From assembly GCF_002260525.1 (NCBI RefSeq), contig NZ_MRYI01000003.1:186001-250000 (forward strand): 64,000 nt of DNA, written 5' to 3'. Below the pieces are notes generated by a model. It made no database searches. It was not told the DNA's origin and saw only the letters and a list, made by a program, of their open reading frames with translations. Below, in pieces: positions 1 to 64,000 of this stretch; the first letter of the stretch is position 1, and each line of letters starts with the position of its first letter. The stretch is from Hahella sp. CCB-MM4. GTDB taxonomy: Bacteria; Pseudomonadota; Gammaproteobacteria; Pseudomonadales; Oleiphilaceae. Position numbers and translations under genes: made by a program.

Positions 1-1
1 T

Positions 2-586
2 AACAGTGTACACCCGATTGTTACGGCGGCTTCCTGCACCACTAACTGCCTGGCCCCTGTGGTAAAAGTACTGCATGAGTCACTGGGTATTCACCATGGT
101 TCAATGACAACGATCCACGACCTGACCAACACCCAAACCATTATTGACGCGCCTCACAAGGATTTGCGTCGGGCACGCGCCAGCAGCATGAGCCTGATTC
201 CCACCACCACTGGATCAGCGACTGCGATCACCAGGATTTTCCCGGAACTGGAAGGGCGACTTAACGGCCACGCCGTCCGAGTACCATTGCTCAACGCGTC
301 ACTGACGGACTGCGTATTTGAAGTGAAAAGTTCGACAACCGCTGAAGAGGTAAATCACCTGTTTAAACACGCTTCACAAACCAACCTTAAAGGCATTCTG
401 GGCTTTGAAGAGAGACCTCTGGTTTCCATCGATTATCGCACCGACCCGCGATCCTCCATCATCGATGCCCTGTCCACCATGGTCGTGAATAAAACCCATG
501 TAAAGGTCTATGCCTGGTATGACAATGAATGGGGTTACGTTAACCGGATGGCCGAGTTGGCAGTAAAGATCGGGCACCTTTTGTAA
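2..586 (+). CDS. ArsJ-associated glyceraldehyde-3-phosphate dehydrogenase, 3' part
   Basis: The reading frame is open from base 2 and the gene continues off the left edge. The first codons give the GAPDH active-site segment SCTTNCLAP with the catalytic cysteine, so the NAD-binding half is outside the window and the catalytic half is here. Further GAPDH landmarks are RRARAS, the TTTGSATA phosphate-binding loop and the terminal [12 protein letters not shown]. arsJ follows 101 bp downstream on the same strand. In the known gap-arsJ pair this enzyme makes 1-arseno-3-phosphoglycerate from arsenate and glyceraldehyde 3-phosphate, which ArsJ exports. The link to arsenic rests on that neighbour; the sequence itself only shows a GAPDH. 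Confidence 0.9.
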
Positions 587-687
587 GGCGCCATATCCTG
601 CATGTAACTATGGCATGCAACTCTTAATAGCCACCAAGCTCTTATACTTAAGCTGTCACAGATAAGCCCTTTCAATCGAGCCTAAAT

Positions 688-1911
688 ATGCCGCCGAGAT
701 TATCAACCGATATCCGCCAATACCTCATTATTACCGGGAACTACTGGGCGTTTACCCTCACTGACGGCGCTCTGCGCATGCTGGTTGTATTGCACTTTCA
801 CGGGCTTGGATATTCGCCATTGGAAATTGCCCTGCTGTTTTTGTTTTATGAGTTTTTCGGTGTTGTTACCAATCTGATTGGCGGCTGGCTGGGAGCCAGA
901 ATCGGTCTTAACCGAACCATGAACATTGGCCTGGCCATGCAAATTGTCGCACTGACCATGCTGATGGCCCCGGCTTCCTGGCTGACCGTACCCTGGGTGA
1001 TGGCCGCCCAGGCACTGTCCGGCATCGCCAAAGATCTCAATAAAATGAGTGCCAAGAGTGCAGTAAAGTCCCTCGTACCTATAGACGCCCACAGCCGGCT
1101 ATTTAAATGGGTGGCATTTCTAACCGGATCAAAAAATGCGCTCAAAGGTATAGGATTCTTTCTCGGCGGCGCACTACTCAGCATACTCGGCTTCCAGTCA
1201 GCCATGATCGCCATGGCGATCCTCCTGGGCGCCTGCTGGCTTTTCAGTCTGGCCGCCTTGCAGCATGATCTTGGAAAAGCCTCATCAAAACCCAAGTTCC
1301 GGGAGATATTTTCGAAAAGCCGGGCCGTCAACATCCTTTCTGCCGCACGCTTATTTCTGTTTGCTTCCCGGGATGTATGGTTTGTCGTCGCGCTCCCGGT
1401 TTACCTCAGTGAAACCTTTCACTGGACGTTCTGGCAGACCGGTGGATTTCTTGCCTGCTGGATTATCGGCTACGGCACCGTCCAATCGCTGTCCCCAAAA
1501 ATTCTGACTTTCTCTCAATCTAACGATGACAGCAAGGTTGATTACCGTGGAGCCGCCACGCGATGGGCAGGCTTACTGGCATTGATCCCGGCAGCGATCG
1601 CTGCAGGACTCTATTTTCAACTCAACACCTATGCCGTGATTATTGGCGGCCTATTGCTGTTTGCCATCGTATTTGCCGTCAATTCGGCCTTACACAGCTT
1701 CCTGATTGTGCATTTTGCCTCAGAAGACGGAGCCTCACTCGATGTAGGTTTTTACTACATGGCCAATGCCATGGGTCGCCTTATCGGCACCGTTCTCTCC
1801 GGTGCGATCTTCCAACTTTACGGGCTGACAGCCTGTCTTGGTGTTGCCGCTGTTTTTCTGATGACCACGACTCTGATTTCACTGGCATTACCCCAAACGA
1901 TGGAAAAATGA
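688..1911 (+). CDS. arsJ: ArsJ, organoarsenical efflux MFS transporter
   Basis: This 407-residue protein is a 10-12 helix major facilitator permease with hydrophobic segments throughout and no signal peptide. The N-terminal NYWAFTLTDGALRMLVVLHF and the following LGYSPLEIALLF are typical of ArsJ, the inner-membrane exporter of 1-arseno-3-phosphoglycerate. It lies directly after the GAPDH gene on the same strand, the standard gapdh-arsJ arsenate detoxification pair. No arsR gene or operator is visible between them; it may lie upstream of the window. Confidence 0.88.
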   Translation: MPPRLSTDIRQYLIITGNYWAFTLTDGALRMLVVLHFHGLGYSPLEIALLFLFYEFFGVVTNLIGGWLGARIGLNRTMNIGLAMQIVALTMLMAPASWLTVPWVMAAQALSGIAKDLNKMSAKSAVKSLVPIDAHSRLFKWVAFLTGSKNALKGIGFFLGGALLSILGFQSAMIAMAILLGACWLFSLAALQHDLGKASSKPKFREIFSKSRAVNILSAARLFLFASRDVWFVVALPVYLSETFHWTFWQTGGFLACWIIGYGTVQSLSPKILTFSQSNDDSKVDYRGAATRWAGLLALIPAAIAAGLYFQLNTYAVIIGGLLLFAIVFAVNSALHSFLIVHFASEDGASLDVGFYYMANAMGRLIGTVLSGAIFQLYGLTACLGVAAVFLMTTTLISLALPQTMEK

Positions 1912-1980
1912 CGATGACATTATTGTCGATGGGTTATAATAATCCGCTTTCCACCAGGCCCTGTAATACCAAGCTTTCCG

Positions 1981-2664
1981 ATGTCAGACACCAACACACC
2001 TTTCACTTACCAGCCCCCCACGATTCCCTGGCTCGACATACGTTACAGGGACCGTGACATTATCGTGGTAAACAAACCTAGCGGCATTCTTACATCCCCC
2101 GGCAAAGGCAGTGAACTGGAAGACTCCATATGGCGCAGGGTTCAGCAGATATACCCTCTCAGCCAGGTTGTCCACCGGCTTGATATGGCCACTTCTGGCG
2201 TCCTGATACTTGCCTTGAGAAAGAAGGCCGAGATTGCATTGAAAAAGCAATTCATGAACCGAACGGTCGCCAAAACCTATGTGGCTAGAGTGGCCGGCGT
2301 GATGGAGCAGGACAGCGGTTTGGTTGATCTGCCCCTTATATGCGACTGGGAGCACCGGCCCAAGCAGAAAGTCTGCTTTGAGCATGGCAAACCCGCACAA
2401 ACCCGTTTCAGCGTCATCAGCCGGAGTGCAAATTCCACCTTGGTCGCACTCTACCCGATTACCGGACGCTCACATCAGTTAAGAGTCCACATGCTGGCGC
2501 TTGGTCATCCGATATTGGGCGACAGATTCTATGCTTCCCCCGACATCATCGCGCAATCATCTCGTCTTTTACTGCACGCACAATCAATTGCATTCAACCA
2601 TCCCTACAGCGATGAGCGGATGACGTTTGATGTCACTCCCTGCTCAGATTTGCGCGCCACTTAG
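1981..2664 (+). CDS. rluA: RluA-family pseudouridine synthase
   Basis: The 227-residue product matches the short RluA class (about 220 residues) and has no S4 domain. It has YRDRDIIVVNKPSGIL near residue 20, the catalytic motif HRLDMATSG near residue 62 with the nucleophilic aspartate, and the C-terminal GRSHQLRVHM and LGHPILGD substrate-binding motifs. RluA isomerises uridine in 23S rRNA (U746) and in some tRNAs (U32). Assignment to RluA rather than another short paralogue is by size and motif spacing. It starts 69 bp after arsJ but is functionally unrelated to it. Confidence 0.82.
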   Translation: MSDTNTPFTYQPPTIPWLDIRYRDRDIIVVNKPSGILTSPGKGSELEDSIWRRVQQIYPLSQVVHRLDMATSGVLILALRKKAEIALKKQFMNRTVAKTYVARVAGVMEQDSGLVDLPLICDWEHRPKQKVCFEHGKPAQTRFSVISRSANSTLVALYPITGRSHQLRVHMLALGHPILGDRFYASPDIIAQSSRLLLHAQSIAFNHPYSDERMTFDVTPCSDLRAT

Positions 2665-2977
2665 AGTCAGAGTTTCACGGTTTAAGTCGATTATTCAGAC
2701 CACCATATACGCCTAATTTCTGAGCCCAGATAGGCCTTATGGCCGGTTGTGGCCTTTTCTGAACACTGTATGATTAACCGTTACTGCGAAAGGCGATAGC
2801 ACATCCCTCTTAATCAGCTAAGAAAAACAGGTCACGAACCAACTAATAACAGCTTCCCATTAAAGGGAACAGTTATCGCCGCTAGATGGAAAAATAAACG
2901 CAACCGAGAATGGAGTCCCGCGGTAGAGCGAGTAGGCATACACAAAAGTCGATAAAACCTATTCCGAAGGGTGATCC
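2665..2977. other. Intergenic region between rluA and the response-regulator gene
   Basis: This 313-bp stretch has no credible gene. A weak hairpin built from AGGCC and GGCCT arms followed by TTTT at about 2731-2760 may terminate rluA transcription. No convincing promoter or operator was found before the next gene. Confidence 0.4.
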
Positions 2978-4441
2978 ATGGAAAAGACGATACAGCGACC
3001 ACGCAAGGATCAGAAGTCGTTCATCCGGCGTGTAGCCAAGCAAATATTCAAACGCCAAGAAGTCCCGAGCCGGGCAATTTACAACATAGATATGCAGGAC
3101 AACGCTATCTGGGAAATGAGTGCACACGATGCACTGCGCATCCCGTTGACCGGAAGTCCGTTGCAGTCTGGGCATTTCCCTAAAAATGAAACTCCCGACT
3201 CTGATACTCCAAAGCCGGAGCGCCATGCAGCTGAGTCACAGCTGCTGGAGCAAACCTATGCGGATGTCAGCGATCTGGCCCTGGATGACAACCTCATGCC
3301 CGCGTTTGACTCAGATAAAACCGAGGCTCCCAAGACCAGCAAGGCAAAACAAAGGCCCAGACCCAAAGCGGTTCCGTCGCCTTCCCGTGCCGTATCCGCT
3401 GCCGGTAATACCAGACCGTCAGCCGCAGCGAGAGCTAAAGCTGCCGGACCGAGTGCACGAAGAAGCCATAACAGCGATGACGGAAGCGATTCCTCCGGTA
3501 TCCCACAGCTGACCAACCAAGTATCCCCTGCCAGCACGAGCATTGAAAAGGCAGGCGCAAGGTTGACCCATCTGTTCGAACCGGCATCACGAGACCGCCA
3601 GCTACCTTCGGAAAAAGCCTCCACAGAAGACACCTCAGGCTTTCAGGCAGCAGCTAAAAAAATCAAGGCTGCGCGCGGATCAAATGAGATCGTGCTTCTG
3701 GTGGAACCCAATAACAAGGTGCGCTCTGCTCTCGCCAATATGATCAAATCTCTTGGTGTCCGCTGCCTGCCGGTTGGCTCAGCCAAAGAAGCATTGAATT
3801 TTCTGCACAGGTTCCGTCCGTCAGTCATTATTCTGGACCAGAACCTGAAAGATATGTCGACACCGGAAGTGGTCATTTGTATGCGCGGTCTCTATCGAAC
3901 CCGCCCGGTGCCCATTGTCCTGATGTCAGAGGAAGACACAGAACTGTTTTCCGACTGGACCAGACGTCTTGATATCAATCACTACCTGGCCAAGCCTTTC
4001 AACATCTTTGGTCTTGAACGGGCAATCGGTCGTTACGCCAAAATCAAACCAGCCAAGTCCAACAAGCCCTATGCCGGCTCTGTAGGACTGATTGTAGAAC
4101 GCCCAGATCTACGCCATTACCTGAGCCGTTTCCTGGTCCGTCACAATTACTGTATTGGTGTCAGCTGCGACCCTGAAAAACTTCAACATGCGGCCGAATT
4201 TGCGCAGCAGCAGCCACTGGATGCCTGGCTCGTGCAAACCAATGACGAAGATCTCTGTGCCGACGTTGTAGAGGAACTGGAATCCACCTTCGACATCCCC
4301 GTCTATATCGGCTTTGACGACCTGGATCCAACAAGCTGCAACGACAGACAAAAACTCTGCTGGAACGGCAGGCTTCTGGACAAGCTGGGCAAGCTGCTCA
4401 GCTCCAGAGAAATCCAACAGGTTGCCGAACAGGTCGCCTGA
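2978..4441 (+). CDS. Response-regulator-like protein with disordered N-terminal half
   Basis: The 487-residue protein begins with about 230 residues rich in Ala, Ser, Pro and Lys with no fold that can be seen. A CheY-like receiver domain follows at about 235-355: EIVLLVEPNN at the first strand, IILDQNL holding the likely phosphoacceptor Asp, and LAKPF holding the conserved Lys. A second segment at about 365-480 repeats the receiver-like strand and helix pattern (VGLIVERPD, DAWLVQTNDED) but lacks a clear phosphoacceptor loop, so it may be a pseudo-receiver. There is no output domain and no kinase neighbour. The ATG is preceded by GAAGGG. It stands alone and ends in a strong terminator. Confidence 0.7.
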   Translation: MEKTIQRPRKDQKSFIRRVAKQIFKRQEVPSRAIYNIDMQDNAIWEMSAHDALRIPLTGSPLQSGHFPKNETPDSDTPKPERHAAESQLLEQTYADVSDLALDDNLMPAFDSDKTEAPKTSKAKQRPRPKAVPSPSRAVSAAGNTRPSAAARAKAAGPSARRSHNSDDGSDSSGIPQLTNQVSPASTSIEKAGARLTHLFEPASRDRQLPSEKASTEDTSGFQAAAKKIKAARGSNEIVLLVEPNNKVRSALANMIKSLGVRCLPVGSAKEALNFLHRFRPSVIILDQNLKDMSTPEVVICMRGLYRTRPVPIVLMSEEDTELFSDWTRRLDINHYLAKPFNIFGLERAIGRYAKIKPAKSNKPYAGSVGLIVERPDLRHYLSRFLVRHNYCIGVSCDPEKLQHAAEFAQQQPLDAWLVQTNDEDLCADVVEELESTFDIPVYIGFDDLDPTSCNDRQKLCWNGRLLDKLGKLLSSREIQQVAEQVA

Positions 4442-4484
4442 AAGGCAGATGTTAATCAGACCTAAAACTTTCTCCTGGTAATAG

Positions 4485-4511
4485 GCCCGTTTTCAAAACG
4501 GGCTTTTTTTT
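4485..4511 (+). terminator. Rho-independent terminator after the response-regulator gene
   Basis: GCCCGTTTT is followed after one base by AAAACGGGC and a run of eight T, starting 44 bp after the stop codon. Confidence 0.85.
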
Positions 4512-4676
4512 AACCATTTAGAAATGAGGGATGAATTAATGTCACCGGATGGGCATAAATTGCTTTCTAAATCTTGCCTTTGGGCAGCCTTTCGTTTAGA
4601 GTAGCGGCCCTCGGAAATTGAGCACAGAAAGCTGATGCTCATAGATGTGTCGCCAGATACATCCCAAACAGTTTTA

Positions 4677-4766
4677 GGTGAGGTGTCCGAGTGGTTGAAG
4701 GAGCACGCCTGGAAAGCGTGTATACGTTAACGCGTATCGAGGGTTCGAATCCCTCCCTCACCGCCA
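4677..4766 (+). tRNA. tRNA-Ser (anticodon GGA)
   Basis: The 90-nt gene has acceptor arms GGTGAGG and CCTCACC, the GTTCGAATC T-loop, the long variable arm typical of serine tRNA and an encoded CCA. The anticodon loop CTGGAAA gives GGA. Its 3' end is duplicated at 10108-10135, which makes it the insertion site of the genomic island that follows. Confidence 0.96.
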
Positions 4767-4804
4767 CGATTAAAAGGCCAGCAAATGCTGGCCTTTTTCT
4801 TTTC
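4739..4804 (+). repeat. attL: left direct repeat of the tRNA-Ser island (66 bp)
   Basis: These 66 bases cover the T-arm and acceptor end of tRNA-Ser, the CCA and the terminator hairpin. They recur at 10108-10173 in the same orientation with one mismatch (C4767 against T10136). This is the signature left by site-specific integration into a tRNA 3' end. Confidence 0.9.
4773..4800 (+). terminator. tRNA-Ser terminator
   Basis: The arms AAAGGCCAGCA and TGCTGGCCTTT with a two-base loop are followed by TTCTTTTC. The same hairpin is present in the right att repeat (10142-10169). Confidence 0.85.
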
Positions 4805-5104
4805 CAGACTCGGTCGGCGACCGTCCAGCTCTGAAGCACAGCTTCAGATCGCTCGTAGGGCGAAAGCCATGCTTCGCCCCTCACCAGCATCAATAAAAGT
4901 CTGAATAGCCCCCCTCTTATTTACTGCCCTACTTCCACCTTAGACTATCTACCTTTTTATTTATTCTTAATCTCAGTAAACCAAACGGCCGATGCCAGGT
5001 ACACGACTTCACTGATAGCATCCTCAGCTGTAGCACCTTCCGGTGACTTTTTGCTGAGACGTGCAAACCGCGGGTTTAATGGACGACTGAAAGGAGAAAT
5101 GGAA
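4805..5104. other. Left end of the tRNA-Ser island, no clear gene
   Basis: These 300 bp between the left att repeat and the broken toxin gene contain no integrase and no convincing gene. The minus strand from about 5080 to 4957 can encode a short tail with helix-like composition (KSPEGATAEDAISEVV), which might be the 3' remnant of a lost gene, but it has no start of its own. Confidence 0.4.
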
Positions 5105-5479
5105 ATGAATGTTGAAGATCTATTTATGGCTCCAGAGGACCTATATAGACTCGGAAATTCAACAGATCCTCGACTTACAAATGTGAGAAGGCCAAAGGGT
5201 ATTGATACTATTGAAGTCAACGGCATACTTGTAGCTGCGGCAAACGGAAAAGGGGTGTCTTTGTCTACCAAAGAGCGGATTGATTAAACGTCTATGTCAA
5301 GGCGGGTATGGAAGATCGCCAAGCATACAGCCCTTCCAACAGGTTTAAAGCTGATTAATGATCGTGCCGGGCACTACAGCATTTGCCCTGTGTCCAACAT
5401 GCCCCTTGATGAATTTAAAGGGCTTCTTTCAAAGCTGGCAATGAAGTGCCATAAAGTATTCAAAAAGCAGGTGGGCTAA
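5105..5479 (+). pseudogene. Tse2-like toxin gene interrupted by an in-frame stop
   Basis: The start ATG lies 8 bp after AGGAG. The frame reads 60 codons (with DLYRLGNSTDPRL and a GKGVS segment), meets TAA at 5285-5287, and continues in the same frame as RRVWKIAKHTALPTGLKLIN and NMPLDEFKGLLSKL. The whole series aligns along its length with the intact 125-residue product of 51279-51656, so one nonsense change splits a former single gene. Both resemble the Tse2 family, ADP-ribosyltransferase-fold toxins first known as a type VI effector of Pseudomonas aeruginosa. The TAA overlaps the ATG of the small downstream partner gene. The toxin is probably inactive unless the stop is read through or is a sequencing error. 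Confidence 0.65.
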
Positions 5480-5721
5480 TGGCTGAACTTAGAGAAATGC
5501 ATGTTTCCCTTTTGGACTGGGAGACTCGCGCGGTGCTTGAATCTCTTACCAATGAGATTGCCAGACTGAAACGCATAGCTGAAACAGCTAATGATGAGGA
5601 CGAAGCCACTGATGCTGGCAATGATTGCTTAGAGTTGCTTGGCTTGAAAGAACGCTTAGAAAATGAAGCCGTAGATGTATTTGGCAAGCAGATTATCGAT
5701 TTCGACAACGAAGCCGTATGA
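5479..5721 (+). CDS. Small helical protein, probable antitoxin/immunity partner of the Tse2-like toxin
   Basis: The 80-residue acidic, helix-rich protein starts at an ATG overlapping the toxin stop (TAATG), so translation is probably coupled. Its position, size and pattern (ETRAVLESLTNEIARLKR, then DEDEATDAGNDCLELL) match the 68-residue protein that follows the intact paralogous toxin at 51279-51656. Tsi2, which neutralises Tse2, is likewise a small helical protein. The reading frame is intact although its toxin is broken, which would fit protection against related toxins. This is inferred from position and composition, not from a recognised domain. Confidence 0.6.
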   Translation: MAELREMHVSLLDWETRAVLESLTNEIARLKRIAETANDEDEATDAGNDCLELLGLKERLENEAVDVFGKQIIDFDNEAV

Positions 5722-5748
5722 AATTTGGCGGATACTCATCAAAACACA

Positions 5749-5904
5749 ATGAATCACATTCGTAAAAAGCTTGAAGCTTTAAAAGACAAGATCCGCGAGG
5801 ACACCAAAAAGTTTGAAGACATAGAGACTGAGCTACTAGAAGTAGGATCACAGACTACTCAGCCCCATAGCAGAGATAGGAGCAGAGTTAGGACACCCGC
5901 CTGA
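5749..5904 (+). CDS. Small hypothetical ORF (51 aa), charged coiled-coil-like
   Basis: An ATG-started 51-codon frame, 27 bp after the antitoxin gene, encodes a highly charged helical N-terminus (RKKLEALKDKIREDTKKFED). No Shine-Dalgarno site is convincing. Its 3' end overlaps the repeat at 5884-5898 that appears to border the transposase unit, so it may be a gene truncated by that insertion. It resembles nothing recognised. Confidence 0.25.
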   Translation: MNHIRKKLEALKDKIREDTKKFEDIETELLEVGSQTTQPHSRDRSRVRTPA

Positions 5905-6031
5905 ACTGCTAATCGATCACTCAAATAATCAAAAATAGGGCTCAATACGTTTGAATGGTAACTCATTTGAGTCTGGCACAAACGGGCCTCAACTGTTCTG
6001 TTGATTGCTCAAAACGAGAGTTGAATGAGTG

Positions 6032-7012
6032 CTAGACAAGGTACAACCGTTGAGAATGGGTTCGTCCCTGACACCATCGTTGTCCAAGTTGAGCGACGGC
6101 TTTGTCCAGTTGATCCAGTCTACCCGCCAGTCGCGGAAATCTGTGTCCGAAGTACTTGATACTTTCCGTCCACTCTGCCGGATCAATATTGAGTCTTTTT
6201 AGAATAGGCTGTACATGGGCTGAAATGGCACCCCGTTTGTCTTCTCTAATTGCCCTGCCCGTCCAGTCCACCAGTTCCAGATAATCCTGGAGATGGAAAA
6301 ATATCCCATTGTCCTCAGCATGCTTTCGTTCGTTACCTATGAACCGGACTAAGCGGGACTTCTGGCTTGGAGTTTTGAGATCTTCGATTCGTTCCTGGAT
6401 TGAGGTATAGTCAGAGGTCTCCGGTAGCTTCGCCATCCCTGCCCGGATAGGATTAAGATCCACGTAGGTCATACAGGTCAATAGCGCCGCTTCATCCAGC
6501 AATGCCTGTGATTTGAATCTCCCCTCCCAGAAGCGACCTTTACAGCCGTCTTCTTCATTGGCCTTGCGGGCGATATGCTCGTTAAGACAGCGCATGAACC
6601 AGCTAATGGATTGCAACCGCTCACGCCATTCACTAGCAATTTCCGAAACTTTTAATAAAGCGCCTTCATCCAGCTTCTCGCCTTTCCGATACCGGGCTAT
6701 CAGCGGATGGCCGCCAAACAAGCGGCACCAGCGTTCAATGATTTCGTCTTCAGTCCAGTGTTTCACCCGTTCAGTATCCACTCTCAAGACCACATGATAG
6801 TGGTTGCTCATTACCGCATAGGCCACAACATCAATTGTGAAAACCTCAGATAGGAAGAAGAGCCTGTCCACAATCCATTGACGGCGATGCTCATAGCTTT
6901 GACCGGAAAAATCATCCTGACCGCAAAGAAAAGCGCGACGGACACAGCGGGCAATACAGTGGTAGTAGCGTGTATCGGAAAGAGAAATCAGTTCTTTTCT
7001 GGCGCGAGTCAT
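6032..7012 (-). CDS. REP-associated tyrosine (IS200-like, Y1) transposase
   Basis: The start is placed at the second ATG (326 residues, beginning MTRARKELISLSDTRYYHCI), as is usual for the family; an ATG 12 bp upstream adds four residues. The HUH metal-binding motif is in MSNHYHVVL near residue 70. The nucleophilic tyrosine is probably that of MTYVDLNPIRAGM near residue 190, and the segment CKGRFWEGRFKSQAL precedes it. These enzymes mobilise or process short palindromic repeats by single-strand cleavage. The long C-terminal extension marks the large marine subtype. The frame is complete. It is the only recombinase gene in the island and is unlikely to have caused the tRNA-site integration. 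Confidence 0.85.
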   Translation of the reverse strand: MTRARKELISLSDTRYYHCIARCVRRAFLCGQDDFSGQSYEHRRQWIVDRLFFLSEVFTIDVVAYAVMSNHYHVVLRVDTERVKHWTEDEIIERWCRLFGGHPLIARYRKGEKLDEGALLKVSEIASEWRERLQSISWFMRCLNEHIARKANEEDGCKGRFWEGRFKSQALLDEAALLTCMTYVDLNPIRAGMAKLPETSDYTSIQERIEDLKTPSQKSRLVRFIGNERKHAEDNGIFFHLQDYLELVDWTGRAIREDKRGAISAHVQPILKRLNIDPAEWTESIKYFGHRFPRLAGRLDQLDKAVAQLGQRWCQGRTHSQRLYLV

Positions 7013-7073
7013 CCATAACCCCAATTACTGTTTTTATATACAGCTCAACTTTAGATCGGTGGATATCCTATGT

Positions 7074-7161
7074 CAACGATTGGGTGTCCTCTTACTCTAT
7101 TCTTTTTCAGCGGCTAACAACGATTGGGTGTCCTCTTACTCTATTCTTTTTCAGCGGCTAA
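7074..7161. repeat. Tandem duplication of a 44-bp unit
   Basis: Two perfect 44-bp copies (7074-7117 and 7118-7161), each from CAACGATTGGGTGTCC to CAGCGGCTAA, lie between the transposase start and the first cassette gene. The second copy ends in AGCGGCTAA, which can pair with AGCCGCT at 7166-7172 to form a hairpin. Confidence 0.9.
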
Positions 7162-7174
7162 TAACAGCCGCTTT

Positions 7175-7678
7175 TTAGGATTCGACTTTGATTGAGCTAA
7201 CATTTGCTGACTTGTGTGAAAAATAGGGGAGCATTACTGCATAAAAAAGAGAAGCTCCAGCACCGAAGCCAACTGCGTGCTCCTTAAGGAACTCTGTACC
7301 AGTTGACCAATGAGTGCTACCAAACGGATAAAGTATGTAAATACTTGAAATAAAAAGGACCACAGAAACAAATAAGTATACTTTTGGCACCTGTTGCAAA
7401 TATACAATGGGCTCTATAAAAGAAGATATGATATTTTTTAAAAGTGGCGTATTTTCCTCAATTTTTTCTTCTTTTTTAGAGTCTCTTATTTGATTGATTA
7501 TAAATAGAATAAACAACGGAAAGACGCCTATAAACGTGGTAAGCACAATAGGTTTGATAACGTCAACGCGATTCACTAAATCAAATTTTGCTGTCAGTGC
7601 GCAACCAAGGGCTATCACTCCCAAGAGCGAGGTCGCATTTGTGCAAAGGAACCACCATTTTGTCGAATTTTCCTTCAT
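7175..7678 (-). CDS. Cassette 5: four-helix membrane protein of unknown function
   Basis: The 167-residue protein starts 11 bp after the R-prime box of the preceding attC, a normal cassette arrangement. Hydrophobic segments occur at about 10-30, 40-62, 98-118 and 135-155, with a charged loop (RDSKKEEKIEEN) between the second and third, so it is an inner-membrane protein. No family is recognised. It is the last cassette of the array and its own attC seems to have been lost next to the transposase unit. Confidence 0.6.
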   Translation of the reverse strand: MKENSTKWWFLCTNATSLLGVIALGCALTAKFDLVNRVDVIKPIVLTTFIGVFPLFILFIINQIRDSKKEEKIEENTPLLKNIISSFIEPIVYLQQVPKVYLFVSVVLFISSIYILYPFGSTHWSTGTEFLKEHAVGFGAGASLFYAVMLPYFSHKSANVSSIKVES

Positions 7679-7681
7679 AGA

Positions 7682-7794
7682 ATCCTAACGCCCGCCACAA
7701 CCGCATTTATGGAGGGGATTGATTTTTGTTAAAAGTGAAGCGAACAAAAAACAAGCGCCGGAATAAATATCGGCTTGATGGCGCTTGTTATAGG
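7682..7794 (-). repeat. attC site between cassettes 4 and 5
   Basis: On the minus strand the site runs from CCTATAACAAGCGCC, which contains the stop of cassette 4, to GGCGGGCGTTAGGA. An internal pair of GCGCC/GGCGC-type arms flanks an AT-rich centre. Its length of about 113 bp is within the attC range. Confidence 0.8.
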
Positions 7795-8195
7795 TTGCAC
7801 CTGTATACATTTAGAAAGCCACCCTCTTTAATTTGCTGCAAGCTCCAGCGCTTTTCCATCGCGTCATCTGCGATGCCACCGTACATTTCCAGTAGAGTAA
7901 CAACAATAAACTCTGCATGATCACACGATTTATTTTGGGCAGAGCGACGCAATTCAATGCATAGAATTGCACTTGGCTCTGAACCCAGTTGATTTTTGAT
8001 GTCGCTAGCTTCATCAGGTTCACATTCTCTGAGCCATGAATCATACTCGTATAGGCTTAATGTATAATCATCATTAGCCGATGGATACCACCAGTGCTTC
8101 TTTCCACCCACATCGTTTTCAGCTACTTCAGTTAAATCAATACAAAGAGTATCCCAGGAGACATCTTTGAATATTATCGCAATGCTCTCAGCCAT
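7788..8195 (-). CDS. Cassette 4: hypothetical soluble protein
   Basis: The 135-residue acidic soluble protein has no signal peptide or membrane segment. Its TAA stop lies inside the R-double-prime box of its attC and its ATG follows the R-prime box GTTATAG by eight bases. Tryptophan-rich stretches (KKHWWYPSANDD) and acidic composition resemble many small cassette-borne immunity-type proteins, but no family is recognised. Confidence 0.6.
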   Translation of the reverse strand: MAESIAIIFKDVSWDTLCIDLTEVAENDVGGKKHWWYPSANDDYTLSLYEYDSWLRECEPDEASDIKNQLGSEPSAILCIELRRSAQNKSCDHAEFIVVTLLEMYGGIADDAMEKRWSLQQIKEGGFLNVYRCNL

Positions 8196-8201
8196 GGATT
8201 A

Positions 8202-8257
8202 CCTATAACACTTGGGTGTGCTGCGCCGCCAGGTGTCAGTACGACCCTTTTGTTAGA
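8202..8257 (-). repeat. Short attC site between cassettes 3 and 4
   Basis: On the minus strand the site runs from TCTAACAAAAGGG to AAGTGTTATAGG with a CAGGTGTC/GACACCTG-like centre. At about 56-60 bp it is as short as the attC sites of classic resistance cassettes. Confidence 0.75.
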
Positions 8258-8674
8258 TTAATTTCGCATATCACTTACTTTCTCTAGCATCTCATCTAGA
8301 TTCTTCGATTGTTTCTTTAACTCTTCAATTGATGCAGCAAAAGCCAAATAGTATCCCTCATCGTCATCATTATCAGATGGTCTCCAAGGAGGTCTCAGGT
8401 TCCATTCGAGATAGATTCTGAGTTCTCCATGCTTATATCTGAACTCAAGTTCTGGCTCCATAAACTCAATACTTGAATCTTCAAAATTACCGGGAGACAC
8501 CAACCAACTTGATAGTTCTTTGGCCTCAGAAAAGGTTAAGCTTGGATCCTTTCCCTCCCAAGAACCTTCATCATCAGTTCCTAGAATCCCAATCATCAAC
8601 CAGTCTTCGTTAGGAAATTCCCAACTGAGAATAGTTAATTCCAACTGATGACCTTTGCTATTTCTAAATCTCAT
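8258..8674 (-). CDS. Cassette 3: probable WapI-family immunity protein
   Basis: The 138-residue soluble protein has the features I associate with WapI-type immunity proteins: an opening that places a strand-forming LTILSWEFP after a short charged N-terminus, then NEDWLMIGILG, a DPSLTFSEAKELSSWL segment and ELEFRYKHGELRIYLEW. Such proteins neutralise toxin tips of large cell-surface or contact-dependent toxins. No cognate toxin is nearby, so it would be an orphan immunity gene carried as a cassette. The stop TAA sits beside the attC box and the ATG follows GTTAGATTGGT. The family call is from memory of the pattern. Confidence 0.6.
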   Translation of the reverse strand: MRFRNSKGHQLELTILSWEFPNEDWLMIGILGTDDEGSWEGKDPSLTFSEAKELSSWLVSPGNFEDSSIEFMEPELEFRYKHGELRIYLEWNLRPPWRPSDNDDDEGYYLAFAASIEELKKQSKNLDEMLEKVSDMRN

Positions 8675-8678
8675 ACCA

Positions 8679-8792
8679 ATCTAACGCCGTTGTAACCTGT
8701 GCGGTTTGTGGAGTGGAGTTTTGCGGTAAAGTGGCGAAGCCACCGCAAAACGGAGCGTAGCAAACTGCATCAGGTTGACAACCTTGTTATGC
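8679..8792 (-). repeat. attC site between cassettes 2 and 3
   Basis: On the minus strand the site runs from GCATAACAAGG to GGCGTTAGAT. The centre has the perfect inverted repeat GTTTTGCGGT (8718-8727) / ACCGCAAAAC (8742-8751), with a GTGGC/GCCAC pair inside it. This is a well-formed attC fold. Confidence 0.9.
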
Positions 8793-9161
8793 ATTTTCCT
8801 CCTCCAAATCTGCAAGGTCTTCTTCAGTTACCCATTCTGCTGTTTCAGGAACAACTTCCTCCGAAAGCCAATGGAATATATTGGCGTACTCAGCTCTTGC
8901 TGGAAAGCCTTCTAATTCTCGTTTACCAGCCCAAGTTAAATGAACGCTAACGACGATACTGAGAATCTCACCATCAACAACCTTAAATCCAGCTACGTCA
9001 TCACAGTCTTGGCGCCTAGCAAAGGGATAGAAGTCTTCGCCTGTTTCCTTTTGGTACTCCAATCGCAGTCCCTCTTGCCCTGGGCTCTCTATGAACCACC
9101 AAGGAAGAAGCCCGTTAAATTTGTGAGCTTTAAGCCAGCGATACTCAATTGGTAATTTCAT
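8787..9161 (-). CDS. Cassette 2: hypothetical soluble protein, possibly SUKH/SMI1-like
   Basis: The start is placed at the ATG giving MKLPIEYRWLKAHKF (124 residues). An ATG seven codons earlier lies inside the attC box GTTATGC and would add MHQSECS. The protein is acidic, ends in an EEDLADLEEE tail, and has a FYPFARRQDCDDVAGFKV segment resembling small SMI1/KNR4-related immunity proteins. That resemblance is weak. Its stop codon is inside the downstream attC. Confidence 0.6.
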   Translation of the reverse strand: MKLPIEYRWLKAHKFNGLLPWWFIESPGQEGLRLEYQKETGEDFYPFARRQDCDDVAGFKVVDGEILSIVVSVHLTWAGKRELEGFPARAEYANIFHWLSEEVVPETAEWVTEEDLADLEEENA

Positions 9162-9178
9162 GCTGCATTCCGATTGGT

Positions 9179-9285
9179 GCATAACGCCCGACTCACCGGG
9201 TAAATTTTTGATGGCGGCTTTTGTGCAGCTCCATGCACAAAAGGTGACAGCGGAAATTTATCCGGTACAGCCGCTTGTTATATGC
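9179..9285 (-). repeat. attC site between cassettes 1 and 2
   Basis: On the minus strand the site runs from GCATATAACAAGCGG to GGGCGTTATGC. The centre contains the perfect inverted repeat CTTTTGTGCA (9218-9227) / TGCACAAAAG (9234-9243). The terminal boxes are well paired. This is the clearest attC in the array. Confidence 0.92.
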
Positions 9286-9293
9286 TGACGTTC

Positions 9294-9572
9294 TCATAAG
9301 AACACCCACGCCACGAGCTTGCCCAGACCAAACACAGCGGCACCGATTACGACTAGCCCCACAAAGAATGCCTTCACATTCTTATCCGAACTATGAAATT
9401 CCTCAGCACTTAGCCTGCTGAAGTCTTGCCCTGGAATAGCCTCTCCCGCCGAGAGGATGGCTTTTACATATGCAATTGCCACGGGCAATGCGATCCAGTA
9501 AATCGGTACAAGCCCCACCCCGATAATAAATGCGGGAACAACAATCAGTAACGACAGTATTGCTTGGACCAT
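9294..9572 (-). CDS. Cassette 1: small membrane protein of unknown function
   Basis: The 92-residue protein has hydrophobic segments at about 3-25, 27-40 and 68-91, and a polar loop (SRLSAEEFHSSDKN) between the second and third. The TGA stop lies nine bases before the attC. The ATG follows a truncated attC end by nine bases, so it is the first surviving cassette. No family is recognised. Confidence 0.55.
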   Translation of the reverse strand: MVQAILSLLIVVPAFIIGVGLVPIYWIALPVAIAYVKAILSAGEAIPGQDFSRLSAEEFHSSDKNVKAFFVGLVVIGAAVFGLGKLVAWVFL

Positions 9573-9580
9573 TAGCTATT

Positions 9581-9591
9581 CCATATAACGG
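9581..9591 (-). repeat. Truncated attC end (R-prime box) before cassette 1
   Basis: CCGTTATATGG on the minus strand matches the R-prime box and sits at the usual distance before the first cassette gene. No partner TAAC box is found in the next 120 bp, so the rest of the attC or attI has been lost. Confidence 0.5.
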
Positions 9592-9980
9592 TTGTATATC
9601 GTGCATGCGCGTTTTTCCATACCAATATTTTCAAGATAGTTCCTCCAGCCCACTGATTCCAGTGTAAAAATCCCGAAAAGTCAGACTACCTCATCCACGA
9701 GAAACCGTGCGTGCGAATATACACATTCGTTGTGGTCTCGTTATCAAAAAAAAACTAGTCGCCAGGCTATTGAATTATCGCAATTTTTATAAATTCACTT
9801 CCCCCAAAGCGAGCCATATGGTTCGCCAAAGCGTGCATTTTTTAACACACTCCAAATGTATACTATATTTACGCACAGTTTTTTTTGCAGGACGATCCAT
9901 GATAGGCGGGCTGTGGAAATTTCACACAACATGAGTCTGTCCGATCAAAGCTATAAAAAGGAGGCCGACTTTTCTGAAGC

Positions 9981-10100
9981 GTTTTCTCGGCCCAATTTCG
10001 GCCCAATCCAAAGCCTTTTTGAGCCAACTTGAGATAAAGCTTAATTTGAGAAACCCAATATTTGCGGGGCTTCAGGTGGCCCTTGGTAGGCCGAGAAAAC
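9981..10100. repeat. 12-bp perfect inverted repeat beside attR
   Basis: GTTTTCTCGGCC at 9981-9992 and GGCCGAGAAAAC at 10089-10100 are perfect inverted copies 96 bp apart, the second ending seven bases before the right att repeat. They could be recombinase arm-binding sites or the remains of a lost end. Confidence 0.6.
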
Positions 10101-10107
10101 CACCTTT

Positions 10108-10173
10108 GAGGGTTCGAATCCCTCCCTCACCGCCATGATTAAAAGGCCAGCAAATGCTGGCCTTTTTCTTTTC
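10108..10173 (+). repeat. attR: right direct repeat of the tRNA-Ser island (66 bp)
   Basis: This copy of 4739-4804 carries the last 28 bases of tRNA-Ser, including CCA, and the terminator hairpin, with one mismatch. The rest of the tRNA is absent, so it is not a functional gene. Confidence 0.9.
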
Positions 10174-10513
10174 TATAATCTTTCCAGAATTCGTTTGCCA
10201 AAAAATATACCTTCAAGCCCCCTCCCACTAAAAGAAACAGTGTTGTCCTAAACCTATATAAAAGATCACACAGCGGACGGCCCCCACTCTATTACCCACC
10301 GCCGTCACTCGCCCGGATGCCTGAAAGATAATTACGATGAATACCTAGTGATCGCAGCCTACATCTCTCCCTTTCCCGTTACTTCGCCCGAAGGGCCAAT
10401 GTGATTGAGCCCTCGCCATTGATAGAATGTCACACGCTGAGGCAATACGAATGAGCAATTGCTGTCAGCAATTTAGACTTGACTCAAAAGGAAGCAAAAA
10501 GGAAGCGCGAAAT
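10174..10513. other. Intergenic region after the island, no gene seen
   Basis: This 340-bp stretch between the right att repeat and the next gene has no plausible coding frame and no recognised regulatory site. The next gene could start as early as 10427 in the same frame, but that upstream part lacks a ribosome-binding site. Confidence 0.4.
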
Positions 10514-10843
10514 ATGTTGATGGTTAAGTGGGTAGTGATTTCAAAATCTACAATCCTTGAGGGTTGCCCTGTTCATTTTGACGGTTCAGAGTTCATGTAC
10601 GGATATTCCGTTGCTTTTGCAGAGGATGCTGAGGAGGCTGTCGAACAGGTAAGAGCTTCACTGCTAAATGATATTAAGCTCGTTCTGCAGGAGGTTATTG
10701 AGTGCAAGCTGTATCGGGAAGAAGATTGGCAGGACGATTCTGATACCAGCATATGTGTTAATGAAGCCTACGAGAAAGCCTCTCAAACAGGTGAGCTTGC
10801 CCATGGCTCATTCATGTCATCAGATTCCATGGAAGAAGAATAG
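10514..10843 (+). CDS. Hypothetical small acidic protein
   Basis: The ATG at 10514 is chosen because GGAAG lies nine to thirteen bases upstream. The product has 109 residues, with a strand-like N-terminus (KWVVISKSTILEG), a predicted helix (AEEAVEQVRASLLNDIK) and a very acidic tail. No family is recognised. It is followed after 22 bp by the next gene on the same strand, suggesting a two- or three-gene operon. Confidence 0.5.
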   Translation: MLMVKWVVISKSTILEGCPVHFDGSEFMYGYSVAFAEDAEEAVEQVRASLLNDIKLVLQEVIECKLYREEDWQDDSDTSICVNEAYEKASQTGELAHGSFMSSDSMEEE

Positions 10844-10865
10844 TAGATAGTAAAAGGAAGCAACT

Positions 10866-11519
10866 ATGACCAAGGGAGCAATGACCCTTGCAGAGGGAAG
10901 CGAAGAGTATAAAACCGATGTCAACATCGTGCTGAATGACAGGGTATCCAGGAAACATGTACTCAGAACAACTTTGAATACTTTCGCTGTCTGGAAGAGC
11001 AAATATGGTAAGGAGTCTTCTCCTTTCCAAGGCAGGCTTAAGGGCACGATAAAAGAAGCGGCCTTTATTGATAATGAGATTTGGGTGTTCGACATTGATG
11101 GCACCAGAGTTAGCGATATTATTACCGCGGTAAGCATCGCCGCCCAATTTTATCGAGTTGAGCCCGGCTACATAATGAGCAATGTTTACATAAAGAATTT
11201 AAACGTCGAGGGCGAACATGGCATGACAAGACAAGACCTTGTGGGTGCTAACGCTGCCCTGTATTCTGGTGTCACCAGGTCCTTAAAGCAAGCGGCTCAG
11301 CATTTTGGCCTGCGTGGAAGTCTTGATCTGTTTGTGTTGAGTAACAATGCAAACCACAAAATCCCGAAGGACGATCTATACAGAGCGCTTAAAAAAGGTG
11401 GGGCCAGTAATGTTACCTCTGACAACAACGTCTACAGGTATACAGTGGGGAGTAACTGTGGAAATGAAAGGGTTAGGAATTTAAAGGAACACCTTCACAA
11501 AGCGACAATCAAGCTCTAA
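10866..11519 (+). CDS. Hypothetical protein, 217 aa
   Basis: The ATG follows AAGGAAGC at good spacing. The soluble protein has mixed alpha/beta composition, with FAVWKSKYG near residue 41, IWVFDIDGTRVSDIITAV near residue 73 and FGLRGSLDLFVLSNN near residue 148. There is no signal peptide or membrane helix. No family is recognised. It sits between two other unknown genes in the accessory zone before a truncated Rhs gene, so a toxin/immunity role is conceivable but unsupported. Confidence 0.55.
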   Translation: MTKGAMTLAEGSEEYKTDVNIVLNDRVSRKHVLRTTLNTFAVWKSKYGKESSPFQGRLKGTIKEAAFIDNEIWVFDIDGTRVSDIITAVSIAAQFYRVEPGYIMSNVYIKNLNVEGEHGMTRQDLVGANAALYSGVTRSLKQAAQHFGLRGSLDLFVLSNNANHKIPKDDLYRALKKGGASNVTSDNNVYRYTVGSNCGNERVRNLKEHLHKATIKL

Positions 11520-11629
11520 CAAATCGATATCATGCAACAACTGCAAGGGATTGTTGTTTTATCTGATCTAAGACGTTATTGGGAAATCTGAGGACTGCAG
11601 ATTTTCCAGGGCAGTAATGAGGGGCAATC

Positions 11630-12121
11630 GTGAATACACAAGACTTGTTCGATGCATTGGTTAAAGCTGGCGTTATCAAAACACCAGATTCACCAAGTGC
11701 CTTATGGAATATTATTGAAGGATACGCTGGCGATAAAGCCATTTCCTATGACCTCGAATGTATTGAGAACCCCTCGGATTACAGGACGGTATTTTCATAC
11801 CATTTAAGTGCATTTCGAAAAAATCTGCAGATTGGTCGCAAAGACTACGAATCATTCTTGGATTATGAAAACGAGAGGGCGGGGATCTCCGTCGTTATCG
11901 ACGGAGAGAAATATTCGGCTGAATGGGAACAACAATCTGACTGGGTGGTCGGGGAGTTCTATGACTTTCTCCACAAGGTTATAGAGCCAATGCTTCCAGG
12001 TAAGTTCGTCGAATACGTTAGCCTGGACCAGTGCTATTACGGAATCTATGTGCCCAAAGAAGTAGCAGATCCTCTTGAGGCAATTTTTCGTGAATATGAC
12101 AAGCTACAACATGAGTGGTAG
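11630..12121 (+). CDS. Hypothetical protein, 163 aa, immunity-like composition
   Basis: The GTG start is preceded by GAGGGG at about five bases. The protein is acidic and soluble, with helical N- and C-terminal parts and a central strand region (AGISVVIDGEKYSAEWEQQ). Length, acidity and location beside a truncated Rhs gene resemble Rhs immunity proteins, but the family is not recognised and the gene points toward the Rhs gene on the opposite strand. A perfect palindrome follows three bases after the stop. Confidence 0.5.
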   Translation: MNTQDLFDALVKAGVIKTPDSPSALWNIIEGYAGDKAISYDLECIENPSDYRTVFSYHLSAFRKNLQIGRKDYESFLDYENERAGISVVIDGEKYSAEWEQQSDWVVGEFYDFLHKVIEPMLPGKFVEYVSLDQCYYGIYVPKEVADPLEAIFREYDKLQHEW

Positions 12122-12123
12122 AG

Positions 12124-12157
12124 GATCTGAACTTCTACAGCTGTAGAAGTTCAGATC
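12124..12157. repeat. Perfect 34-bp palindrome between convergent genes
   Basis: The arms GATCTGAACTTCTACAG and CTGTAGAAGTTCAGATC are perfect complements with no spacer. The palindrome lies three bases after one stop codon and 22 bases from the other. There is no U-tract, so it is either a rho-assisted bidirectional terminator or a cruciform or recombination site. Confidence 0.85.
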
Positions 12158-12179
12158 TGATCAACACATCGCCAGCGTC

Positions 12180-13685
12180 TTATTCAAATGTAACAGTATG
12201 CTCCGCCGGCGAATTTTTGGCCTCCACACGCCTAACTAACTTGCCGCTACGGTTGTAATCATAGTCAGTGACAAGTCCATTCCTGTCCGTAACGGTATCG
12301 AGATATCCATTTACGTCATAGGTGTAAAGCGCTTCAGAGCTTGCGCAACTGCTGGACGCGTCGCCATCCACCCGCACTACTTTGCGGACGCCATAAATCG
12401 TTTCAAAATAGTAAGTGGTCAGCTGACCCTGATCACGAGTGACAGTGACGGACTCATCTTCGTTATACACAATGGTATAACTCTCCGCGTCATCTCCTGT
12501 TACAGCGGATTTCGTTCTTCCTTGCTCATCATAAGTCCATGTTGCAATCGACACGCCGGAGCCGTCAGTGAGACTAGTCATATGATGAGAATACTTAGCA
12601 TTTTCATAGTGGTAGCGCTTCAAAAGCACAGGTGAAGCTTCGGGATTGTCCTTACGAGAAAGCGTCGCCAAGTTATTTTTTGCGTCAAACTCATATACAA
12701 ACTGCTGCCCATTAGGAGCGATCATAGAGCTTAAAAAAGCGCCTTGATAGAACAGTTGCAGTTTCTTCCCATTTGTAGCGACGATTTCCTGTACAAGATC
12801 CGTGTTGGCGTAATAGGACAGTGTTATCTCTTCCCCGGAAGCATTGCTCACGGATAACAATCTTCCGGTGTTGTTGTAAATCTCAACTAAGCCATCTCGC
12901 TGCACTTCCCACATGTTCAACCCGGAGTCGCCCTTGAAAAGACGCAAGCTGACATTGACGTCTGGATCGCTTACCCATTTATCGCCATCCAGGGTAAATG
13001 AATACGCCTGTCCGTCGTCGGTCACGACTTCAGCGATTTTCACCCTGTTAACGTTTCGATAATTGACCCTTCTGGAGTAGGCATTACGCCATCCTGATAT
13101 TGTGTTGATATCTGAGTAGGCTTTGCTTGAATACATACGGGAGAAAAACAGCAAGGAGTTATCCGCATCCAGATAGTCCACTTCTCGCAAAAATGTTTCA
13201 CCAACACCCAGGCTGACAGAATCAGCCACTGTAGGACAACCGCCGGCGCGGTTTTTATCTGGTATCACGCCGTGGATTTTACACATAGAGCCCACCTCGG
13301 CATAACCCGTTGGACAGCCAGGAGTACCATATATATTTACGCCGCCGTTGCAATCCAGCGCCAATTTGGCGTTGGCGACAATATCGCCGTCCGTTTTAGA
13401 TCTTAATAAGTAAACACAGTCCAGTTTGCCGTAGGGTTTCACTTTATAGTGGCGCATATAAAGCTCCCACCAGATAACCAATGCTTCCTGAGCAGTGTCG
13501 CCTTTGGTAATTCCAAGCCCAGTGGAGGTATAGAAAGGAGGAGAAACTTTCGGGGTTACGTCTATCGCAACGGTAGGAAGATCAGCCAGTGCACTGAGAG
13601 AAAACACGGACATGGCCGCCGCCAATGCGGACTTTTTCGGTATAGGCATGTTCTTCAATAAATGATTATCCAGGTTAGCAAACAT
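12180..13685 (-). CDS. Truncated Rhs/YD-repeat protein
   Basis: The 501-residue protein has an N-terminal signal-like segment (about 15-35, SALAAAMSVFSLSALA). A cysteine-bearing region follows (CPTGYAEVGSMC near 125), then the typical Rhs opening GETFLREVDYLDADNSLLFF with FSRMYSS near 165. YD-repeats come after that (GRLLSVSNASGEEITLSY, VYEFDAKNNLATLSRKD, TYDVNGYLDTVTDRNG). Full-length Rhs proteins run beyond 1,000 residues and end in a core motif and a variable toxin. This one stops after a few repeats with no core or toxin, so it is a truncated orphan. A secreted YD-repeat shell piece is likely its only remaining capacity. Confidence 0.75.
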   Translation of the reverse strand: MFANLDNHLLKNMPIPKKSALAAAMSVFSLSALADLPTVAIDVTPKVSPPFYTSTGLGITKGDTAQEALVIWWELYMRHYKVKPYGKLDCVYLLRSKTDGDIVANAKLALDCNGGVNIYGTPGCPTGYAEVGSMCKIHGVIPDKNRAGGCPTVADSVSLGVGETFLREVDYLDADNSLLFFSRMYSSKAYSDINTISGWRNAYSRRVNYRNVNRVKIAEVVTDDGQAYSFTLDGDKWVSDPDVNVSLRLFKGDSGLNMWEVQRDGLVEIYNNTGRLLSVSNASGEEITLSYYANTDLVQEIVATNGKKLQLFYQGAFLSSMIAPNGQQFVYEFDAKNNLATLSRKDNPEASPVLLKRYHYENAKYSHHMTSLTDGSGVSIATWTYDEQGRTKSAVTGDDAESYTIVYNEDESVTVTRDQGQLTTYYFETIYGVRKVVRVDGDASSSCASSEALYTYDVNGYLDTVTDRNGLVTDYDYNRSGKLVRRVEAKNSPAEHTVTFE

Positions 13686-14206
13686 ATATTTTCCTTAAAC
13701 TACACCTTATCAAAGGCTTAGGGACAGAGGTGGTCAATAATTGTTGATAGCGAGCAAGTTAAACCACAGGGGATGCTTGACTCGTCGTCATTCCAATAGG
13801 ACCTAGTTATAGCTGAGAAGAGATCAATGACAGACTGATGCGCCTGTTATAGATAAATTAAAAACCTAGCGGACTGGCATAAATCGTAAAAAAGCGGGGT
13901 TGGCACATTTCCATGTTATTCCTTGGCCTCCTGATTTATGGCCACTTGGTTTAGAGACATAGGTAAGAAAACAATTCATTTGATGAACCGTTAAAAAACT
14001 ATTTTCGTAGACTAATTTTTTTCAAAACCTTAATCAACTTTCATTTACTCAACCTGCGCCATTAAAACAGATGAAAGGACATCCTGAGGCTTCCTTTGCA
14101 ATCATCTCAGAAATTAACGACCATCGACGAATCACTTGACGTCAGATAAGCACTAATCACTCCAGGCAGACAAACCCGGAGTGGAATAAAGAGTATTGGA
14201 AGCCAC
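13686..14206. other. Intergenic region between the Rhs fragment and cheR
   Basis: This 521-bp stretch has no credible gene. A weak inverted pair CACTCC (14158-14163) / GGAGTG (14178-14183) lies downstream of cheR. The boundary between accessory and core DNA is probably in this interval. Confidence 0.4.
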
Positions 14207-15031
14207 TTATTTAGCGCGGTAGATAATCCCAGGATTACAGTGCACCATCTCGTATTTTTCCGGTAATCCGCTAAGGGACTCAGAAGCCCCCAGGACCAGA
14301 TAACCGCCAGGCTTGAGAGCTGCATGCATGCGTTTGAGGATATCCAGTTTGGATTCCGCCGAGAAATAGATCAGGACATTTCGACAAAAAATAATGTCGA
14401 ATTTACCCAGCAGGCTGTAGGAATCCATGAGATTCAGGGAACGAAAATCCACTCCCCGGCAGATCTCCGGTTTAACTTTCCAGGAGCCGTCAGGGGTTTT
14501 GGTAAAATAGGTATTCATCCTCTCCTTGGAGAGTCCCCGGCCGATAGCCAGCATCTCATATTCGGCCTTACGCGCCGTTGCCAGCACGCTGGCCGAGATG
14601 TCAGTCGCCACAATGTTGAGTGACGCTCTGGAAGCTCCCAGATTCCGACGCTTGAATTCATCGTAGACCATGGAAATGGAATAAGGCTCTTGACCAGTGG
14701 AGCAGGCCGCAGACCACAATCTGATCTGAGAAAGACTCTTATTGCTCAAAAGCTCAGGGAGGATTTTTTCTTCGAGTATCCTGAACGGGTGAACATCACG
14801 AAACCATAAAGTTTCGTTGGTCGTCATTGCATCAACGACGGACTCACGCAGAGGGTTACGGATCGACCGGTTCATTTTGTCGACCAGCTCTCCGACCGTG
14901 GCAATACCTTCCTCCGCCATGATGCGGCGCAAGCGACTTTGTACAAGGTATTGCTTATTGTCACCCAGCACTATGCCGCAAGCTTTTTTCAGAAAGTCCC
15001 GAAATTTATCGTAATCGGTGTTGTTAAGCAG
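14207..15031 (-). CDS. cheR: CheR, chemoreceptor glutamate methyltransferase
   Basis: Homology-consistent coding (NTDYDKFRDFLKKACGIVLG) extends upstream of the first GTG (14971) to a stop codon at about 15055. No ATG, GTG or TTG exists in that extension. A CTG at 15031 is preceded by AAAGGAAG at eight bases and gives 274 residues, the usual length in pseudomonad relatives. Motifs include TNETLWFRD, the SAM-binding WSAACSTGQEPYS, ATDIS and the FDIIFCRNVLIYF region. CheR methylates receptor glutamates with S-adenosylmethionine for adaptation. cheV is 43 bp upstream on the same strand. The CTG start is inferred. Confidence 0.9.
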   Translation of the reverse strand: MLNNTDYDKFRDFLKKACGIVLGDNKQYLVQSRLRRIMAEEGIATVGELVDKMNRSIRNPLRESVVDAMTTNETLWFRDVHPFRILEEKILPELLSNKSLSQIRLWSAACSTGQEPYSISMVYDEFKRRNLGASRASLNIVATDISASVLATARKAEYEMLAIGRGLSKERMNTYFTKTPDGSWKVKPEICRGVDFRSLNLMDSYSLLGKFDIIFCRNVLIYFSAESKLDILKRMHAALKPGGYLVLGASESLSGLPEKYEMVHCNPGIIYRAK

Positions 15032-15074
15032 AGCGAATACTTCCTTTGCCGGAATAAGTCACACAGGATGTTGA

Positions 15075-16025
15075 TCAACCACCACTACGGGCAGCTTCAA
15101 CATCTTTCAAAATGGTTGAAATTCTTTGGGCCAGCTCGTCGGGATTGAATTTAGCCATAAAATCATCCGCCCCGACCTTGGCCACCATGGCTTTGTTAAA
15201 TACCCCACTCAACGAGGTATGCAGCATGATATAAAGATCTTTCAGATCCGGATCATTTTTACAATGGGAGGTTAACGTATAACCATCCATTTCCGGCATC
15301 TCCACATCAGAGATCATTAAACTGATGTGATCCCTTATCCTGCTGCCGTCAGCGACGAGGGATTTTAGATATTCATAAGCCTGCTTACCATCATTTTTCG
15401 TCACAACTTCCACACCGATGGCTTCCATACAATGAACGATCTGGCGACGGGCGACGGTTGAATCATCTACCACTAATACACGAAACTCTTCCGCTCTGGA
15501 ATGAACTTCGGGATCAATATATTCCGCATCGACAGTATCCCTGGAAGGTGCCACTTCAGCCAGAATCTTCTCAACATCAATCACTTCAATCATTCGGTCA
15601 TCGAGTCGGGTTACAGCCGTCAGATAATTATCCTTGCCGGCTCCCTTGGGTGGCGGATGCATTTCTTCCCAATTGAGGTTAACAATACGCTCTACGCCAC
15701 TGACCAGAAATCCTTGGGTCTTTCGGTTGTACTCCGTAATGATCACAAAGGAATTGTTGATCTCATTTTCCGGCACCGGAGACTGCCCGGTGGCCAACCC
15801 CATATCCATAATGGGAATGGTTTCCCCCCTGATATGCGCCACGCCCCGCACTACAGGGTGCCGCTTGGGCATCATGGTCAATTTGGGGCATTGCAATACC
15901 TCTTTTACCTTAAAAACATTGATACCGTATATCTGATCGCCCTGCAGACGAAATAAGAGCAGTTCCAGACGGTTTTGGCCGACTAACTGTGTGCGCTGAT
16001 TGACGCTATCTAAAACCCCGGACAT
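15075..16025 (-). CDS. cheV: CheV, CheW-receiver coupling protein
   Basis: The 316-residue protein has an N-terminal CheW domain (about 20-165: LLLFRLQGDQIYGINVFKV, VRGVAHIRGETIPIMDM) and a C-terminal CheY-like receiver (about 185-310). In the receiver, VLVVDDST carries the acidic pair, ISDVEMPEMDG the phosphoacceptor Asp and AKFNPDEL the conserved Lys. CheV couples chemoreceptors to CheA and is tuned by phosphorylation. It is divergent from flgA and upstream of cheR, the usual gammaproteobacterial order. Confidence 0.95.
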   Translation of the reverse strand: MSGVLDSVNQRTQLVGQNRLELLLFRLQGDQIYGINVFKVKEVLQCPKLTMMPKRHPVVRGVAHIRGETIPIMDMGLATGQSPVPENEINNSFVIITEYNRKTQGFLVSGVERIVNLNWEEMHPPPKGAGKDNYLTAVTRLDDRMIEVIDVEKILAEVAPSRDTVDAEYIDPEVHSRAEEFRVLVVDDSTVARRQIVHCMEAIGVEVVTKNDGKQAYEYLKSLVADGSRIRDHISLMISDVEMPEMDGYTLTSHCKNDPDLKDLYIMLHTSLSGVFNKAMVAKVGADDFMAKFNPDELAQRISTILKDVEAARSGG

Positions 16026-16055
16026 ATAGGTGCTCCACTTTAAACTGAATTTCTA

Positions 16056-16071
16056 CGGCACGCGTATTGCA
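16056..16071 (+). promoter_or_regulatory. Sigma-54 promoter for flgA
   Basis: CGGCACGCGTATTGCA has the GG (16057-16058) and GC (16069-16070) elements exactly ten bases apart and matches the GGCACG-N4-TTGCA consensus. It lies about 95 bp before the flgA start. Sigma-54 (RpoN/FleQ) control of the flgA class is known in related flagellar systems. Confidence 0.75.
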
Positions 16072-16165
16072 TTCTTACTTGCTAAACGGCACTTGAATGA
16101 CATTAAACGCCAATATTTTGACCCCGGCAGCGGGCTCCGAAGCTTTACTAAGCATAGGACAAAAA

Positions 16166-16897
16166 ATGAAATTTCGCATATCCACGATTTATTCGATGGT
16201 GATATTTATTTGCTCACTGTCAGCACAGGCATCAAGCACCGCAAACACCCAGGCTTTTCCGGTCTGGCAGCAACAGATTTCAGTAGCCGTTGACGAATTT
16301 ATGTCTTCCTGGTCAACTCAGGCAAAAATCAACGATTACACTGAAATTGAGTATGAAATCGGCTCACTGGATCCACGCCTCAACCTTCCTCCCTGTCAGC
16401 AAACCCCAACCGTTGAAAGCAATAGGGAAGCGCGGGCGGGAAAGCTGACGGTCAAGGTGTCCTGTGACACCGGTAAGCCCTGGGGACTCTATGTTCCTCT
16501 AACCATTAAACGCATGCATCCCATTGTATTTATCGACAACACACTCCCCCGGATGTCCGCCATATCTGAAAGCGATCTGGTGATGAAAAAAGCCAATATT
16601 GACGAACTTGGTTATGGCTACTTCACCTCGATAGAGGATGCCACCGGAATGATTGCCCGCAGAACGCTAAATGCTGGAGAGCCCTTAATCCCCAATCAAG
16701 TGGAACCACCCAAGCTGGTGAACAAGGGTGATAGTGTACTGATCGAGGCGAGCAGCGCTTCTATTAGTGTTAAAATGCCCGGACTGGCAATGGCTGACGG
16801 CCGTAAAGGGCAGCAGATACCTGTAAAGAACACCCAGTCCCAACGACTGATCAGAGCCAAGGTCGTCGCGAGCGGCTTGGTTAAAGTCCCCCTTTAG
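16166..16897 (+). CDS. flgA: FlgA, flagellar P-ring assembly chaperone
   Basis: The start is placed at the ATG giving MKFRISTIYSMVIFICSLSA, a clear Sec signal peptide. The longer frame from 16097 would bury it. The mature protein shows the FlgA pattern: DPRLNLPPCQ early, VKVSCDTGKPWGLYVPL in the middle, ARRTLNAGEPLIPNQVE and the SAF-like C-terminal KGDSVLIEASSASISV. FlgA is a periplasmic chaperone for FlgI. It precedes flgM-flgN, as in most polar-flagellate gammaproteobacteria. Confidence 0.93.
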   Translation: MKFRISTIYSMVIFICSLSAQASSTANTQAFPVWQQQISVAVDEFMSSWSTQAKINDYTEIEYEIGSLDPRLNLPPCQQTPTVESNREARAGKLTVKVSCDTGKPWGLYVPLTIKRMHPIVFIDNTLPRMSAISESDLVMKKANIDELGYGYFTSIEDATGMIARRTLNAGEPLIPNQVEPPKLVNKGDSVLIEASSASISVKMPGLAMADGRKGQQIPVKNTQSQRLIRAKVVASGLVKVPL

Positions 16898-16944
16898 AAT
16901 ATTCGGCCTTAAACCTCAAATGAGCGTTTAGCATAAAAAAGTGC

Positions 16945-16971
16945 TAAAGTTTCTTGAGCAGAGGTCGATAC
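16945..16971 (+). promoter_or_regulatory. Sigma-28 promoter for flgM-flgN
   Basis: TAAA (16945-16948), exactly 15 bases, then GTCGATAC (16964-16971) matches the FliA consensus TAAA-N15-GCCGATAA at all but two positions of the -10 element. It lies 47 bp before the flgM ATG, so FliA would drive expression of its own anti-sigma factor, a known feedback. Confidence 0.8.
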
Positions 16972-17017
16972 AGTAATCAGACAGTTACCAAATTTAGTGA
17001 TTTGAGAGTGTAAGTCC

Positions 17018-17332
17018 ATGAATATCAAAGGAGTAGGCTCTCCCCCGGTCAATGACCTTAAGGCCAGGGAAAGTTTAAAAAATGCCGAGAAGCCTGCGGA
17101 CAACCCGCAACAGGCCAAGACCGATGCACCTGCAGCGACCAAGAGCGGAGAGACTGTACAGCTCAGTTCTGAAGCTCAAGGCATTCGCAAAGTAGAGCAG
17201 GAACTGGCCAAGCTTCCAGATGTGGACAATGAACGCGTTGCCAAGATCAAGCAGGCGCTCGAAGATGGCAGCTACAATATTAACCCCCGCAGTGTGGCAG
17301 AGAAATTGCTTGGTTTAGATCAGGAATTCTGA
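17018..17332 (+). CDS. flgM: FlgM, anti-sigma-28 factor
   Basis: The 104-residue protein has the family layout: a polar, disordered N-terminal half (residues 1-45) and a helical C-terminal half binding FliA, with VQLSSEAQGIRKVEQELAKL, then VAKIKQALEDGSYNI and the closing RSVAEKLLGL. FlgM holds sigma-28 inactive until it is exported through the completed hook-basal body. It lies between flgA and flgN. Confidence 0.95.
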   Translation: MNIKGVGSPPVNDLKARESLKNAEKPADNPQQAKTDAPAATKSGETVQLSSEAQGIRKVEQELAKLPDVDNERVAKIKQALEDGSYNINPRSVAEKLLGLDQEF

Positions 17333-17351
17333 TTAACACTGTGAGGGCACT

Positions 17352-17816
17352 ATGTCCGCTGATCTCAAAACCTTTTCTGACCTGTTGAGAAAAGATCTCG
17401 ATACACTCATCCAACTTGATGAACTCCTGACACAGGAACGCACTTCACTGGAGAATAACCAGATGGAGGAGTTGGGTGAGCTACTCGAAGCCAAAAAACC
17501 TCTCCTCATACAAATCCAGCAACACGCACGAGAAAGAACCGAGTGGATCAAGAACACCAAGATCCCCAAGGCAAAGCTTTTCGACCTTCTCGAGCAAAAA
17601 GCACCTCCTGTCATGGCCTCATTTCGGGAATGTGAGCAAAGACTGCGGGAAATCAAACAGAAGAACGATGTGAACGGCCAGATTATCGCCCGCTCGCAGC
17701 AGCGCGTCGTGAGACTCATGCAAATCATCCGTGGTCAGAGCCAACAAGCTCAACTTTATGGCCAAAACGGCACCACCGACGCTTACGGCAGCAAACAAAC
17801 TCTCGCTCAAGCCTAA
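17352..17816 (+). CDS. flgN: FlgN, hook-associated protein chaperone
   Basis: The 154-residue, almost wholly helical protein starts 19 bp after flgM with GAGGG upstream. It has the FlgN pattern: a heptad-rich LIQLDELLTQERTSLEN, a middle charged helix and a C-terminal segment ending in a Gln/Ala-rich tail. FlgN is the cytosolic export chaperone of FlgK and FlgL. Confidence 0.92.
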   Translation: MSADLKTFSDLLRKDLDTLIQLDELLTQERTSLENNQMEELGELLEAKKPLLIQIQQHARERTEWIKNTKIPKAKLFDLLEQKAPPVMASFRECEQRLREIKQKNDVNGQIIARSQQRVVRLMQIIRGQSQQAQLYGQNGTTDAYGSKQTLAQA

Positions 17817-17889
17817 CCGGTTACCGGCATAAAGATGCCGCATCTTCGACAGGATTTACCGCTGGGCGGAAAAAATCACCCGCAAATGA

Positions 17890-17923
17890 AAACGGTCTGA
17901 CAGACAACTCTGTCAGACCGTTT
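17890..17923. terminator. Bidirectional terminator between flgN and acs
   Basis: The arms AAACGGTCTGACAG and CTGTCAGACCGTTT with a six-base loop sit between the two convergent genes. T-runs are short on both sides, but the stem is long and perfect. Confidence 0.75.
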
Positions 17924-17960
17924 CAACTAGCTGCTTTTATCAAGATTCAACTATCAGCGT

Positions 17961-19913
17961 TCAACCGGTGGCACGGTTCCGGATCAGGTCGTCGACGACC
18001 GATGGATCAGCCAGAGTTGATGTATCCCCCAACGCATCAGTTTCATCTGCCGCGATTTTACGGAGAATCCGACGCATGATCTTACCGGATCGGGTTTTCG
18101 GCAGACCTGGAGCAAACTGGATGACATCAGGTGTGGCAATGGGGCCAATTTCCTTCCGCACCATTTGCTTTAGCTCATTCAACAATTCATCTGAACCGTC
18201 GAACCCAACCGTCAAAGTAACATAAGCGTAGATCCCCTGCCCTTTGATATCGTGCGGGAACCCGACAACAGCCGCTTCCGCTACCGCGTCATGCTCCACC
18301 AGAGCGCTTTCAACCTCAGCCGTTCCCAAGCGGTGACCTGAGACATTCAGAACATCATCAACCCTACCGGTAATCCAGTAATAACCATCTTCATCACGAC
18401 GGGCTCCGTCGCCGGTGAAATAGGTTCCCGGATAAGTGGAAAAGTAGGTCTGAACAAAGCGTTCATGATCACCGTATACAGTTCTCATTTGGCCCGGCCA
18501 ACTGTCCAGCATGACCAGGTTACCTTCTGCCGCACCTTCCAGAGGGTTACCCTCATTGTCTACCAGTGCAGGCTGCACTCCGAAGAATGGACGTGTTGCC
18601 GAACCAGGTTTCAGCTCAGTAGCCCCCGGCAACGGAGTAATCAGAATCCCGCCGGTTTCCGTTTGCCACCAGGTATCTACAATCGGACAACGGTTGTCGC
18701 CCACAACGTCGTAGTACCAATCCCAGGCTTCGGGATTAATTGGCTCTCCAACGGTCCCCAGCAGTTTCAGTGTTGACCGGGAATATTTCTTCACCGGCTC
18801 GTCACCCAACCTCATCAAAGCCCGAATGGCGGTTGGTGCAGTATAGAAGATATTAACCTTGTGCTTGTCGACCACCTGCCAGCACCGGGAAGCATCCGGA
18901 TAATTGGGCACACCCTCGAACATCAGAGTGATCGCTCCATTGGCAAGAGGTCCGTAAACGATATAGCTGTGACCGGTAATCCAGCCAACGTCAGCAGTAC
19001 ACCAGTAAATATCTCCTTCTTTGTAATCAAAGACGTACTGGTGTGTCATGGAGGCATACACCATGTAGCCACCGGTGGTATGCATCACCCCTTTCGGTTT
19101 GCCAGTGGAACCGGAAGTGTAAAGGATAAACAGCGGATCTTCCGCAGACATTTCTTCCGGCGGGCATTCGGCCGGCATACTGGCAATAGCCTCTTGATAC
19201 CAGACATCACGACCGGCATCCCAGCTCACATCATTTCCGGTACGTTTAACCACTAGAACCTTATCGACTGACTCGCCCTGACCTTCAACAATTTTGACGG
19301 CAGCATCCACATTTTTCTTCAGCGGAACAATTCTGCCACCCCTGACACCTTCGTCAGCGGTGATCACATAACGGGATTTACAGTCTTCAATCCTGCCCGC
19401 CAGGGCCTCGGGTGAAAATCCACCGAATACAACCGAGTGAGGAGCACCAATTCGCGCACAAGCCAACATGGCCACCGACGCTTCAGGAATCATCGGCATG
19501 TAGATCGTGACCACATCCCCTTTCCTGACGCCCATTTCTTTCAGAGCATTGGCACATTTACAGACCTGATCGTACAACTCCTGGTAGGTAATGGTCGCGT
19601 CCTGATCAGGCTCATCGCCTTCCCAGATAATGGCTGTCTGGTCGGCTCTTTGTGGCAGGTGACGATCAAGGCAGTTGTAGCTGGCGTTCAGGGTTCCATC
19701 ATAAAACCACTTGATATGCAGATCGCTTTGATCATAGCTGACATCCTTCACCTGAGTGTAAGGCTTAATCCAGTCTATGCGGGTAGCGTGTTGACGCCAG
19801 AAACCGTCCGGGTTCTCGACTGATTCCTGATACATCCGCTGATAAGTGGCATCATCCGCCCAGGCTTGCTTCGCGATTTCCTGAGGCACGGGGTGTTTTG
19901 CATGTGTACTCAT
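17961..19913 (-). CDS. acs: Acetyl-CoA synthetase (AMP-forming)
   Basis: The start is the ATG giving [18 protein letters not shown], preceded by AGAGGGAGAG, for 650 residues (652 in Escherichia coli). Adenylate-forming motifs are present: [29 protein letters not shown] and [16 protein letters not shown]. The C-terminal [15 protein letters not shown] contains the lysine that Pat acetylates to inactivate Acs. It converts acetate, ATP and CoA to acetyl-CoA. The probable acetylase and a deacetylase-family gene lie within 4.2 kb. Confidence 0.97.
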
Positions 19914-20214
19914 ACTCTCCCTCTCTTTGTTGTGATTCTTATACGTATTTCTAACTATTTTTCGTCCTAGTTTATCCCGTGGGGCACTCAAATGGTGGCA
20001 TCTAATACTAAGGGAGAAGTTCTCTCAATGTAAGAACACGAAAGTTAATCTTCCTCAATGTCCCCCTGAGCCATTTTCCAAACACTTCCAAAGGCCGGCG
20101 TGATCCCCCATAATGCCAGCCCTTTATCCTGGTATCGCCCCGTCAGATTCACAGAAATCTACCGGGCAATCCCTTTACCTGTTCAATTTTATAATCAGGA
20201 TCAGTAAGTTACAG
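19914..20214. other. Divergent intergenic region acs / rdgC
   Basis: These 301 bp separate divergent starts. No sigma-54 element or clear CRP-type palindrome could be assigned. Plausible coding frames here are upstream extensions of acs and rdgC that lack start signals. Confidence 0.4.
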
Positions 20215-21141
20215 ATGTTATTCAAAAACGCCATTATTTACCGGTTTACCAAAGCGATTCCCTGGCCCGAAGAAGAACTTGCCGCGGCACTGGCCGAGCA
20301 CAGCTTTACTCCCTGCCAGGCCAATGACACCTACCGTCTCGGCTGGGTTGCTCCAGCTCCGCTGATCAGCAGAGACGAACTGGTCTACCAGAACGGCCGC
20401 TATCTTCTGTTGACCCTGAAAAAAGAGGAAAAGATTCTTCCTGCCAGTGTCATCAAGGAAGAAATCGAAGAAAGAGCTCAGGAAATTGAAGAAAGAGAGC
20501 AGCGTAAACTGCGCAAAAAGGAAAAACAGGAACTGAAGGAACAGGTCGTTGCAGTTTTGTTGCCTAAAGCGTTTACCCGCTCCAAACTGGTATCCGCCTA
20601 CATAGACCTGGAAGACGGGCTGCTGGTAGTAGACACCTCCTCCGGCACTAAAGCAGACGAGTTTACCTCATTCCTGCGCCAGACAATGGGCACTCTGCCC
20701 ATCCGCTTTGTTGCATTAAATGAAGCCCCTGCGGTGCACTTTTCCAACTGGGTTAAAACCGATGATTCTCCCACACCATTCATCATGGGCGATCACTGCG
20801 AACTGCGTTCCGGTGACGGCACTGACACGGTCATTCGCTGCAAAGGCACAGAATCTCTGACTGACGCCATATCCAACCATATTGATGCCGGTATGCAGGT
20901 TACGCAGCTTTCCCTGGAATGGGATGACAAAATCAGCTTTGTCGCTGTAGATGACTTCCAGCTCAAGCGCATTAAATATCTCGACACCTTCCAGGAAAAA
21001 TTGAATGAAGGTGGCGAGGAAGAGGCAGCTGCTCGTTTTGAAGCAGACTTCAGTCTAATGACTCTGGAGTTCTCAAGACTGTTCAAGGACCTAACCTCGG
21101 TTCTCGGTGGCGAAGACATGTCTGCCGTCGTTCAGGACTAG
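20215..21141 (+). CDS. rdgC: RdgC, recombination-associated DNA-binding protein
   Basis: The start is the ATG giving MLFKNAIIYRF, the conserved RdgC N-terminus, for 308 residues (303 in Escherichia coli). The coiled-coil gate region is visible at about 80-120 (KEEIEERAQEIEEREQRK), followed by VVAVLLPKAF. RdgC forms a ring dimer on duplex DNA and restrains RecA-dependent recombination. It converges on pat and shares a hairpin terminator with it. Confidence 0.95.
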   Translation: MLFKNAIIYRFTKAIPWPEEELAAALAEHSFTPCQANDTYRLGWVAPAPLISRDELVYQNGRYLLLTLKKEEKILPASVIKEEIEERAQEIEEREQRKLRKKEKQELKEQVVAVLLPKAFTRSKLVSAYIDLEDGLLVVDTSSGTKADEFTSFLRQTMGTLPIRFVALNEAPAVHFSNWVKTDDSPTPFIMGDHCELRSGDGTDTVIRCKGTESLTDAISNHIDAGMQVTQLSLEWDDKISFVAVDDFQLKRIKYLDTFQEKLNEGGEEEAAARFEADFSLMTLEFSRLFKDLTSVLGGEDMSAVVQD

Positions 21142-21149
21142 CTCATTAC

Positions 21150-21174
21150 ACGGGGCGCATCATTTGCGCCCCGT
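21150..21174. terminator. Shared terminator of rdgC and pat
   Basis: The arms ACGGGGCGCA and TGCGCCCCGT with a five-base loop. The 3' arm overlaps the last codons of the minus-strand pat gene, whose stop is at 21160. Confidence 0.75.
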
Positions 21175-23901
21175 TAGCACCCTCAACCGCTCTGCCTGCC
21201 ATTCATCCGGCGTATTTAAAGGCAAACGCAGCGCCATCACTTCCTCTTCATCATCGTACCTGACCGCAAACCCCAACTTCTGAGCCAGTGCCAGCATAGG
21301 CCGATTATCCGGTAAAACACTTCCGACCATTTCGATGGTGCCGCGCTCGGTGCAGTACTCAATGATTTTTCTCATCATCACCCAACCCAGACGCTCGCCT
21401 TTCATATCGTCCCGCACAATGATGGCAAATTCTGAGTACAGGTTGTCCGGATCCGTCCAGGCCCTGACAATCCCCAGCGCCTCTTCCGTTCCGTTATCAT
21501 GTTGCGCCATGGCGACAAATGCCATTTCCCGGTCATAGTCAATCTGCAGCATCTGCACCATTTCATCGTGGCTAAAGTTCTTACGGTAATGAAAATAGCG
21601 ATAACGAATAGATTCCGGAGATAACCGGGAGTGAAAATCGATCTGATTCGGCTCATCTTCACCCCGCACAGGACGAAGCTCCACCCTGCGCTTGGATTTC
21701 GGCAACAGAATCCATTCTCTGAGTTCCTGAGGATACGGGAGAATAGCCGGCTTCATCGGTGCCCCTAACTCAGCCATAGCATTTACCGCGACCGCGCCAC
21801 TGCGATCAAAATACAGCGGTAGGATTTCAAGAGTTTTGATTTCCGGGATATCCATGGTGATCTGGGAAAGCAGAACCAGGGTTTCGCATACTTTATTGAT
21901 GTCCTGTTCAGGCCTGTAGCTGAAATCAAGTAGCAACCGATACATATAAGTCTGGGCAAGCAGATCCCGGGCGAGCACCATATTCAAAGGGGGCAATGCC
22001 ACTCGCCTGTCGGCCACGACGTTAATGGTGGCACCACTGGCACCGCAAAACATCAATGGCCCGAATACAGGATCCCTGGTCACCCCCAGACTGAACCCCA
22101 CACCACCAACGGATTGAAAACTCGGATGCACGGCAAATCCCATGTAGCCGCTTTCAGGAAAATGCTCCCGATAACTCTTTAACAGAAACTGACAGGATTC
22201 GCGGATGGATTTTTCCTCCACTAAGCCTTTCACCCTTCCCCGAATTCGGCCCCGTCCGGTATTCTCCATGGCGAAAGGCTTGCAGGCTTCTTCATGAAGT
22301 ATCCGCACATCTACCGGCACATTCAGCTCACGGGCAAGCTCCACTACCTGCTCTTCCGTATCACAGTAGTGAGTATCCAGCATCGGCACGCCATAGGTCT
22401 GCAGTAGATCCCGAACTTCCTCATTGGTGAGTATTCTTCTGCCAGAACCATAAATCGCCTGAATATTTTTCCTCGCCTTGGTCCGATCCACTTGAGGGTC
22501 CGTGTATGACTCAGGAGTTTCTCTCAGCACTCTCTGGCCACGCTGGTGATTGGCCATATGCATAAAGGCTTTCACTGCTTTATCGGGCGTTGAGTAGGTA
22601 GGAACACCCCGATCGAAAAAAGCATCCCTGGCATCCTGAACGGTGCTGTGCCCGAGCCAGCAGGTGAATACATTCAAGTGTGTACGTGTCGAGAACTGAA
22701 TTACTGCATCCGCCACTTGCAGACTATCCTCCGTGAGAGAAGGCGCAAACAGCACCAACACATTGGACACATGGGGATCCCGGCTTAATATGGCCAACAC
22801 CTGCTCATATAGCTGTGGCCCAGCATCATAATTCAAGTCGATGGGGTTTTTCCGTGTCCAATAAGGAGGCAGGAGCTTCGCCAGCTCACTCACGGTTTCC
22901 GGCGACAGAGTCCCAAGCTCTCCTTTCAGGGAAGCCAGCCTGTCCACAGCCAAGACGCCGGGCCCGGTACCGTTGGTAATGATGTGCAGCGGCTCACTAC
23001 GAACCGCTTTCATGCGGGTCATGGTTTCCAGCGCATCAAACATCTCATCGCTACCGTTAACCCTCAGAACCCCTGCACGCCTCAGGACTGCGTCATAAAT
23101 CTTATCGCCATCAACAATACCCGGTGGCAACTCTACCGGCGCCCATTGGGAAGCCGGCGTTCTTCCACTTTTTACCGCAATTACCGGCTTCCCCCGGGAA
23201 ACAGCCCGGACAGCGGAAATAAATCTCCGCGGCGACGTAATGTTTTCGATATGCAGCAGTATCGCTTTCGTATTTCTATCCTGAGCCAGGTAATCGATCA
23301 GATCATCCAGATCAATATCAATACTGTCGCCTAGAGTCGTAAGATGGGAAAATCCGATACCACGGCTGAACGCCCAGTCGATAATACCGCTGGCCAGAGT
23401 TCCCGACTGACCGATATAGGCGATTTTCCCAGGCAGAATCCCCATGTGCATGTAGGTCGCATTTATATTGTTGTGTGGCACCATCACTCCAATGGTTTCC
23501 GGCCCCAGCACACGAATCCCCGTCTCCTTCGCCACCTCCTGAACCGAATACATCAGCGGCCGGCCGCTTCGACTATGAGTCCTCGAAAGTCCGCCGGTCA
23601 GGATCATGGCGGTCTTGATTCGCTTCTGCGCCAGCTGCCTGACCAGCATTGGTACGGTTTCCGGAGGGGTGCAAATAATCGCGAGGTCGGGCTTAAAGGG
23701 CAGTTGACCGACTTTCTTAACGCAGGGAATACCATGGATATTGTTGTAGCCGCGTTCATTAACGACGACCAGCTTGCCGCCATAGTCCGTAGACATCAGG
23801 TTCCGTAGCACCATCCCCCCTAAACTGTTGGAGCGCTCAGATGCCCCCAGAATGGCAATGGATTTTGGCTTGAACAGTGCCTCAAGATGCCTGGTACTCA
23901 A
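21160..23901 (-). CDS. Pat/YfiQ-type protein lysine acetyltransferase (NDP-CoA ligase-like plus GNAT)
   Basis: The 913-residue protein has a CoA-binding domain (about 5-130, KSIAILGASERSNSLGG), a succinyl-CoA-ligase-like part (about 150-470, YIGQSGTLASGIIDWA and GDSIDIDLDDLIDYL), an ATP-grasp-like region (about 490-715) and a C-terminal GNAT domain (about 740-905, FAIIVRDDMKGERLGWVMM). This is the Salmonella Pat/E. coli YfiQ (886 residues) architecture. Pat acetylates and inactivates Acs using acetyl-CoA. Its position near acs and a deacetylase-family gene supports that role. The ligase-like part is normally inactive in this family. Confidence 0.9.
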   Translation of the reverse strand: MSTRHLEALFKPKSIAILGASERSNSLGGMVLRNLMSTDYGGKLVVVNERGYNNIHGIPCVKKVGQLPFKPDLAIICTPPETVPMLVRQLAQKRIKTAMILTGGLSRTHSRSGRPLMYSVQEVAKETGIRVLGPETIGVMVPHNNINATYMHMGILPGKIAYIGQSGTLASGIIDWAFSRGIGFSHLTTLGDSIDIDLDDLIDYLAQDRNTKAILLHIENITSPRRFISAVRAVSRGKPVIAVKSGRTPASQWAPVELPPGIVDGDKIYDAVLRRAGVLRVNGSDEMFDALETMTRMKAVRSEPLHIITNGTGPGVLAVDRLASLKGELGTLSPETVSELAKLLPPYWTRKNPIDLNYDAGPQLYEQVLAILSRDPHVSNVLVLFAPSLTEDSLQVADAVIQFSTRTHLNVFTCWLGHSTVQDARDAFFDRGVPTYSTPDKAVKAFMHMANHQRGQRVLRETPESYTDPQVDRTKARKNIQAIYGSGRRILTNEEVRDLLQTYGVPMLDTHYCDTEEQVVELARELNVPVDVRILHEEACKPFAMENTGRGRIRGRVKGLVEEKSIRESCQFLLKSYREHFPESGYMGFAVHPSFQSVGGVGFSLGVTRDPVFGPLMFCGASGATINVVADRRVALPPLNMVLARDLLAQTYMYRLLLDFSYRPEQDINKVCETLVLLSQITMDIPEIKTLEILPLYFDRSGAVAVNAMAELGAPMKPAILPYPQELREWILLPKSKRRVELRPVRGEDEPNQIDFHSRLSPESIRYRYFHYRKNFSHDEMVQMLQIDYDREMAFVAMAQHDNGTEEALGIVRAWTDPDNLYSEFAIIVRDDMKGERLGWVMMRKIIEYCTERGTIEMVGSVLPDNRPMLALAQKLGFAVRYDDEEEVMALRLPLNTPDEWQAERLRVLTGRK

Positions 23902-24097
23902 CCCTATTCTCCTGTCAGATGAGTAATAATTTCTTTGACGTTAGTGTGAACGGCAGCTATTGGATAATGTATATCGCTAGAATGAACAAACTACTGATCG
24001 AAGTCAGCCCGGCATCATCATTATGTGATGATTTTGGTGTTTTTCTCTGCAGGCCTGATCATTTAGACTAGTTCTACAGACAAGGATTACAACAACG

Positions 24098-25021
24098 ATG
24101 AATACAGCATTTTTTTATCATCAGGACTGCACTCTTCATGATATGGGCAGCGGACATCCGGAAAGCCCGGCAAGAATAGAAGCGATACGCGAACGCCTTG
24201 AACACGCAGGAATGCTCGGCGAAATGCAGCAATTCCAGCCCAATGAAGCCGACCGAAAATATATCACCAACGTACATCCAGATCTTTACGTAAAGCAGCT
24301 GGAAGAGATGGACCCCGGCAAAGGCAGAGTCATGGTGGATCCGGATACGGCGCTGATGAAAGACTCCATACATGCAGCCTACCTGGCAGCAGGTGCTGCC
24401 GTTGAAGCCACTGATGCCGTCATGTCCGGCCAGGTGGATACCGCTTTCTGCGCTGTCAGACCTCCCGGTCATCATGCCGAACGCAGCAAGACTATGGGCT
24501 TTTGTTTCTTCAACAATATTGCGATTGCCGCCAGACATGCCATGGATTTCCACAACCTGGAGAGAGTTGCCATCATTGACTTCGACGTTCACCAGGGTAA
24601 CGGCACCATCGATATATTTCAGGATGATCCCAGGGTCCTGGTGTGCTCCAGCTTTGAGTACCCGCTTTACCCTTACAGCCACTTCAATGTTGACCGCCCC
24701 AACATTATCAACTCCCCACTGGAGGCTTATTCCAAAGGACTCCAGTTCCGGCGTACCGTAGAAAGGGATTGGTTTGCCCGCCTGCAGGACCACAAACCGC
24801 AGTTAATCCTGATCTCTGCTGGATTCGACGCCCATAAGGACGATCCTCTGGCGCATTTGGAACTTGAAGAAAAGGACTATCGCTGGGTAACCAACATGGT
24901 CATGGACGTAGCCAGGATGTATAGCCGGGGTCGGGTAGTATCAATGTTGGAAGGAGGCTACAACCTGAAAGCATTGGCAGCGAGCGTCGAAGCCCACCTG
25001 ACAGCGTTTTTGGAGAAATAA
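24098..25021 (+). CDS. Histone-deacetylase-family protein (acetoin utilisation/HdaH type)
   Basis: The 307-residue zinc hydrolase of the arginase/deacetylase superfamily has GHPESPARIEAI near residue 19, RPPGHHAE with the active-site His pair near 126, FDVHQGNGT with zinc ligands Asp and His near 167, and SAGFDAHKDDPL with the second zinc Asp near 246. SMLEGGYN near 287 supplies the catalytic Tyr. Such bacterial enzymes remove acetyl groups from polyamines or protein lysines. It is divergent from pat, 196 bp away, so it is a candidate reverse arm of the acetylation pair. The substrate is not shown by sequence. Confidence 0.88.
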   Translation: MNTAFFYHQDCTLHDMGSGHPESPARIEAIRERLEHAGMLGEMQQFQPNEADRKYITNVHPDLYVKQLEEMDPGKGRVMVDPDTALMKDSIHAAYLAAGAAVEATDAVMSGQVDTAFCAVRPPGHHAERSKTMGFCFFNNIAIAARHAMDFHNLERVAIIDFDVHQGNGTIDIFQDDPRVLVCSSFEYPLYPYSHFNVDRPNIINSPLEAYSKGLQFRRTVERDWFARLQDHKPQLILISAGFDAHKDDPLAHLELEEKDYRWVTNMVMDVARMYSRGRVVSMLEGGYNLKALAASVEAHLTAFLEK

Positions 25022-25038
25022 TTTAAGCTATGAAAACT

Positions 25039-25060
25039 CTGCCCGGAGAACTCCGGGCAG
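25039..25060. terminator. Hairpin terminator between convergent deacetylase and fliS genes
   Basis: The arms CTGCCCGGAG and CTCCGGGCAG are separated by two bases, between the stop codons of two convergent genes. Confidence 0.7.
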
Positions 25061-25081
25061 TAGCACGAGGTTTGTCAGAGG

Positions 25082-25477
25082 TTATACCAGAGCCTGTTCC
25101 AGCACTTCTTCACGAATGCCGTCCCATCCGCCCTTCACTTCTTTCAGGAGTCTTGCCACTTCATCCAGGGCTTCCAGATCATTACGCAGATTGGCTTGAA
25201 ACAGGCGGTATTCCATGTATTCGTACAATGCATCCAGACGCTCTGCCAGTTCACCACCTTTTTCTTTATCCAGAAATTCCCGAAGCCCACCGATAATCTC
25301 TACCGCCTTATTAATCAGACGATTCTTGCCCTCGATGTTCTTCAACTGGATTTGGGCTTTAGCCATGCTGATTCGCTCCAAGGCGCCATCAAGCAACAGC
25401 TGAATCAACTTGTGTGCATCAGCATCTACAATGCTGGTTTGCCGATTGACGCTTTGGTACTGATTTAATGCGTTCAT
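25082..25477 (-). CDS. fliS: FliS, flagellin export chaperone
   Basis: The 131-residue helical protein begins MNALNQYQSVNRQTSIVDAD and has the LIQLLLDGALERIS motif near residue 24, typical of FliS, which binds the flagellin C-terminus before export. It follows fliD by 44 bp on the same strand, the usual fliD-fliS pair. Confidence 0.95.
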   Translation of the reverse strand: MNALNQYQSVNRQTSIVDADAHKLIQLLLDGALERISMAKAQIQLKNIEGKNRLINKAVEIIGGLREFLDKEKGGELAERLDALYEYMEYRLFQANLRNDLEALDEVARLLKEVKGGWDGIREEVLEQALV

Positions 25478-25521
25478 GTTAAAACCTCGTGTAATACTCT
25501 ACTTCGAATCAGGTGTATCAC

Positions 25522-27504
25522 CTATGATTTACTGGAACTACTGGAAGCTAATGCCTCCAGCTGAGCCGAAATAAAACTCTTGGTACTCTCAAGCTGGGAA
25601 ATAAGGATATCCGCGGCAGTAAACTGGCTTGCCAATCTGTCGACCAAAGCAGAGATTCGATCTTCCAGCTTGGTCCTTTCTTCACCAATACTTTCCAGCT
25701 CTGAATTAAGGCGGCTTTCTGTGGAGGTCAAAATTCCATCCACACCGATAAAGCCGGTTACGGTGTCCACCAACTGCTGTGCAACACCTTCAATATAGGT
25801 CACGCTTCCACGATCACCAGTCGCACTACCACCCACTTTTACAACAATCCCGTAGGCGTCACTTCCTTCATTGGCACTCAGCTTTTGACCAGAGCCGGTC
25901 GCCGCTTCTCCATTGATAGTACCGGCAACATCCACGCCGTCAGTGCCAGTGGCAACATCTATCCCCAGGGTGCTGGAGCTGTTGGTATCATTGGAGGTCA
26001 CTTCAACGGTAGAAGAACTTCCGTAGGAGGTGGAGGTAAAAACCAGCTGATTACTGCCATCCAGAGACACCACGACCGAAACGCCCGCAGCGCTGAGCGC
26101 TGAATCAGCATTCAGCTGGCTTTGTATTTCGTCGACTAACTCGGAATCCGTATATGTGTTCTGCGTTAATGTGATGGTTCCTGACTGAACTCCGTCAACC
26201 TTGATAGCGAACTCATCATTGTCCGCATCTACCACGGTACTGCCGGATAACGCCAAAGACCCCGTCAGCTCACCCTGAGTTGCAGCCTGAGTGATATTGA
26301 TATCATAGGTGCCAACTTTTGTGTTGATACTGGAGGTCAGGAACTCCACCTGAGAATCTGAAGTGCGCCCCTGATTGGCAAAGAGAGCAGCGACGTCATC
26401 AGGGTAATCCGCCATCTTCTTCGAAAAGATTGAGGAATCAAAACTGAGCTGCCCAGAATCTTTATCCGTGCTGATCCCTATTTCGGCCAGACTGCGAACA
26501 CCGCCGCTTTCCAAACCGGGAACAACAGAGTAAATAATGTTCCGCAGCAAGGAAGAAACGTTCCTTACCGAGGCCTCTCCCAGCAGTGTTCCGGCAACAC
26601 CGGAATCCACATCATAATCGGTTGTTTCGCTGATGATTTCTTGCAGCGCATTATAGTCATCCACCAATCCCTGAATCTTCTCGGCAATAGCTGAAGAATC
26701 CTGCTGCACTTTCACTGTCGCCAGGCTTCCACTGGTTTCAGCAGTAAAATCGAAAGTAATGCCGCTCAGAACATCGTCAACCGTATTGCTTGAGCGGGTA
26801 ATCGAGATACCATTCAGGGTAAACGTCAGATCCTCAGCGGCAATGTCTTCGCTCAGGTTTTGCGTAGTACCGTTGAATACCAGCTGGGACAGACCTGAAG
26901 TATCTGTATCATTACCATCGTCGTCAGTAACATTAATTTCGATGCTGTTGTCAGTGCCGGTTTCGTCGGCGCTGATACTCAGCTGATACCCACTTCCCGT
27001 ATAGATAACAGTGGCAGTCGCCCCCAGGCCACTTTGGCTGTTGATCTCGTCGGCAATGCCCTGAAGCGTGCTGTTACTGCTATCAATGGTGATATTTTTG
27101 GTGACGCCGGCAACAGAAATGGACAAAGTTCCAGTCCCTACCGAGGTCGTATCATCATCAGTAAAAGTTGTTGAGTTTAAGGTTTGTGCTGTCGCCAGAT
27201 TGGTAACATCAATCTGGTAAGTCCCCAGCTTGGCACCACTGTCTGCGGTTGCAGTAATGGCGCTGGAAGACGAAGTCGCCGATGTGGCGGAAAGAAAGCT
27301 TGCACTGGAGAGAAAACGGGCGGAAAGCCGCAGATCTGTTACCGCATTTTTCAATCTGGAAATATCGGACAGCTTGGCTTCAACAGTCTCCTGCTTGGCA
27401 TCGAGTCGCTTTTCCGTGGGCTCACGCTCGGCCGACGCCAGTTGATCAATAAGATCACTGGTCAATACCCCTGAACCTACTCCTATAGATGAAACTGATG
27501 CCAT
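25522..27504 (-). CDS. fliD: FliD, flagellar filament cap protein, long form
   Basis: The 660-residue protein has the FliD N-terminal signature (SSIGVGSGVLTSDLIDQLA and the coiled-coil EKRLDAKQETVEAKLS). Flagellin_IN-type repeats are at about 100-150 and 390-470 (DDTTSVGTGTLSISVAG, VDGVQSGTITLTQNTYTD). The C-terminal coiled coil runs over about 590-640 (LNSELESIGEERTKLEDR). FliD proteins are commonly 440-480 residues, so the extra length lies in the variable exposed region. It caps the filament and folds flagellin subunits. A sigma-28 promoter lies about 100 bp upstream. Confidence 0.95.
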   Translation of the reverse strand: MASVSSIGVGSGVLTSDLIDQLASAEREPTEKRLDAKQETVEAKLSDISRLKNAVTDLRLSARFLSSASFLSATSATSSSSAITATADSGAKLGTYQIDVTNLATAQTLNSTTFTDDDTTSVGTGTLSISVAGVTKNITIDSSNSTLQGIADEINSQSGLGATATVIYTGSGYQLSISADETGTDNSIEINVTDDDGNDTDTSGLSQLVFNGTTQNLSEDIAAEDLTFTLNGISITRSSNTVDDVLSGITFDFTAETSGSLATVKVQQDSSAIAEKIQGLVDDYNALQEIISETTDYDVDSGVAGTLLGEASVRNVSSLLRNIIYSVVPGLESGGVRSLAEIGISTDKDSGQLSFDSSIFSKKMADYPDDVAALFANQGRTSDSQVEFLTSSINTKVGTYDINITQAATQGELTGSLALSGSTVVDADNDEFAIKVDGVQSGTITLTQNTYTDSELVDEIQSQLNADSALSAAGVSVVVSLDGSNQLVFTSTSYGSSSTVEVTSNDTNSSSTLGIDVATGTDGVDVAGTINGEAATGSGQKLSANEGSDAYGIVVKVGGSATGDRGSVTYIEGVAQQLVDTVTGFIGVDGILTSTESRLNSELESIGEERTKLEDRISALVDRLASQFTAADILISQLESTKSFISAQLEALASSSSSKS

Positions 27505-27603
27505 ATTGATTCGCCTCGCAGCGCGTGCAGTGTTTATTTCCGACTATTTTGATCGTCTCTTCAGAAACAAACGCCAACTTCATTGTACGATCACATAACC
27601 TTT

Positions 27604-27630
27604 ATATCGGCAAAAAGGGGCAAAACTTTG
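27604..27630 (-). promoter_or_regulatory. Sigma-28 promoter for fliD-fliS, embedded in the flaG terminator
   Basis: On the minus strand, CAAA (27630-27627), 15 bases, then GCCGATAT (27611-27604) matches TAAA-N15-GCCGATAA with one change in each element. The spacer is largely the hairpin that terminates flaG. Confidence 0.65.
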
Positions 27631-27641
27631 CCCCTTTTTTT
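27612..27641. terminator. Terminator of flaG
   Basis: The arms AGGGGCAAA and TTTGCCCCT have a two-base loop, with A-runs on the left and T-runs on the right, so it can act in either direction. It lies 50 bp after the flaG stop. Confidence 0.85.
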
Positions 27642-27690
27642 GTTACAGATCGTAAATTCTTGCCGAACCTTCGATTCCTGACACCAAGGC

Positions 27691-28155
27691 TTACGCCTTG
27701 GCATCAAAGAGACTTATTGGTTCGTCGTACTGCAAGTTTCGAGCCAGCTTGAGTGCCACATCATCCGGTATCTGCCTGACAACTTCCTGGGTCTGTCGAT
27801 CCAAAACCCTGACAACAGTTCTACCGGTATCATCATCCAGTTCAAATTGAAGGTCCCTTTGCACTGATTGAATGTAGTCATTCAACCGGGACACAGCTTC
27901 CTTCAACTGCTCTCGATTTCCCTGCGTCTGTCCCTTCTGTGGCTCCTGCCTGGAGACCGCATCAGACTTAGACACAGAAGAGGCGCTCGAACTAGCCTGT
28001 TTGGGTGACACTGCGGCGGGAGAAGCCGCACCACCTCCAGACTTTGCGCCAGGCTCGGTCAGAGGTGATGACGCCCCGGCCCGAACAGCAACAGGAGCAG
28101 CAGCCTTGGCTGATCCTCCAGCAGTGTTCAGGTCATTTACTTTCAGGTCATTCAT
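27691..28155 (-). CDS. flaG: FlaG family protein
   Basis: The 154-residue protein has a low-complexity Ala/Ser/Gly N-terminal half (1-85) and a conserved C-terminal FlaG domain: LKEAVSRLNDYIQSVQRDLQ, then RTVVRVLDRQTQEVVRQIP and the final DVALKLARN segment. FlaG influences filament length in related bacteria. It sits between flagellin and fliD, the usual place. Confidence 0.9.
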   Translation of the reverse strand: MNDLKVNDLNTAGGSAKAAAPVAVRAGASSPLTEPGAKSGGGAASPAAVSPKQASSSASSVSKSDAVSRQEPQKGQTQGNREQLKEAVSRLNDYIQSVQRDLQFELDDDTGRTVVRVLDRQTQEVVRQIPDDVALKLARNLQYDEPISLFDAKA

Positions 28156-28184
28156 CTTTCACCTCTCCGCTAGATCCAACGTTT

Positions 28185-28213
28185 GCCGGCCAGAGTCAGT
28201 TCCCCTGGCCGGC
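28185..28213. terminator. Hairpin after flagellin 1
   Basis: The arms GCCGGCCAG and CTGGCCGGC with an 11-base loop lie between the flagellin stop and the flaG start. There is no long U-run, so it may attenuate rather than stop transcription. Confidence 0.6.
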
Positions 28214-28235
28214 TACATCACGCCGGGTCACTCCA

Positions 28236-30314
28236 TTACTGAAGGAGTGACAACACCTGTTGCGGTCTCGCGTTGGCCTGAGCCAAAATCGAGATACCAG
28301 CCTGTTGCAGTACTTGAGCTCGTGACAGAGAAGCGGTCTCTGACGCAAAGTCTGCGTCAAGGATCCGGGACTTCGCAGAGCTCAGGTTCTCATTGGTTGC
28401 TTCCAGGTTAGAGATAGTGTTCTCAAACCGGTTCTGGATGGCACCCAGTTCCGCCTGCTTGGAAGTGATGGTCTGCAATGCGTTGTCGACAGCCAACACA
28501 GCAGCTTCAGCACCTGCAGCAGTCGTAATATCGAGATCTCCCAGTGCCGTTCCGGTTTCACCGTTACCGAACGATCCGATACGGAAGCCCGCTACGTCTA
28601 CATTACCAGTATTCGAGCCGACTTCGATACTACCACCGGACAACAGAGTGATACTGGAAGCATAGGTAGTGGATAGAATACCAGTGAATGATGAGCCGCC
28701 TGAGAGGTCAATGTTGCGACCATCAGCTGCAACCAAGGTAAAGGAATCGGAATCAAGAGCGACCGCTGTTACCCCGGTTTGACCACTAGCACTGTTAACC
28801 GCATCGATCGTTGACTGCAACTGATCAGCAACAGTATCCGTGGACGAGCTCAGTGATACGTTAACAGTCACACCATTGATCGAGAGGGAATAACTGGATC
28901 CTACAGACAGATCACCTGAATTAATGCGGTTCTCATTCACGACTGCAGTAACGTCAGTTTGATCGGACACCCTGTTGATGGCTGCCGCCTTGGCAATAGC
29001 ACTGGAATCTTCATTAGTGCTGGAATAGGTATCGTCCTTAGTCAGGCTGGGCCCGATAGCCACACCATTTATCACCAGGTCACCGGTGGTCAATGCAGTA
29101 CCTGCGGTCACGTTATCGCCCACTGAACCAGATTGAGTACCACTGAAAGTACCCACTTCGAATCCAGCATTGTCGATATTACCAGTGTCAGAGGTTACGG
29201 CAATGTCACTACCATCTTCACTGATCAGAGTATACGTACCGACATAGGTATTCTGCAGACTGGCCGAGGACAAACTGGATCCAGTTGCGGCCAGACCGAA
29301 TGATGCGGCGGAATCTGCGGCGGTACCACCCAAAGTGATATTACGGCCATCCGCAGACGTCAGCTTGATACCACCTTCGACCGTACCATCAGTGGAGGCA
29401 ACAACACCTGTCAAACCGCTCTTGGCATTAATAGCATCAACGTTAGCCTGGAGATTCTGCTCAACTGAAAACTGAGTAGACTTACTCAAATCAATTTGAA
29501 CGTCGTTTATTGAAATAGTTACAGCTTCTGTGACGGCATCAGCAGTAGTAACACCTGCAAGAACATTCGCGTCTACAACAGCCACTACACCAGTCTGATC
29601 AGACACTTCATTAATGGCTGCAGCCTTGGCGATTGAGCTTGAAGACTCAAATGCAACAGAAGAATTGTCATCAGAACCTACCGAACCACCAATGGATACT
29701 CCGTTAATGACGATATCCCCGGCTACCAGAGCGTCGCCACTAGTTGCGGATCCGGTCAAGGCTGCAGTATCCACTGTAGAAGAGATACCTGCCTGGGTAG
29801 CAGATCCCAAAGTGTCCGCATCCAGTCTACTGATGGATACGGTGACGTTTTCCCCAGCGTTAGCACCGGTTTGGAAAACCGCATTCTGGAAAGAGCCATC
29901 CAACAGTTTCTTACCGTTAAAGTTGGAGTTCTCTGCAACGTTCTGAATCTCTTCAACCAGCTGGTCAACTTCCTGCTGCAATGCATCGCGGTCAACGTCG
30001 GTGTTGGTATCGTTGGCGGACTGCAAAGCCAGCTCACGAATACGCTGTAAGCTGGTAGTAATGGAATTCAATGAACCTTCAGCTGTCTGTGACAGTGAGA
30101 TCGCGTCACCTGAGTTCCGAATGGCTACTGAGGTACCACGAATCTGGGCATCGAAACGGGTTGAAATCGCAAGACCCGCCGCGTCGTCTTTTGCACTGTT
30201 GATACGCAGACCAGAAGACAGCCTTTGCAGCGCAGTATCCTGGGCACTTTGAGACTTGTTCAGGTTTCGCTGCGCATTCAGTGAAGCTATGTTGGTGTTG
30301 ATTATTTGAGGCAT
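28236..30314 (-). CDS. fliC: Flagellin 1, large form
   Basis: The 692-residue protein has the canonical flagellin ends: MPQIINTNIASLNAQRNLN with RLSSGLRINSAKDDAAGLAI at the start, and LSRAQVLQQAGISILAQANA to QVLSLLQ at the end. The exposed middle (about 180-590) contains two related modules, each opening with a GD(I/L)VINGV segment followed by SSAIAKAAAINxVSDQT, about 200 residues apart. A sigma-28 promoter is about 105 bp upstream. It is paralogous to flagellin 2 at 33035-35110. Confidence 0.96.
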   Translation of the reverse strand: MPQIINTNIASLNAQRNLNKSQSAQDTALQRLSSGLRINSAKDDAAGLAISTRFDAQIRGTSVAIRNSGDAISLSQTAEGSLNSITTSLQRIRELALQSANDTNTDVDRDALQQEVDQLVEEIQNVAENSNFNGKKLLDGSFQNAVFQTGANAGENVTVSISRLDADTLGSATQAGISSTVDTAALTGSATSGDALVAGDIVINGVSIGGSVGSDDNSSVAFESSSSIAKAAAINEVSDQTGVVAVVDANVLAGVTTADAVTEAVTISINDVQIDLSKSTQFSVEQNLQANVDAINAKSGLTGVVASTDGTVEGGIKLTSADGRNITLGGTAADSAASFGLAATGSSLSSASLQNTYVGTYTLISEDGSDIAVTSDTGNIDNAGFEVGTFSGTQSGSVGDNVTAGTALTTGDLVINGVAIGPSLTKDDTYSSTNEDSSAIAKAAAINRVSDQTDVTAVVNENRINSGDLSVGSSYSLSINGVTVNVSLSSSTDTVADQLQSTIDAVNSASGQTGVTAVALDSDSFTLVAADGRNIDLSGGSSFTGILSTTYASSITLLSGGSIEVGSNTGNVDVAGFRIGSFGNGETGTALGDLDITTAAGAEAAVLAVDNALQTITSKQAELGAIQNRFENTISNLEATNENLSSAKSRILDADFASETASLSRAQVLQQAGISILAQANARPQQVLSLLQ

Positions 30315-30413
30315 ATTGCTTCTCCTGCTATGTCATTTGACGTCGAGCACGAGCTAACGAGTCTCACTTGACCAGCAGTCTGCGGACGAACGTCGTTAAC
30401 TTCGTTACTATCC

Positions 30414-30440
30414 TTAGCGGCTGCCTCAAATAAATCTTTA
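30414..30440 (-). promoter_or_regulatory. Sigma-28 promoter for flagellin 1
   Basis: On the minus strand, TAAA (30440-30437), exactly 15 bases, then GCCGCTAA (30421-30414) differs from the FliA consensus at one position. Confidence 0.8.
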
Positions 30441-30484
30441 TATGAACTGTGCAAATATATGTAACAGTTTGTAATTGAGCAAAA

Positions 30485-32554
30485 TTAACCCTGTTCCCCT
30501 TTTTTCTCAACAAAATAAGGGTTTACGCCATCTTCCGCATCGCGGGATCCCTGTTTAATCCAGGGGTCTGCATCAATATCGAATTTTTTATATGCCACTT
30601 TTCTAAAATGTGCGGGCATTCCGGCAAAGCATTTCAATAGCCCTTTTTTCCAGTCGGAATAGAATTGCGCCCTCTCATCCGGGTCCTGCAAAGCAAAATA
30701 ATGCGTGTATCCGGCATACAGGAAATGCCTGACCGCCCCACGGGTAAAATAGTAGAAATCCGGTGTGCGCTTCTGCAGCACACTTTCCAGGTAACCTGTG
30801 ATCTTGAAACAGAGCAGGCTCATGTCTTCCAACCCGTGAACCGGATTATCCAGAAGCAATTTCAGGTCATGGTGGAGCTCTTCCAGGCTTTTCTCCAGAT
30901 ATCTCAATTTGCCATGAATAATATTGAGATTGACCGGTTTTGCCTTTGCGGAGAACAGGTAATTCATATAGTCAGCTTTAGTGCCGGCTCCCTGTGATAC
31001 CTGTTCCCGAAACTCATCATTGTTAATCCATTTTGAGCCTTCAATCACCGCTGTATCAGAACAGCTGTATATCTCCATTTCATGCGGAGGATAATTCTTA
31101 AGCAACTGCTCCAACTTACGCTTACTGGTAAAGTAATTCGGAGTTGACCAGGCTTTGCCTCCATCCACGGTATCCACCTGCGTCAGGTGTTCCTGGTGAT
31201 AGTTCTTCTTCATCAGGTTTTCGTAGTACAGAGACCCTTTGGCATGATGGTTTTCCTTATCCTTGAATCCATAGTCCAAACCAAAGAAGAACAGCTTCCT
31301 GAATCCCATGTGCAGGGCTATGGCTACACCGGCATTGGTACAGGTTGGAGTGGCATTCTTGATTACCACCCCGCCGTCGGAAAACAGATTCGCCAACGCG
31401 CTTTCTGATTTGAAATACATCCGTGATTCACCAAAAGCCTGATAAATCAGTGGACTGATCTGGGACGGGCCGATCAGGTGTGTCGATTTGAGAAATTCGG
31501 GATCTCCAATCTGCATCAACGCGATATAAGCGTTAAGATCTGACTCCAGCTCGATATGGATATCCGGCGTCAAGCCAAAAGCATGCAGACTTTTGAGCGC
31601 AGTACCGCAGGAAATAATCAAAGCCCGGTCCTTCATTTCCCTTAACACTTCAATACGATCATTCAATGAAGGGCCCGCACCGACTATACAGACGGGAAAA
31701 TCAACATCACTGGCAAAAGGCCTCGGAAGCTTCTTAATACCCCGGTGAAAGTTATGAAGAGCATTATTCATCTGCCGGATTTCGTCGTCGTAATGCCCCC
31801 AGGACAATAGAAAGACAAACAAATCATGATTGATTCTGTCCGACACCTCATCAAACAGCTTGCGCCCCTGATGGTTGTAGAACAACGTGGTAATTGGGAA
31901 TTGCGGGCAGCACATGATCAATTTGTTCCATGTGGCAGCCCATAAAATCTCCGGATCTTCTTCCGCTCCGATAATAAAGTGAATCATCCCCTTGTGGCGG
32001 GCATTGATCTTTTTACATATGACTTCCCAATCCACGGCGTAGAGACTGGCGGCAAACTTGTCCATATCCGGTTCGACCACAACCGCAATCTGTACATTAT
32101 GCTCAAGGATCATTTCTTCGATTTGATACCCGAGGCCACTCCCCAAAAAAACTACCAGCGGATAAAAATTCTCCAATGGATAGTTTCTGTACTTGGCCCG
32201 ATCCAACGGAGACTTTCGAACAACACTGTCGACGTGCATCTGAGCATACCTGGGATAAGCATAGTCACCGGGCATGGGCGGGTTGATGGATGCGATAGGA
32301 CGCCCTTCAGAATAAGCAGCCTGAAATGTCTTTACCTCGTTGCGGGCATATTCCTTTGCCTGATTGCCGTATTCCAGCCTTCCATCACTCAACAGATCGA
32401 TATTGCCGGATTCCGAATCGATGTTGACCTGCCTTTTCTGCATTTTATATACGGCAAAGTGTTCGTATATTCCAGGGAAGGTCTTCTTGAAAAATGCCAG
32501 GTTTTTTTCCCGACGCTGGAGAAATGGCGCATACAGCTGTTGAGGATTGGTCAT
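30485..32554 (-). CDS. Maf-type motility accessory factor, putative flagellin glycosyltransferase
   Basis: The start is the ATG giving MTNPQQLYAPFLQRREKNLA, with GGAAA upstream (689 residues). Conserved regions are FYPLVVFLGSGLGYQIEEM near 145 and the DUF115/MptE-like core near 280-440, with PVCIVGAGPSLNDRIEVLRE, SCGTALKSLHAFGLTPDIHI and KLFFFGLDYGFKD. Maf proteins of this type transfer nonulosonic acids such as pseudaminic acid to flagellin in Campylobacter, Aeromonas and Magnetospirillum. It lies between two flagellin genes and 5 kb from pse genes. The substrate is inferred from context. Confidence 0.88.
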   Translation of the reverse strand: MTNPQQLYAPFLQRREKNLAFFKKTFPGIYEHFAVYKMQKRQVNIDSESGNIDLLSDGRLEYGNQAKEYARNEVKTFQAAYSEGRPIASINPPMPGDYAYPRYAQMHVDSVVRKSPLDRAKYRNYPLENFYPLVVFLGSGLGYQIEEMILEHNVQIAVVVEPDMDKFAASLYAVDWEVICKKINARHKGMIHFIIGAEEDPEILWAATWNKLIMCCPQFPITTLFYNHQGRKLFDEVSDRINHDLFVFLLSWGHYDDEIRQMNNALHNFHRGIKKLPRPFASDVDFPVCIVGAGPSLNDRIEVLREMKDRALIISCGTALKSLHAFGLTPDIHIELESDLNAYIALMQIGDPEFLKSTHLIGPSQISPLIYQAFGESRMYFKSESALANLFSDGGVVIKNATPTCTNAGVAIALHMGFRKLFFFGLDYGFKDKENHHAKGSLYYENLMKKNYHQEHLTQVDTVDGGKAWSTPNYFTSKRKLEQLLKNYPPHEMEIYSCSDTAVIEGSKWINNDEFREQVSQGAGTKADYMNYLFSAKAKPVNLNIIHGKLRYLEKSLEELHHDLKLLLDNPVHGLEDMSLLCFKITGYLESVLQKRTPDFYYFTRGAVRHFLYAGYTHYFALQDPDERAQFYSDWKKGLLKCFAGMPAHFRKVAYKKFDIDADPWIKQGSRDAEDGVNPYFVEKKGEQG

Positions 32555-33034
32555 AATGATTTCCGGATTTGATATAGCCTTAGCCTTGGAATCGCACTTC
32601 GTTTCAGCATGGCCGGCAGCCATTTTTTTATGTAGATACGAGAACTTGCGGTCTTGGTAAGTCTAATGCATATGAAGACCTCTGCAACTTCTAACCCCAA
32701 ATCCGCAAGCCCATCAAGAGTCCCTCATGATGCGGTGCCGAAGCTGACAATTCAAATAACACCAGCGAATTTTCCTCTTTCCTCACCATGCGGCAAACCT
32801 CTGCCCCCGCTCCCGGTCAAACGCCAAAAAAGCGGCAATACCACGTCTTGCCTCCGTCATTCATAAAACCACCACAACTGCATATCTATCTGTTTTCTTG
32901 AGATTTTATCTATTTGGCATTGACTTTGCTCTGATGTCGGCAGGACTAGATAAATCTGTCATTTAGAAGTCACCGGTTCTTTAGCTTCGGCTAGCGTTGC
33001 GTCCAAGCCGGTCCTGGAACACAAGGGGAAAGAT
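32555..33034. other. Divergent region between maf and flagellin 2
   Basis: The 480 bp hold the sigma-54 promoter for flagellin 2 (32914-32930). A promoter for maf was not identified with confidence. No gene is credible here. Confidence 0.5.
32914..32930 (+). promoter_or_regulatory. Sigma-54 promoter for flagellin 2
   Basis: TTGGCATTGACTTTGCT has GG (32916-32917) and GC (32928-32929) exactly ten bases apart and matches the TTGGCA/TTGCT elements. It lies about 105 bp before the ATG. No FliA-type site is visible for this gene. Confidence 0.65.
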
Positions 33035-35110
33035 ATGCCTCAAGTAATCAATACCAATCTCGCTTCTATAAATGCGCAAAGAAATTTGAACGCAAACCAA
33101 GGAGCATATGAGACTGCATTGCAACGGCTATCGTCCGGTTTACGCATCAATTCCGCTAAAGACGATGCCGCCGGTCTGGCCATCTCAACACGCTTCACCT
33201 CGCAGACTCGCGGTCTGACAGTTGCCATTCGGAATGCCGGAGACGGCGTATCCCTGGCACAAACCGCTGAAGGTGCGCTGGGAGCGATGACGGAAAACCT
33301 GCTGCGGATTCGCGACCTGGCATTGCAGTCAGCCAACGCGACCAACAGCTCAATTGACCGCGAAGCCCTGAACTCAGAGGTGGACCAATTGCTGGCTGAG
33401 ATCAAGCGGGTATCCGATCAGACCAACTTCAACGGCACCAAACTGCTGGACGGCACCTTCACTGATGTCACCTTCCAGATAGGTCCCAACGAAGGGGAAA
33501 GCGTTACCTTCGGCATTGAAGGCGCAACTGTCGATAAACTCGGGGCTGCTGATACCGACGGGATCAGCTCAGACGGTCAATCAGAAGCTGAAGGCACCGC
33601 TGCTGCTCTGCAGGCGGGCGACTTGGTTATCAACGGTTTTGCCGTCGGAGCTTCCAGTGGCGTTGACGATGCATTCTCCAGTGGTGATCAGGACCAAAGC
33701 GCCATTGCCAAGGCAGCAGCCATTAACGATGTGTCTGATCAAACCGGCGTTACCGCTGTCGTTAACGGCACCTTTGTCGGCGGTTCAACCAGCTTCACAA
33801 CGACAACCCAGTCAGCCAGCATCACGTTGAATGGAGTATCCATTAACCTCTCCATATCTTCACTGCTGTCAGACCAGGTTAACCTTGAAAACGTGGTCAC
33901 GGCCATCAACGAGGTCTCCGGCCAAACAGGTATTACCGCCGATTTCAGCGGTAACCCTGATACCGGCGTCAGCCTGGCTGCAGCGGATGGTCGCAACATC
34001 ATCATCCAAAGTACTTCATTGAATACCACGGTATTCGGTTTGCCGGGCTCCGACACTACTGCAGCGGCAGCCTCCTTTACCTATGTGGGGACTTATACCC
34101 TGATCTCCAGTGACGGTACTGATATCGAACTTGATACCAATACCGGCGACATTGGCAATGCAGGCCTGTCAGTAGGCACCTATAGCGGTAATAACAGCGG
34201 CGCAATAGGCGATGAAGTTCCAGCAACCGACATGGTCGCAGGTGATCTGGTTATTAACGGCGTACCTGTGGGACCATCGCTGGACAATTACGATACGTCT
34301 TCCTTTGCGAACCGGTCTGAATCCGCTATCGCCAAGGCGGCGGCGATTAACCTCGTGAGTGAGCAAACCGGCGTTACCGCGACGGCAAACTCTACCCTGG
34401 TCACTGCCGGCACCATTACTACCGGTAGTACCAACTCGGGCAGCATCACTATTAACGGGGTGCAGATCAATATTTCCTACGGGTCGAATGACTCTGTAGC
34501 AGACAAGCAGCGTACGATTGTTACAGCCATCAACAACAAATCCGGACAGTCCGGTGTCACCGCGGAAGCGTTTGGTAACACCTTCAGACTGATCGCTGAC
34601 GATGGTCGAAATATCAGCATCAGCAATATTTCAACTTTCGGCGCAAACCAGATCGGGCTGGCGACGACTCAGACTCTGGCCCAGGCCTCCATCGCGCTGA
34701 TTTCAGCCGGTGAAATAGAGCTGTCCACCTTGACGGGTAACATCAGTAATTCAGGCTTCGGTATCGGGACCTTCGGCTCCAACGAAACCGGACAGTTGAT
34801 TCAGGATATTGATATCTCCACCGTAGACGGGGCCATCCTGGCGCTAAGTGCAGTTGATAATGCGTTGAATACCATTAACTTCCAGCGAGCCAATCTGGGT
34901 GCTATCCAAAACCGGTTTGAATCGACGATCAGTAACCAGCAGATTGCCATTGAAAACCTGAGTGCAGCCAACAGCCGAATTAGGGATGCCGACTTTGCCG
35001 AAGAAACAGCCAACCTGTCCAAAGCACAGGTACTGCAATCTGCCGGCTTGTCGATCCTCTCGCAGGCAAATGCACAGCCACAACAGGTTCTGCAGTTACT
35101 GCAAGGGTAA
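33035..35110 (+). CDS. Flagellin 2, large form
   Basis: The 691-residue protein starts MPQVINTNLASINAQRNLNA and ends NLSKAQVLQSAGLSILSQAN to QVLQLLQG, with RLSSGLRINSAKDDAAGLAI between. Its middle repeats the flagellin 1 design, with GDLVING segments near residues 195 and 403, each followed by SAIAKAAAIN. The ends are close to those of flagellin 1 and the middle has drifted. An AAGGGGAAAG Shine-Dalgarno precedes the ATG. It is divergent from maf and is read before a methyltransferase gene. Confidence 0.95.
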   Translation: MPQVINTNLASINAQRNLNANQGAYETALQRLSSGLRINSAKDDAAGLAISTRFTSQTRGLTVAIRNAGDGVSLAQTAEGALGAMTENLLRIRDLALQSANATNSSIDREALNSEVDQLLAEIKRVSDQTNFNGTKLLDGTFTDVTFQIGPNEGESVTFGIEGATVDKLGAADTDGISSDGQSEAEGTAAALQAGDLVINGFAVGASSGVDDAFSSGDQDQSAIAKAAAINDVSDQTGVTAVVNGTFVGGSTSFTTTTQSASITLNGVSINLSISSLLSDQVNLENVVTAINEVSGQTGITADFSGNPDTGVSLAAADGRNIIIQSTSLNTTVFGLPGSDTTAAAASFTYVGTYTLISSDGTDIELDTNTGDIGNAGLSVGTYSGNNSGAIGDEVPATDMVAGDLVINGVPVGPSLDNYDTSSFANRSESAIAKAAAINLVSEQTGVTATANSTLVTAGTITTGSTNSGSITINGVQINISYGSNDSVADKQRTIVTAINNKSGQSGVTAEAFGNTFRLIADDGRNISISNISTFGANQIGLATTQTLAQASIALISAGEIELSTLTGNISNSGFGIGTFGSNETGQLIQDIDISTVDGAILALSAVDNALNTINFQRANLGAIQNRFESTISNQQIAIENLSAANSRIRDADFAEETANLSKAQVLQSAGLSILSQANAQPQQVLQLLQG

Positions 35111-35197
35111 TTGAATCCAGGGGAGTTCAGTAGGACTCCCCCCTACCCGCAACCAACTCATAAACAGCAGCAGATTGTCAGCCCAGGAGTTGCCAGC

Positions 35198-37216
35198 ATG
35201 ATTCAGTCAAAACTATCAACCGCTCCGACTATTCCATCATCGGACTATGTGATTATCGAAAACCTGCTGGGTGAAGCTCACGCGGCGTTGCTTGATTCAA
35301 CAGTATCCTCAAGAACACCTGCTGAAAAAGCCAATCTGCTGCAGAACGTCAAACGTTATGCCGAAGATGTTCTGGCCATGGACGAACAGAATCCCGAAGC
35401 TCATCACATGCTTGCACTGAGCCATACCCTGCTTGGAGAATCCGGCCGCGCCAAAAAACACATGGCAGTGGTATCGGAGACGTCTGAACCAAGTCATACG
35501 TTGTTGCTTGAACAAGCCCATATTGACCTGGCGGCAAGGCATTACAACAAAGCGGAAAGCAAATTCCTGCAAGTGCTGGCAGAAGACAAACACAACGCCG
35601 AGGCTTTCCTGGGCATTGCAATACTGCATCAGAAAAGGAAAGACTGGGCCGGTGCGTTCCTGCGCTACCATTCCCTGATGACCAAAGGTTACTTCAACCC
35701 GACCGTTCTTACAGGACTGACAGCCGTCATCCCTCATATTGTGGCGGACCAGTGGAATCAGGAATACGAAACGACGCTATTGACGGCTCTGCGCTGTGAC
35801 AGTGTCGACACCCAGGCTTACTCCGGGTTTGCCAACTCCCTTTTGATTCAGAAGTATGCGCTGGATCATGAGGAGTCCAAACTGGACTTTGTACAACTCA
35901 TAGAAGATGAGCTGCTACTCAGGGTCATCAGTTTCCGGCTGATCTCCACACCTGAAGTTGAAAACCTGGTCACCCTGCTCCGGCAAACCCTACTGATTCA
36001 GGCAGCGTCCGAAGGTGACCTTCCCGACTCACTACAGGATTGGGTTCTGACCATTGGAGAAGCGGCGGCTCACTACGGGTACTGCTGGCCTACCAATGAT
36101 CAGGAAGACATGATTCTCAGCAGTCTTGCCTCCGCCATACAGACAACGGCCAGAGATAGAGCCTCTACCCTCGACGATCTGATTGGGGCGTTGATGCTAT
36201 ACGGCATGTACGAAGAGCTCTACAGCTCACCTATGAGTTTTCAGCTGCTCAAGCACGATCTGGAAGACTGGCCTGCCGGGATACAACCTCTGCTCGCAGA
36301 GTCCCTCTATGAGCCCAGCCAGTTGCACGCCACCGAGGTGGAGTTGAGACAGGTCATCCATAATTCCAGTCAGTCTGACACCTATTTTCGCTCCGTCATG
36401 CAGGTATATCCCAAGTGGTCACAGATTCACAGTGGCGACGTGGGCTCCGCGATGCAGACTCTGACAGCCGCATTCGGTGATAGTCTCCCCTGGAACAATA
36501 GCCGCATGCGTCCGCTGAATGTATTAATCAGTGCTTGCGGTACCGGACAGGGAGCATTGCAGCAGGCCGCCCAATACCACGACATCAACGTGGTCGGTGC
36601 AGACTCCAGAATGGCACATCTCGCATTCGCGGAATATCAGGCCCGCAACCTCGGCATCGATAACGTCAGATGGGTTCAATGCTCCGAGAATAAACTAACC
36701 TGCCTGAACCAACGCTTTGATATTGTAGAGTGGTCTTCCCTGCTGAATCACTCTGAAGATATTGCCGACACTCTTAATTACCTCAAAAAACTGGTATCCG
36801 GGATTGGCGTCATCAAGGTACAGGTAGAATTGAATCAGGAGCGTCTGGAAGAGAACACTCTCAAAGCATTGACGTCCGGCAATAATCTTGCCCCCGAGCT
36901 GCCCACCATCAGGGCAATTAGACGCTCAATGGCTGAAGACAATGCAGACTCGCAATGGCAGCAAATTCTCCAGAGACCTGAGTTTTACTTTGCCGGTGGC
37001 TGTATGGAGATGTTTTTTGGACCTGAATACAAGGCACAGGAAGCAAAAACTCTGGACGAATTGATCAGTTCAGCCGGTCTGTCCATTGTCGGTATCATCG
37101 ACTGGCAATCCAGTACAATCAGCCATCTGAAAAATCTGGTGACCTGGGAAGCATCACAGCCTTTAAGCAAGGAAATGCCGAAGGCCATCACCATTTACCT
37201 GAAGCAGAATCAATAA
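35198..37216 (+). CDS. TPR-repeat protein with C-terminal methyltransferase-like domain
   Basis: The start is the ATG giving MIQSKLSTAPTIPSSDYVII, with CAGGAGT nine bases upstream; an earlier TTG directly after the flagellin stop is less likely. Of 672 residues, about 1-180 contain TPR-like helices (AEDVLAMDEQNPEAHHMLAL). Residues about 420-600 hold a class I SAM-binding fold (LNVLISACGTGQGALQQAAQ, then VVGADSRMAHLAFAE and FDIVEWSSLLNHSED). A small C-terminal domain follows. Similar proteins occur in flagellin or glycan modification loci. Its position after flagellin 2 suggests flagellin or glycan methylation. Confidence 0.7.
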   Translation: MIQSKLSTAPTIPSSDYVIIENLLGEAHAALLDSTVSSRTPAEKANLLQNVKRYAEDVLAMDEQNPEAHHMLALSHTLLGESGRAKKHMAVVSETSEPSHTLLLEQAHIDLAARHYNKAESKFLQVLAEDKHNAEAFLGIAILHQKRKDWAGAFLRYHSLMTKGYFNPTVLTGLTAVIPHIVADQWNQEYETTLLTALRCDSVDTQAYSGFANSLLIQKYALDHEESKLDFVQLIEDELLLRVISFRLISTPEVENLVTLLRQTLLIQAASEGDLPDSLQDWVLTIGEAAAHYGYCWPTNDQEDMILSSLASAIQTTARDRASTLDDLIGALMLYGMYEELYSSPMSFQLLKHDLEDWPAGIQPLLAESLYEPSQLHATEVELRQVIHNSSQSDTYFRSVMQVYPKWSQIHSGDVGSAMQTLTAAFGDSLPWNNSRMRPLNVLISACGTGQGALQQAAQYHDINVVGADSRMAHLAFAEYQARNLGIDNVRWVQCSENKLTCLNQRFDIVEWSSLLNHSEDIADTLNYLKKLVSGIGVIKVQVELNQERLEENTLKALTSGNNLAPELPTIRAIRRSMAEDNADSQWQQILQRPEFYFAGGCMEMFFGPEYKAQEAKTLDELISSAGLSIVGIIDWQSSTISHLKNLVTWEASQPLSKEMPKAITIYLKQNQ

Positions 37217-37380
37217 TCTGCCGTACCGGCATCCTATCCTTTCGCTACCCGCCGGAGGAAATCTCCAGCGGGTATATTCACCTTTCCCTTAAACAAACAA
37301 CCTATTTTCAGCCATACTTAAACTGTTGGGGTTTTAGTACCCTTACCTCTTCAGAGTAATTATTTAGACAGGACTGAACT

Positions 37381-38217
37381 GTGGATAGAAAGGCCATTCA
37401 ATCCCACTGGCAAAATTGGGCAGAAACCTACCGCGATTCATTGCGGGCAACCACAAAAACCAGCTCGATCAAGGCACTGGAGATTGATGCTTTGCGCCGG
37501 GCGATACTGGGAAGCCCGCTGCATAACAACGAAAACCTGAAAGTTCTGGAAGTCGGCTGTGGCAATGGCTACAACTGCCTCAGCCTGTTGCAAAGTTTCC
37601 CCGGGGCGGACATTACCGGAGTGGATTTTGTCCCCGAAATGGTCGACCACGCCCGGGAAAATCTTTCGCAACAGGACAAGTCTCTCGGCAACCAATTGAG
37701 ATTTCTCGTCGGCGATGTACTCCAGTTAGATGAACACCCCGAACTTGCCGCAAGTTATGATGTGGTATTTACCGACAGATGCCTCATAAACCTTCCAACC
37801 CAGGAAATGCAGGAGCAAGGGCTCATCCAGCTGTGCAGGAAGGTCAACCAGGACGGCATCCTGCTGTTAATTGAGAACCAGACCCAAACCCATGGCAATC
37901 AGAACAGATTGCGTGAAGCTCTGGGCATGGACGCCAGAAAGGCAGCCGAGTTCAACCTGTTTATGGATCAGGCAAAGCTGATAAAAACCGTGGAAAGCCA
38001 AGGCTTCAAGCTCCAGGATATTGATCATTTCGCCAGCCTTCACGACATCCTGCTATATGTACTGGTCCCCTTTATGAATGGCGGCCAGGTGGATTACGAC
38101 GCCCCAATCGTTCATGCCGCGACGGAACTACTCCTGAAAGCCCAGCAGGATACTCCTCATGGTTTTGGAGATTATGGACAAAACCCGCTGTTCATTTTCT
38201 CGCGAACGGAACAATGA
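37381..38217 (+). CDS. Class I SAM-dependent methyltransferase
   Basis: A GTG start with AGGAC upstream gives 278 residues. The SAM-binding motif is LKVLEVGCGNGYNCLSLLQ near residue 53, with ADITGVDFVPEMVDHAREN and FLVGDVLQLDEHP following. It lies 13 bp before the HAD-NUDIX gene in the nonulosonic-acid locus, so methylation of a flagellar sugar or its carrier is likely. The substrate is unknown. Confidence 0.8.
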   Translation: MDRKAIQSHWQNWAETYRDSLRATTKTSSIKALEIDALRRAILGSPLHNNENLKVLEVGCGNGYNCLSLLQSFPGADITGVDFVPEMVDHARENLSQQDKSLGNQLRFLVGDVLQLDEHPELAASYDVVFTDRCLINLPTQEMQEQGLIQLCRKVNQDGILLLIENQTQTHGNQNRLREALGMDARKAAEFNLFMDQAKLIKTVESQGFKLQDIDHFASLHDILLYVLVPFMNGGQVDYDAPIVHAATELLLKAQQDTPHGFGDYGQNPLFIFSRTEQ

Positions 38218-38230
38218 TATTTGGTACGCA

Positions 38231-39550
38231 ATGACTCCCAGGCCTGGTGTTATTTTTGATTTCGACGGTGTCATCGCAGACTCCCTCCCGCTGCTATATC
38301 AAAAATATGAAGAGTTGTTGGCTGGCTATGACAAAACAGCAACTCGTGCTGAATTTTCCAGCCTTAACGGCGCGAAAGTATCTGAAATTGCCGCCAGACT
38401 GGTGGCTGCACACAAATTAAATGTTTCGGCAGAAGATGTCGCAGAACGGTTCAAAGAGGCTATTGCCAAAGTGCCTCAGCAACTGACCATGACAAAGGGC
38501 GCCTTGGATACCCTTCATACACTAAGGTTCTTGAACATTCCAATCGCATTAGCGACTGCATCTTCAAAAGATTATTTTTCGCCTTTCCTGCACCGGAACG
38601 GCATTGAGCAATATTTTAGCGCCATTATTTCAGGGGATGACGTCAAGGTTGCCAAACCTGCTCCTGACATATACCAACTGGCGATATCCCGTTTGCAGAC
38701 GGAAGATAACTGGGTAATTGAGGATGCCCGGGCGGGAATCATTTCAGCCAATCTGGCAGGGGCAAAGAGTCTCTGGTTGTCAAACCCCTGGGAATCCGGT
38801 GAAGCAGAAACACTGGCGCAGGAAACACTTGAAAGACTCCCCTCTCTAGCTCCGCGGATTCTGGGACTCGAAGTAACCGCCATCGAGCTGGTGGCACTGA
38901 GCAAGCAAATTCGCATAAGACCTATCGAGCAACCTTATATCCCGACACTCGTCATCAAAGATTCAGAGGACCTCTGGCAACAGAGCCTTCAGGAAAACCC
39001 CAACCTTTTTGACAGTACTATCAGCGTTTACCATTCACACTTCTGGGAAGAAGATGTACTGGTGATTAACGTTCAGCCTGGAAGATACCGCGACTTCTAT
39101 CTTGCGAGAAAGGCGGGGAATCCATTTCCAGCGCTGGGAGTCAATGGAGTGATGAGAGATACCCATCCTGACAGTATCCTTATCGGCAAGCGATCAGTCA
39201 CCTGCACCGAGTATCCCGGCGCTTGGGAAACCGTCCCGGCTGGCGGGATACCCTACGATAGCCCGGACTGGCAGGCTGCCATTATTCAGGAAGCGATAGA
39301 GGAAACGACGGTTCAGGAAGAGAACATCAAACAAGTAGAGGCTGTCGGACTCTTTCTGGATAAACACCATGGGGTCTATGATGTGGTTTGTACGTTAAAG
39401 ACGGACGACTTATCAAAGCTCAAAGCCCGTGAAGAATATCAACACCTGGAGACTGTAAATATCATGTCCAGTCAGATACCCGAGCAGTGGGTCCCCCTCT
39501 CAAATGCTGTACTAAAAGTTTTCCAGTGGATGAACCAATATGGCCTTTAA
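38231..39550 (+). CDS. HAD phosphatase-NUDIX hydrolase fusion
   Basis: The start is the ATG giving MTPRPGVIFDFDGVIADSLP (439 residues). The N-terminal HAD domain (about 1-215) has DFDGVIADS with the nucleophile Asp, ATASSKDYF, KPAPDIY with the Lys, and VIEDARAGI. The C-terminal part (about 240-435) looks like a NUDIX hydrolase: FPALGVNGVMRDTHPDSIL, then AGGIPYDSPDW leading into QEAIEETTV, where the metal-binding Glu residues of REUxEE are kept but Arg and the final Gly are not. It overlaps pseI by 11 bp. In a locus without pseG, such a fusion could cleave UDP-sugar to sugar-1-phosphate and then dephosphorylate it. That role is a hypothesis. Confidence 0.8.
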   Translation: MTPRPGVIFDFDGVIADSLPLLYQKYEELLAGYDKTATRAEFSSLNGAKVSEIAARLVAAHKLNVSAEDVAERFKEAIAKVPQQLTMTKGALDTLHTLRFLNIPIALATASSKDYFSPFLHRNGIEQYFSAIISGDDVKVAKPAPDIYQLAISRLQTEDNWVIEDARAGIISANLAGAKSLWLSNPWESGEAETLAQETLERLPSLAPRILGLEVTAIELVALSKQIRIRPIEQPYIPTLVIKDSEDLWQQSLQENPNLFDSTISVYHSHFWEEDVLVINVQPGRYRDFYLARKAGNPFPALGVNGVMRDTHPDSILIGKRSVTCTEYPGAWETVPAGGIPYDSPDWQAAIIQEAIEETTVQEENIKQVEAVGLFLDKHHGVYDVVCTLKTDDLSKLKAREEYQHLETVNIMSSQIPEQWVPLSNAVLKVFQWMNQYGL

Positions 39551-40598
39551 AAACACCGTCACCATTAACGGCAGAACTCTCGGTAACGGGCACCCTCCCT
39601 ACATCATTGCAGAACTGTCGGCTAATCATAACGGCAGCCTTGAACGCGCCCTCAGCATCATCGACATGGCCCACAGGTGTGGTGCGGACGCGATAAAACT
39701 GCAAACCTATAAGGCTGACACCATTACCTTTGACAGCGACAAAGAAGACTTTCAGATCCACGGTGGCCTGTGGGACGGCAAGACCCTGTATGAGCTCTAT
39801 GAGTGGGCTCATATGCCCTGGGATTGGCACAAGCCGCTCTTCGAACACGCACGCAAACTGGGAATCACTATTTTCAGCTCCCCGTTTGATGACACGGCGG
39901 TGGATCTATTGGAAGACCTGGGAGCGCCGGCATACAAGATTGCCTCTTTTGAAGCGATCGACTTACCTTTGATCCGTTACACGGCATCAACAGGAAAACC
40001 CCTGATCATATCCACCGGTATGGCGACAGAAGATGAAATTCAGGAAGCCGCTGCGGCCGCTGCAGATGCCGGTTGCCAGGAGCTAGTGCTGCTTCATTGC
40101 GTCAGCGGCTACCCTGCTCCGGCAGAAGACTATAATCTGCGCACTTTAACTGACATGATGGATCGATATAACTGTCTGGTCGGCTTGTCTGATCACACGA
40201 TTGATAATGCCGCGGCTATCGCCAGTGTAGCCCTTGGGGCCTGCCTTATTGAAAAACATGTCACCCTCGACCGCAAAGGTGGTGGACCGGACGACAGCTT
40301 TTCGCTTGAACCGGATGACCTGAAAATGCTTTGCGAAAGCTCCCGGACCGCATGGCAGGCTCTAGGCAGTGTTGACTACAGTCGCAAAGCCAGTGAGGTT
40401 GGCAATGCCAAGTTCCGCCGCTCACTTTATGCGGTAAAGAACATCCGTAAGGGCGAGCCGTTCACTCTTGAAAATGTCAGAAGCATTCGGCCAGGATTCG
40501 GTCTGGCTCCGAAACACAGAGAAGAAATTCTTGGAAAATCTGCCGCTCACGATATTGAGGCAGGCACGGCACTCAATTGGGATTTGATTGAGCATTGA
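39540..40598 (+). CDS. pseI: Pseudaminic acid synthase PseI
   Basis: The 352-residue NeuB-family synthase has features of the PseI branch: PYIIAELSANHNGSLERAL, DSDKEDFQIHGGLWDGKTLY, KIASFEAIDLPLI, ISTGMATEDEI and the C-terminal antifreeze-like (SAF) domain (VGNAKFRRSLYAVKNIRKGE). PseI condenses 2,4-diacetamido-2,4,6-trideoxy-L-altrose with phosphoenolpyruvate to give pseudaminic acid. It overlaps the HAD-NUDIX gene. Its 3' end is the first unit of a 40-bp tandem repeat. Confidence 0.93.
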   Translation: MAFKNTVTINGRTLGNGHPPYIIAELSANHNGSLERALSIIDMAHRCGADAIKLQTYKADTITFDSDKEDFQIHGGLWDGKTLYELYEWAHMPWDWHKPLFEHARKLGITIFSSPFDDTAVDLLEDLGAPAYKIASFEAIDLPLIRYTASTGKPLIISTGMATEDEIQEAAAAAADAGCQELVLLHCVSGYPAPAEDYNLRTLTDMMDRYNCLVGLSDHTIDNAAAIASVALGACLIEKHVTLDRKGGGPDDSFSLEPDDLKMLCESSRTAWQALGSVDYSRKASEVGNAKFRRSLYAVKNIRKGEPFTLENVRSIRPGFGLAPKHREEILGKSAAHDIEAGTALNWDLIEH

Positions 40599-40676
40599 GG
40601 CAGATACGGCTCTTGATTGGGGTTTAGTTGAGTATTAAACCAGCCACGGCGCTCAATTGGGATTTGATTGGGCAGC
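40557..40676 (+). repeat. Triplicated 40-bp tandem repeat derived from the pseI 3' end
   Basis: Three 40-bp units (40557-40596, 40597-40636, 40637-40676) are imperfect copies. Read on the plus strand they encode EAGTALNWDLIEH, EADTALDWGLVEY and KPATALNWDLIGQR, each followed by a stop codon. Only the first belongs to pseI. The third unit also contains the 3' end of the minus-strand cytidylyltransferase gene. Confidence 0.9.
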
Positions 40677-41393
40677 GCTGAGATAAGCCCTCACCTGCAA
40701 TAAGTCTTCTTCCGTATCAATGTCGAACGATCGACTGCGCGGCATGACATAAGTCAGTAAAGGCTGCGATGTATAGGAACGGGTCTGCCTGAATGCAGCC
40801 ACATCAAGAATATGAATAGCGCCGTTACACCGATAGGCTTTGGGCAATTCCTGGGATTTATGACGCCGGTAGTGAGGAAAGACCGGAAGTGCATTCTGAT
40901 TTTGATCAATCACCCAGGCTGAAAATGGTGAGTGTTCATACTCACTGACACTCATCAGGAATCTGCCGTCGTTCTCGGAGAAAAGCCGGTATGCTTCCTG
41001 TAAATCCTCCGCCGTACGCAATGGGCATGTGGGCAGCAATATCGCCAGAGTTTTGTAGCTTCGTCCCACCTTTTCCAGTTCGTCCAATGCATGCAGTGCC
41101 ACAGCTTCAACACCAGCGGGATCGACAGAGAGCTTTTCCGGCCGAATAAACGGAATTTCCGCACCATAGCCCTTTGCCAGCCCGGCAATATCATCATCTT
41201 CGGTAGAAACAACAATGTCACTGCAAATTCCCGATTCCATCGCGCAATCGACCGCCCGTTGCAGCAGGGTTTTGCCACCCAGGCTCAACACGTTCTTACG
41301 CTTCAGGCGGGTGGAAGCCCCTTTGGCCGGGATCAATGCCAATACGGATTCCTGATTTTTATTACCTTTTGCATTACCTGATGCTTCTTTCAT
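40653..41393 (-). CDS. pseF: CMP-nonulosonate cytidylyltransferase (PseF-like)
   Basis: The 246-residue protein of the NeuA/KdsB class has VLALIPAKGASTRLKRKNVL with the CTP-binding loop, IVVSTEDDDIAGLAKGYGAE, LLPTCPLRTAEDLQEAY, then the acceptor region PKAYRCNGAIHILD and the final RSFDIDTEEDL. It activates a nonulosonic acid as its CMP derivative. The symbol follows from the pse context; specificity for Pse over another nonulosonate is not proven. Its last residues (AAQSNPN) are read from the antisense strand of the pseI-derived repeat. It converges on pseI. Confidence 0.82.
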   Translation of the reverse strand: MKEASGNAKGNKNQESVLALIPAKGASTRLKRKNVLSLGGKTLLQRAVDCAMESGICSDIVVSTEDDDIAGLAKGYGAEIPFIRPEKLSVDPAGVEAVALHALDELEKVGRSYKTLAILLPTCPLRTAEDLQEAYRLFSENDGRFLMSVSEYEHSPFSAWVIDQNQNALPVFPHYRRHKSQELPKAYRCNGAIHILDVAAFRQTRSYTSQPLLTYVMPRSRSFDIDTEEDLLQVRAYLSAAQSNPN

Positions 41394-41472
41394 ACCAGCC
41401 GATTTTCACTTTTTGCCTTTCGTTATGACCCATTTAATCTAGGGCAGTTGCACTTGCCCGTCCCGACACTAA

Positions 41473-41514
41473 TATCTGCTTCTTCGCTTCCGCTATCTGC
41501 TTCTTCGCTTCCGC
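41473..41514. repeat. Tandem duplication of a 21-bp unit
   Basis: Two perfect copies of TATCTGCTTCTTCGCTTCCG plus one C lie back to back (41473-41493 and 41494-41514) in the gap between the second NeuB gene and pseF. Confidence 0.9.
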
Positions 41515-41566
41515 ACGCCGACATTTTACAGGGTACGTTCCAAGCTAGCGTGCTCCCTTCGGCGGG

Positions 41567-42643
41567 TTAACGTGTGAGATCAATCCAGTGCAACATATCA
41601 CCGGCTTTCATATCCTGATTCAGAATATGGCCAATCAGATGCTCATGCTCAGTGGGCGGAATGCCATATCCCGGACGCCGGTATTCCACATCGTCTTCCA
41701 CAAGGGCCTGACCTGCCTTCTTATCCACTCGTAGAAAGGCACTTCGCCGAACAGCATCACGTTTTTTGATTTGCTCCGGATGCAGACTTCGACGAGGCTC
41801 GCCCATGGCTGTTTCCAAATCCCGGATGGCTTTAATAAAGGGTTTGAACTGATGAGGTTCAATTGACATGACGTGTTCAACACTGCGGGTCATTCTGTCT
41901 TTGGTAATGGTCTTCTCAACCAGATTTGCTCCGATTGCCACCGCCGCAATGTCCATATCCCAACCCGGTGTGTGATCGGAAAATGCTGCGGGAAATGGAA
42001 ACATCTGCTTTAAGGTGGTAATCATCCGCAGGTTAATGCTGTCCAGATGAGCCGGATATCCGGAGGGGCATTGGTGGATGATGATGCGATCATTACCTTC
42101 ACTCTGGATCACGTCCACGGCCTGCTCTATATCGCCCAGAGAGGAATTGCCGGTATCCAGCTGAATACACATACCGGTCCGGGCAGCCTGTCGCAACAAA
42201 GGAAAGTGGTTGACATCGGCAGAGGCGATCTTGATTGAATCGCATCCAAATGATTCGAGAAGCCTGATATCCTCTTCAAAACCGATGGTGGAGAAGAACG
42301 CCATATTATGGTCATCCGCCACTTTCTTGACAGCCTTCCATTCATCAGGGGTCAGGCACCGACGAGCCAGAATGTCATAAAGCGGTTCTTCAACAGTTTC
42401 TGTTTCGCCTGTTTCACGATTAACCAGGACGTCGTAGCTGAAAAGCTGTTTCTTATCCGCCACCAAACGGTCAGGATCAAAAATCTGAAACTTGATCGCA
42501 TCTGCTCCGCCCTCAGCAGCAGCCCGGGTCAACTCTATCGCACTTTCCAAACTATCGTGGGTTGGTCCGGCTTCGAAAACGATATAACAGGCACTGCCGT
42601 CACCGATCATCTTATTCTTGATTTGTACGGACATTTGAACCAC
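41567..42643 (-). CDS. Divergent NeuB-family nonulosonate synthase
   Basis: The 358-residue protein shares the NeuB pattern (GGADAIKFQIFDPDRLV, CDSIKIASADVNHFPLL, IQLDTGNSSLGDIEQAV, FSDHTPGWDMDIAAVAIGA, and a C-terminal SAF domain with RRSAFLRVDKKAGQALVEDD). It differs clearly from the pseI product; for instance it has YIVFEAGPTHDSLESAIEL instead of the usual AEL-NH opening. It is a second synthase in the locus, of unknown sugar specificity. It lies 20 bp downstream of pseC in the minus-strand operon. Acetyl or formyl variants of a nonulosonate, or a legionaminate-like sugar, are possible. Confidence 0.85.
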   Translation of the reverse strand: MVQMSVQIKNKMIGDGSACYIVFEAGPTHDSLESAIELTRAAAEGGADAIKFQIFDPDRLVADKKQLFSYDVLVNRETGETETVEEPLYDILARRCLTPDEWKAVKKVADDHNMAFFSTIGFEEDIRLLESFGCDSIKIASADVNHFPLLRQAARTGMCIQLDTGNSSLGDIEQAVDVIQSEGNDRIIIHQCPSGYPAHLDSINLRMITTLKQMFPFPAAFSDHTPGWDMDIAAVAIGANLVEKTITKDRMTRSVEHVMSIEPHQFKPFIKAIRDLETAMGEPRRSLHPEQIKKRDAVRRSAFLRVDKKAGQALVEDDVEYRRPGYGIPPTEHEHLIGHILNQDMKAGDMLHWIDLTR

Positions 42644-42663
42644 TCCGGTATCTGATAAATTGG

Positions 42664-43824
42664 TTAGTTAATTGAGGATTTTAGTGCCACTGCCACTCGA
42701 TCAAGATCTTCTTCGGACATCGCCGGGAACAGCGGCAAAGACAGCGCTTCCTGGTAATATTGCTCGGCGACCGGAAAATCCCCTTTCGAGAATCCCAACT
42801 TGCTGTAATAAGGTTGAGTATGAATAGGAATATAGTGAATCTGTACGCCAATTCCCTGCCCCCTGAGCCTCTCTACCAATTGTCTCCGGCCTATTTTGAT
42901 CTCATTCAGATCTAGCCTGATGACATAGAGGTGATAGCTGGAAATAACCTGGCTGATAACTTCCAGGGGTGTCACCGGCAAGCTCTGCAAAAGATCATGA
43001 TAGTGCTCTGCCAATTGATTGCGTCTTGCAACCCATTCCCCTAGCCGGGTTAATTGGCTGACACCGAGCGCCGCATGTATGTCAGTCATGCGGTAATTAA
43101 ATCCCAGCTCCTGTTGTTCATAATACCAGGGGCCGTCATTCTGGCTTAGATGCTCAGGATCCTTGGTAATGCCATGACTGACAAACAATCGCATCTTTTC
43201 CGCAAACACAGGGTTATTGGTCACTGCCATACCGCCTTCACCTGAGGTAATAATTTTTACCGGATGAAAACTGAATACGGTGATATCTGAATACTGACTG
43301 CTGCCTACGGGAGCTCCGTGGTACTGCGCCCCCAACGCATGGGAAGCGTCTTCAATGACATAGAAACCATATTCCTGTGCCAACCGACCAATTTCCGCCA
43401 TTTCACACGGTTGTCCGGCAAAGTGAACCGGCACCACCACTTTGGGTAGTTTTCCGTGTTGCCGGGCATGAATCAGCTTTTCCTGCAACCTGTTAACGTC
43501 CATATTGCCCGTATGCAGATCAATATCCACAAAGTCCACAGAGGCACCACAATACCGTGCACAATTGGCAGAAGCCACGAAGGAGTTAGGACTGGTCCAC
43601 AAGTAATCGCCTTCTCCCAGTCCAAGTGCAAGGCAGGCAATATGGAGTGCGGAGGTGCCGCTATTACAAGCGACCGCATGGCTTGCGCCCACTGCGTCAG
43701 ATACACCTCGTTCAAACTCTCCGACTTTCGGTCCCTGGGTCAGAAAATCTCCACGTAATACCTCAGCGACAGCATCAATATCATCCTGTGAAATGAGCTG
43801 CCTGCCGTATGGAATAAATGACAT
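42664..43824 (-). CDS. pseC: PseC, UDP-4-keto-6-deoxy-HexNAc aminotransferase
   Basis: The 386-residue DegT/DnrJ/EryC1 aminotransferase starts MSFIPYGRQLISQDDIDAV. It has ACNSGTSALHIACLALGLGE, VIEDASHALGAQYHG, the PLP-lysine segment FSFHPVKIITSGEGGM and GFNYRMTDIHAALGVSQL. PseC transfers an amino group from glutamate to the 4-keto sugar made by PseB. The pseB stop is six bases upstream. Confidence 0.92.
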   Translation of the reverse strand: MSFIPYGRQLISQDDIDAVAEVLRGDFLTQGPKVGEFERGVSDAVGASHAVACNSGTSALHIACLALGLGEGDYLWTSPNSFVASANCARYCGASVDFVDIDLHTGNMDVNRLQEKLIHARQHGKLPKVVVPVHFAGQPCEMAEIGRLAQEYGFYVIEDASHALGAQYHGAPVGSSQYSDITVFSFHPVKIITSGEGGMAVTNNPVFAEKMRLFVSHGITKDPEHLSQNDGPWYYEQQELGFNYRMTDIHAALGVSQLTRLGEWVARRNQLAEHYHDLLQSLPVTPLEVISQVISSYHLYVIRLDLNEIKIGRRQLVERLRGQGIGVQIHYIPIHTQPYYSKLGFSKGDFPVAEQYYQEALSLPLFPAMSEEDLDRVAVALKSSIN

Positions 43825-43830
43825 AAATAA

Positions 43831-45391
<1,561 letters not shown>

Positions 45392-45406
45392 ATCACACCT
45401 TTATAG

Positions 45407-45424
45407 GAGTCAATTTTTTGACTC
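45407..45424 (-). promoter_or_regulatory. Palindrome in the leader of the pse operon
   Basis: The arms GAGTCAA and TTGACTC with a four-base AT loop lie 16-33 bp before the start of the first operon gene. It could be an operator or an RNA hairpin near the ribosome-binding site. No regulator is identified. Confidence 0.4.
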
Positions 45425-45681
45425 ATAAACTCATTCAGGGAAAGCTCATCAATTAATGTGCCAAAGTCAGCTTTCGCTTTTCGGTTTAAAGATAATCTTA
45501 CTATAGACTATGAATCAGAATTCGGCGCTAACTGCCAGATTTTCAATGGTATAGGAGATTTCGGAGGTTCGGTACACTTACGACAGGAGTCATGTTATCG
45601 AATGGGAAAATAAGCCGGCCGCGCACCACATGAACCATGGATTACGCGACCGGAATCTTATATTTCAGTGAATGACGAAGG

Positions 45682-47052
45682 TTACCTCACATAGATATCC
45701 AACCCCTGCCCGTTGGCATTCCCATGCCCGGAAAACCCGGAAGTGGATGAAAACACGCCGGCCTTATAATTCCAGACTGTGGTGTTGCCGGTATAGCTAT
45801 TAGACTGTCCAACCATTGTATAGTCACCATTGGTTGCATTACAGCCACTGCTTTCCACCTGGAAGACCCGTGTTGCCGATAGTGAATCTGTCAAAGGACG
45901 GCAGACGCTTCCGGTGATGTTGGCAAAGGGAGCAATAGCCCAGTGGCCGCTATTAACCACATAGACATATAGCTCCGAGCTGATAGCTCTGACACTTTGC
46001 CATTGGCTGTCACTTAGATACTGATCACTGGAGAAGTTATTGATTTCAGTCGCTTCAAGCCGCTCAGTGCTTCTCTGTACCGCTACCAGGGTCCAGCCGC
46101 CACCATCAAAATCCATATCACAGTAGGTGGAGAATGGGTCCGCTCCAGCAAAGCCATCCGGATCAATCGTGTAGTAACCGCTACTCGCGGAAGCATCATT
46201 ATCCAAAATAGCTTTACACGAGGCTTGGTAGACTTCGGGTGGGTTACGTAGGGCAATAGTTTCAGTGTTCCCACCATAAACCGTGGTGGTCTGGCCAATT
46301 AATCCCTGACTGATTTGAAGGACTGAGACAACCTCATCAACGTGAACAATCTCCGCATCTTTGGATTGTTCCTCTTCCAGAAAAATGTAATTACCTGAGA
46401 TATCGGCCGGCTGATCATTAATAAGAGCCTGCAGCGTCTCAAATGTCGCCCCATTATCAAAGGCACCATCGTTATCGGCATTGTATATGGCCAGATAGGC
46501 GATTTCTTCGGAGTTGTGACTACCTGAACCATTGAGCTCCTGTTCTTCAAGCGTCGCACTGAAGCTGTATCGGGTGATGCCCTCAACTCTTAAAGAATAT
46601 GCTTCCGAATCGTTCTCAGACTGTGGGGATAAAAAAACCAAAGGCGCATGGTCAAATGCCTGATCAAAAAAGACATTGGATTTGTTTTGATTCAGACTGA
46701 AGGTCCCCGTCTCAATCACGGTTCCATCAGCAAGCTGGGTATGCCCTTTCTCCAGCAACAGATAAGCCATGCTTTCCATGCCATGATTTCCATCCAGATA
46801 ATTCCATTCCCTGAAACGGACATTAAAGTCACCGTTAGTATCTTTCATAACGGACACGACACCCGGCTCGGGATCATTTCGGGTTGCGATACCTGTGATT
46901 AATACAGGATCGGTATAAGAACTGGCATCAATTAGTGTCCAACTGCTATCTATGGCAATTGAGTTATTCTCAAAACCATAGGAGCTTCCAACAAAACTGA
47001 CACCAAGGAATACCACCAGGGATTTTAAAGTTTTCGTTTGCGTGTAATTCAT
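45682..47052 (-). CDS. Secreted protein with a fibrinogen-like domain
   Basis: The 456-residue protein has a Sec signal peptide (MNYTQTKTLKSLVVFLGVSF). The N-terminal part (about 30-250) repeats strand-forming segments (ITGIATRNDPEPGVVSVMKD) that resemble bacterial H-type lectin or surface modules. The C-terminal domain (about 280-456) opens with ASCKAILDNDASASSGYYTI and FSTYCDMDFDGGGWTLV, the start of a fibrinogen-related domain, with cysteines at the expected places. Such proteins are secreted or surface adhesins in marine bacteria. It lies alone between the pse and arsenosugar operons. Confidence 0.7.
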   Translation of the reverse strand: MNYTQTKTLKSLVVFLGVSFVGSSYGFENNSIAIDSSWTLIDASSYTDPVLITGIATRNDPEPGVVSVMKDTNGDFNVRFREWNYLDGNHGMESMAYLLLEKGHTQLADGTVIETGTFSLNQNKSNVFFDQAFDHAPLVFLSPQSENDSEAYSLRVEGITRYSFSATLEEQELNGSGSHNSEEIAYLAIYNADNDGAFDNGATFETLQALINDQPADISGNYIFLEEEQSKDAEIVHVDEVVSVLQISQGLIGQTTTVYGGNTETIALRNPPEVYQASCKAILDNDASASSGYYTIDPDGFAGADPFSTYCDMDFDGGGWTLVAVQRSTERLEATEINNFSSDQYLSDSQWQSVRAISSELYVYVVNSGHWAIAPFANITGSVCRPLTDSLSATRVFQVESSGCNATNGDYTMVGQSNSYTGNTTVWNYKAGVFSSTSGFSGHGNANGQGLDIYVR

Positions 47053-47194
47053 CCTTTATCTCCATTTCCAAGAATTGCGTGCTTGTTTTGTTAAGCACAG
47101 AGATAAAAGTAGATCCTATGTCACGTATTTCAAACCAGAGAGGAGAATAGGAGGAGAATATAAGGGTATCTACCAAGATATTAAGGGGTAATCT

Positions 47195-47839
47195 TCACTC
47201 CATCATTTTCCATCGACGATAATCTTCAGGTAAATCGACGTCCCATAATTCAGGCAATAATTGAGTCCTCAAACCTTCCCATTGTGCCTGTTGGAGAGTC
47301 GTTGCCATCACCGAGGGAGTACCCCAGAGTGTATCCTTTAAGGTTGCATAGGTGAGGCTTTTCGCCCCTATCAGAACGTAACCGCCATCATCGGACGGCC
47401 CCAAAACCAGATCTGCGGAATCGAGCGCCAGGATTGCCTGAGCCAGATAGGACGCTGAAAGCACCGGGCAATCACTACCCAGCAGAATCACTTTCCTGAA
47501 CGTTTTTAGCTGAGTAGACAATGCCTGGTACATTCTCTCACCAAGATCATCACCTTCCTGGCTGAATGTCGAAAACACTCCATCGACACCTAATTGCGCG
47601 AGATAAGCCTTATCATCCCAGGCTTTATCCCACCATAGCTGAACTGCACCCAGCCCAGAGTCCACCAGGGTATGCAGCGTTCTTTTCAACAGCGTTTCGT
47701 GCACCTGAGTAGCAACCTCTTCCCCTAATTCAGGAATCAGACGGGTTTTAACCAGACCAGGAATCGGTCGCTTGGCAAATTGGATAAAGGCCACATGACC
47801 ATCCAGTGTTTCCGTCTTTTCAGTCATAGAATGATTCAT
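47195..47839 (-). CDS. TIGR04282-family arsenosugar glycosyltransferase (DUF2064)
   Basis: The start is the ATG overlapping the upstream stop (ATGA), giving MNHSMTEKTETLDGHV (214 residues). It has VAFIQFAKRPIPGLVKTRLI, a glycosyltransferase A nucleotide-binding opening, then ILLGSDCPVLSASYL and LGPSDDGGYVLIG with the acidic metal site. This family is found with ArsS and TIGR04283 glycosyltransferases in arsenosugar clusters. It overlaps the preceding gene by four bases. Confidence 0.85.
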   Translation of the reverse strand: MNHSMTEKTETLDGHVAFIQFAKRPIPGLVKTRLIPELGEEVATQVHETLLKRTLHTLVDSGLGAVQLWWDKAWDDKAYLAQLGVDGVFSTFSQEGDDLGERMYQALSTQLKTFRKVILLGSDCPVLSASYLAQAILALDSADLVLGPSDDGGYVLIGAKSLTYATLKDTLWGTPSVMATTLQQAQWEGLRTQLLPELWDVDLPEDYRRWKMME

Positions 47840-48519
47840 CCGTAATATTCCTTTACCAGTACCTCTGGTGGCACCCCAAGCGCAAACTTCCAACGCAGTT
47901 TCCACATGAGAAATATCGTACGCCAGGTTCCATGAACCTCCCAACGGCGACTGGAAGTGATCACAGGCTCGCTAATGCAAAAGGGCCTCGAAAACTTCAG
48001 AAGTTTTTTACAGAGATCCACATCCTCCATCAAGGGGATATCAGAGAAACCGCCCACTTGATCGAAAGCACTCCGCTTTACAAAGATAGCCTGATCTCCG
48101 GTGGCGATACCACTGATTCTGGAGCGCCAGTTGATCATAAAGCTGATGACGGAAAACATTAACTTGCTTCCGCTTAACGATACATTGAAGCGTCCCCACT
48201 GTTTCGGTGATTGCTGGAATTTGCTCAATAAATCAAGAAAGCTCTCCGGCAATTGAGTGTCCGCATGAAGGAACAGCAACAGGTTTCCCCTGGCTACCGC
48301 TGCACCGGCATTCATCTGCCGGGCGCGCCCTTTCTCACTATCGATCACCTTGTCGCAAAATGCTTCAGCCGCTTTCCGAGTACCATCAGTGCTACCACCG
48401 TCGACCAGAATAACTTCCGCACCGTTTGCTCTGGAGGGTTGCAATAAACGCAAAAAAGAGGCGATTGACGCCTCTTCATTCAACACGGGAATAACGATGG
48501 ATATGTTCGGCTCAGTCAA
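47836..48519 (-). CDS. TIGR04283-family arsenosugar glycosyltransferase
   Basis: The likely start is the TTG at 48519, overlapping the arsS stop (TTGACTGA) with GGAGG upstream. ATG codons at 48582 and 48561 would need larger overlaps. The 227-residue protein is a GT2-type glycosyltransferase: ISIVIPVLNEEASIASFL, VILVDGGSTDGTRKAA, LLFLHADTQLPESF and GIATGDQAIFVKRSAF. It adds sugar in the arsenosugar pathway. The start is uncertain. Confidence 0.82.
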   Translation of the reverse strand: MTEPNISIVIPVLNEEASIASFLRLLQPSRANGAEVILVDGGSTDGTRKAAEAFCDKVIDSEKGRARQMNAGAAVARGNLLLFLHADTQLPESFLDLLSKFQQSPKQWGRFNVSLSGSKLMFSVISFMINWRSRISGIATGDQAIFVKRSAFDQVGGFSDIPLMEDVDLCKKLLKFSRPFCISEPVITSSRRWEVHGTWRTIFLMWKLRWKFALGVPPEVLVKEYYG

Positions 48520-49474
48520 GCGCCCCTCCACAACTGCTGCCCTGCCCCGCGGTACAGCCATAGCAATGATCCGCAACGGCAATGGGTTGTCCTTTCAGGT
48601 CTACTTCAAACAATTCGTTCAGATGAACTTTGGGTTTGTCGGATGCAATGAGGGGAATATGCAGCATCTGATTAAAGTCACAGTCATAGACATAGCCTTG
48701 CCAGTCAACACTGATCAGGGACTTACACATGACAGAATCCAGGTTGTGCTCCGAGTATGATCCCTTCAACAGGCTCATATAATCATTGAACTGTCCTTTA
48801 GACATCAGAAAACTGCCGAACCGGCTGATAGGCATATTGGTCAGGGCAAACAGCTGGTTAAAGACTATGCCGTGGTGCTCCCACAGTTCACGTTTGTAGT
48901 CCTTCTCCAACCCTTCCTGAGGCGGGGGTAAGAATGGTCCGCCCGGGTTATACACCAGATTCAGTGTGAGATCGCTGTCATCCTGGCCATATCCAAGGCT
49001 ATTCAATATCTTCAGGGCTTCAATGCTTTCATGGTAAACCCCTTTCCCTCTCTGTTTATCCACGTTCTGTTCGGCATAGCAAGGCATCGAGGCCACAATC
49101 TCAACCCGCTGATCCGCCAGGAATTCCGCCATATCTTCATAACCTTCCTCCAGGAGGATGGTCAGATTACAGCGATCAATGACCTTGACCCCAAGCTTGC
49201 GCGCTTCGATAACCAGATGCCGAAAATGTGGATTCATCTCCGGTGCGCCTCCGGTAAGATCCAGCATCCCAATGGATTTCAGACGCATAAACTGAAGAAT
49301 ATCTTCCACCACATCAAGGGACATCTGCTCCTTCCGGTTCGGACCGGCTGCCACATGACAGTGGGTACAGCTGAGATTGCACTTATACCCCAGGTTCACC
49401 TGCAGCGTATCCATTACACCCCGGTGAATTTCCGGGAAATCCGAAACCATAAGCAGCGGGCGGGAATCTAACAT
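48512..49474 (-). CDS. arsS: ArsS, arsenosugar biosynthesis radical SAM protein
   Basis: The start is the ATG giving MLDSRPLLMVSDFPEIHRGV, with AGGAC upstream (320 residues). The radical-SAM cluster motif is CNLSCTHC near residue 32. MLDLTGGAPEMNPHF and CNLTILLEEGYED follow, and the C-terminal cysteine-rich end is CYGCTAGQGSSCGGALD. ArsS attaches the 5'-deoxyadenosyl group to dimethylarsenite to start arsenosugar synthesis. It is the first gene of the cluster. No arsM methyltransferase gene is present in the window. Confidence 0.9.
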   Translation of the reverse strand: MLDSRPLLMVSDFPEIHRGVMDTLQVNLGYKCNLSCTHCHVAAGPNRKEQMSLDVVEDILQFMRLKSIGMLDLTGGAPEMNPHFRHLVIEARKLGVKVIDRCNLTILLEEGYEDMAEFLADQRVEIVASMPCYAEQNVDKQRGKGVYHESIEALKILNSLGYGQDDSDLTLNLVYNPGGPFLPPPQEGLEKDYKRELWEHHGIVFNQLFALTNMPISRFGSFLMSKGQFNDYMSLLKGSYSEHNLDSVMCKSLISVDWQGYVYDCDFNQMLHIPLIASDKPKVHLNELFEVDLKGQPIAVADHCYGCTAGQGSSCGGALD

Positions 49475-49753
49475 GAACAGTCCTATCGTTGTTAAAGCAT
49501 TCAAGTCTTAAAGGCTGTGGACAATAGAGTAACCGGAAAGTTCCCTTCTTTTCCTTACAAAACTCCTTACAAAACGCTCATTGATGGCTAATTCGCCAAA
49601 GTGATCAAGCTTCAACCACCTTTGCACACTGTTCAACCAGAATCAAAGAATCTATGACAATCTACAGGAAACAAAGGGTTATATTGTGCAAAAGCTTTCG
49701 CTATAATCCCGACCTCAACCTGTCAGGTGGTTCATTCCATACCACCCTCCAGC

Positions 49754-49830
49754 GCCCCCGTAGCTCAGCTGGATAGAGCGTCCCCCTCCTAAGGGGAAGG
49801 TCACACGTTCGAATCGTGTCGGGGGCACCA
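49754..49830 (+). tRNA. tRNA-Arg (anticodon CCT)
   Basis: The 77-nt gene has acceptor arms GCCCCCG and CGGGGGC, the GTTCGAATC T-loop and an encoded CCA. The anticodon loop CTCCTAA gives CCT. A TATAAT at 49702-49707 lies 46 bp upstream as a possible -10 element. Accessory genes follow immediately, but no duplicate of its 3' end was found. Confidence 0.96.
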
Positions 49831-49916
49831 TTTAAATCAAGTAATTGTGCTCACATCAATCCAATTGGCTTAAGCCTAGTCAATTTCCTCCACCTTACAT
49901 AGGGTGCCGACCAAAC

Positions 49917-50195
49917 CTATAAGGGAAATAATTTAGCATTGAGTATGCAGACTTTTATTGCCCATATAAGAGCTGGAATTAAAATGAAGAATGGCCAAAT
50001 AGACTTGAATATGAGCAACAGCCCCCATGCAATGACCACGGGAATCAACAAATAGATGTAAACGCTCCACGCACTTTTAGCAGAGATATAGCATCTGCCA
50101 CCACAACCGTTGCATTTAGCAGGAGACAAACGAGTCGCTCGAAGTTTCTGCCACCCGCTTATAGATGCTTCACCGCAATTTGGGCATTGATACAT
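49917..50195 (-). CDS. Small zinc-ribbon membrane protein
   Basis: The start is the ATG giving MYQCPNCGEASISGWQKLRA (92 residues). Two CxxC pairs, CPNCG and CNGCGG, form a treble-clef or zinc-ribbon motif, followed by two hydrophobic segments (about 40-60 and 63-82). No specific family is recognised; such proteins are common in tRNA-adjacent accessory regions. Confidence 0.55.
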   Translation of the reverse strand: MYQCPNCGEASISGWQKLRATRLSPAKCNGCGGRCYISAKSAWSVYIYLLIPVVIAWGLLLIFKSIWPFFILIPALIWAIKVCILNAKLFPL

Positions 50196-50253
50196 GCTTA
50201 CCCTTAAGTGCCATACAGTTGGTTCGGCTGTGTATTCTTTCTCGCCCAATCAA

Positions 50254-50337
50254 TTTTCAAAGACTGTTAACCGTCAGTAGTCCCAGACAAGCATCTTAGC
50301 GGAAATTTGATCCGTATGATTGCGCTTGTTAGCAGTT
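50254..50337 (-). repeat. Possible degenerate attC-like site
   Basis: On the minus strand GCTAACAAGCGC, containing the stop of the next gene, resembles an R-double-prime box, and GACGGTTAACAG about 75 bp later resembles an R-prime box. The internal pairing is poor. Confidence 0.3.
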
Positions 50338-50724
50338 GACTGTTGTGTAGTCATCATGAGCATGATGCTTAAAAAGCAATGTTTGGCCACTAGAGAACTC
50401 TAACTTTGCCCAAACATGCTCTTCCTCACTGCCATATTCTATATCGTTAAGCCTGTGTCCAATGACGCCTTTAAATTCACATAAATTCAATAGAACCAAA
50501 CAGGTAGAGAGGCGATCATTTACGGGTTCGCTCGGGCTCTCCGAGCCTCTCCAAAAAATAATCTCATCATCAAAGTGAAGTTTTATCCAATGACCATCGA
50601 ACTTGAAAAAAGCAACGTTTGCTTGATCAGTAATGGATTCGCCCTCTTGGTGTTGGATTAAGTAAAACCCCCGACACACCTTTCCCTTGATAGCAGGTTC
50701 TTCTCCATTAATGTAAAAGTTCAA
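50329..50724 (-). CDS. Hypothetical soluble protein, cassette-like
   Basis: The 131-residue acidic protein has no signal or membrane segment. Its stop lies in a TAACAAGCGC sequence and GTTAGCA lies 25-31 bp before its start, an arrangement like an integron cassette. Segments such as HWIKLHFDDEIIFWRG and EHVWAKLEFSSGQTLLF suggest a beta-rich fold. No family is recognised. Confidence 0.5.
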   Translation of the reverse strand: MNFYINGEEPAIKGKVCRGFYLIQHQEGESITDQANVAFFKFDGHWIKLHFDDEIIFWRGSESPSEPVNDRLSTCLVLLNLCEFKGVIGHRLNDIEYGSEEEHVWAKLEFSSGQTLLFKHHAHDDYTTVNC

Positions 50725-50772
50725 TACAGACTCCCATTATGTTGCTAACAGATTGCTCGACTACAGACGATT

Positions 50773-50979
50773 TTATGTAGTTTCCAGTTTACTGGGAAAG
50801 AGTTCTGCATCAGATTTCTCTAATAAATCTGCGCTGCCAGTCAAAGGCCCTGATTCCTCGAATTCAGGCAGGTTATCGAAATCAAATAGCGCTTTGACAG
50901 TTTCGGAGCCATCGAGGTACCGACGCAATTCTTCCAACTGCTCAGGGCTTCCGGGCTCTGTTTTCTTTTTATCTGTCAT
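50773..50979 (-). CDS. Small hypothetical acidic protein
   Basis: The 68-residue protein (MTDKKKTEPGSPEQLEELRR, then FDFDNLPEFEESGPLTG) is acidic and partly helical. It lies 84 bp downstream of the small partner gene of the toxin module. No function can be read from it. Confidence 0.4.
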   Translation of the reverse strand: MTDKKKTEPGSPEQLEELRRYLDGSETVKALFDFDNLPEFEESGPLTGSADLLEKSDAELFPSKLETT

Positions 50980-51062
50980 CGATATAAATCCAAGCTGTCA
51001 TCCCTATGCAGAACTATGCACGATAGATCCAGTCACTGCATGGCTACAGAGAGACGCAAAAA

Positions 51063-51269
51063 CTAATAGCTTCCAAACTTTTTGGTAAAGCGAGCGGAAA
51101 TGTCTTTTTCCAGGGCTTTCAGGTTCTCATTGTCATTAAGCAAATCAGCTAGAGTATCTTCATCGATAGTAGATTCATCGAGACCGTCAATGTAGTTTAT
51201 ATAGTGACGTAACGAATCAAGGATCAGAGTCACATCGGTATATGGCAATTCAAATTCCAGGGTTTTCAT
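51063..51269 (-). CDS. Small helical protein, probable antitoxin/immunity partner of the intact Tse2-like toxin
   Basis: The 68-residue acidic helical protein (VTLILDSLRHYINYIDGLDE, then TIDEDTLADLLNDNENLKAL) starts nine bases after the toxin stop. Its size, charge and pattern match the 80-residue protein at 5479-5721, which follows the broken toxin. Small helical partners of this kind neutralise Tse2-type toxins. The call rests on position and this parallel. Confidence 0.6.
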   Translation of the reverse strand: MKTLEFELPYTDVTLILDSLRHYINYIDGLDESTIDEDTLADLLNDNENLKALEKDISARFTKKFGSY

Positions 51270-51278
51270 GGTTACTCC

Positions 51279-51656
51279 TTAATTAATCTTTACAGCACAT
51301 TCTCGCAGTTTATCCATGAGGGCATGAAATTCGCTTAATTTCATTGTATGGGATGGGGCAAGCATATAGTGGTTCTCATGGTTTAGGCGCTTATCCATAA
51401 CAAGCTTTACTCCTGCTGGCAATATAGTACCTTTCCGAAGCTTCCAGGTATTCTTTTTCCCTGATGGGATTGATGAAAATGCACTTACTCCATTGCCATC
51501 CGCCAGAATGTACTTGATGCCATTTCTATCTATTATCATGGCATCTTTGTGGGGTCTGATATTATCAAAGCGAGGGCTTGTTGAATTTCCGAAGCGGTAG
51601 AGGTCCAGAAATAGTTCTGTATAGTCAGTAATGTAGATTTCTTCTGGAGTCAGCAT
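51279..51656 (-). CDS. Tse2-like toxin (ADP-ribosyltransferase-fold family), intact copy
   Basis: The 125-residue protein has LYRFGNSTSPRFDNI near residue 19, IKYILADGNGVSAF near residue 47 and GTILPAGVKLVMDKRLNHEN then HYMLAPSHTMKLSEFHALMD toward the C-terminus. This order matches Tse2 (GTSVFD, DGTDIPPDLKVKQDSYNKRL, HYTIMPA). No signal peptide is present, as expected for a cytosolic toxin. The small partner gene is nine bases downstream. The paralogue at 5105-5479 has an in-frame stop. The family call is from memory of the Tse2 sequence. Confidence 0.62.
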   Translation of the reverse strand: MLTPEEIYITDYTELFLDLYRFGNSTSPRFDNIRPHKDAMIIDRNGIKYILADGNGVSAFSSIPSGKKNTWKLRKGTILPAGVKLVMDKRLNHENHYMLAPSHTMKLSEFHALMDKLRECAVKIN

Positions 51657-51772
51657 GTAGCTCCCTTTATATCCTTGCCGAGTAATCCATTTAAGACAAA
51701 ATCATAAAGGTGGATAGAAAGGGGTGCTATCGGTTATTTGGACTAAATGAAATCAGATCTGGAGCAGAATTG

Positions 51773-52602
51773 TTACAAGTTACCTTCGCTCCCCACATAC
51801 TTCTTCAAAGCCTCGTCCAGCGTTTGCTGTCGATAAAACTCTTCCAGTGTATGTGCCCATTTCTCTGCAAACCGTGAATAGTTTTCAGTATCTTTGCCAA
51901 AGGCGATGAAGACCGGGGTTTCCCGTTTTACGGAGTAAACCTCTCGAAATTTAAGTGCGCCGTATTCGGGAAATTCCTCTTCGTGTTTGAGAAGTAATTC
52001 CGGCAAGGCTTCGCGGATGGAGAAGAAGTAATCAAACCGGCCAATACCAACCAGTTGGAAGAGCTGGTTCATGGAGCTGACTTCCTGTTTTTGAGTGTCA
52101 GATTCCAGACTATTGATAAATGGGTCCAGCTTTGGTCCGAAGGTATTCCCGCGGATCATGACCATTCGATATTGACGTAGTTCGTCCGATGAGGATACAG
52201 CCTTAATTGGGCTGTTTCGGCTACATAGGCGGCGACTGTGGTGCGGTTGATAAAGCTGAGGCGATCCAAAAAGGTCAGGCTGCGTTCTCTGTCTTCGGTT
52301 CGATTAGCACCCAATACGATGCTGATATCCCCTCTGGCCACTTCCACCTGACACCGTTTCCAGTTATCCACGATGATAGGTTTGACCTCTATTTCGGGAT
52401 ACAGCTTCTGGAATAAGTTGAGCTGGTCAATGAGCAAACCGGAGTATTCATTACCCGAAGGATATATCCAGGGATGCCACTGGTAATAGGCACACCAGCT
52501 CATGACTTCCCCTCGTACGATGCTGCAAAACAACAGCACAAATACGCTTATGCAGTACTTCATCATATTGTTCTTAGAGGTTTGATGTGCGGAATTAATC
52601 AA
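51773..52602 (-). pseudogene. Family-3 extracellular solute-binding protein gene with a frameshift
   Basis: Two overlapping frames make one protein. The first (52602 to 52156) starts with a signal peptide (from 52566: MMKYCISVFVLLFCSIVRG) and has YSGLLIDQLNLFQKLYPEIE and ISIVLGANRTEDRERSLTFL. It loses the frame near 52188-52200. In the other frame SSDELRQYRMVMIRGNTFG continues exactly where the family expects it, then runs through FDYFFSIREALPELLLKHEE to a stop at 51773. One base gained or lost explains this. It is either a decayed periplasmic binding protein of about 265-275 residues or a sequencing error. Confidence 0.75.
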
Positions 52603-52774
52603 ACCAATTTATCACCAAAATTCACATCGAGCGAGTGTAGGCATCGCTAAAAGCGAGGAATCACGCTTCGCCTGGAACAATGGTGCGACAGAACTTTCCT
52701 ATTTCGACCGTTACTTATCAACAAAGCCGTGGCAATCAGCCACCAAGTTTATGCGTCACAACCAGGAGTAACCT

Positions 52775-53260
52775 ATGGAGCCCAAACAACGCATTAACAC
52801 TCTGTTGAAAGAGTTTTCTCAATTGAACGGTCTTCCCGAATTCCAGCTTAACGATGAGAACGTTTGCGGATTTCAGTATATCGAAGACAACCTCATCACC
52901 CTGTTCCTAACCGATGATCAGAATCAACTGGTCTTACTGGGAGAGCTGGCGCCGATAGACGATGCGATTAATTCGATACTCGTCAGATTACTGGAATACA
53001 GCTTTCCAGGACTCAGAACCAAAGGGGCAGCCATTAACGTCAACCCCGACGAGAACACATTGGTATTGAGTTTTGTTCGCGATGTCGAGGGATTAACCGC
53101 ACAGTTGTTTTCCAACATCCTCAAGAACTTCATCGAAACCATTCTTCACTTGAAGACAGTCATCAAAGACTACCTGCAGGAGGCCTCCCCGACGCCATCA
53201 ATACACGATCATCGAGAAACGCCATTTTCTTCCAATGAACTTCAGATGATAAGAGGCTGA
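52775..53260 (+). CDS. CesT-family type III secretion chaperone
   Basis: The 161-residue acidic protein has the fold pattern of CesT/SycE class I chaperones: helix 1 with INTLLKEFSQLNGL, then strands NVCGFQYI, ITLFLTDDQNQLVLLGEL, then a helix and strands NTLVLSFVRD and a final helix AQLFSNILKNFIETILHL. Such proteins bind the N-terminus of an adjacent effector. A gene of that type starts six bases downstream. No other type III secretion gene is visible in the window. Confidence 0.7.
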   Translation: MEPKQRINTLLKEFSQLNGLPEFQLNDENVCGFQYIEDNLITLFLTDDQNQLVLLGELAPIDDAINSILVRLLEYSFPGLRTKGAAINVNPDENTLVLSFVRDVEGLTAQLFSNILKNFIETILHLKTVIKDYLQEASPTPSIHDHRETPFSSNELQMIRG

Positions 53261-53266
53261 GAAACC

Positions 53267-54577
53267 ATGGTAGACGGAGTAAGACCTAATATTGTAACAA
53301 CTATAAATTCTGACCCTATAGCAGAAACATCAGCGTCTGGCCAAGCCAGAATTCAGGGAATGGCCGTTAGCCAACAAAATAGAGTAGGAAGCGGTTCCAT
53401 TGAAGGCACTTCTACACTGCCTCTGGTTCCTAAACGCATTAATCACAATAGCGTGCGTCTAGTCAAAGTTGACAAAAAAGGTGCAGAGAAAGCCAACGAC
53501 CTGAGAGGAGGCAAAGTTGACGCAGGAACTAAAAAATACCAAGGATTAAACAAGACAAATCAGGCCTTAAGATGGATTTCATCAGTGGCCCTCTTAGGCA
53601 ACAAAGACTCAGGGTTTATAGAAGTTCAGGCAACGGTCCACAATGGCAAGCTATTGATCAGCAGCAATAAAAATACCGATGGATTATTAACGGCGCTGAA
53701 GAGTAGTTTTCAAAATCTAGAACAACTAGTAGCAAACACTAGAGAACAAGTAAAAAACGCTAAAGAACCTTCGCCATCTAATGCCAATGAATCTCTATCA
53801 GATCGACCTCCTATAAATAATAATAAATTACGTGAACAGGAAAGATTAATACGTCACGGCGAAAAAATTTTGGGAAAGCTACTCAACGAGGAGGAGTTTA
53901 GCAGTTTCAAGAATCAGGCAATTGAACAAACTCAGAGTCTTCAGAGCGGTGCACTAGGGGCCAATGTCAATGATCAGGAGTTGCAGACATTAAAGGAGCA
54001 AGTTGACTCTATCCTGGACGTTATAAGAAATGCAGCACAAGAACTGAGAAAGGGTGATGAAAAAGGCATCGAAAAATACGTAGAAATTGTTGATAGCCAA
54101 ATTCATCCCAAAAGTGAAAAGTCAAACCTCCCTGGGATTAGAAAAGACCCAGCAAAACGCAGCGCCTGCATGCATGCTGAGCAGTCTCTTTACGATCATA
54201 TCGTCAAAAGTTCCTCTGGCGAAGGTAAATCATCAGACACCGTCAGACCAACGCTGGTGCCGGTTGCCGGAGTAAAAAGGCCTTGCGCTGTGTGTGACCA
54301 TGTTGAACAGACCGCAATAAACCAGCCAGACTCCTCCTTTGGAGGAAAAGGAGACTTTAAATTGCATCGATCCAGCGAGCGTCCTGGAATTTTATTTTCC
54401 GGCATACAAGGGATTTCGACAGGTGCTGTGGGCGATAACAATGTTGACAGCACCATCGAGAGTTTAAACTCCAATAATATCCGTGCGGCTGATAAGCCAG
54501 TGATTAACGGGTCCATGGATACAGACTCGGAGAGCGACGGAGAAAATATTCCGGGAACAAGCAAGCGCCCCGCCTAA
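53267..54577 (+). CDS. Candidate type III effector with a cytidine-deaminase-like zinc motif
   Basis: The 436-residue protein has no signal peptide. Its polar N-terminus (about 1-60) is as expected for a secreted effector bound by the chaperone. A helical middle (about 140-290) follows. The region 290-350 has MHAEQSL (His303, Glu305) and RPCAVC (Cys340, Cys343), the HxE and PCxxC zinc ligands and proton-shuttle Glu of the deaminase superfamily. The C-terminal 80 residues are polar and disordered. Deaminase domains are known among polymorphic toxins and may act on nucleic-acid bases or nucleotides. The gene starts six bases after the CesT-like gene. The effector role is inferred. Confidence 0.62.
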   Translation: MVDGVRPNIVTTINSDPIAETSASGQARIQGMAVSQQNRVGSGSIEGTSTLPLVPKRINHNSVRLVKVDKKGAEKANDLRGGKVDAGTKKYQGLNKTNQALRWISSVALLGNKDSGFIEVQATVHNGKLLISSNKNTDGLLTALKSSFQNLEQLVANTREQVKNAKEPSPSNANESLSDRPPINNNKLREQERLIRHGEKILGKLLNEEEFSSFKNQAIEQTQSLQSGALGANVNDQELQTLKEQVDSILDVIRNAAQELRKGDEKGIEKYVEIVDSQIHPKSEKSNLPGIRKDPAKRSACMHAEQSLYDHIVKSSSGEGKSSDTVRPTLVPVAGVKRPCAVCDHVEQTAINQPDSSFGGKGDFKLHRSSERPGILFSGIQGISTGAVGDNNVDSTIESLNSNNIRAADKPVINGSMDTDSESDGENIPGTSKRPA

Positions 54578-54582
54578 CCGGA

Positions 54583-54606
54583 GCCGGTCATCAGACCGGC
54601 TTTTTT
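54583..54606 (+). terminator. Terminator after the effector gene
   Basis: The arms GCCGGTC and GACCGGC with a four-base loop are followed by six T, directly after the stop codon. Confidence 0.88.
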
Positions 54607-54727
54607 AGTCTGAAACATCACTCTGGCACTCTTACCTGCACTAAACCAGTGCCACCAGAATAATCCGGAAGTTATCTGTCGTTAAAAACAATTAAGAGTT
54701 AAAAAATAAGAGTTTCAGCGATTCTCA

Positions 54728-55963
54728 CTAGGACTCCAACACCTCAAACGCCAAACCGGAATGAGCCGTTAACCGCTCAATCAGTTTATCCCCCATGGCT
54801 GTTGACGGTGTCCAGAATCCGCCTTTCTTGTCGACTTTATCAATGTCTTTGGCCAGACAAACTGCCGCTTGTCCCAGCATTTTGGCTGTTGATCCATAAC
54901 CGGGGTCTTCGTCGCCGGTGACCTTACAACGAATCGACTCACCGCTGGCGGTCTCACCGTAAAAACGGATGTCATAGAAGCCGTTTTTCTGGGATTCCGG
55001 ACTTGGCCCCTCCCCGGGTTTGGGTACCACATAGCGCTCCAGCACCCAACGGGTGGGTTTGATGGTGGTGGCCAGCATGAACCCCGCCATGACTCCCATC
55101 ATGCTGAATGCCCCCGCTCCGCCTTTCAGTCCCTTGCCGGTCAAGACCGCTTCATCATAGCGAAACGAATCGCCGTATGAATTGCCGGTCAGGGCATTGG
55201 AACGATGAACAACACGGGTGTTGATTGCTGCCATCACGAAGGGTGCCATCCAGGATTGAAAATCTGGATCGTACTTGGCACTGGATATATTGTCCTGACG
55301 AGCTTTAAAGCCATGCCCTTCCGGACAGATGGAGTAAGGATTTGCCAGTTCCTTGCGCAGCTCCGGATTTTCCTTAACTTCTTTCACCACGTTCATCAAA
55401 CTGGCCACAGTCCCGCCGGAAAATTCTCCACGGATTTTCTTTACCCGCATCTTCACATGTTCGCAGGACTCCCCGAATTTCTCCTTTGCCTGTTGCTGCA
55501 AAAAGTACACTCCGAGGTCGGAAGGAATGGAATCAAACCCGCAGCAGTGAACAATCCTGGCACCGGAAGCTTCGGCCTGTTTTTCATATTTGGAGACCAT
55601 GCGTTTGATCCACTGCACTTCTCCGGTCAGATCACAGTAGTCTGTACCCGATGCGACACATGCCTTCACCATGGGTTCGCCGTATAGCGCATAAGGTCCT
55701 ACAGTGGAGACAATCACCCGGGTCTGCTGACACAAGTCCGCAAGCGCCCGATCGTCTGAGGCATCAGCAATGAGCAAAGGCAGTTCACGGGCGACAGGCC
55801 CCAGAGAATCTTTCACAGCGTCCAACTTCGAACCTGAGCGGCCTGCAGCAGCCCATTTCAATTCACCATTGACGCCAAATTGATCTGTCAGGTATCTGGC
55901 GAGAATCTGGCCGACAAAACTGGTCGCGCCGAACAGAATGACATCGTATTTCTTGTCTCCCAT
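54728..55963 (-). CDS. Saccharopine-dehydrogenase-family protein (trans-acting enoyl reductase type)
   Basis: The 411-residue protein opens with VILFGATSFVGQILARYL, an NAD(P)-binding Rossmann loop, then WAAAGRSGSKLDAVKDSL, VIVSTVGPYALYGEPMVKAC and DYCDLTGEVQWIKRM. CGFDSIPSDLGVYFLQ near residue 140 is a family landmark. The family includes trans-acting enoyl reductases of lipid synthesis in actinobacteria and membrane-bound saccharopine-dehydrogenase-like oxidoreductases in many proteobacteria. The substrate is unknown. Confidence 0.85.
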   Translation of the reverse strand: MGDKKYDVILFGATSFVGQILARYLTDQFGVNGELKWAAAGRSGSKLDAVKDSLGPVARELPLLIADASDDRALADLCQQTRVIVSTVGPYALYGEPMVKACVASGTDYCDLTGEVQWIKRMVSKYEKQAEASGARIVHCCGFDSIPSDLGVYFLQQQAKEKFGESCEHVKMRVKKIRGEFSGGTVASLMNVVKEVKENPELRKELANPYSICPEGHGFKARQDNISSAKYDPDFQSWMAPFVMAAINTRVVHRSNALTGNSYGDSFRYDEAVLTGKGLKGGAGAFSMMGVMAGFMLATTIKPTRWVLERYVVPKPGEGPSPESQKNGFYDIRFYGETASGESIRCKVTGDEDPGYGSTAKMLGQAAVCLAKDIDKVDKKGGFWTPSTAMGDKLIERLTAHSGLAFEVLES

Positions 55964-56385
55964 TGCAGTTTCCTTCCCATGTGCACGTTATGTTTTTTAT
56001 AAATGATATTTAAGTACTTTTATAAATTGCTTTCAGGCATTCCAATGGTCACGATTGCAGCAGCATTGGAGGCAATTGCCTGTTCATTTTTATGGTTTAA
56101 AGTGGGCTCATAATGACTGGAAAGCCTGAGCGATGAAAGAGCTTTATTGGCCAACTCCTATGTCGGTTTGTCCCATTTTCGCCTCAGATGCAGGCATGTT
56201 CGAAAATATTACCGGAGGCTGAATAGCCGGTTAAATTTACTTAAGGATGCTCCATTGCGGTAATTTTTGAATATAGTTTTAGGCCGCAAGCTCTGAGCCC
56301 AATCTCAACCCCTCTGTTCCCGGGCTCATCATAAAACCTACAAAAACCTTATTCTTCACAAATGACATAAGGGAGACTTGATTCA
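55964..56385. other. Divergent region between the reductase and the ABC operon
   Basis: This 422-bp stretch contains no plausible gene. GGGAGA precedes the ABC gene start at 56386. No operator could be assigned. Confidence 0.4.
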
Positions 56386-57333
56386 ATGATCAATGTCGAT
56401 AATTTAAGCCGTCACTATGGCGATTTTACCGCAGTTGATAATGTCAGTTTTAGCATCGAAAGCGGTCAAATCGTCGGTTTGCTGGGCCATAACGGGGCCG
56501 GCAAGACCACTATCATGAAAATGCTGATGGGCTATCTAGAGCCTTCCGCAGGCCTCATCAACATTGACGGGAAAGATGTCCAGAAACACTCCCTGGAACT
56601 CCGTGCCCACATGGGATATTTACCGGAAAATCCTCCGACCTACCCGGAAATGTCCGTTATCGATTACCTGGATTACGCTGCGCAATTGAGGGGCGTCCCT
56701 GCCGCCAAGCGCCAGGCGGCGGTAATTGATGCCATACAACGAACCGATCTGAAAGAAAAGGCGCTCAACCCCATCAGTACGCTATCGCGGGGTTACCGCC
56801 AGCGGGTGGGCGTTGCCCAGGCCATGATCAATATGCCGAAGATCCTGATCCTTGATGAGCCCACCAATGGCCTCGATCCATCCCAGATCCAACACATGAG
56901 AAGCCTGATCACCTCTTTGCGTCAGCATTCCACAGTGATTTTGTCGACCCACATCATGCAGGAAGTCAACGCCATGTGTGATCGGGTGTTGATGATCCGT
57001 CACGGTAAACTGGCTCTGGATTCCAGCCTGGCAGACCTGCAGAAATCTCAACGCCTGCTGCTTCGCTCCAGTGCCGGCCAATCACAAATCGAATCAGCCC
57101 TGGCTGACATGGCAGTGGTCCAGAAAGTGCAACCGATCAGCTCAATGGATATGGCATCGACCTATGCCCTGACCACTTCCGAGGAACAACTCGACGAATC
57201 CCTGGTGTCAGAGGTTGCTCGTAAGCTGATCGCTGCGAATGTCCCACTGCATGCCCTGTACCCCGAAGTACGGGATCTCGAGACTGTATTCAAGGAAATT
57301 AACCAAGTAACGGAGATGCCCCATGCTGCCTGA
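56386..57333 (+). CDS. ABC transporter ATP-binding protein (GldA type)
   Basis: The 315-residue ATPase has Walker A GLLGHNGAGKTTIMKML, the signature LSRGYRQRVGVAQAM, Walker B ILILDEPTNGLDP and the switch His in VILSTHIMQE. The C-terminal extension after about 220 is typical of GldA-like export ATPases. It overlaps the next gene by 11 bp, and the operon continues with the fused permease and a DUF4340 protein. Outside Bacteroidetes such sets are called Gld-type transporters, function unknown. Confidence 0.9.
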   Translation: MINVDNLSRHYGDFTAVDNVSFSIESGQIVGLLGHNGAGKTTIMKMLMGYLEPSAGLINIDGKDVQKHSLELRAHMGYLPENPPTYPEMSVIDYLDYAAQLRGVPAAKRQAAVIDAIQRTDLKEKALNPISTLSRGYRQRVGVAQAMINMPKILILDEPTNGLDPSQIQHMRSLITSLRQHSTVILSTHIMQEVNAMCDRVLMIRHGKLALDSSLADLQKSQRLLLRSSAGQSQIESALADMAVVQKVQPISSMDMASTYALTTSEEQLDESLVSEVARKLIAANVPLHALYPEVRDLETVFKEINQVTEMPHAA

Positions 57334-60259
57334 TCGGACTGTCTTGCGCATCGCCAAAAAAGAAATCGCCCAGTTTTTTGGCTCTCCTGTGGCCTTTGTT
57401 TTCCTGGCCTCTTTTCTGGCCGTCAACCTGTTTGTTTTCTTTTGGGTTGAGGCCTTTTTCGCCCGCAATATTGCGGATGTACGCCCGCTGTTCGAGTGGA
57501 TGCCCCTGTTACTGATCTTTTTGGTGGCCGCCCTCACCATGCGTATGTGGAGCGAGGAGAAGCGCATGGGAACCATCGAGTTCCTGATGACCTTGCCGGT
57601 CACGCCGTTACAACTGGTGATGGGTAAATTTCTCGCCTGTTTCAGCCTGTTAGTTGTCGCGCTGGTGTTAACACTGCCCATCCCGATAACGGTGTCTCTA
57701 CTCGGTCACCTGGATTGGGGCCCCGTCTTTGGTGCCTATGTGGCAACACTGTGCCTGGGAGCCGCCTACCTATCTATCGGGTTGTATGTCAGCGCCAAAA
57801 ATGAATCCCAGATCGTCAGTCTGATGGTCACCGCCCTGGTGTGCATTCTGTTATATCTGCTGGGATCCAATACCCTTGTCGATCTGTTTGGTTATTCCAC
57901 GGGGGAGATTCTGAAACAGCTGGGCACGGGATCACGCTTTGAATCCATTACCCGAGGCATTATCGATATCCGGGATCTCTATTACTATCTCAGCATTGTG
58001 GGTGTTTTCCTGTCATTGAACGTGTTGGCTCTGGAGAAACAGCGTTGGACCCACAAGGAAGGCGTTCGCCCCCATCATCAGGCCTGGTATGCCCTGTCTG
58101 GCTTGCTGATTGTGAACCTTGTGGCGGCCAACCTGTGGTTGAGTGAGGTAAAAACACTTCGTGCGGATCTCACCGACGGCAACATCTATTCCATCAATGA
58201 TGCGACCCGAACCTATCTGGCTCAGTTACAGGAACCTCTGCTGATCCGAGGTTATTTCTCCGCCAAGACTCATCCGCTGCTGGCTCCTTTGGTGCCTCAA
58301 TTACGGGATCTCCTGAAGGAATACGAAGTGGCAGGCAACGGCAAAGTCCGGGTTGAGTTCGTCGATCCGCAGACCAACCCTGAGCTGGAAGACGAAGCCA
58401 ACAACAAATACAGCATCCGTCCGACACCATTCCAGGTTTCGGACAAGTATCAGGCGTCGCTGGTGAATTCCTACTTCAATGTACTGATCAGCTACGGTGA
58501 TCAGTTTGAAGTACTCGGGTTCAGGGATCTGATTGAAGTGAAGGACCACAACGAAGCAGATCTGGATGTACTCCTGCGCAATCCTGAATATGACATCACC
58601 AAAGCCATCAAGAAGGTGTTGCATGCTTTCCAGAGCCAGGGAGAACTCTTTGCCACGATCAACACCCCGATCCAGTTCAATGGCTTCATTTCTGCTCAGG
58701 ACAAGCTACCCGGGCAACTGCAGGATCTTTCCAGCAAACTGAATCAAGCCCTGGAGCATATCAAGCAAACCTCCAATGGCAAATTCAGCTACAGCGTTCA
58801 GGATCCGGATGCCGGCGACGGCAGCCTGGCGAAAAAGGTTCAGAAGGAATATGGCATGCAGCCCATGGCCACCAGTCTGCTGTCCAACGACCGCTTTTAC
58901 TTCTATATGTTGATGAACGATGGTCGACAGTATGTACAGGTGGCGCTGCCCGATTCTCTTGACCAGGAAGGCCTTGAGCGCAACATTGAAACTGGCCTCA
59001 AGCGCTTCTCTACCGGATTTACCAAGACAGTCGCCCTGGTGGCACCGGAGCAACCTGCCAATCCATACATGCAACAGTATGGTCCGCAGAACTCTCATCG
59101 CTTCAACACATTACGCAAGAAGTTGATGGAGACCATGACAGTTAAGGATGCAGATCTCAAGAATGGCCAGGTGCCCGAGGATGCCGATATTCTGGTCCTG
59201 GCGGCTCCGGAATCCCTGAACGATAAGCAGCTGTTCGCCGTGGACCAGTTCCTGATGAAAGGCGGTACCGTGCTGCTTTCCACCTCACCGTTCAGCACCA
59301 ATTTCAGCCAGAATTCCCTGACTGCCCAGAATTACGATTCGGGCCTTACCGAATGGCTGAAACACAACGGCATCACCATGGATAAATCCATGACAATGGA
59401 TCCACAGAATGCCCGCTTCCCGATCCCCGTAAACCGCAACGTCGGCGGCATGAGTTTCCGTGAAATACGGTTGCTGGACTATCCTTACTTTGCGGATATC
59501 CGCGATCAGGGGATGAACCAGACAACGGCGATCACTTCAGGTCTGCCACAGGTCACCATGAGCTGGGCCTCTCCCATCGAGCTGGATAAGGAGAAGCTGG
59601 GCAATGTTGAGGTCACCGAGCTGTTGCATACGACTGGCGATACCTGGTTGTCCGATTCACTGGATGTCACGCCCCGAATATCTTCTGATGGCAGGGTCAG
59701 CCCCTGGCAGGCGGAAGGCGAAAGAGATTCCTATCTCGTCGGTGTGGCACTGGAAGGTCGTTTCGAATCCTGGTTTAAGGACAAGGAGTCTCCACTGCTG
59801 AAAGAGCAGGATAAGACCCAGGATGCGAAAGGTGCGAATAATACAGAAGGTATGAAAAACGATGCCAAAAAAGCAGACGACAAACCAAAGTTTGCCGGCG
59901 TGATCGACAAGTCTCCGGAATCCGCACGGATCATTCTGTTCTCTTCCAATGAGTTCCTGACTGACCAGACCGTCAATCTGATCAGCTCAACGGACCGGGC
60001 TCCTTATCTCAACTCCTTACAGTTGGTGCAGAACGCTGTCGATTGGTCCGTGGAAGATCGTGGTCTGTTGAGCATTCGCTCCCGCAGCCATTTCGCCAAC
60101 ACGCTGTTCCCCATGTCCAGCGAGCGCCAGCAGTTCTGGGAATACCTTAACTATGGTTTGATGCTTATTGGTCTGGCAGCCCTGTATGGCCTGTTCCGGT
60201 TGTGGTTCAAACGTCAGCAGAAACATTACGCCGACATGCTGGAATTGGGGAGGGCTTAA
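57323..60259 (+). CDS. Fused ABC-2 permease and GldG-like auxiliary protein
   Basis: The 978-residue protein joins two parts. Residues 1-245 are a GldF-like ABC-2 permease with about six helices (RIAKKEIAQFFGSPVAFVFL, MRMWSEEKRMGTIEFLMTLP). From about 260 there is a helix, then a long periplasmic GldG/IFT52-like domain (LRADLTDGNIYSINDATRTY, then ADILVLAAPESLNDKQLFAV and GGTVLLSTSPF). A Lys/Asp-rich insert lies near 835-855 and a final helix at about 940-960. In flavobacteria GldF and GldG are separate. DUF4340 follows three bases later. Confidence 0.88.
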   Translation: MLPDRTVLRIAKKEIAQFFGSPVAFVFLASFLAVNLFVFFWVEAFFARNIADVRPLFEWMPLLLIFLVAALTMRMWSEEKRMGTIEFLMTLPVTPLQLVMGKFLACFSLLVVALVLTLPIPITVSLLGHLDWGPVFGAYVATLCLGAAYLSIGLYVSAKNESQIVSLMVTALVCILLYLLGSNTLVDLFGYSTGEILKQLGTGSRFESITRGIIDIRDLYYYLSIVGVFLSLNVLALEKQRWTHKEGVRPHHQAWYALSGLLIVNLVAANLWLSEVKTLRADLTDGNIYSINDATRTYLAQLQEPLLIRGYFSAKTHPLLAPLVPQLRDLLKEYEVAGNGKVRVEFVDPQTNPELEDEANNKYSIRPTPFQVSDKYQASLVNSYFNVLISYGDQFEVLGFRDLIEVKDHNEADLDVLLRNPEYDITKAIKKVLHAFQSQGELFATINTPIQFNGFISAQDKLPGQLQDLSSKLNQALEHIKQTSNGKFSYSVQDPDAGDGSLAKKVQKEYGMQPMATSLLSNDRFYFYMLMNDGRQYVQVALPDSLDQEGLERNIETGLKRFSTGFTKTVALVAPEQPANPYMQQYGPQNSHRFNTLRKKLMETMTVKDADLKNGQVPEDADILVLAAPESLNDKQLFAVDQFLMKGGTVLLSTSPFSTNFSQNSLTAQNYDSGLTEWLKHNGITMDKSMTMDPQNARFPIPVNRNVGGMSFREIRLLDYPYFADIRDQGMNQTTAITSGLPQVTMSWASPIELDKEKLGNVEVTELLHTTGDTWLSDSLDVTPRISSDGRVSPWQAEGERDSYLVGVALEGRFESWFKDKESPLLKEQDKTQDAKGANNTEGMKNDAKKADDKPKFAGVIDKSPESARIILFSSNEFLTDQTVNLISSTDRAPYLNSLQLVQNAVDWSVEDRGLLSIRSRSHFANTLFPMSSERQQFWEYLNYGLMLIGLAALYGLFRLWFKRQQKHYADMLELGRA

Positions 60260-60262
60260 TCG

Positions 60263-61267
60263 ATGAACACTAAATGGACCAAACTGCTATCTGCCGCTTT
60301 CGTGCTACAGCTGGCTTTGATCACCGCCACCCACTGGCCCGGCAACGAGCCGTCCTTTGCCAACGGCGAACAGCCCCTTCTGGCCGAAGACCTGGAAGCC
60401 GTGGATGAAGTACAAGTATATGGTGAGGACTCCGCTAAAGTTGTCCTGAAGAAACAACAGGGTGACTGGGTGGTTTCTAGCTATTACAACCTGCCTGCAG
60501 CTCCGGGAAAAATCGATCAGTTGATCTCCAGCCTGAAAGAACTGAAATCCGGTTGGCCTGTTGCCACTACGGCGACAGCAGCGAAACGTTTCGAAGTTAC
60601 CGACGACAAGTTCCAGCGCAAAGTGGAACTTTTGCAGGACGGATCAACAATCACTAGCCTGTACCTGGGAACTTCTCCCGGCTACCGCAAAGTTCACGCC
60701 CGGGTGGATTCCCAGGACAACGTTTTCGCGGTCAAGTTTGCCACCCACGAGGTACCCACCGAAGGCAATAGCTGGGTGGACACTGGTTTGACAGCCGTTC
60801 CCGAAGACAACATTACCGATATCAAGTTTAAGGATATCGAGCTGGCAAAAGGTAGCGACAACTGGCAGCTGAGCGGCCTGCAAGCAAATGAAACCAGCAA
60901 TGAAGAGGCCATCAGAAAAGTGCTCGACGCATTGGCCAACCTGAACTTCCTGGAAGTGCTGGGAACTGAGCCCAAGCCCGAATACCGGCTTGAGGAGCCC
61001 AAGGCGCACTTTATTCTGGCGCTGAAGGATGCTGACAGCGAAGGCAATAAAACCCTGGAGCTGACTCTTACCCAGCCTCAGGAGGGAGACTATTACATCC
61101 TGACCCGCTCTGACCGGCCCGAGATTTTCAAAGTCCCGTCATTCCGGGTAACAGCCCTGCTGGATTTGAACCGTGAAGGCTTCTACAGCGCCAAGGTTGA
61201 GGGCGCACCAGAGGTCAATCTCGGTCAGCAGTCGCTTGAAAATCAGGAGGTAACTCCCGCCAGTTGA
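60263..61267 (+). CDS. DUF4340 domain-containing protein
   Basis: The 334-residue protein has an N-terminal membrane anchor (KLLSAAFVLQLALITATHW) and then a periplasmic region of the DUF4340 type: VVLKKQQGDWVVSSYYNLPA, the VTDDKFQRKVELLQDG segment and LYLGTSPGYRKVHARVD. DUF4340 proteins regularly follow GldG-like proteins in Gld-type ABC operons and are presumed envelope partners. The start follows the upstream stop by three bases. Confidence 0.88.
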   Translation: MNTKWTKLLSAAFVLQLALITATHWPGNEPSFANGEQPLLAEDLEAVDEVQVYGEDSAKVVLKKQQGDWVVSSYYNLPAAPGKIDQLISSLKELKSGWPVATTATAAKRFEVTDDKFQRKVELLQDGSTITSLYLGTSPGYRKVHARVDSQDNVFAVKFATHEVPTEGNSWVDTGLTAVPEDNITDIKFKDIELAKGSDNWQLSGLQANETSNEEAIRKVLDALANLNFLEVLGTEPKPEYRLEEPKAHFILALKDADSEGNKTLELTLTQPQEGDYYILTRSDRPEIFKVPSFRVTALLDLNREGFYSAKVEGAPEVNLGQQSLENQEVTPAS

Positions 61268-61288
61268 GGCAGGTATCCCTGATATCTA

Positions 61289-61318
61289 CAGGAAAAATAC
61301 CTTCAGGTATTTTTCCTG
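61289..61318. terminator. Terminator of the ABC operon
   Basis: The arms CAGGAAAAATACCT and AGGTATTTTTCCTG with a two-base loop lie 22 bp after the stop. The stem is perfect but has no downstream T-run. Confidence 0.7.
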
Positions 61319-61509
61319 TCCGAAGGGCGAGGCACTTGTCTTGCCCTTTTACTCTATCTTCAGCCCTCTTTCCCTCTATTATCTTCAATCCTCTTTAACC
61401 CCCTTAATGCCCTTCTCCTCTATCTTGAACCATCTCTCTTTCACTCTCCCCTCTTTGATTCCTCTCCTTAATCCCTTGACCAAGTACCTCACTAATACGT
61501 GACATGCCT
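61319..61509 (+). other. Pyrimidine-rich intergenic tract
   Basis: Much of this interval on the plus strand is built of C and T with CTCTATCTT- and CCCTCTTT-like repeats, with few purines between about 61335 and 61485. No gene is present. Confidence 0.7.
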
Positions 61510-61519
61510 TTGACAAAAA

Positions 61520-61539
61520 TACTGTTTATATATACAGTA
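61520..61539. promoter_or_regulatory. LexA (SOS) box before imuA
   Basis: TACTGTTTATATATACAGTA contains a perfect CTGT-N8-ACAG core in a perfectly symmetric 20-mer, 27 bp before the imuA ATG. A TTGACA at 61510-61515 is a possible -35 element, so LexA would cover the core promoter. Damage induction is the known mode for this operon. Confidence 0.92.
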
Positions 61540-61565
61540 TAAATTCAACCCGAGGCTGACATCAC

Positions 61566-62261
61566 ATGGCAAACAACGTACTGGATAACCCTGCAATCTG
61601 GCGTGCCAGCGCCCTGTACCAACAACAATCCCTGAATACGGGCAAGTACATGCCCCAGGGGATTGATACCGGCTTTTCCGTGTTGAATGAACGGCTGGCT
61701 GATGCCGGGTGGCCAGCGAATGGCGTGACCGAAATACTTTACGATCGCCAGGGTGCGGGTGAAATCAGCATTCTGCTGCCTGCTTTACAACGACTCAGCG
61801 AAGATGACAAATGGCTGACCTGGGTTGCGCCGCCTCATCGCCTGCACGGACCGGCACTGGCTGCAGCAGGCATCAACGTCCAACGTCTGCTGCTGATCCA
61901 CCCCTCTGACCGATCAGCCCGTGATACTTTGTGGAGCACCGAGGAAGCGATCAAAAGCGGGGCCGCCAGCGCCGTCCTGTCCTGGCCGGGACAAATCAAA
62001 CCAGAACATGTCCGTCGTCTGCAGATCGTTGCAGCACAACACCATACCCCCTGTTTTCTCTTTCGTGAGCAGGGAGCTGCTGCCACACCCTGCGCCCTGC
62101 GCATACACGTGCAGGCACTGGATCAGGAATGGATCAATGTCAGTATCCTGAAACGCAAACGGGGCTGGCCCAGCGAGCCATTCAGACTCAGAGTCCGTTC
62201 CTGTCCCGGATACCGTTATCAGAAGCAGTCTTCGTTACCCTCTGCGATGAAAGCCGGTTAG
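61566..62261 (+). CDS. imuA: ImuA, translesion synthesis accessory protein
   Basis: The 231-residue RecA/SulA-like protein carries IDTGFSVLNERLADAGWPAN, GVTEILYDRQGAGEISILLP and WLTWVAPPHRLHGPALAAAG. ImuA, ImuB and DnaE2 form the inducible mutasome. It is first in the operon after the LexA box and lies 25 bp before imuB. Confidence 0.92.
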   Translation: MANNVLDNPAIWRASALYQQQSLNTGKYMPQGIDTGFSVLNERLADAGWPANGVTEILYDRQGAGEISILLPALQRLSEDDKWLTWVAPPHRLHGPALAAAGINVQRLLLIHPSDRSARDTLWSTEEAIKSGAASAVLSWPGQIKPEHVRRLQIVAAQHHTPCFLFREQGAAATPCALRIHVQALDQEWINVSILKRKRGWPSEPFRLRVRSCPGYRYQKQSSLPSAMKAG

Positions 62262-62286
62262 GCAGTGAGAGAAAAGAGAGAGAAAC

Positions 62287-63729
62287 ATGCACTGGTTCTA
62301 TATGCACTTCCCCCATCTGTATGGAGAAACCTGGCATCCGCCATTTGAGCAGCAACGCCCGGTAATCCTGACCAGGGAGCAAAACAGCTGCGTCATCGAC
62401 GCCAATGATGCTGCCCGTCGTCAGGGAGTGGAGCCGGGAATGATGGTGAATACGGCATTCTGCCTAATTCCGGAAATGGATATCTTCACCATACTCCCTC
62501 ATAAGGAAAACCAGGCGTTGAAACGCGCTGCCAGGTTTGCCTACCGATTCTCAGGCTGGGTAGGGCTGGACTTTCCCGACGGACTCTATCTTGAAGTGGC
62601 TTCCATGCGCCGTTTTTTTGGCGGATTACCTCAGCTCAGGGCCGGCATTGAGGAATTATTCCAGGAACTGGGATACCACTTTCATATCGCTGCCGCACCG
62701 ACTCCCAAAGCAGCCCGCATGCTGACCAGAAGCGGCATTGAACTCTGCGCTGATACATCACGTTTCCTGGAGGTGCTGAAAAGGATGCCTGTAGAGTGCC
62801 TGGAACTTCCTGAAGCCATACAAATGCGTCTGCAGAAACTGGGGCTAAGATCCGTTCATGATGTCGCTGAGTTGCCCACAGGTGATCTTTCTTATCGGGT
62901 GGACAAAGAGCTGGCCATGTATCTGAGTCAGGCACTCGGTCATGCGGAATGGAAACCGGAACCCTTTGAGATACCCGAAAACTTCCGCCTGAAAACCGAC
63001 ATGGAGCAGGAGTTCGAGTCTCTCACCCCTCTACTGTTTCCGCTGGCCTCGGCCGTCAAAAGATTTTGCCGCTTTTTGCAGAACCGCTGTCTTGTGAGTC
63101 AGAGCCTGACAGTGAAACTCATTCATCGAAGCCATCCCGACACCACCATGCCGATTCATCTGGCCACAGCGGATAACCGGGTGGATGCCTGGGTTTACAT
63201 GCTGAGCATGCAAATAGAGCGGGTCACCCTGCCCGCTCCCGTGACAGGCTTTGAGCTTAAGGCATCGGAGTTTGAAGATATTCCACCCTGCTCTCTATCG
63301 CTCTTTCAGGATAGCGGTGGCGCCCATGAGGATAAAAAAGCTTACCTTCTCAACCGGCTCGCAGCACGTATTGGCGCCGACCGAATTCATTTCATCGGAC
63401 TGACGGATGATTATCGGCCGGAGAAACAGACCTTGTGCAACTCCCAGCCGTTATCTCCGGCCCCTCCTCCGGAAAACCTGGGCACTCAGGTGCCGGTCTG
63501 GCTGCTGAAACAACCGCGAGAAGTCGATATCCGTCAATACCGCCTCGTCCGGGGTCCTCTGCGCATGAATTCCGGCTGGTGGGATAACATCGCCGTCTCC
63601 CGGGATTACTACATTGCAACGACGTCCGTACCCGGCATATCAGCACCGATCTCCGGTGAAACCTCAGTATTGCACTGGCTGTACAGGGCGCCGCCACAGC
63701 AGTGGTTCCTACACGGCATCTTTGCCTGA
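62287..63729 (+). CDS. imuB: ImuB, Y-family polymerase-like mutasome protein
   Basis: The 480-residue protein resembles DinB but lacks its catalytic acids: the first motif reads MHFPHLYGE instead of a VDMD-type sequence, and the second reads GLYLEVASM. RRQGVEPGMMVNTAF and RRFFGGLPQLRAGIEELF are normal for ImuB. CSLSLFQ near residue 340 resembles the beta-clamp-binding motif by which ImuB bridges DnaE2 to the clamp. Confidence 0.92.
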   Translation: MHWFYMHFPHLYGETWHPPFEQQRPVILTREQNSCVIDANDAARRQGVEPGMMVNTAFCLIPEMDIFTILPHKENQALKRAARFAYRFSGWVGLDFPDGLYLEVASMRRFFGGLPQLRAGIEELFQELGYHFHIAAAPTPKAARMLTRSGIELCADTSRFLEVLKRMPVECLELPEAIQMRLQKLGLRSVHDVAELPTGDLSYRVDKELAMYLSQALGHAEWKPEPFEIPENFRLKTDMEQEFESLTPLLFPLASAVKRFCRFLQNRCLVSQSLTVKLIHRSHPDTTMPIHLATADNRVDAWVYMLSMQIERVTLPAPVTGFELKASEFEDIPPCSLSLFQDSGGAHEDKKAYLLNRLAARIGADRIHFIGLTDDYRPEKQTLCNSQPLSPAPPPENLGTQVPVWLLKQPREVDIRQYRLVRGPLRMNSGWWDNIAVSRDYYIATTSVPGISAPISGETSVLHWLYRAPPQQWFLHGIFA

Positions 63730-63767
63730 CACCAATCACGAGAGCAGCCATTATTACGAGAGTAGCC

Positions 63768-64000
63768 ATGAGCTTTGCCGAACTTCACTGCATCAGTAAT
63801 TTCAGTTTCCTGCGCGGGGCTTCTCATCCCGAAGAGCTGGTGCAACAGGCCATATCGGAAGGCTACAAAGGCCTTGCCATTACCGATGAATGCTCGGTTG
63901 CCGGAGTGGTAAAGGCATGGAATGAGGTCAAAGCATGGAACGAAACAAAAAAGCCGAAGGAGGAAGAGGACTTCAAACTGATCATCGGCAGCGAATTTCA
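63768..64000 (+). CDS. dnaE2: DnaE2, error-prone DNA polymerase III alpha subunit, 5' part
   Basis: The frame opens MSFAELHCISNFSFLRGASH and continues GYKGLAITDECSVAGVVKAW, the PHP-domain opening of error-prone DnaE2, and runs off the window after 77 codons. It completes the LexA-controlled imuA-imuB-dnaE2 operon. A near-repeat (CACGAGAGCAGCCAT then TACGAGAGTAGCCAT) surrounds its start. The catalytic palm is outside the window. Confidence 0.93.
   Translation, partial: MSFAELHCISNFSFLRGASHPEELVQQAISEGYKGLAITDECSVAGVVKAWNEVKAWNETKKPKEEEDFKLIIGSEF

Follow-up and report, generated by a model that had tools for sequence, protein, structure and literature searches.

A HAD-NUDIX fusion gene overlapping pseI in Hahella sp. 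CCB-MM4 and a candidate PseG-independent route in NulO biosynthesis

Gene content of the locus

The window, that is the whole 64-kb stretch of DNA analysed here, carries a set of pse genes on both strands (Table 1). Open reading frame calling places a methyltransferase gene, a HAD-NUDIX fusion gene and pseI consecutively on the forward strand, with a 13-bp gap followed by an 11-bp overlap. The preliminary description had reported pseB, pseC, pseI and a cytidylyltransferase in the window, and a 439-residue HAD-NUDIX protein whose gene runs 11 bp into pseI. Both statements hold. PseB, PseC and PseI score above their cut-offs, the overlapped gene is a true pseI, and the cytidylyltransferase is recognized at a score below the cut-off of PseF. 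The frame of the fusion is open to 39550 and the longest ORF, from 38159, has 463 residues; the start at 38231 is consistent with the homologue in locus L004. The start of pseB was picked by reading, the longest ORF beginning at 44886. The genome contains five NeuB-family genes.

The region looks like a flagellin glycosylation island, because two flagellins and a Maf-like protein, all labelled by reading the sequence, surround the pse genes. The Maf-like protein (712 aa) is encoded between the two flagellin genes, and the frame of the TPR-methyltransferase protein begins right after the stop of the second of these.

Table 1. Features of the window and of contig C76 of the same genome
Feature	Position	Strand	Basis or remark
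Flagellin, ~690 aa	28236-30314	-	label from reading the sequence
Flagellin, ~690 aa	33035-35110	+	label from reading the sequence
TPR + methyltransferase protein	35111..37216	+	Pfam; homologue in the G062 locus, 22% identical
Methyltransferase, SAM-dependent	37381..38217	+	13 bp 5' of the fusion gene
HAD-NUDIX fusion, 439 aa	38231..39550	+	ORF calling and Pfam; proposed UDP-sugar pyrophosphatase and sugar-1-phosphate phosphatase
HAD domain, beta-PGM-like, residues 6-182	38246..38776	+	Pfam HAD_2, alignment, PDB matches, clade
NUDIX part with N-terminal extension, possibly NUDT22-like	38864..39547	+	Pfam NUDIX core 302-383; Foldseek/VIA on a low-confidence model
Nudix box GGIPYDSPDWQAAIIQEAIEET	39242..39307	+	alignment
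pseI, pseudaminic acid synthase	39540..40598	+	TIGR03586, 515 bits, above NCBIfam cut-off
CMP-NulO synthetase, PseF-like	40653..41393	-	167 bits, below PseF cut-off of 205.7
Second NeuB-family synthase	41567..42643	-	neither PseI nor NeuB equivalog; adjoins pseC
pseC, aminotransferase	42664..43824	-	TIGR03588, 561 bits, above NCBIfam cut-off
pseB, 4,6-dehydratase	43831..44829	-	TIGR03589, 542 bits, above NCBIfam cut-off
CMP-NulO synthetase/PseG-like fused gene	L097 9630-11288		contig C76; adjoins NeuB

Domains and conserved residues of the fusion protein

The window protein matches Pfam HAD_2 with 106.2 bits (gathering threshold 23.8) and NUDIX with 26.3 bits (threshold 21.1). The HAD part has the motif residues of HAD-IA/beta-PGM-like enzymes (DxD, Ser/Thr, Lys and acidic residues), and D10, D12, K142, E164 and D165 are kept in all 10 aligned HADs of the module, the HAD and NUDIX pair described below. 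In a tree of HAD proteins that lacks three outgroup loci out of 79 (match absent or too short), the module HADs form one separate clade that is tied to NUDIX. The fusion has no match to the PseG model TIGR03590 in a search of its own genome at E <= 0.001, which hits contig C76 only.

The full Nudix box has the consensus Gx5Ex7REUxEExGU. The box of the fusion has lost the first Glu, the Arg and the last Gly and retains the three later Glu residues. These glutamates, E354, E357 and E358, are invariant in 11 of 11 aligned relatives, and the Arg position is occupied by Arg in only two of the 11. The partial degeneracy described for the window protein is thus confirmed, and it extends throughout the subfamily, which rules out decay of the window copy as its cause. 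The NUDIX protein of locus L096 matched no Pfam family at E <= 0.01, and neither it nor that of L104 matched an NCBIfam model at 1e-4.

Human NUDT22, a UDP-glucose/galactose pyrophosphatase, provides the six best PDB matches of the NUDIX-only model, a low-confidence model with a mean pLDDT of 45.4 that is weak throughout; Foldseek and VIA both match it to NUDT22. In this model the match extends over most of the NUDIX part. The model of the whole fusion has a mean pLDDT of 50.9 and is fair in the HAD part only. Sequence comparison of NUDIX profiles with NUDT22 gave weak matches (E 0.07 and 0.76), and an N-terminal-only NUDIX profile or a three-sequence profile did not retrieve NUDT22. Identity in the structure alignments is 12-17%, and the NUDIX part differs from NUDT22 in being bacterial and in having a HAD partner, fused or separate, close to NulO genes. 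NUDT22 has been described to convert UDP-glucose to UMP and glucose-1-phosphate (PMC10101856). The HAD part shares its fold and motifs, at about 15-31% identity, with beta-phosphoglucomutase-like HAD phosphatases (TM_1254, YniC and the phosphatase domain of MtlD), whereas the module HADs stand apart from these in their NUDIX-tied clade. The proposed chemistry of a UDP-sugar pyrophosphatase and a sugar-1-phosphate phosphatase gains support from the NUDT22 match of the low-confidence model; the HAD, being of a sugar-phosphate-phosphatase type, also favours it.

PseG and PseH in the genome of the window organism

The assembly (6.66 Mb in 161 contigs, 100% complete) was searched for both missing enzymes. 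As stated in the preliminary description, the window has neither PseG nor PseH; genome-wide searches at E <= 0.001 gave no match on its contig, C85. That description had named a true pseG in another part of the genome as evidence against its proposal; one PseG-like domain exists. This single PseG match lies on contig C76 and scores 131.7 bits, below the cut-off of 153.55. It makes up the C-terminal half of a protein of 552 aa that begins with a CMP-NulO synthetase as its N-terminal half. Another NeuB gene lies next to it, and PseB or PseC homologues do not occur in the 80 kb covered of this 127-kb contig. The domain changes two of 15 columns (Leu to Ile and Asp to Glu) that are conserved in 46 other PseGs. 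At E <= 1e-100 the genome gave a single PseC match. The C76 domain could supply PseG activity in trans.

For PseH nothing exceeded the cut-off. The best match, at 33.7 bits, is at the background level of GNAT proteins; in the control of this search, 13 of 14 control genomes had matches and one had a match over the cut-off. The canonical set for CMP-pseudaminic acid (PseB, PseC, PseH, PseG, PseI and PseF) is therefore found incomplete in this genome.

Conservation of the HAD and NUDIX pair

Searches with profiles of the NUDIX part gave matches in three genomes among 194 of the order and in 13 among 398 of the phylum. At the level of the class, where 369 genomes were covered in each search, the genome of the window was the only one with a match. 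Close to the window organism this NUDIX subfamily is seldom found. A HAD and a NUDIX gene lie within 3.2 kb of each other in 10 genomes, are fused in two and stand beside pse or other NulO genes in nine. A chance neighbourhood or an artefact is rejected by this conservation. A homologue of the methyltransferase lies beside the pair in four of the 10 loci (the window, L004, L104 and L120).

A collection of 84,980 species was also scanned with exact peptides of the fusion. L004 is the sole locus with a NUDIX part among the best 80 of 379 relatives; further NUDIX-bearing relatives may exist, because only these 80 were kept and exact peptides were used. L004 is a 4.7 kb contig of a Planctomycetota bin that encodes both domains at 30% identity to the fusion. 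Its order is a pseI tail, a methyltransferase (47% identical to that of the window), HAD-NUDIX, an aldo-keto reductase and a cytidylyltransferase, and the bin has no PseG match. In a plasmid collection searched with the fusion, 25 records matched, each over less than 80% of the query, and the 15 matches listed all fall on the HAD part.

The arrangement of the pair varies among the loci. In G062, from the order of the window, the NUDIX and HAD genes are separate and flank genes for a dehydrogenase E1 and a lipoyl-acyltransferase; next to them lie pseI (62% identical), pseF, pseC and pseB, on the opposite strand. The locus of G032 has pseB, pseC, an AKR, PseG, NUDIX, a methyltransferase, NeuB and HAD. 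In six of the 12 other NUDIX-positive genomes of the phylum (G563, G564, G569, G622, G673 and G712) a HAD adjoins or lies near the NUDIX gene, and in G697 the contig ends beside it. The remaining five of the 13 (G589, G817, G864, G881 and G887) have neither a HAD nor pse genes beside NUDIX and no PseC match at E <= 1e-100; the neighbours looked up in three of them are other than NulO genes (Ppx/GppA, FtsJ, RF3 and S4 families in G881, G6PDH in G864 and a PhzF-like protein in G887). Completeness is 87% for G062, 80% for G673 and 71% for G697, with no figure for G558.

In G564, NUDIX, an SpsF-like cytidylyltransferase, PseG and GNAT share one frame of 1153 aa (L120 2965-6426), and HAD and pseI adjoin it. 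The first ~150 residues of this long frame overlap the HAD frame and are probably untranslated.

G563 (one contig, 99% complete) is the cleanest case for a bypass of PseG. Its locus contains pseB, pseC, a GNAT-NeuB fusion, pseF, HAD and NUDIX, and a genome-wide search found no PseG match. If the GNAT part is PseH, one canonical step is missing and HAD and NUDIX are the obvious unassigned pair. Also encoded nearby are glycosyltransferases, a PIG-L deacetylase, a second GNAT and two more proteins, one a membrane protein of the LPG-synthase type and the other of the Wzz type. G569, which belongs to the same genus, likewise has polysaccharide-type neighbours. GNAT-NeuB fusions, which would unite acetylation and synthase activity in one protein, were seen at L122 6626-8203 and L126 7877-9457 (minus strand).

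Distribution of PseG in PseC-bearing genomes

Among 398 genomes of the phylum, 77 have a PseC above its cut-off; these 398 are taken to be the genomes of the NUDIX survey from the equal size and shared handles of the two sets. The 77 PseC loci were analysed with locally built profiles. PseG was scored within 10 kb on either side of PseC (less at contig ends) for NUDIX-free genomes and genome-wide for NUDIX-positive ones, an inequality that works against the difference found. Of the 77 loci, 54 have NeuB, and 47 of these also have PseG. The remaining seven belong to G622, G739, G846, G825, G000, G569 and G563. Four of these genomes carry the pair: G000, G569, G563 and G622, the last on another contig. 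For G739, G825 and G846 the absence of PseG refers to the PseC locus, and G846 has a weak PseG match of 36.8 bits in a fused ORF. None of the 49 PseG-bearing PseC loci has a HAD or NUDIX of the module kind.

PseG was found in 47 of the 50 NUDIX-free loci with a NulO synthase nearby, and over the cut-off in 1 of the 8 NUDIX-positive PseC genomes (Fisher p 3e-6 with kinship ignored; p 5e-5 for an alternative count of 2/8, likewise ignoring kinship). Over all 77 PseC loci the comparison is 49/69 against 1/8 (p 0.002) or 2/8 (p 0.016), by the same test and again ignoring kinship. The 23 PseC loci without NeuB nearby, among them those of G564, G673, G697 and G712, are outside the 47/50 count, and two of the 23 have PseG.

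Genome-wide searches of 16 genomes found PseG over the cut-off in G032 and G564 and under it in G000. In G032 the pair, a methyltransferase and PseG (256 bits) share one locus. G564 keeps all 15 conserved PseG columns and G032 changes one, L to I. No PseG was found in the six pair genomes whose locus has no homologue of the methyltransferase (G062, G563, G569, G622, G673 and G712), two of which are less than 90% complete. The three cases of PseG, or in the genome of the window a PseG-like domain, with the pair (G032, G564 and the genome of the window) are all of the methyltransferase-bearing subtype, to which the window itself belongs. Of the two expectations raised in the preliminary description, co-occurrence of the pair with pseI or NeuB and PseC is seen in other genomes. 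The anti-correlation with PseG is strong but imperfect, given the intact-looking PseG of G032 and G564, and strict mutual exclusion as a general rule is rejected by the same two genomes.

A proposed bypass of PseG and its alternatives

It is proposed that the HAD-NUDIX protein provides the free sugar for the NulO synthase and that this pathway dispenses with PseG. The product of PseB and PseC, UDP-2-acetamido-4-amino(acyl)-2,4,6-trideoxy-L-altrose, would be the substrate of the possibly NUDT22-like NUDIX part, which would cut the pyrophosphate to give UMP and the sugar-1-phosphate. The beta-PGM-like HAD part would then strip the phosphate, and PseI, whose gene overlaps that of the fusion, would condense the free sugar with PEP. 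The observations behind this proposal are the domains, the conserved residues, the gene linkage, the single HAD clade and the strong but imperfect exclusion of PseG. From these we infer the substrate, the products, the order of steps and the reliance on the fusion rather than on the C76 domain. PseG itself (UDP-2,4-diacetamido-2,4,6-trideoxy-beta-L-altropyranose hydrolase) cuts the bond between sugar and UDP, whereas the pair would first break the pyrophosphate and afterwards release the phosphate, leaving UMP and Pi. The two are alike in genomic place and in the proposed net result, free sugar for PseI. There is a precedent for two enzymes replacing one in the Pse pathway; Pen and Pal of Bacillus thuringiensis are described as carrying out one canonical step, that of PseB (PMC5109656), although the step and the enzyme types are different.

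For the family as a whole, a bypass of PseG by a UDP-sugar pyrophosphatase and a sugar-1-phosphate phosphatase seems reasonably probable. We are less sure of it for the window organism, where it is likely but not secured because in the methyltransferase subtype the pair may serve another, modified sugar beside PseG. The replacement of PseG put forward in the preliminary description therefore stands in part: it is favoured by the co-occurrence with pseI and PseC and by the anti-correlation with PseG, and weakened by the PseG of G032 and G564 and by the PseG-like domain on C76. The case is slightly better than even that a relative of NUDT22 and a beta-PGM-like phosphatase, sometimes fused, would replace PseG in a second, non-homologous class of NulO pathways in Pseudomonadota and, with L004, perhaps beyond.

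The pair could instead be an extra branch that, together with the methyltransferase, prepares another NulO from a UDP-sugar with different N-acylation or with methylation; the ordinary NulO would be served by PseG in G032 and G564 and by the C76 domain in the genome of the window. Two loci that carry the methyltransferase, L104 and L120, do have PseG along with the pair, and the window has a methyltransferase beside the fusion and two NeuB-family synthases that would fit two NulOs. In the six pair genomes without a methyltransferase homologue in the locus, however, PseG was not found and a PseG-like function would be needed, and the neighbours in G563 and G569 are of the polysaccharide type; this explanation is rather unlikely. 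The HAD could also act after the synthase, as the NulO-9-phosphate phosphatase does in the NANS/NANP and KDN routes, with the NUDIX as a house-cleaning pyrophosphatase. The overlap of HAD genes with NeuB or PseI genes in L104, L122, L123 and L126 would fit such a role. Loci with PseB, a 4,6-dehydratase, and PseC, an aminotransferase, are expected to make a sugar without a 6-OH and hence a product without a 9-OH. The presence of PseB and PseC in these loci thus speaks for a 6-deoxy sugar. A 9-phosphate phosphatase would account neither for NUDIX as a constant partner nor for the PseG step that is missing, and it is very improbable.

There is a small chance that the pair builds a decoration of the NulO, for example an acyl group, and that PseG is replaced by an unrelated hydrolase that has escaped recognition. 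Genes for methyltransferases, formyltransferases, PIG-L deacetylases and a lipoyl-acyltransferase are found near the pair in some loci. These decorating neighbours vary by locus while the HAD and NUDIX are constant, and no other common unassigned enzyme was noticed in an unsystematic look at the pair loci. A decorating role would find a parallel in S. oneidensis, which is reported to produce a methylated moiety on Pse and to have no clear orthologues of PseG and PseH. In strain MR-1, PseB and PseC were detected with no clear orthologues of PseH, PseG, PseI or PseF, and it was the view of the authors that additional proteins must be needed (PMC3765264).

Implications and further observations

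Searches of the open-licence PMC literature, judged by titles and the openings of abstracts, listed no proposal of a Nudix or HAD stand-in for PseG. Both PseG and PseH are missing from some NulO loci. If the pair does carry out the PseG step, several NulO pathways that lack PseG would be complete on paper and could be tested with purified proteins. Predictors that demand PseG would miss such pathways, and enzymes of the NUDT22 type would gain a defined biosynthetic role. The pair may also accept N-acyl variants that are beyond the reach of PseG.

Two more gene combinations were noticed. At L096 6228-9447, genes for the alpha and beta subunits of a dehydrogenase E1 and for a fusion of a lipoyl domain with a PglD-like acyltransferase lie inside a pse locus that has no recognised PseH; N-acylation from a lipoyl-bound acyl group is a possible role of these enzymes. 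At L099 7496-10124, on contig C1 of the genome of the window, a NeuB, a KdsC-like HAD with a C-terminal extension and a cytidylyltransferase are followed farther on by a DHDPS-like protein, all labelled by reading.
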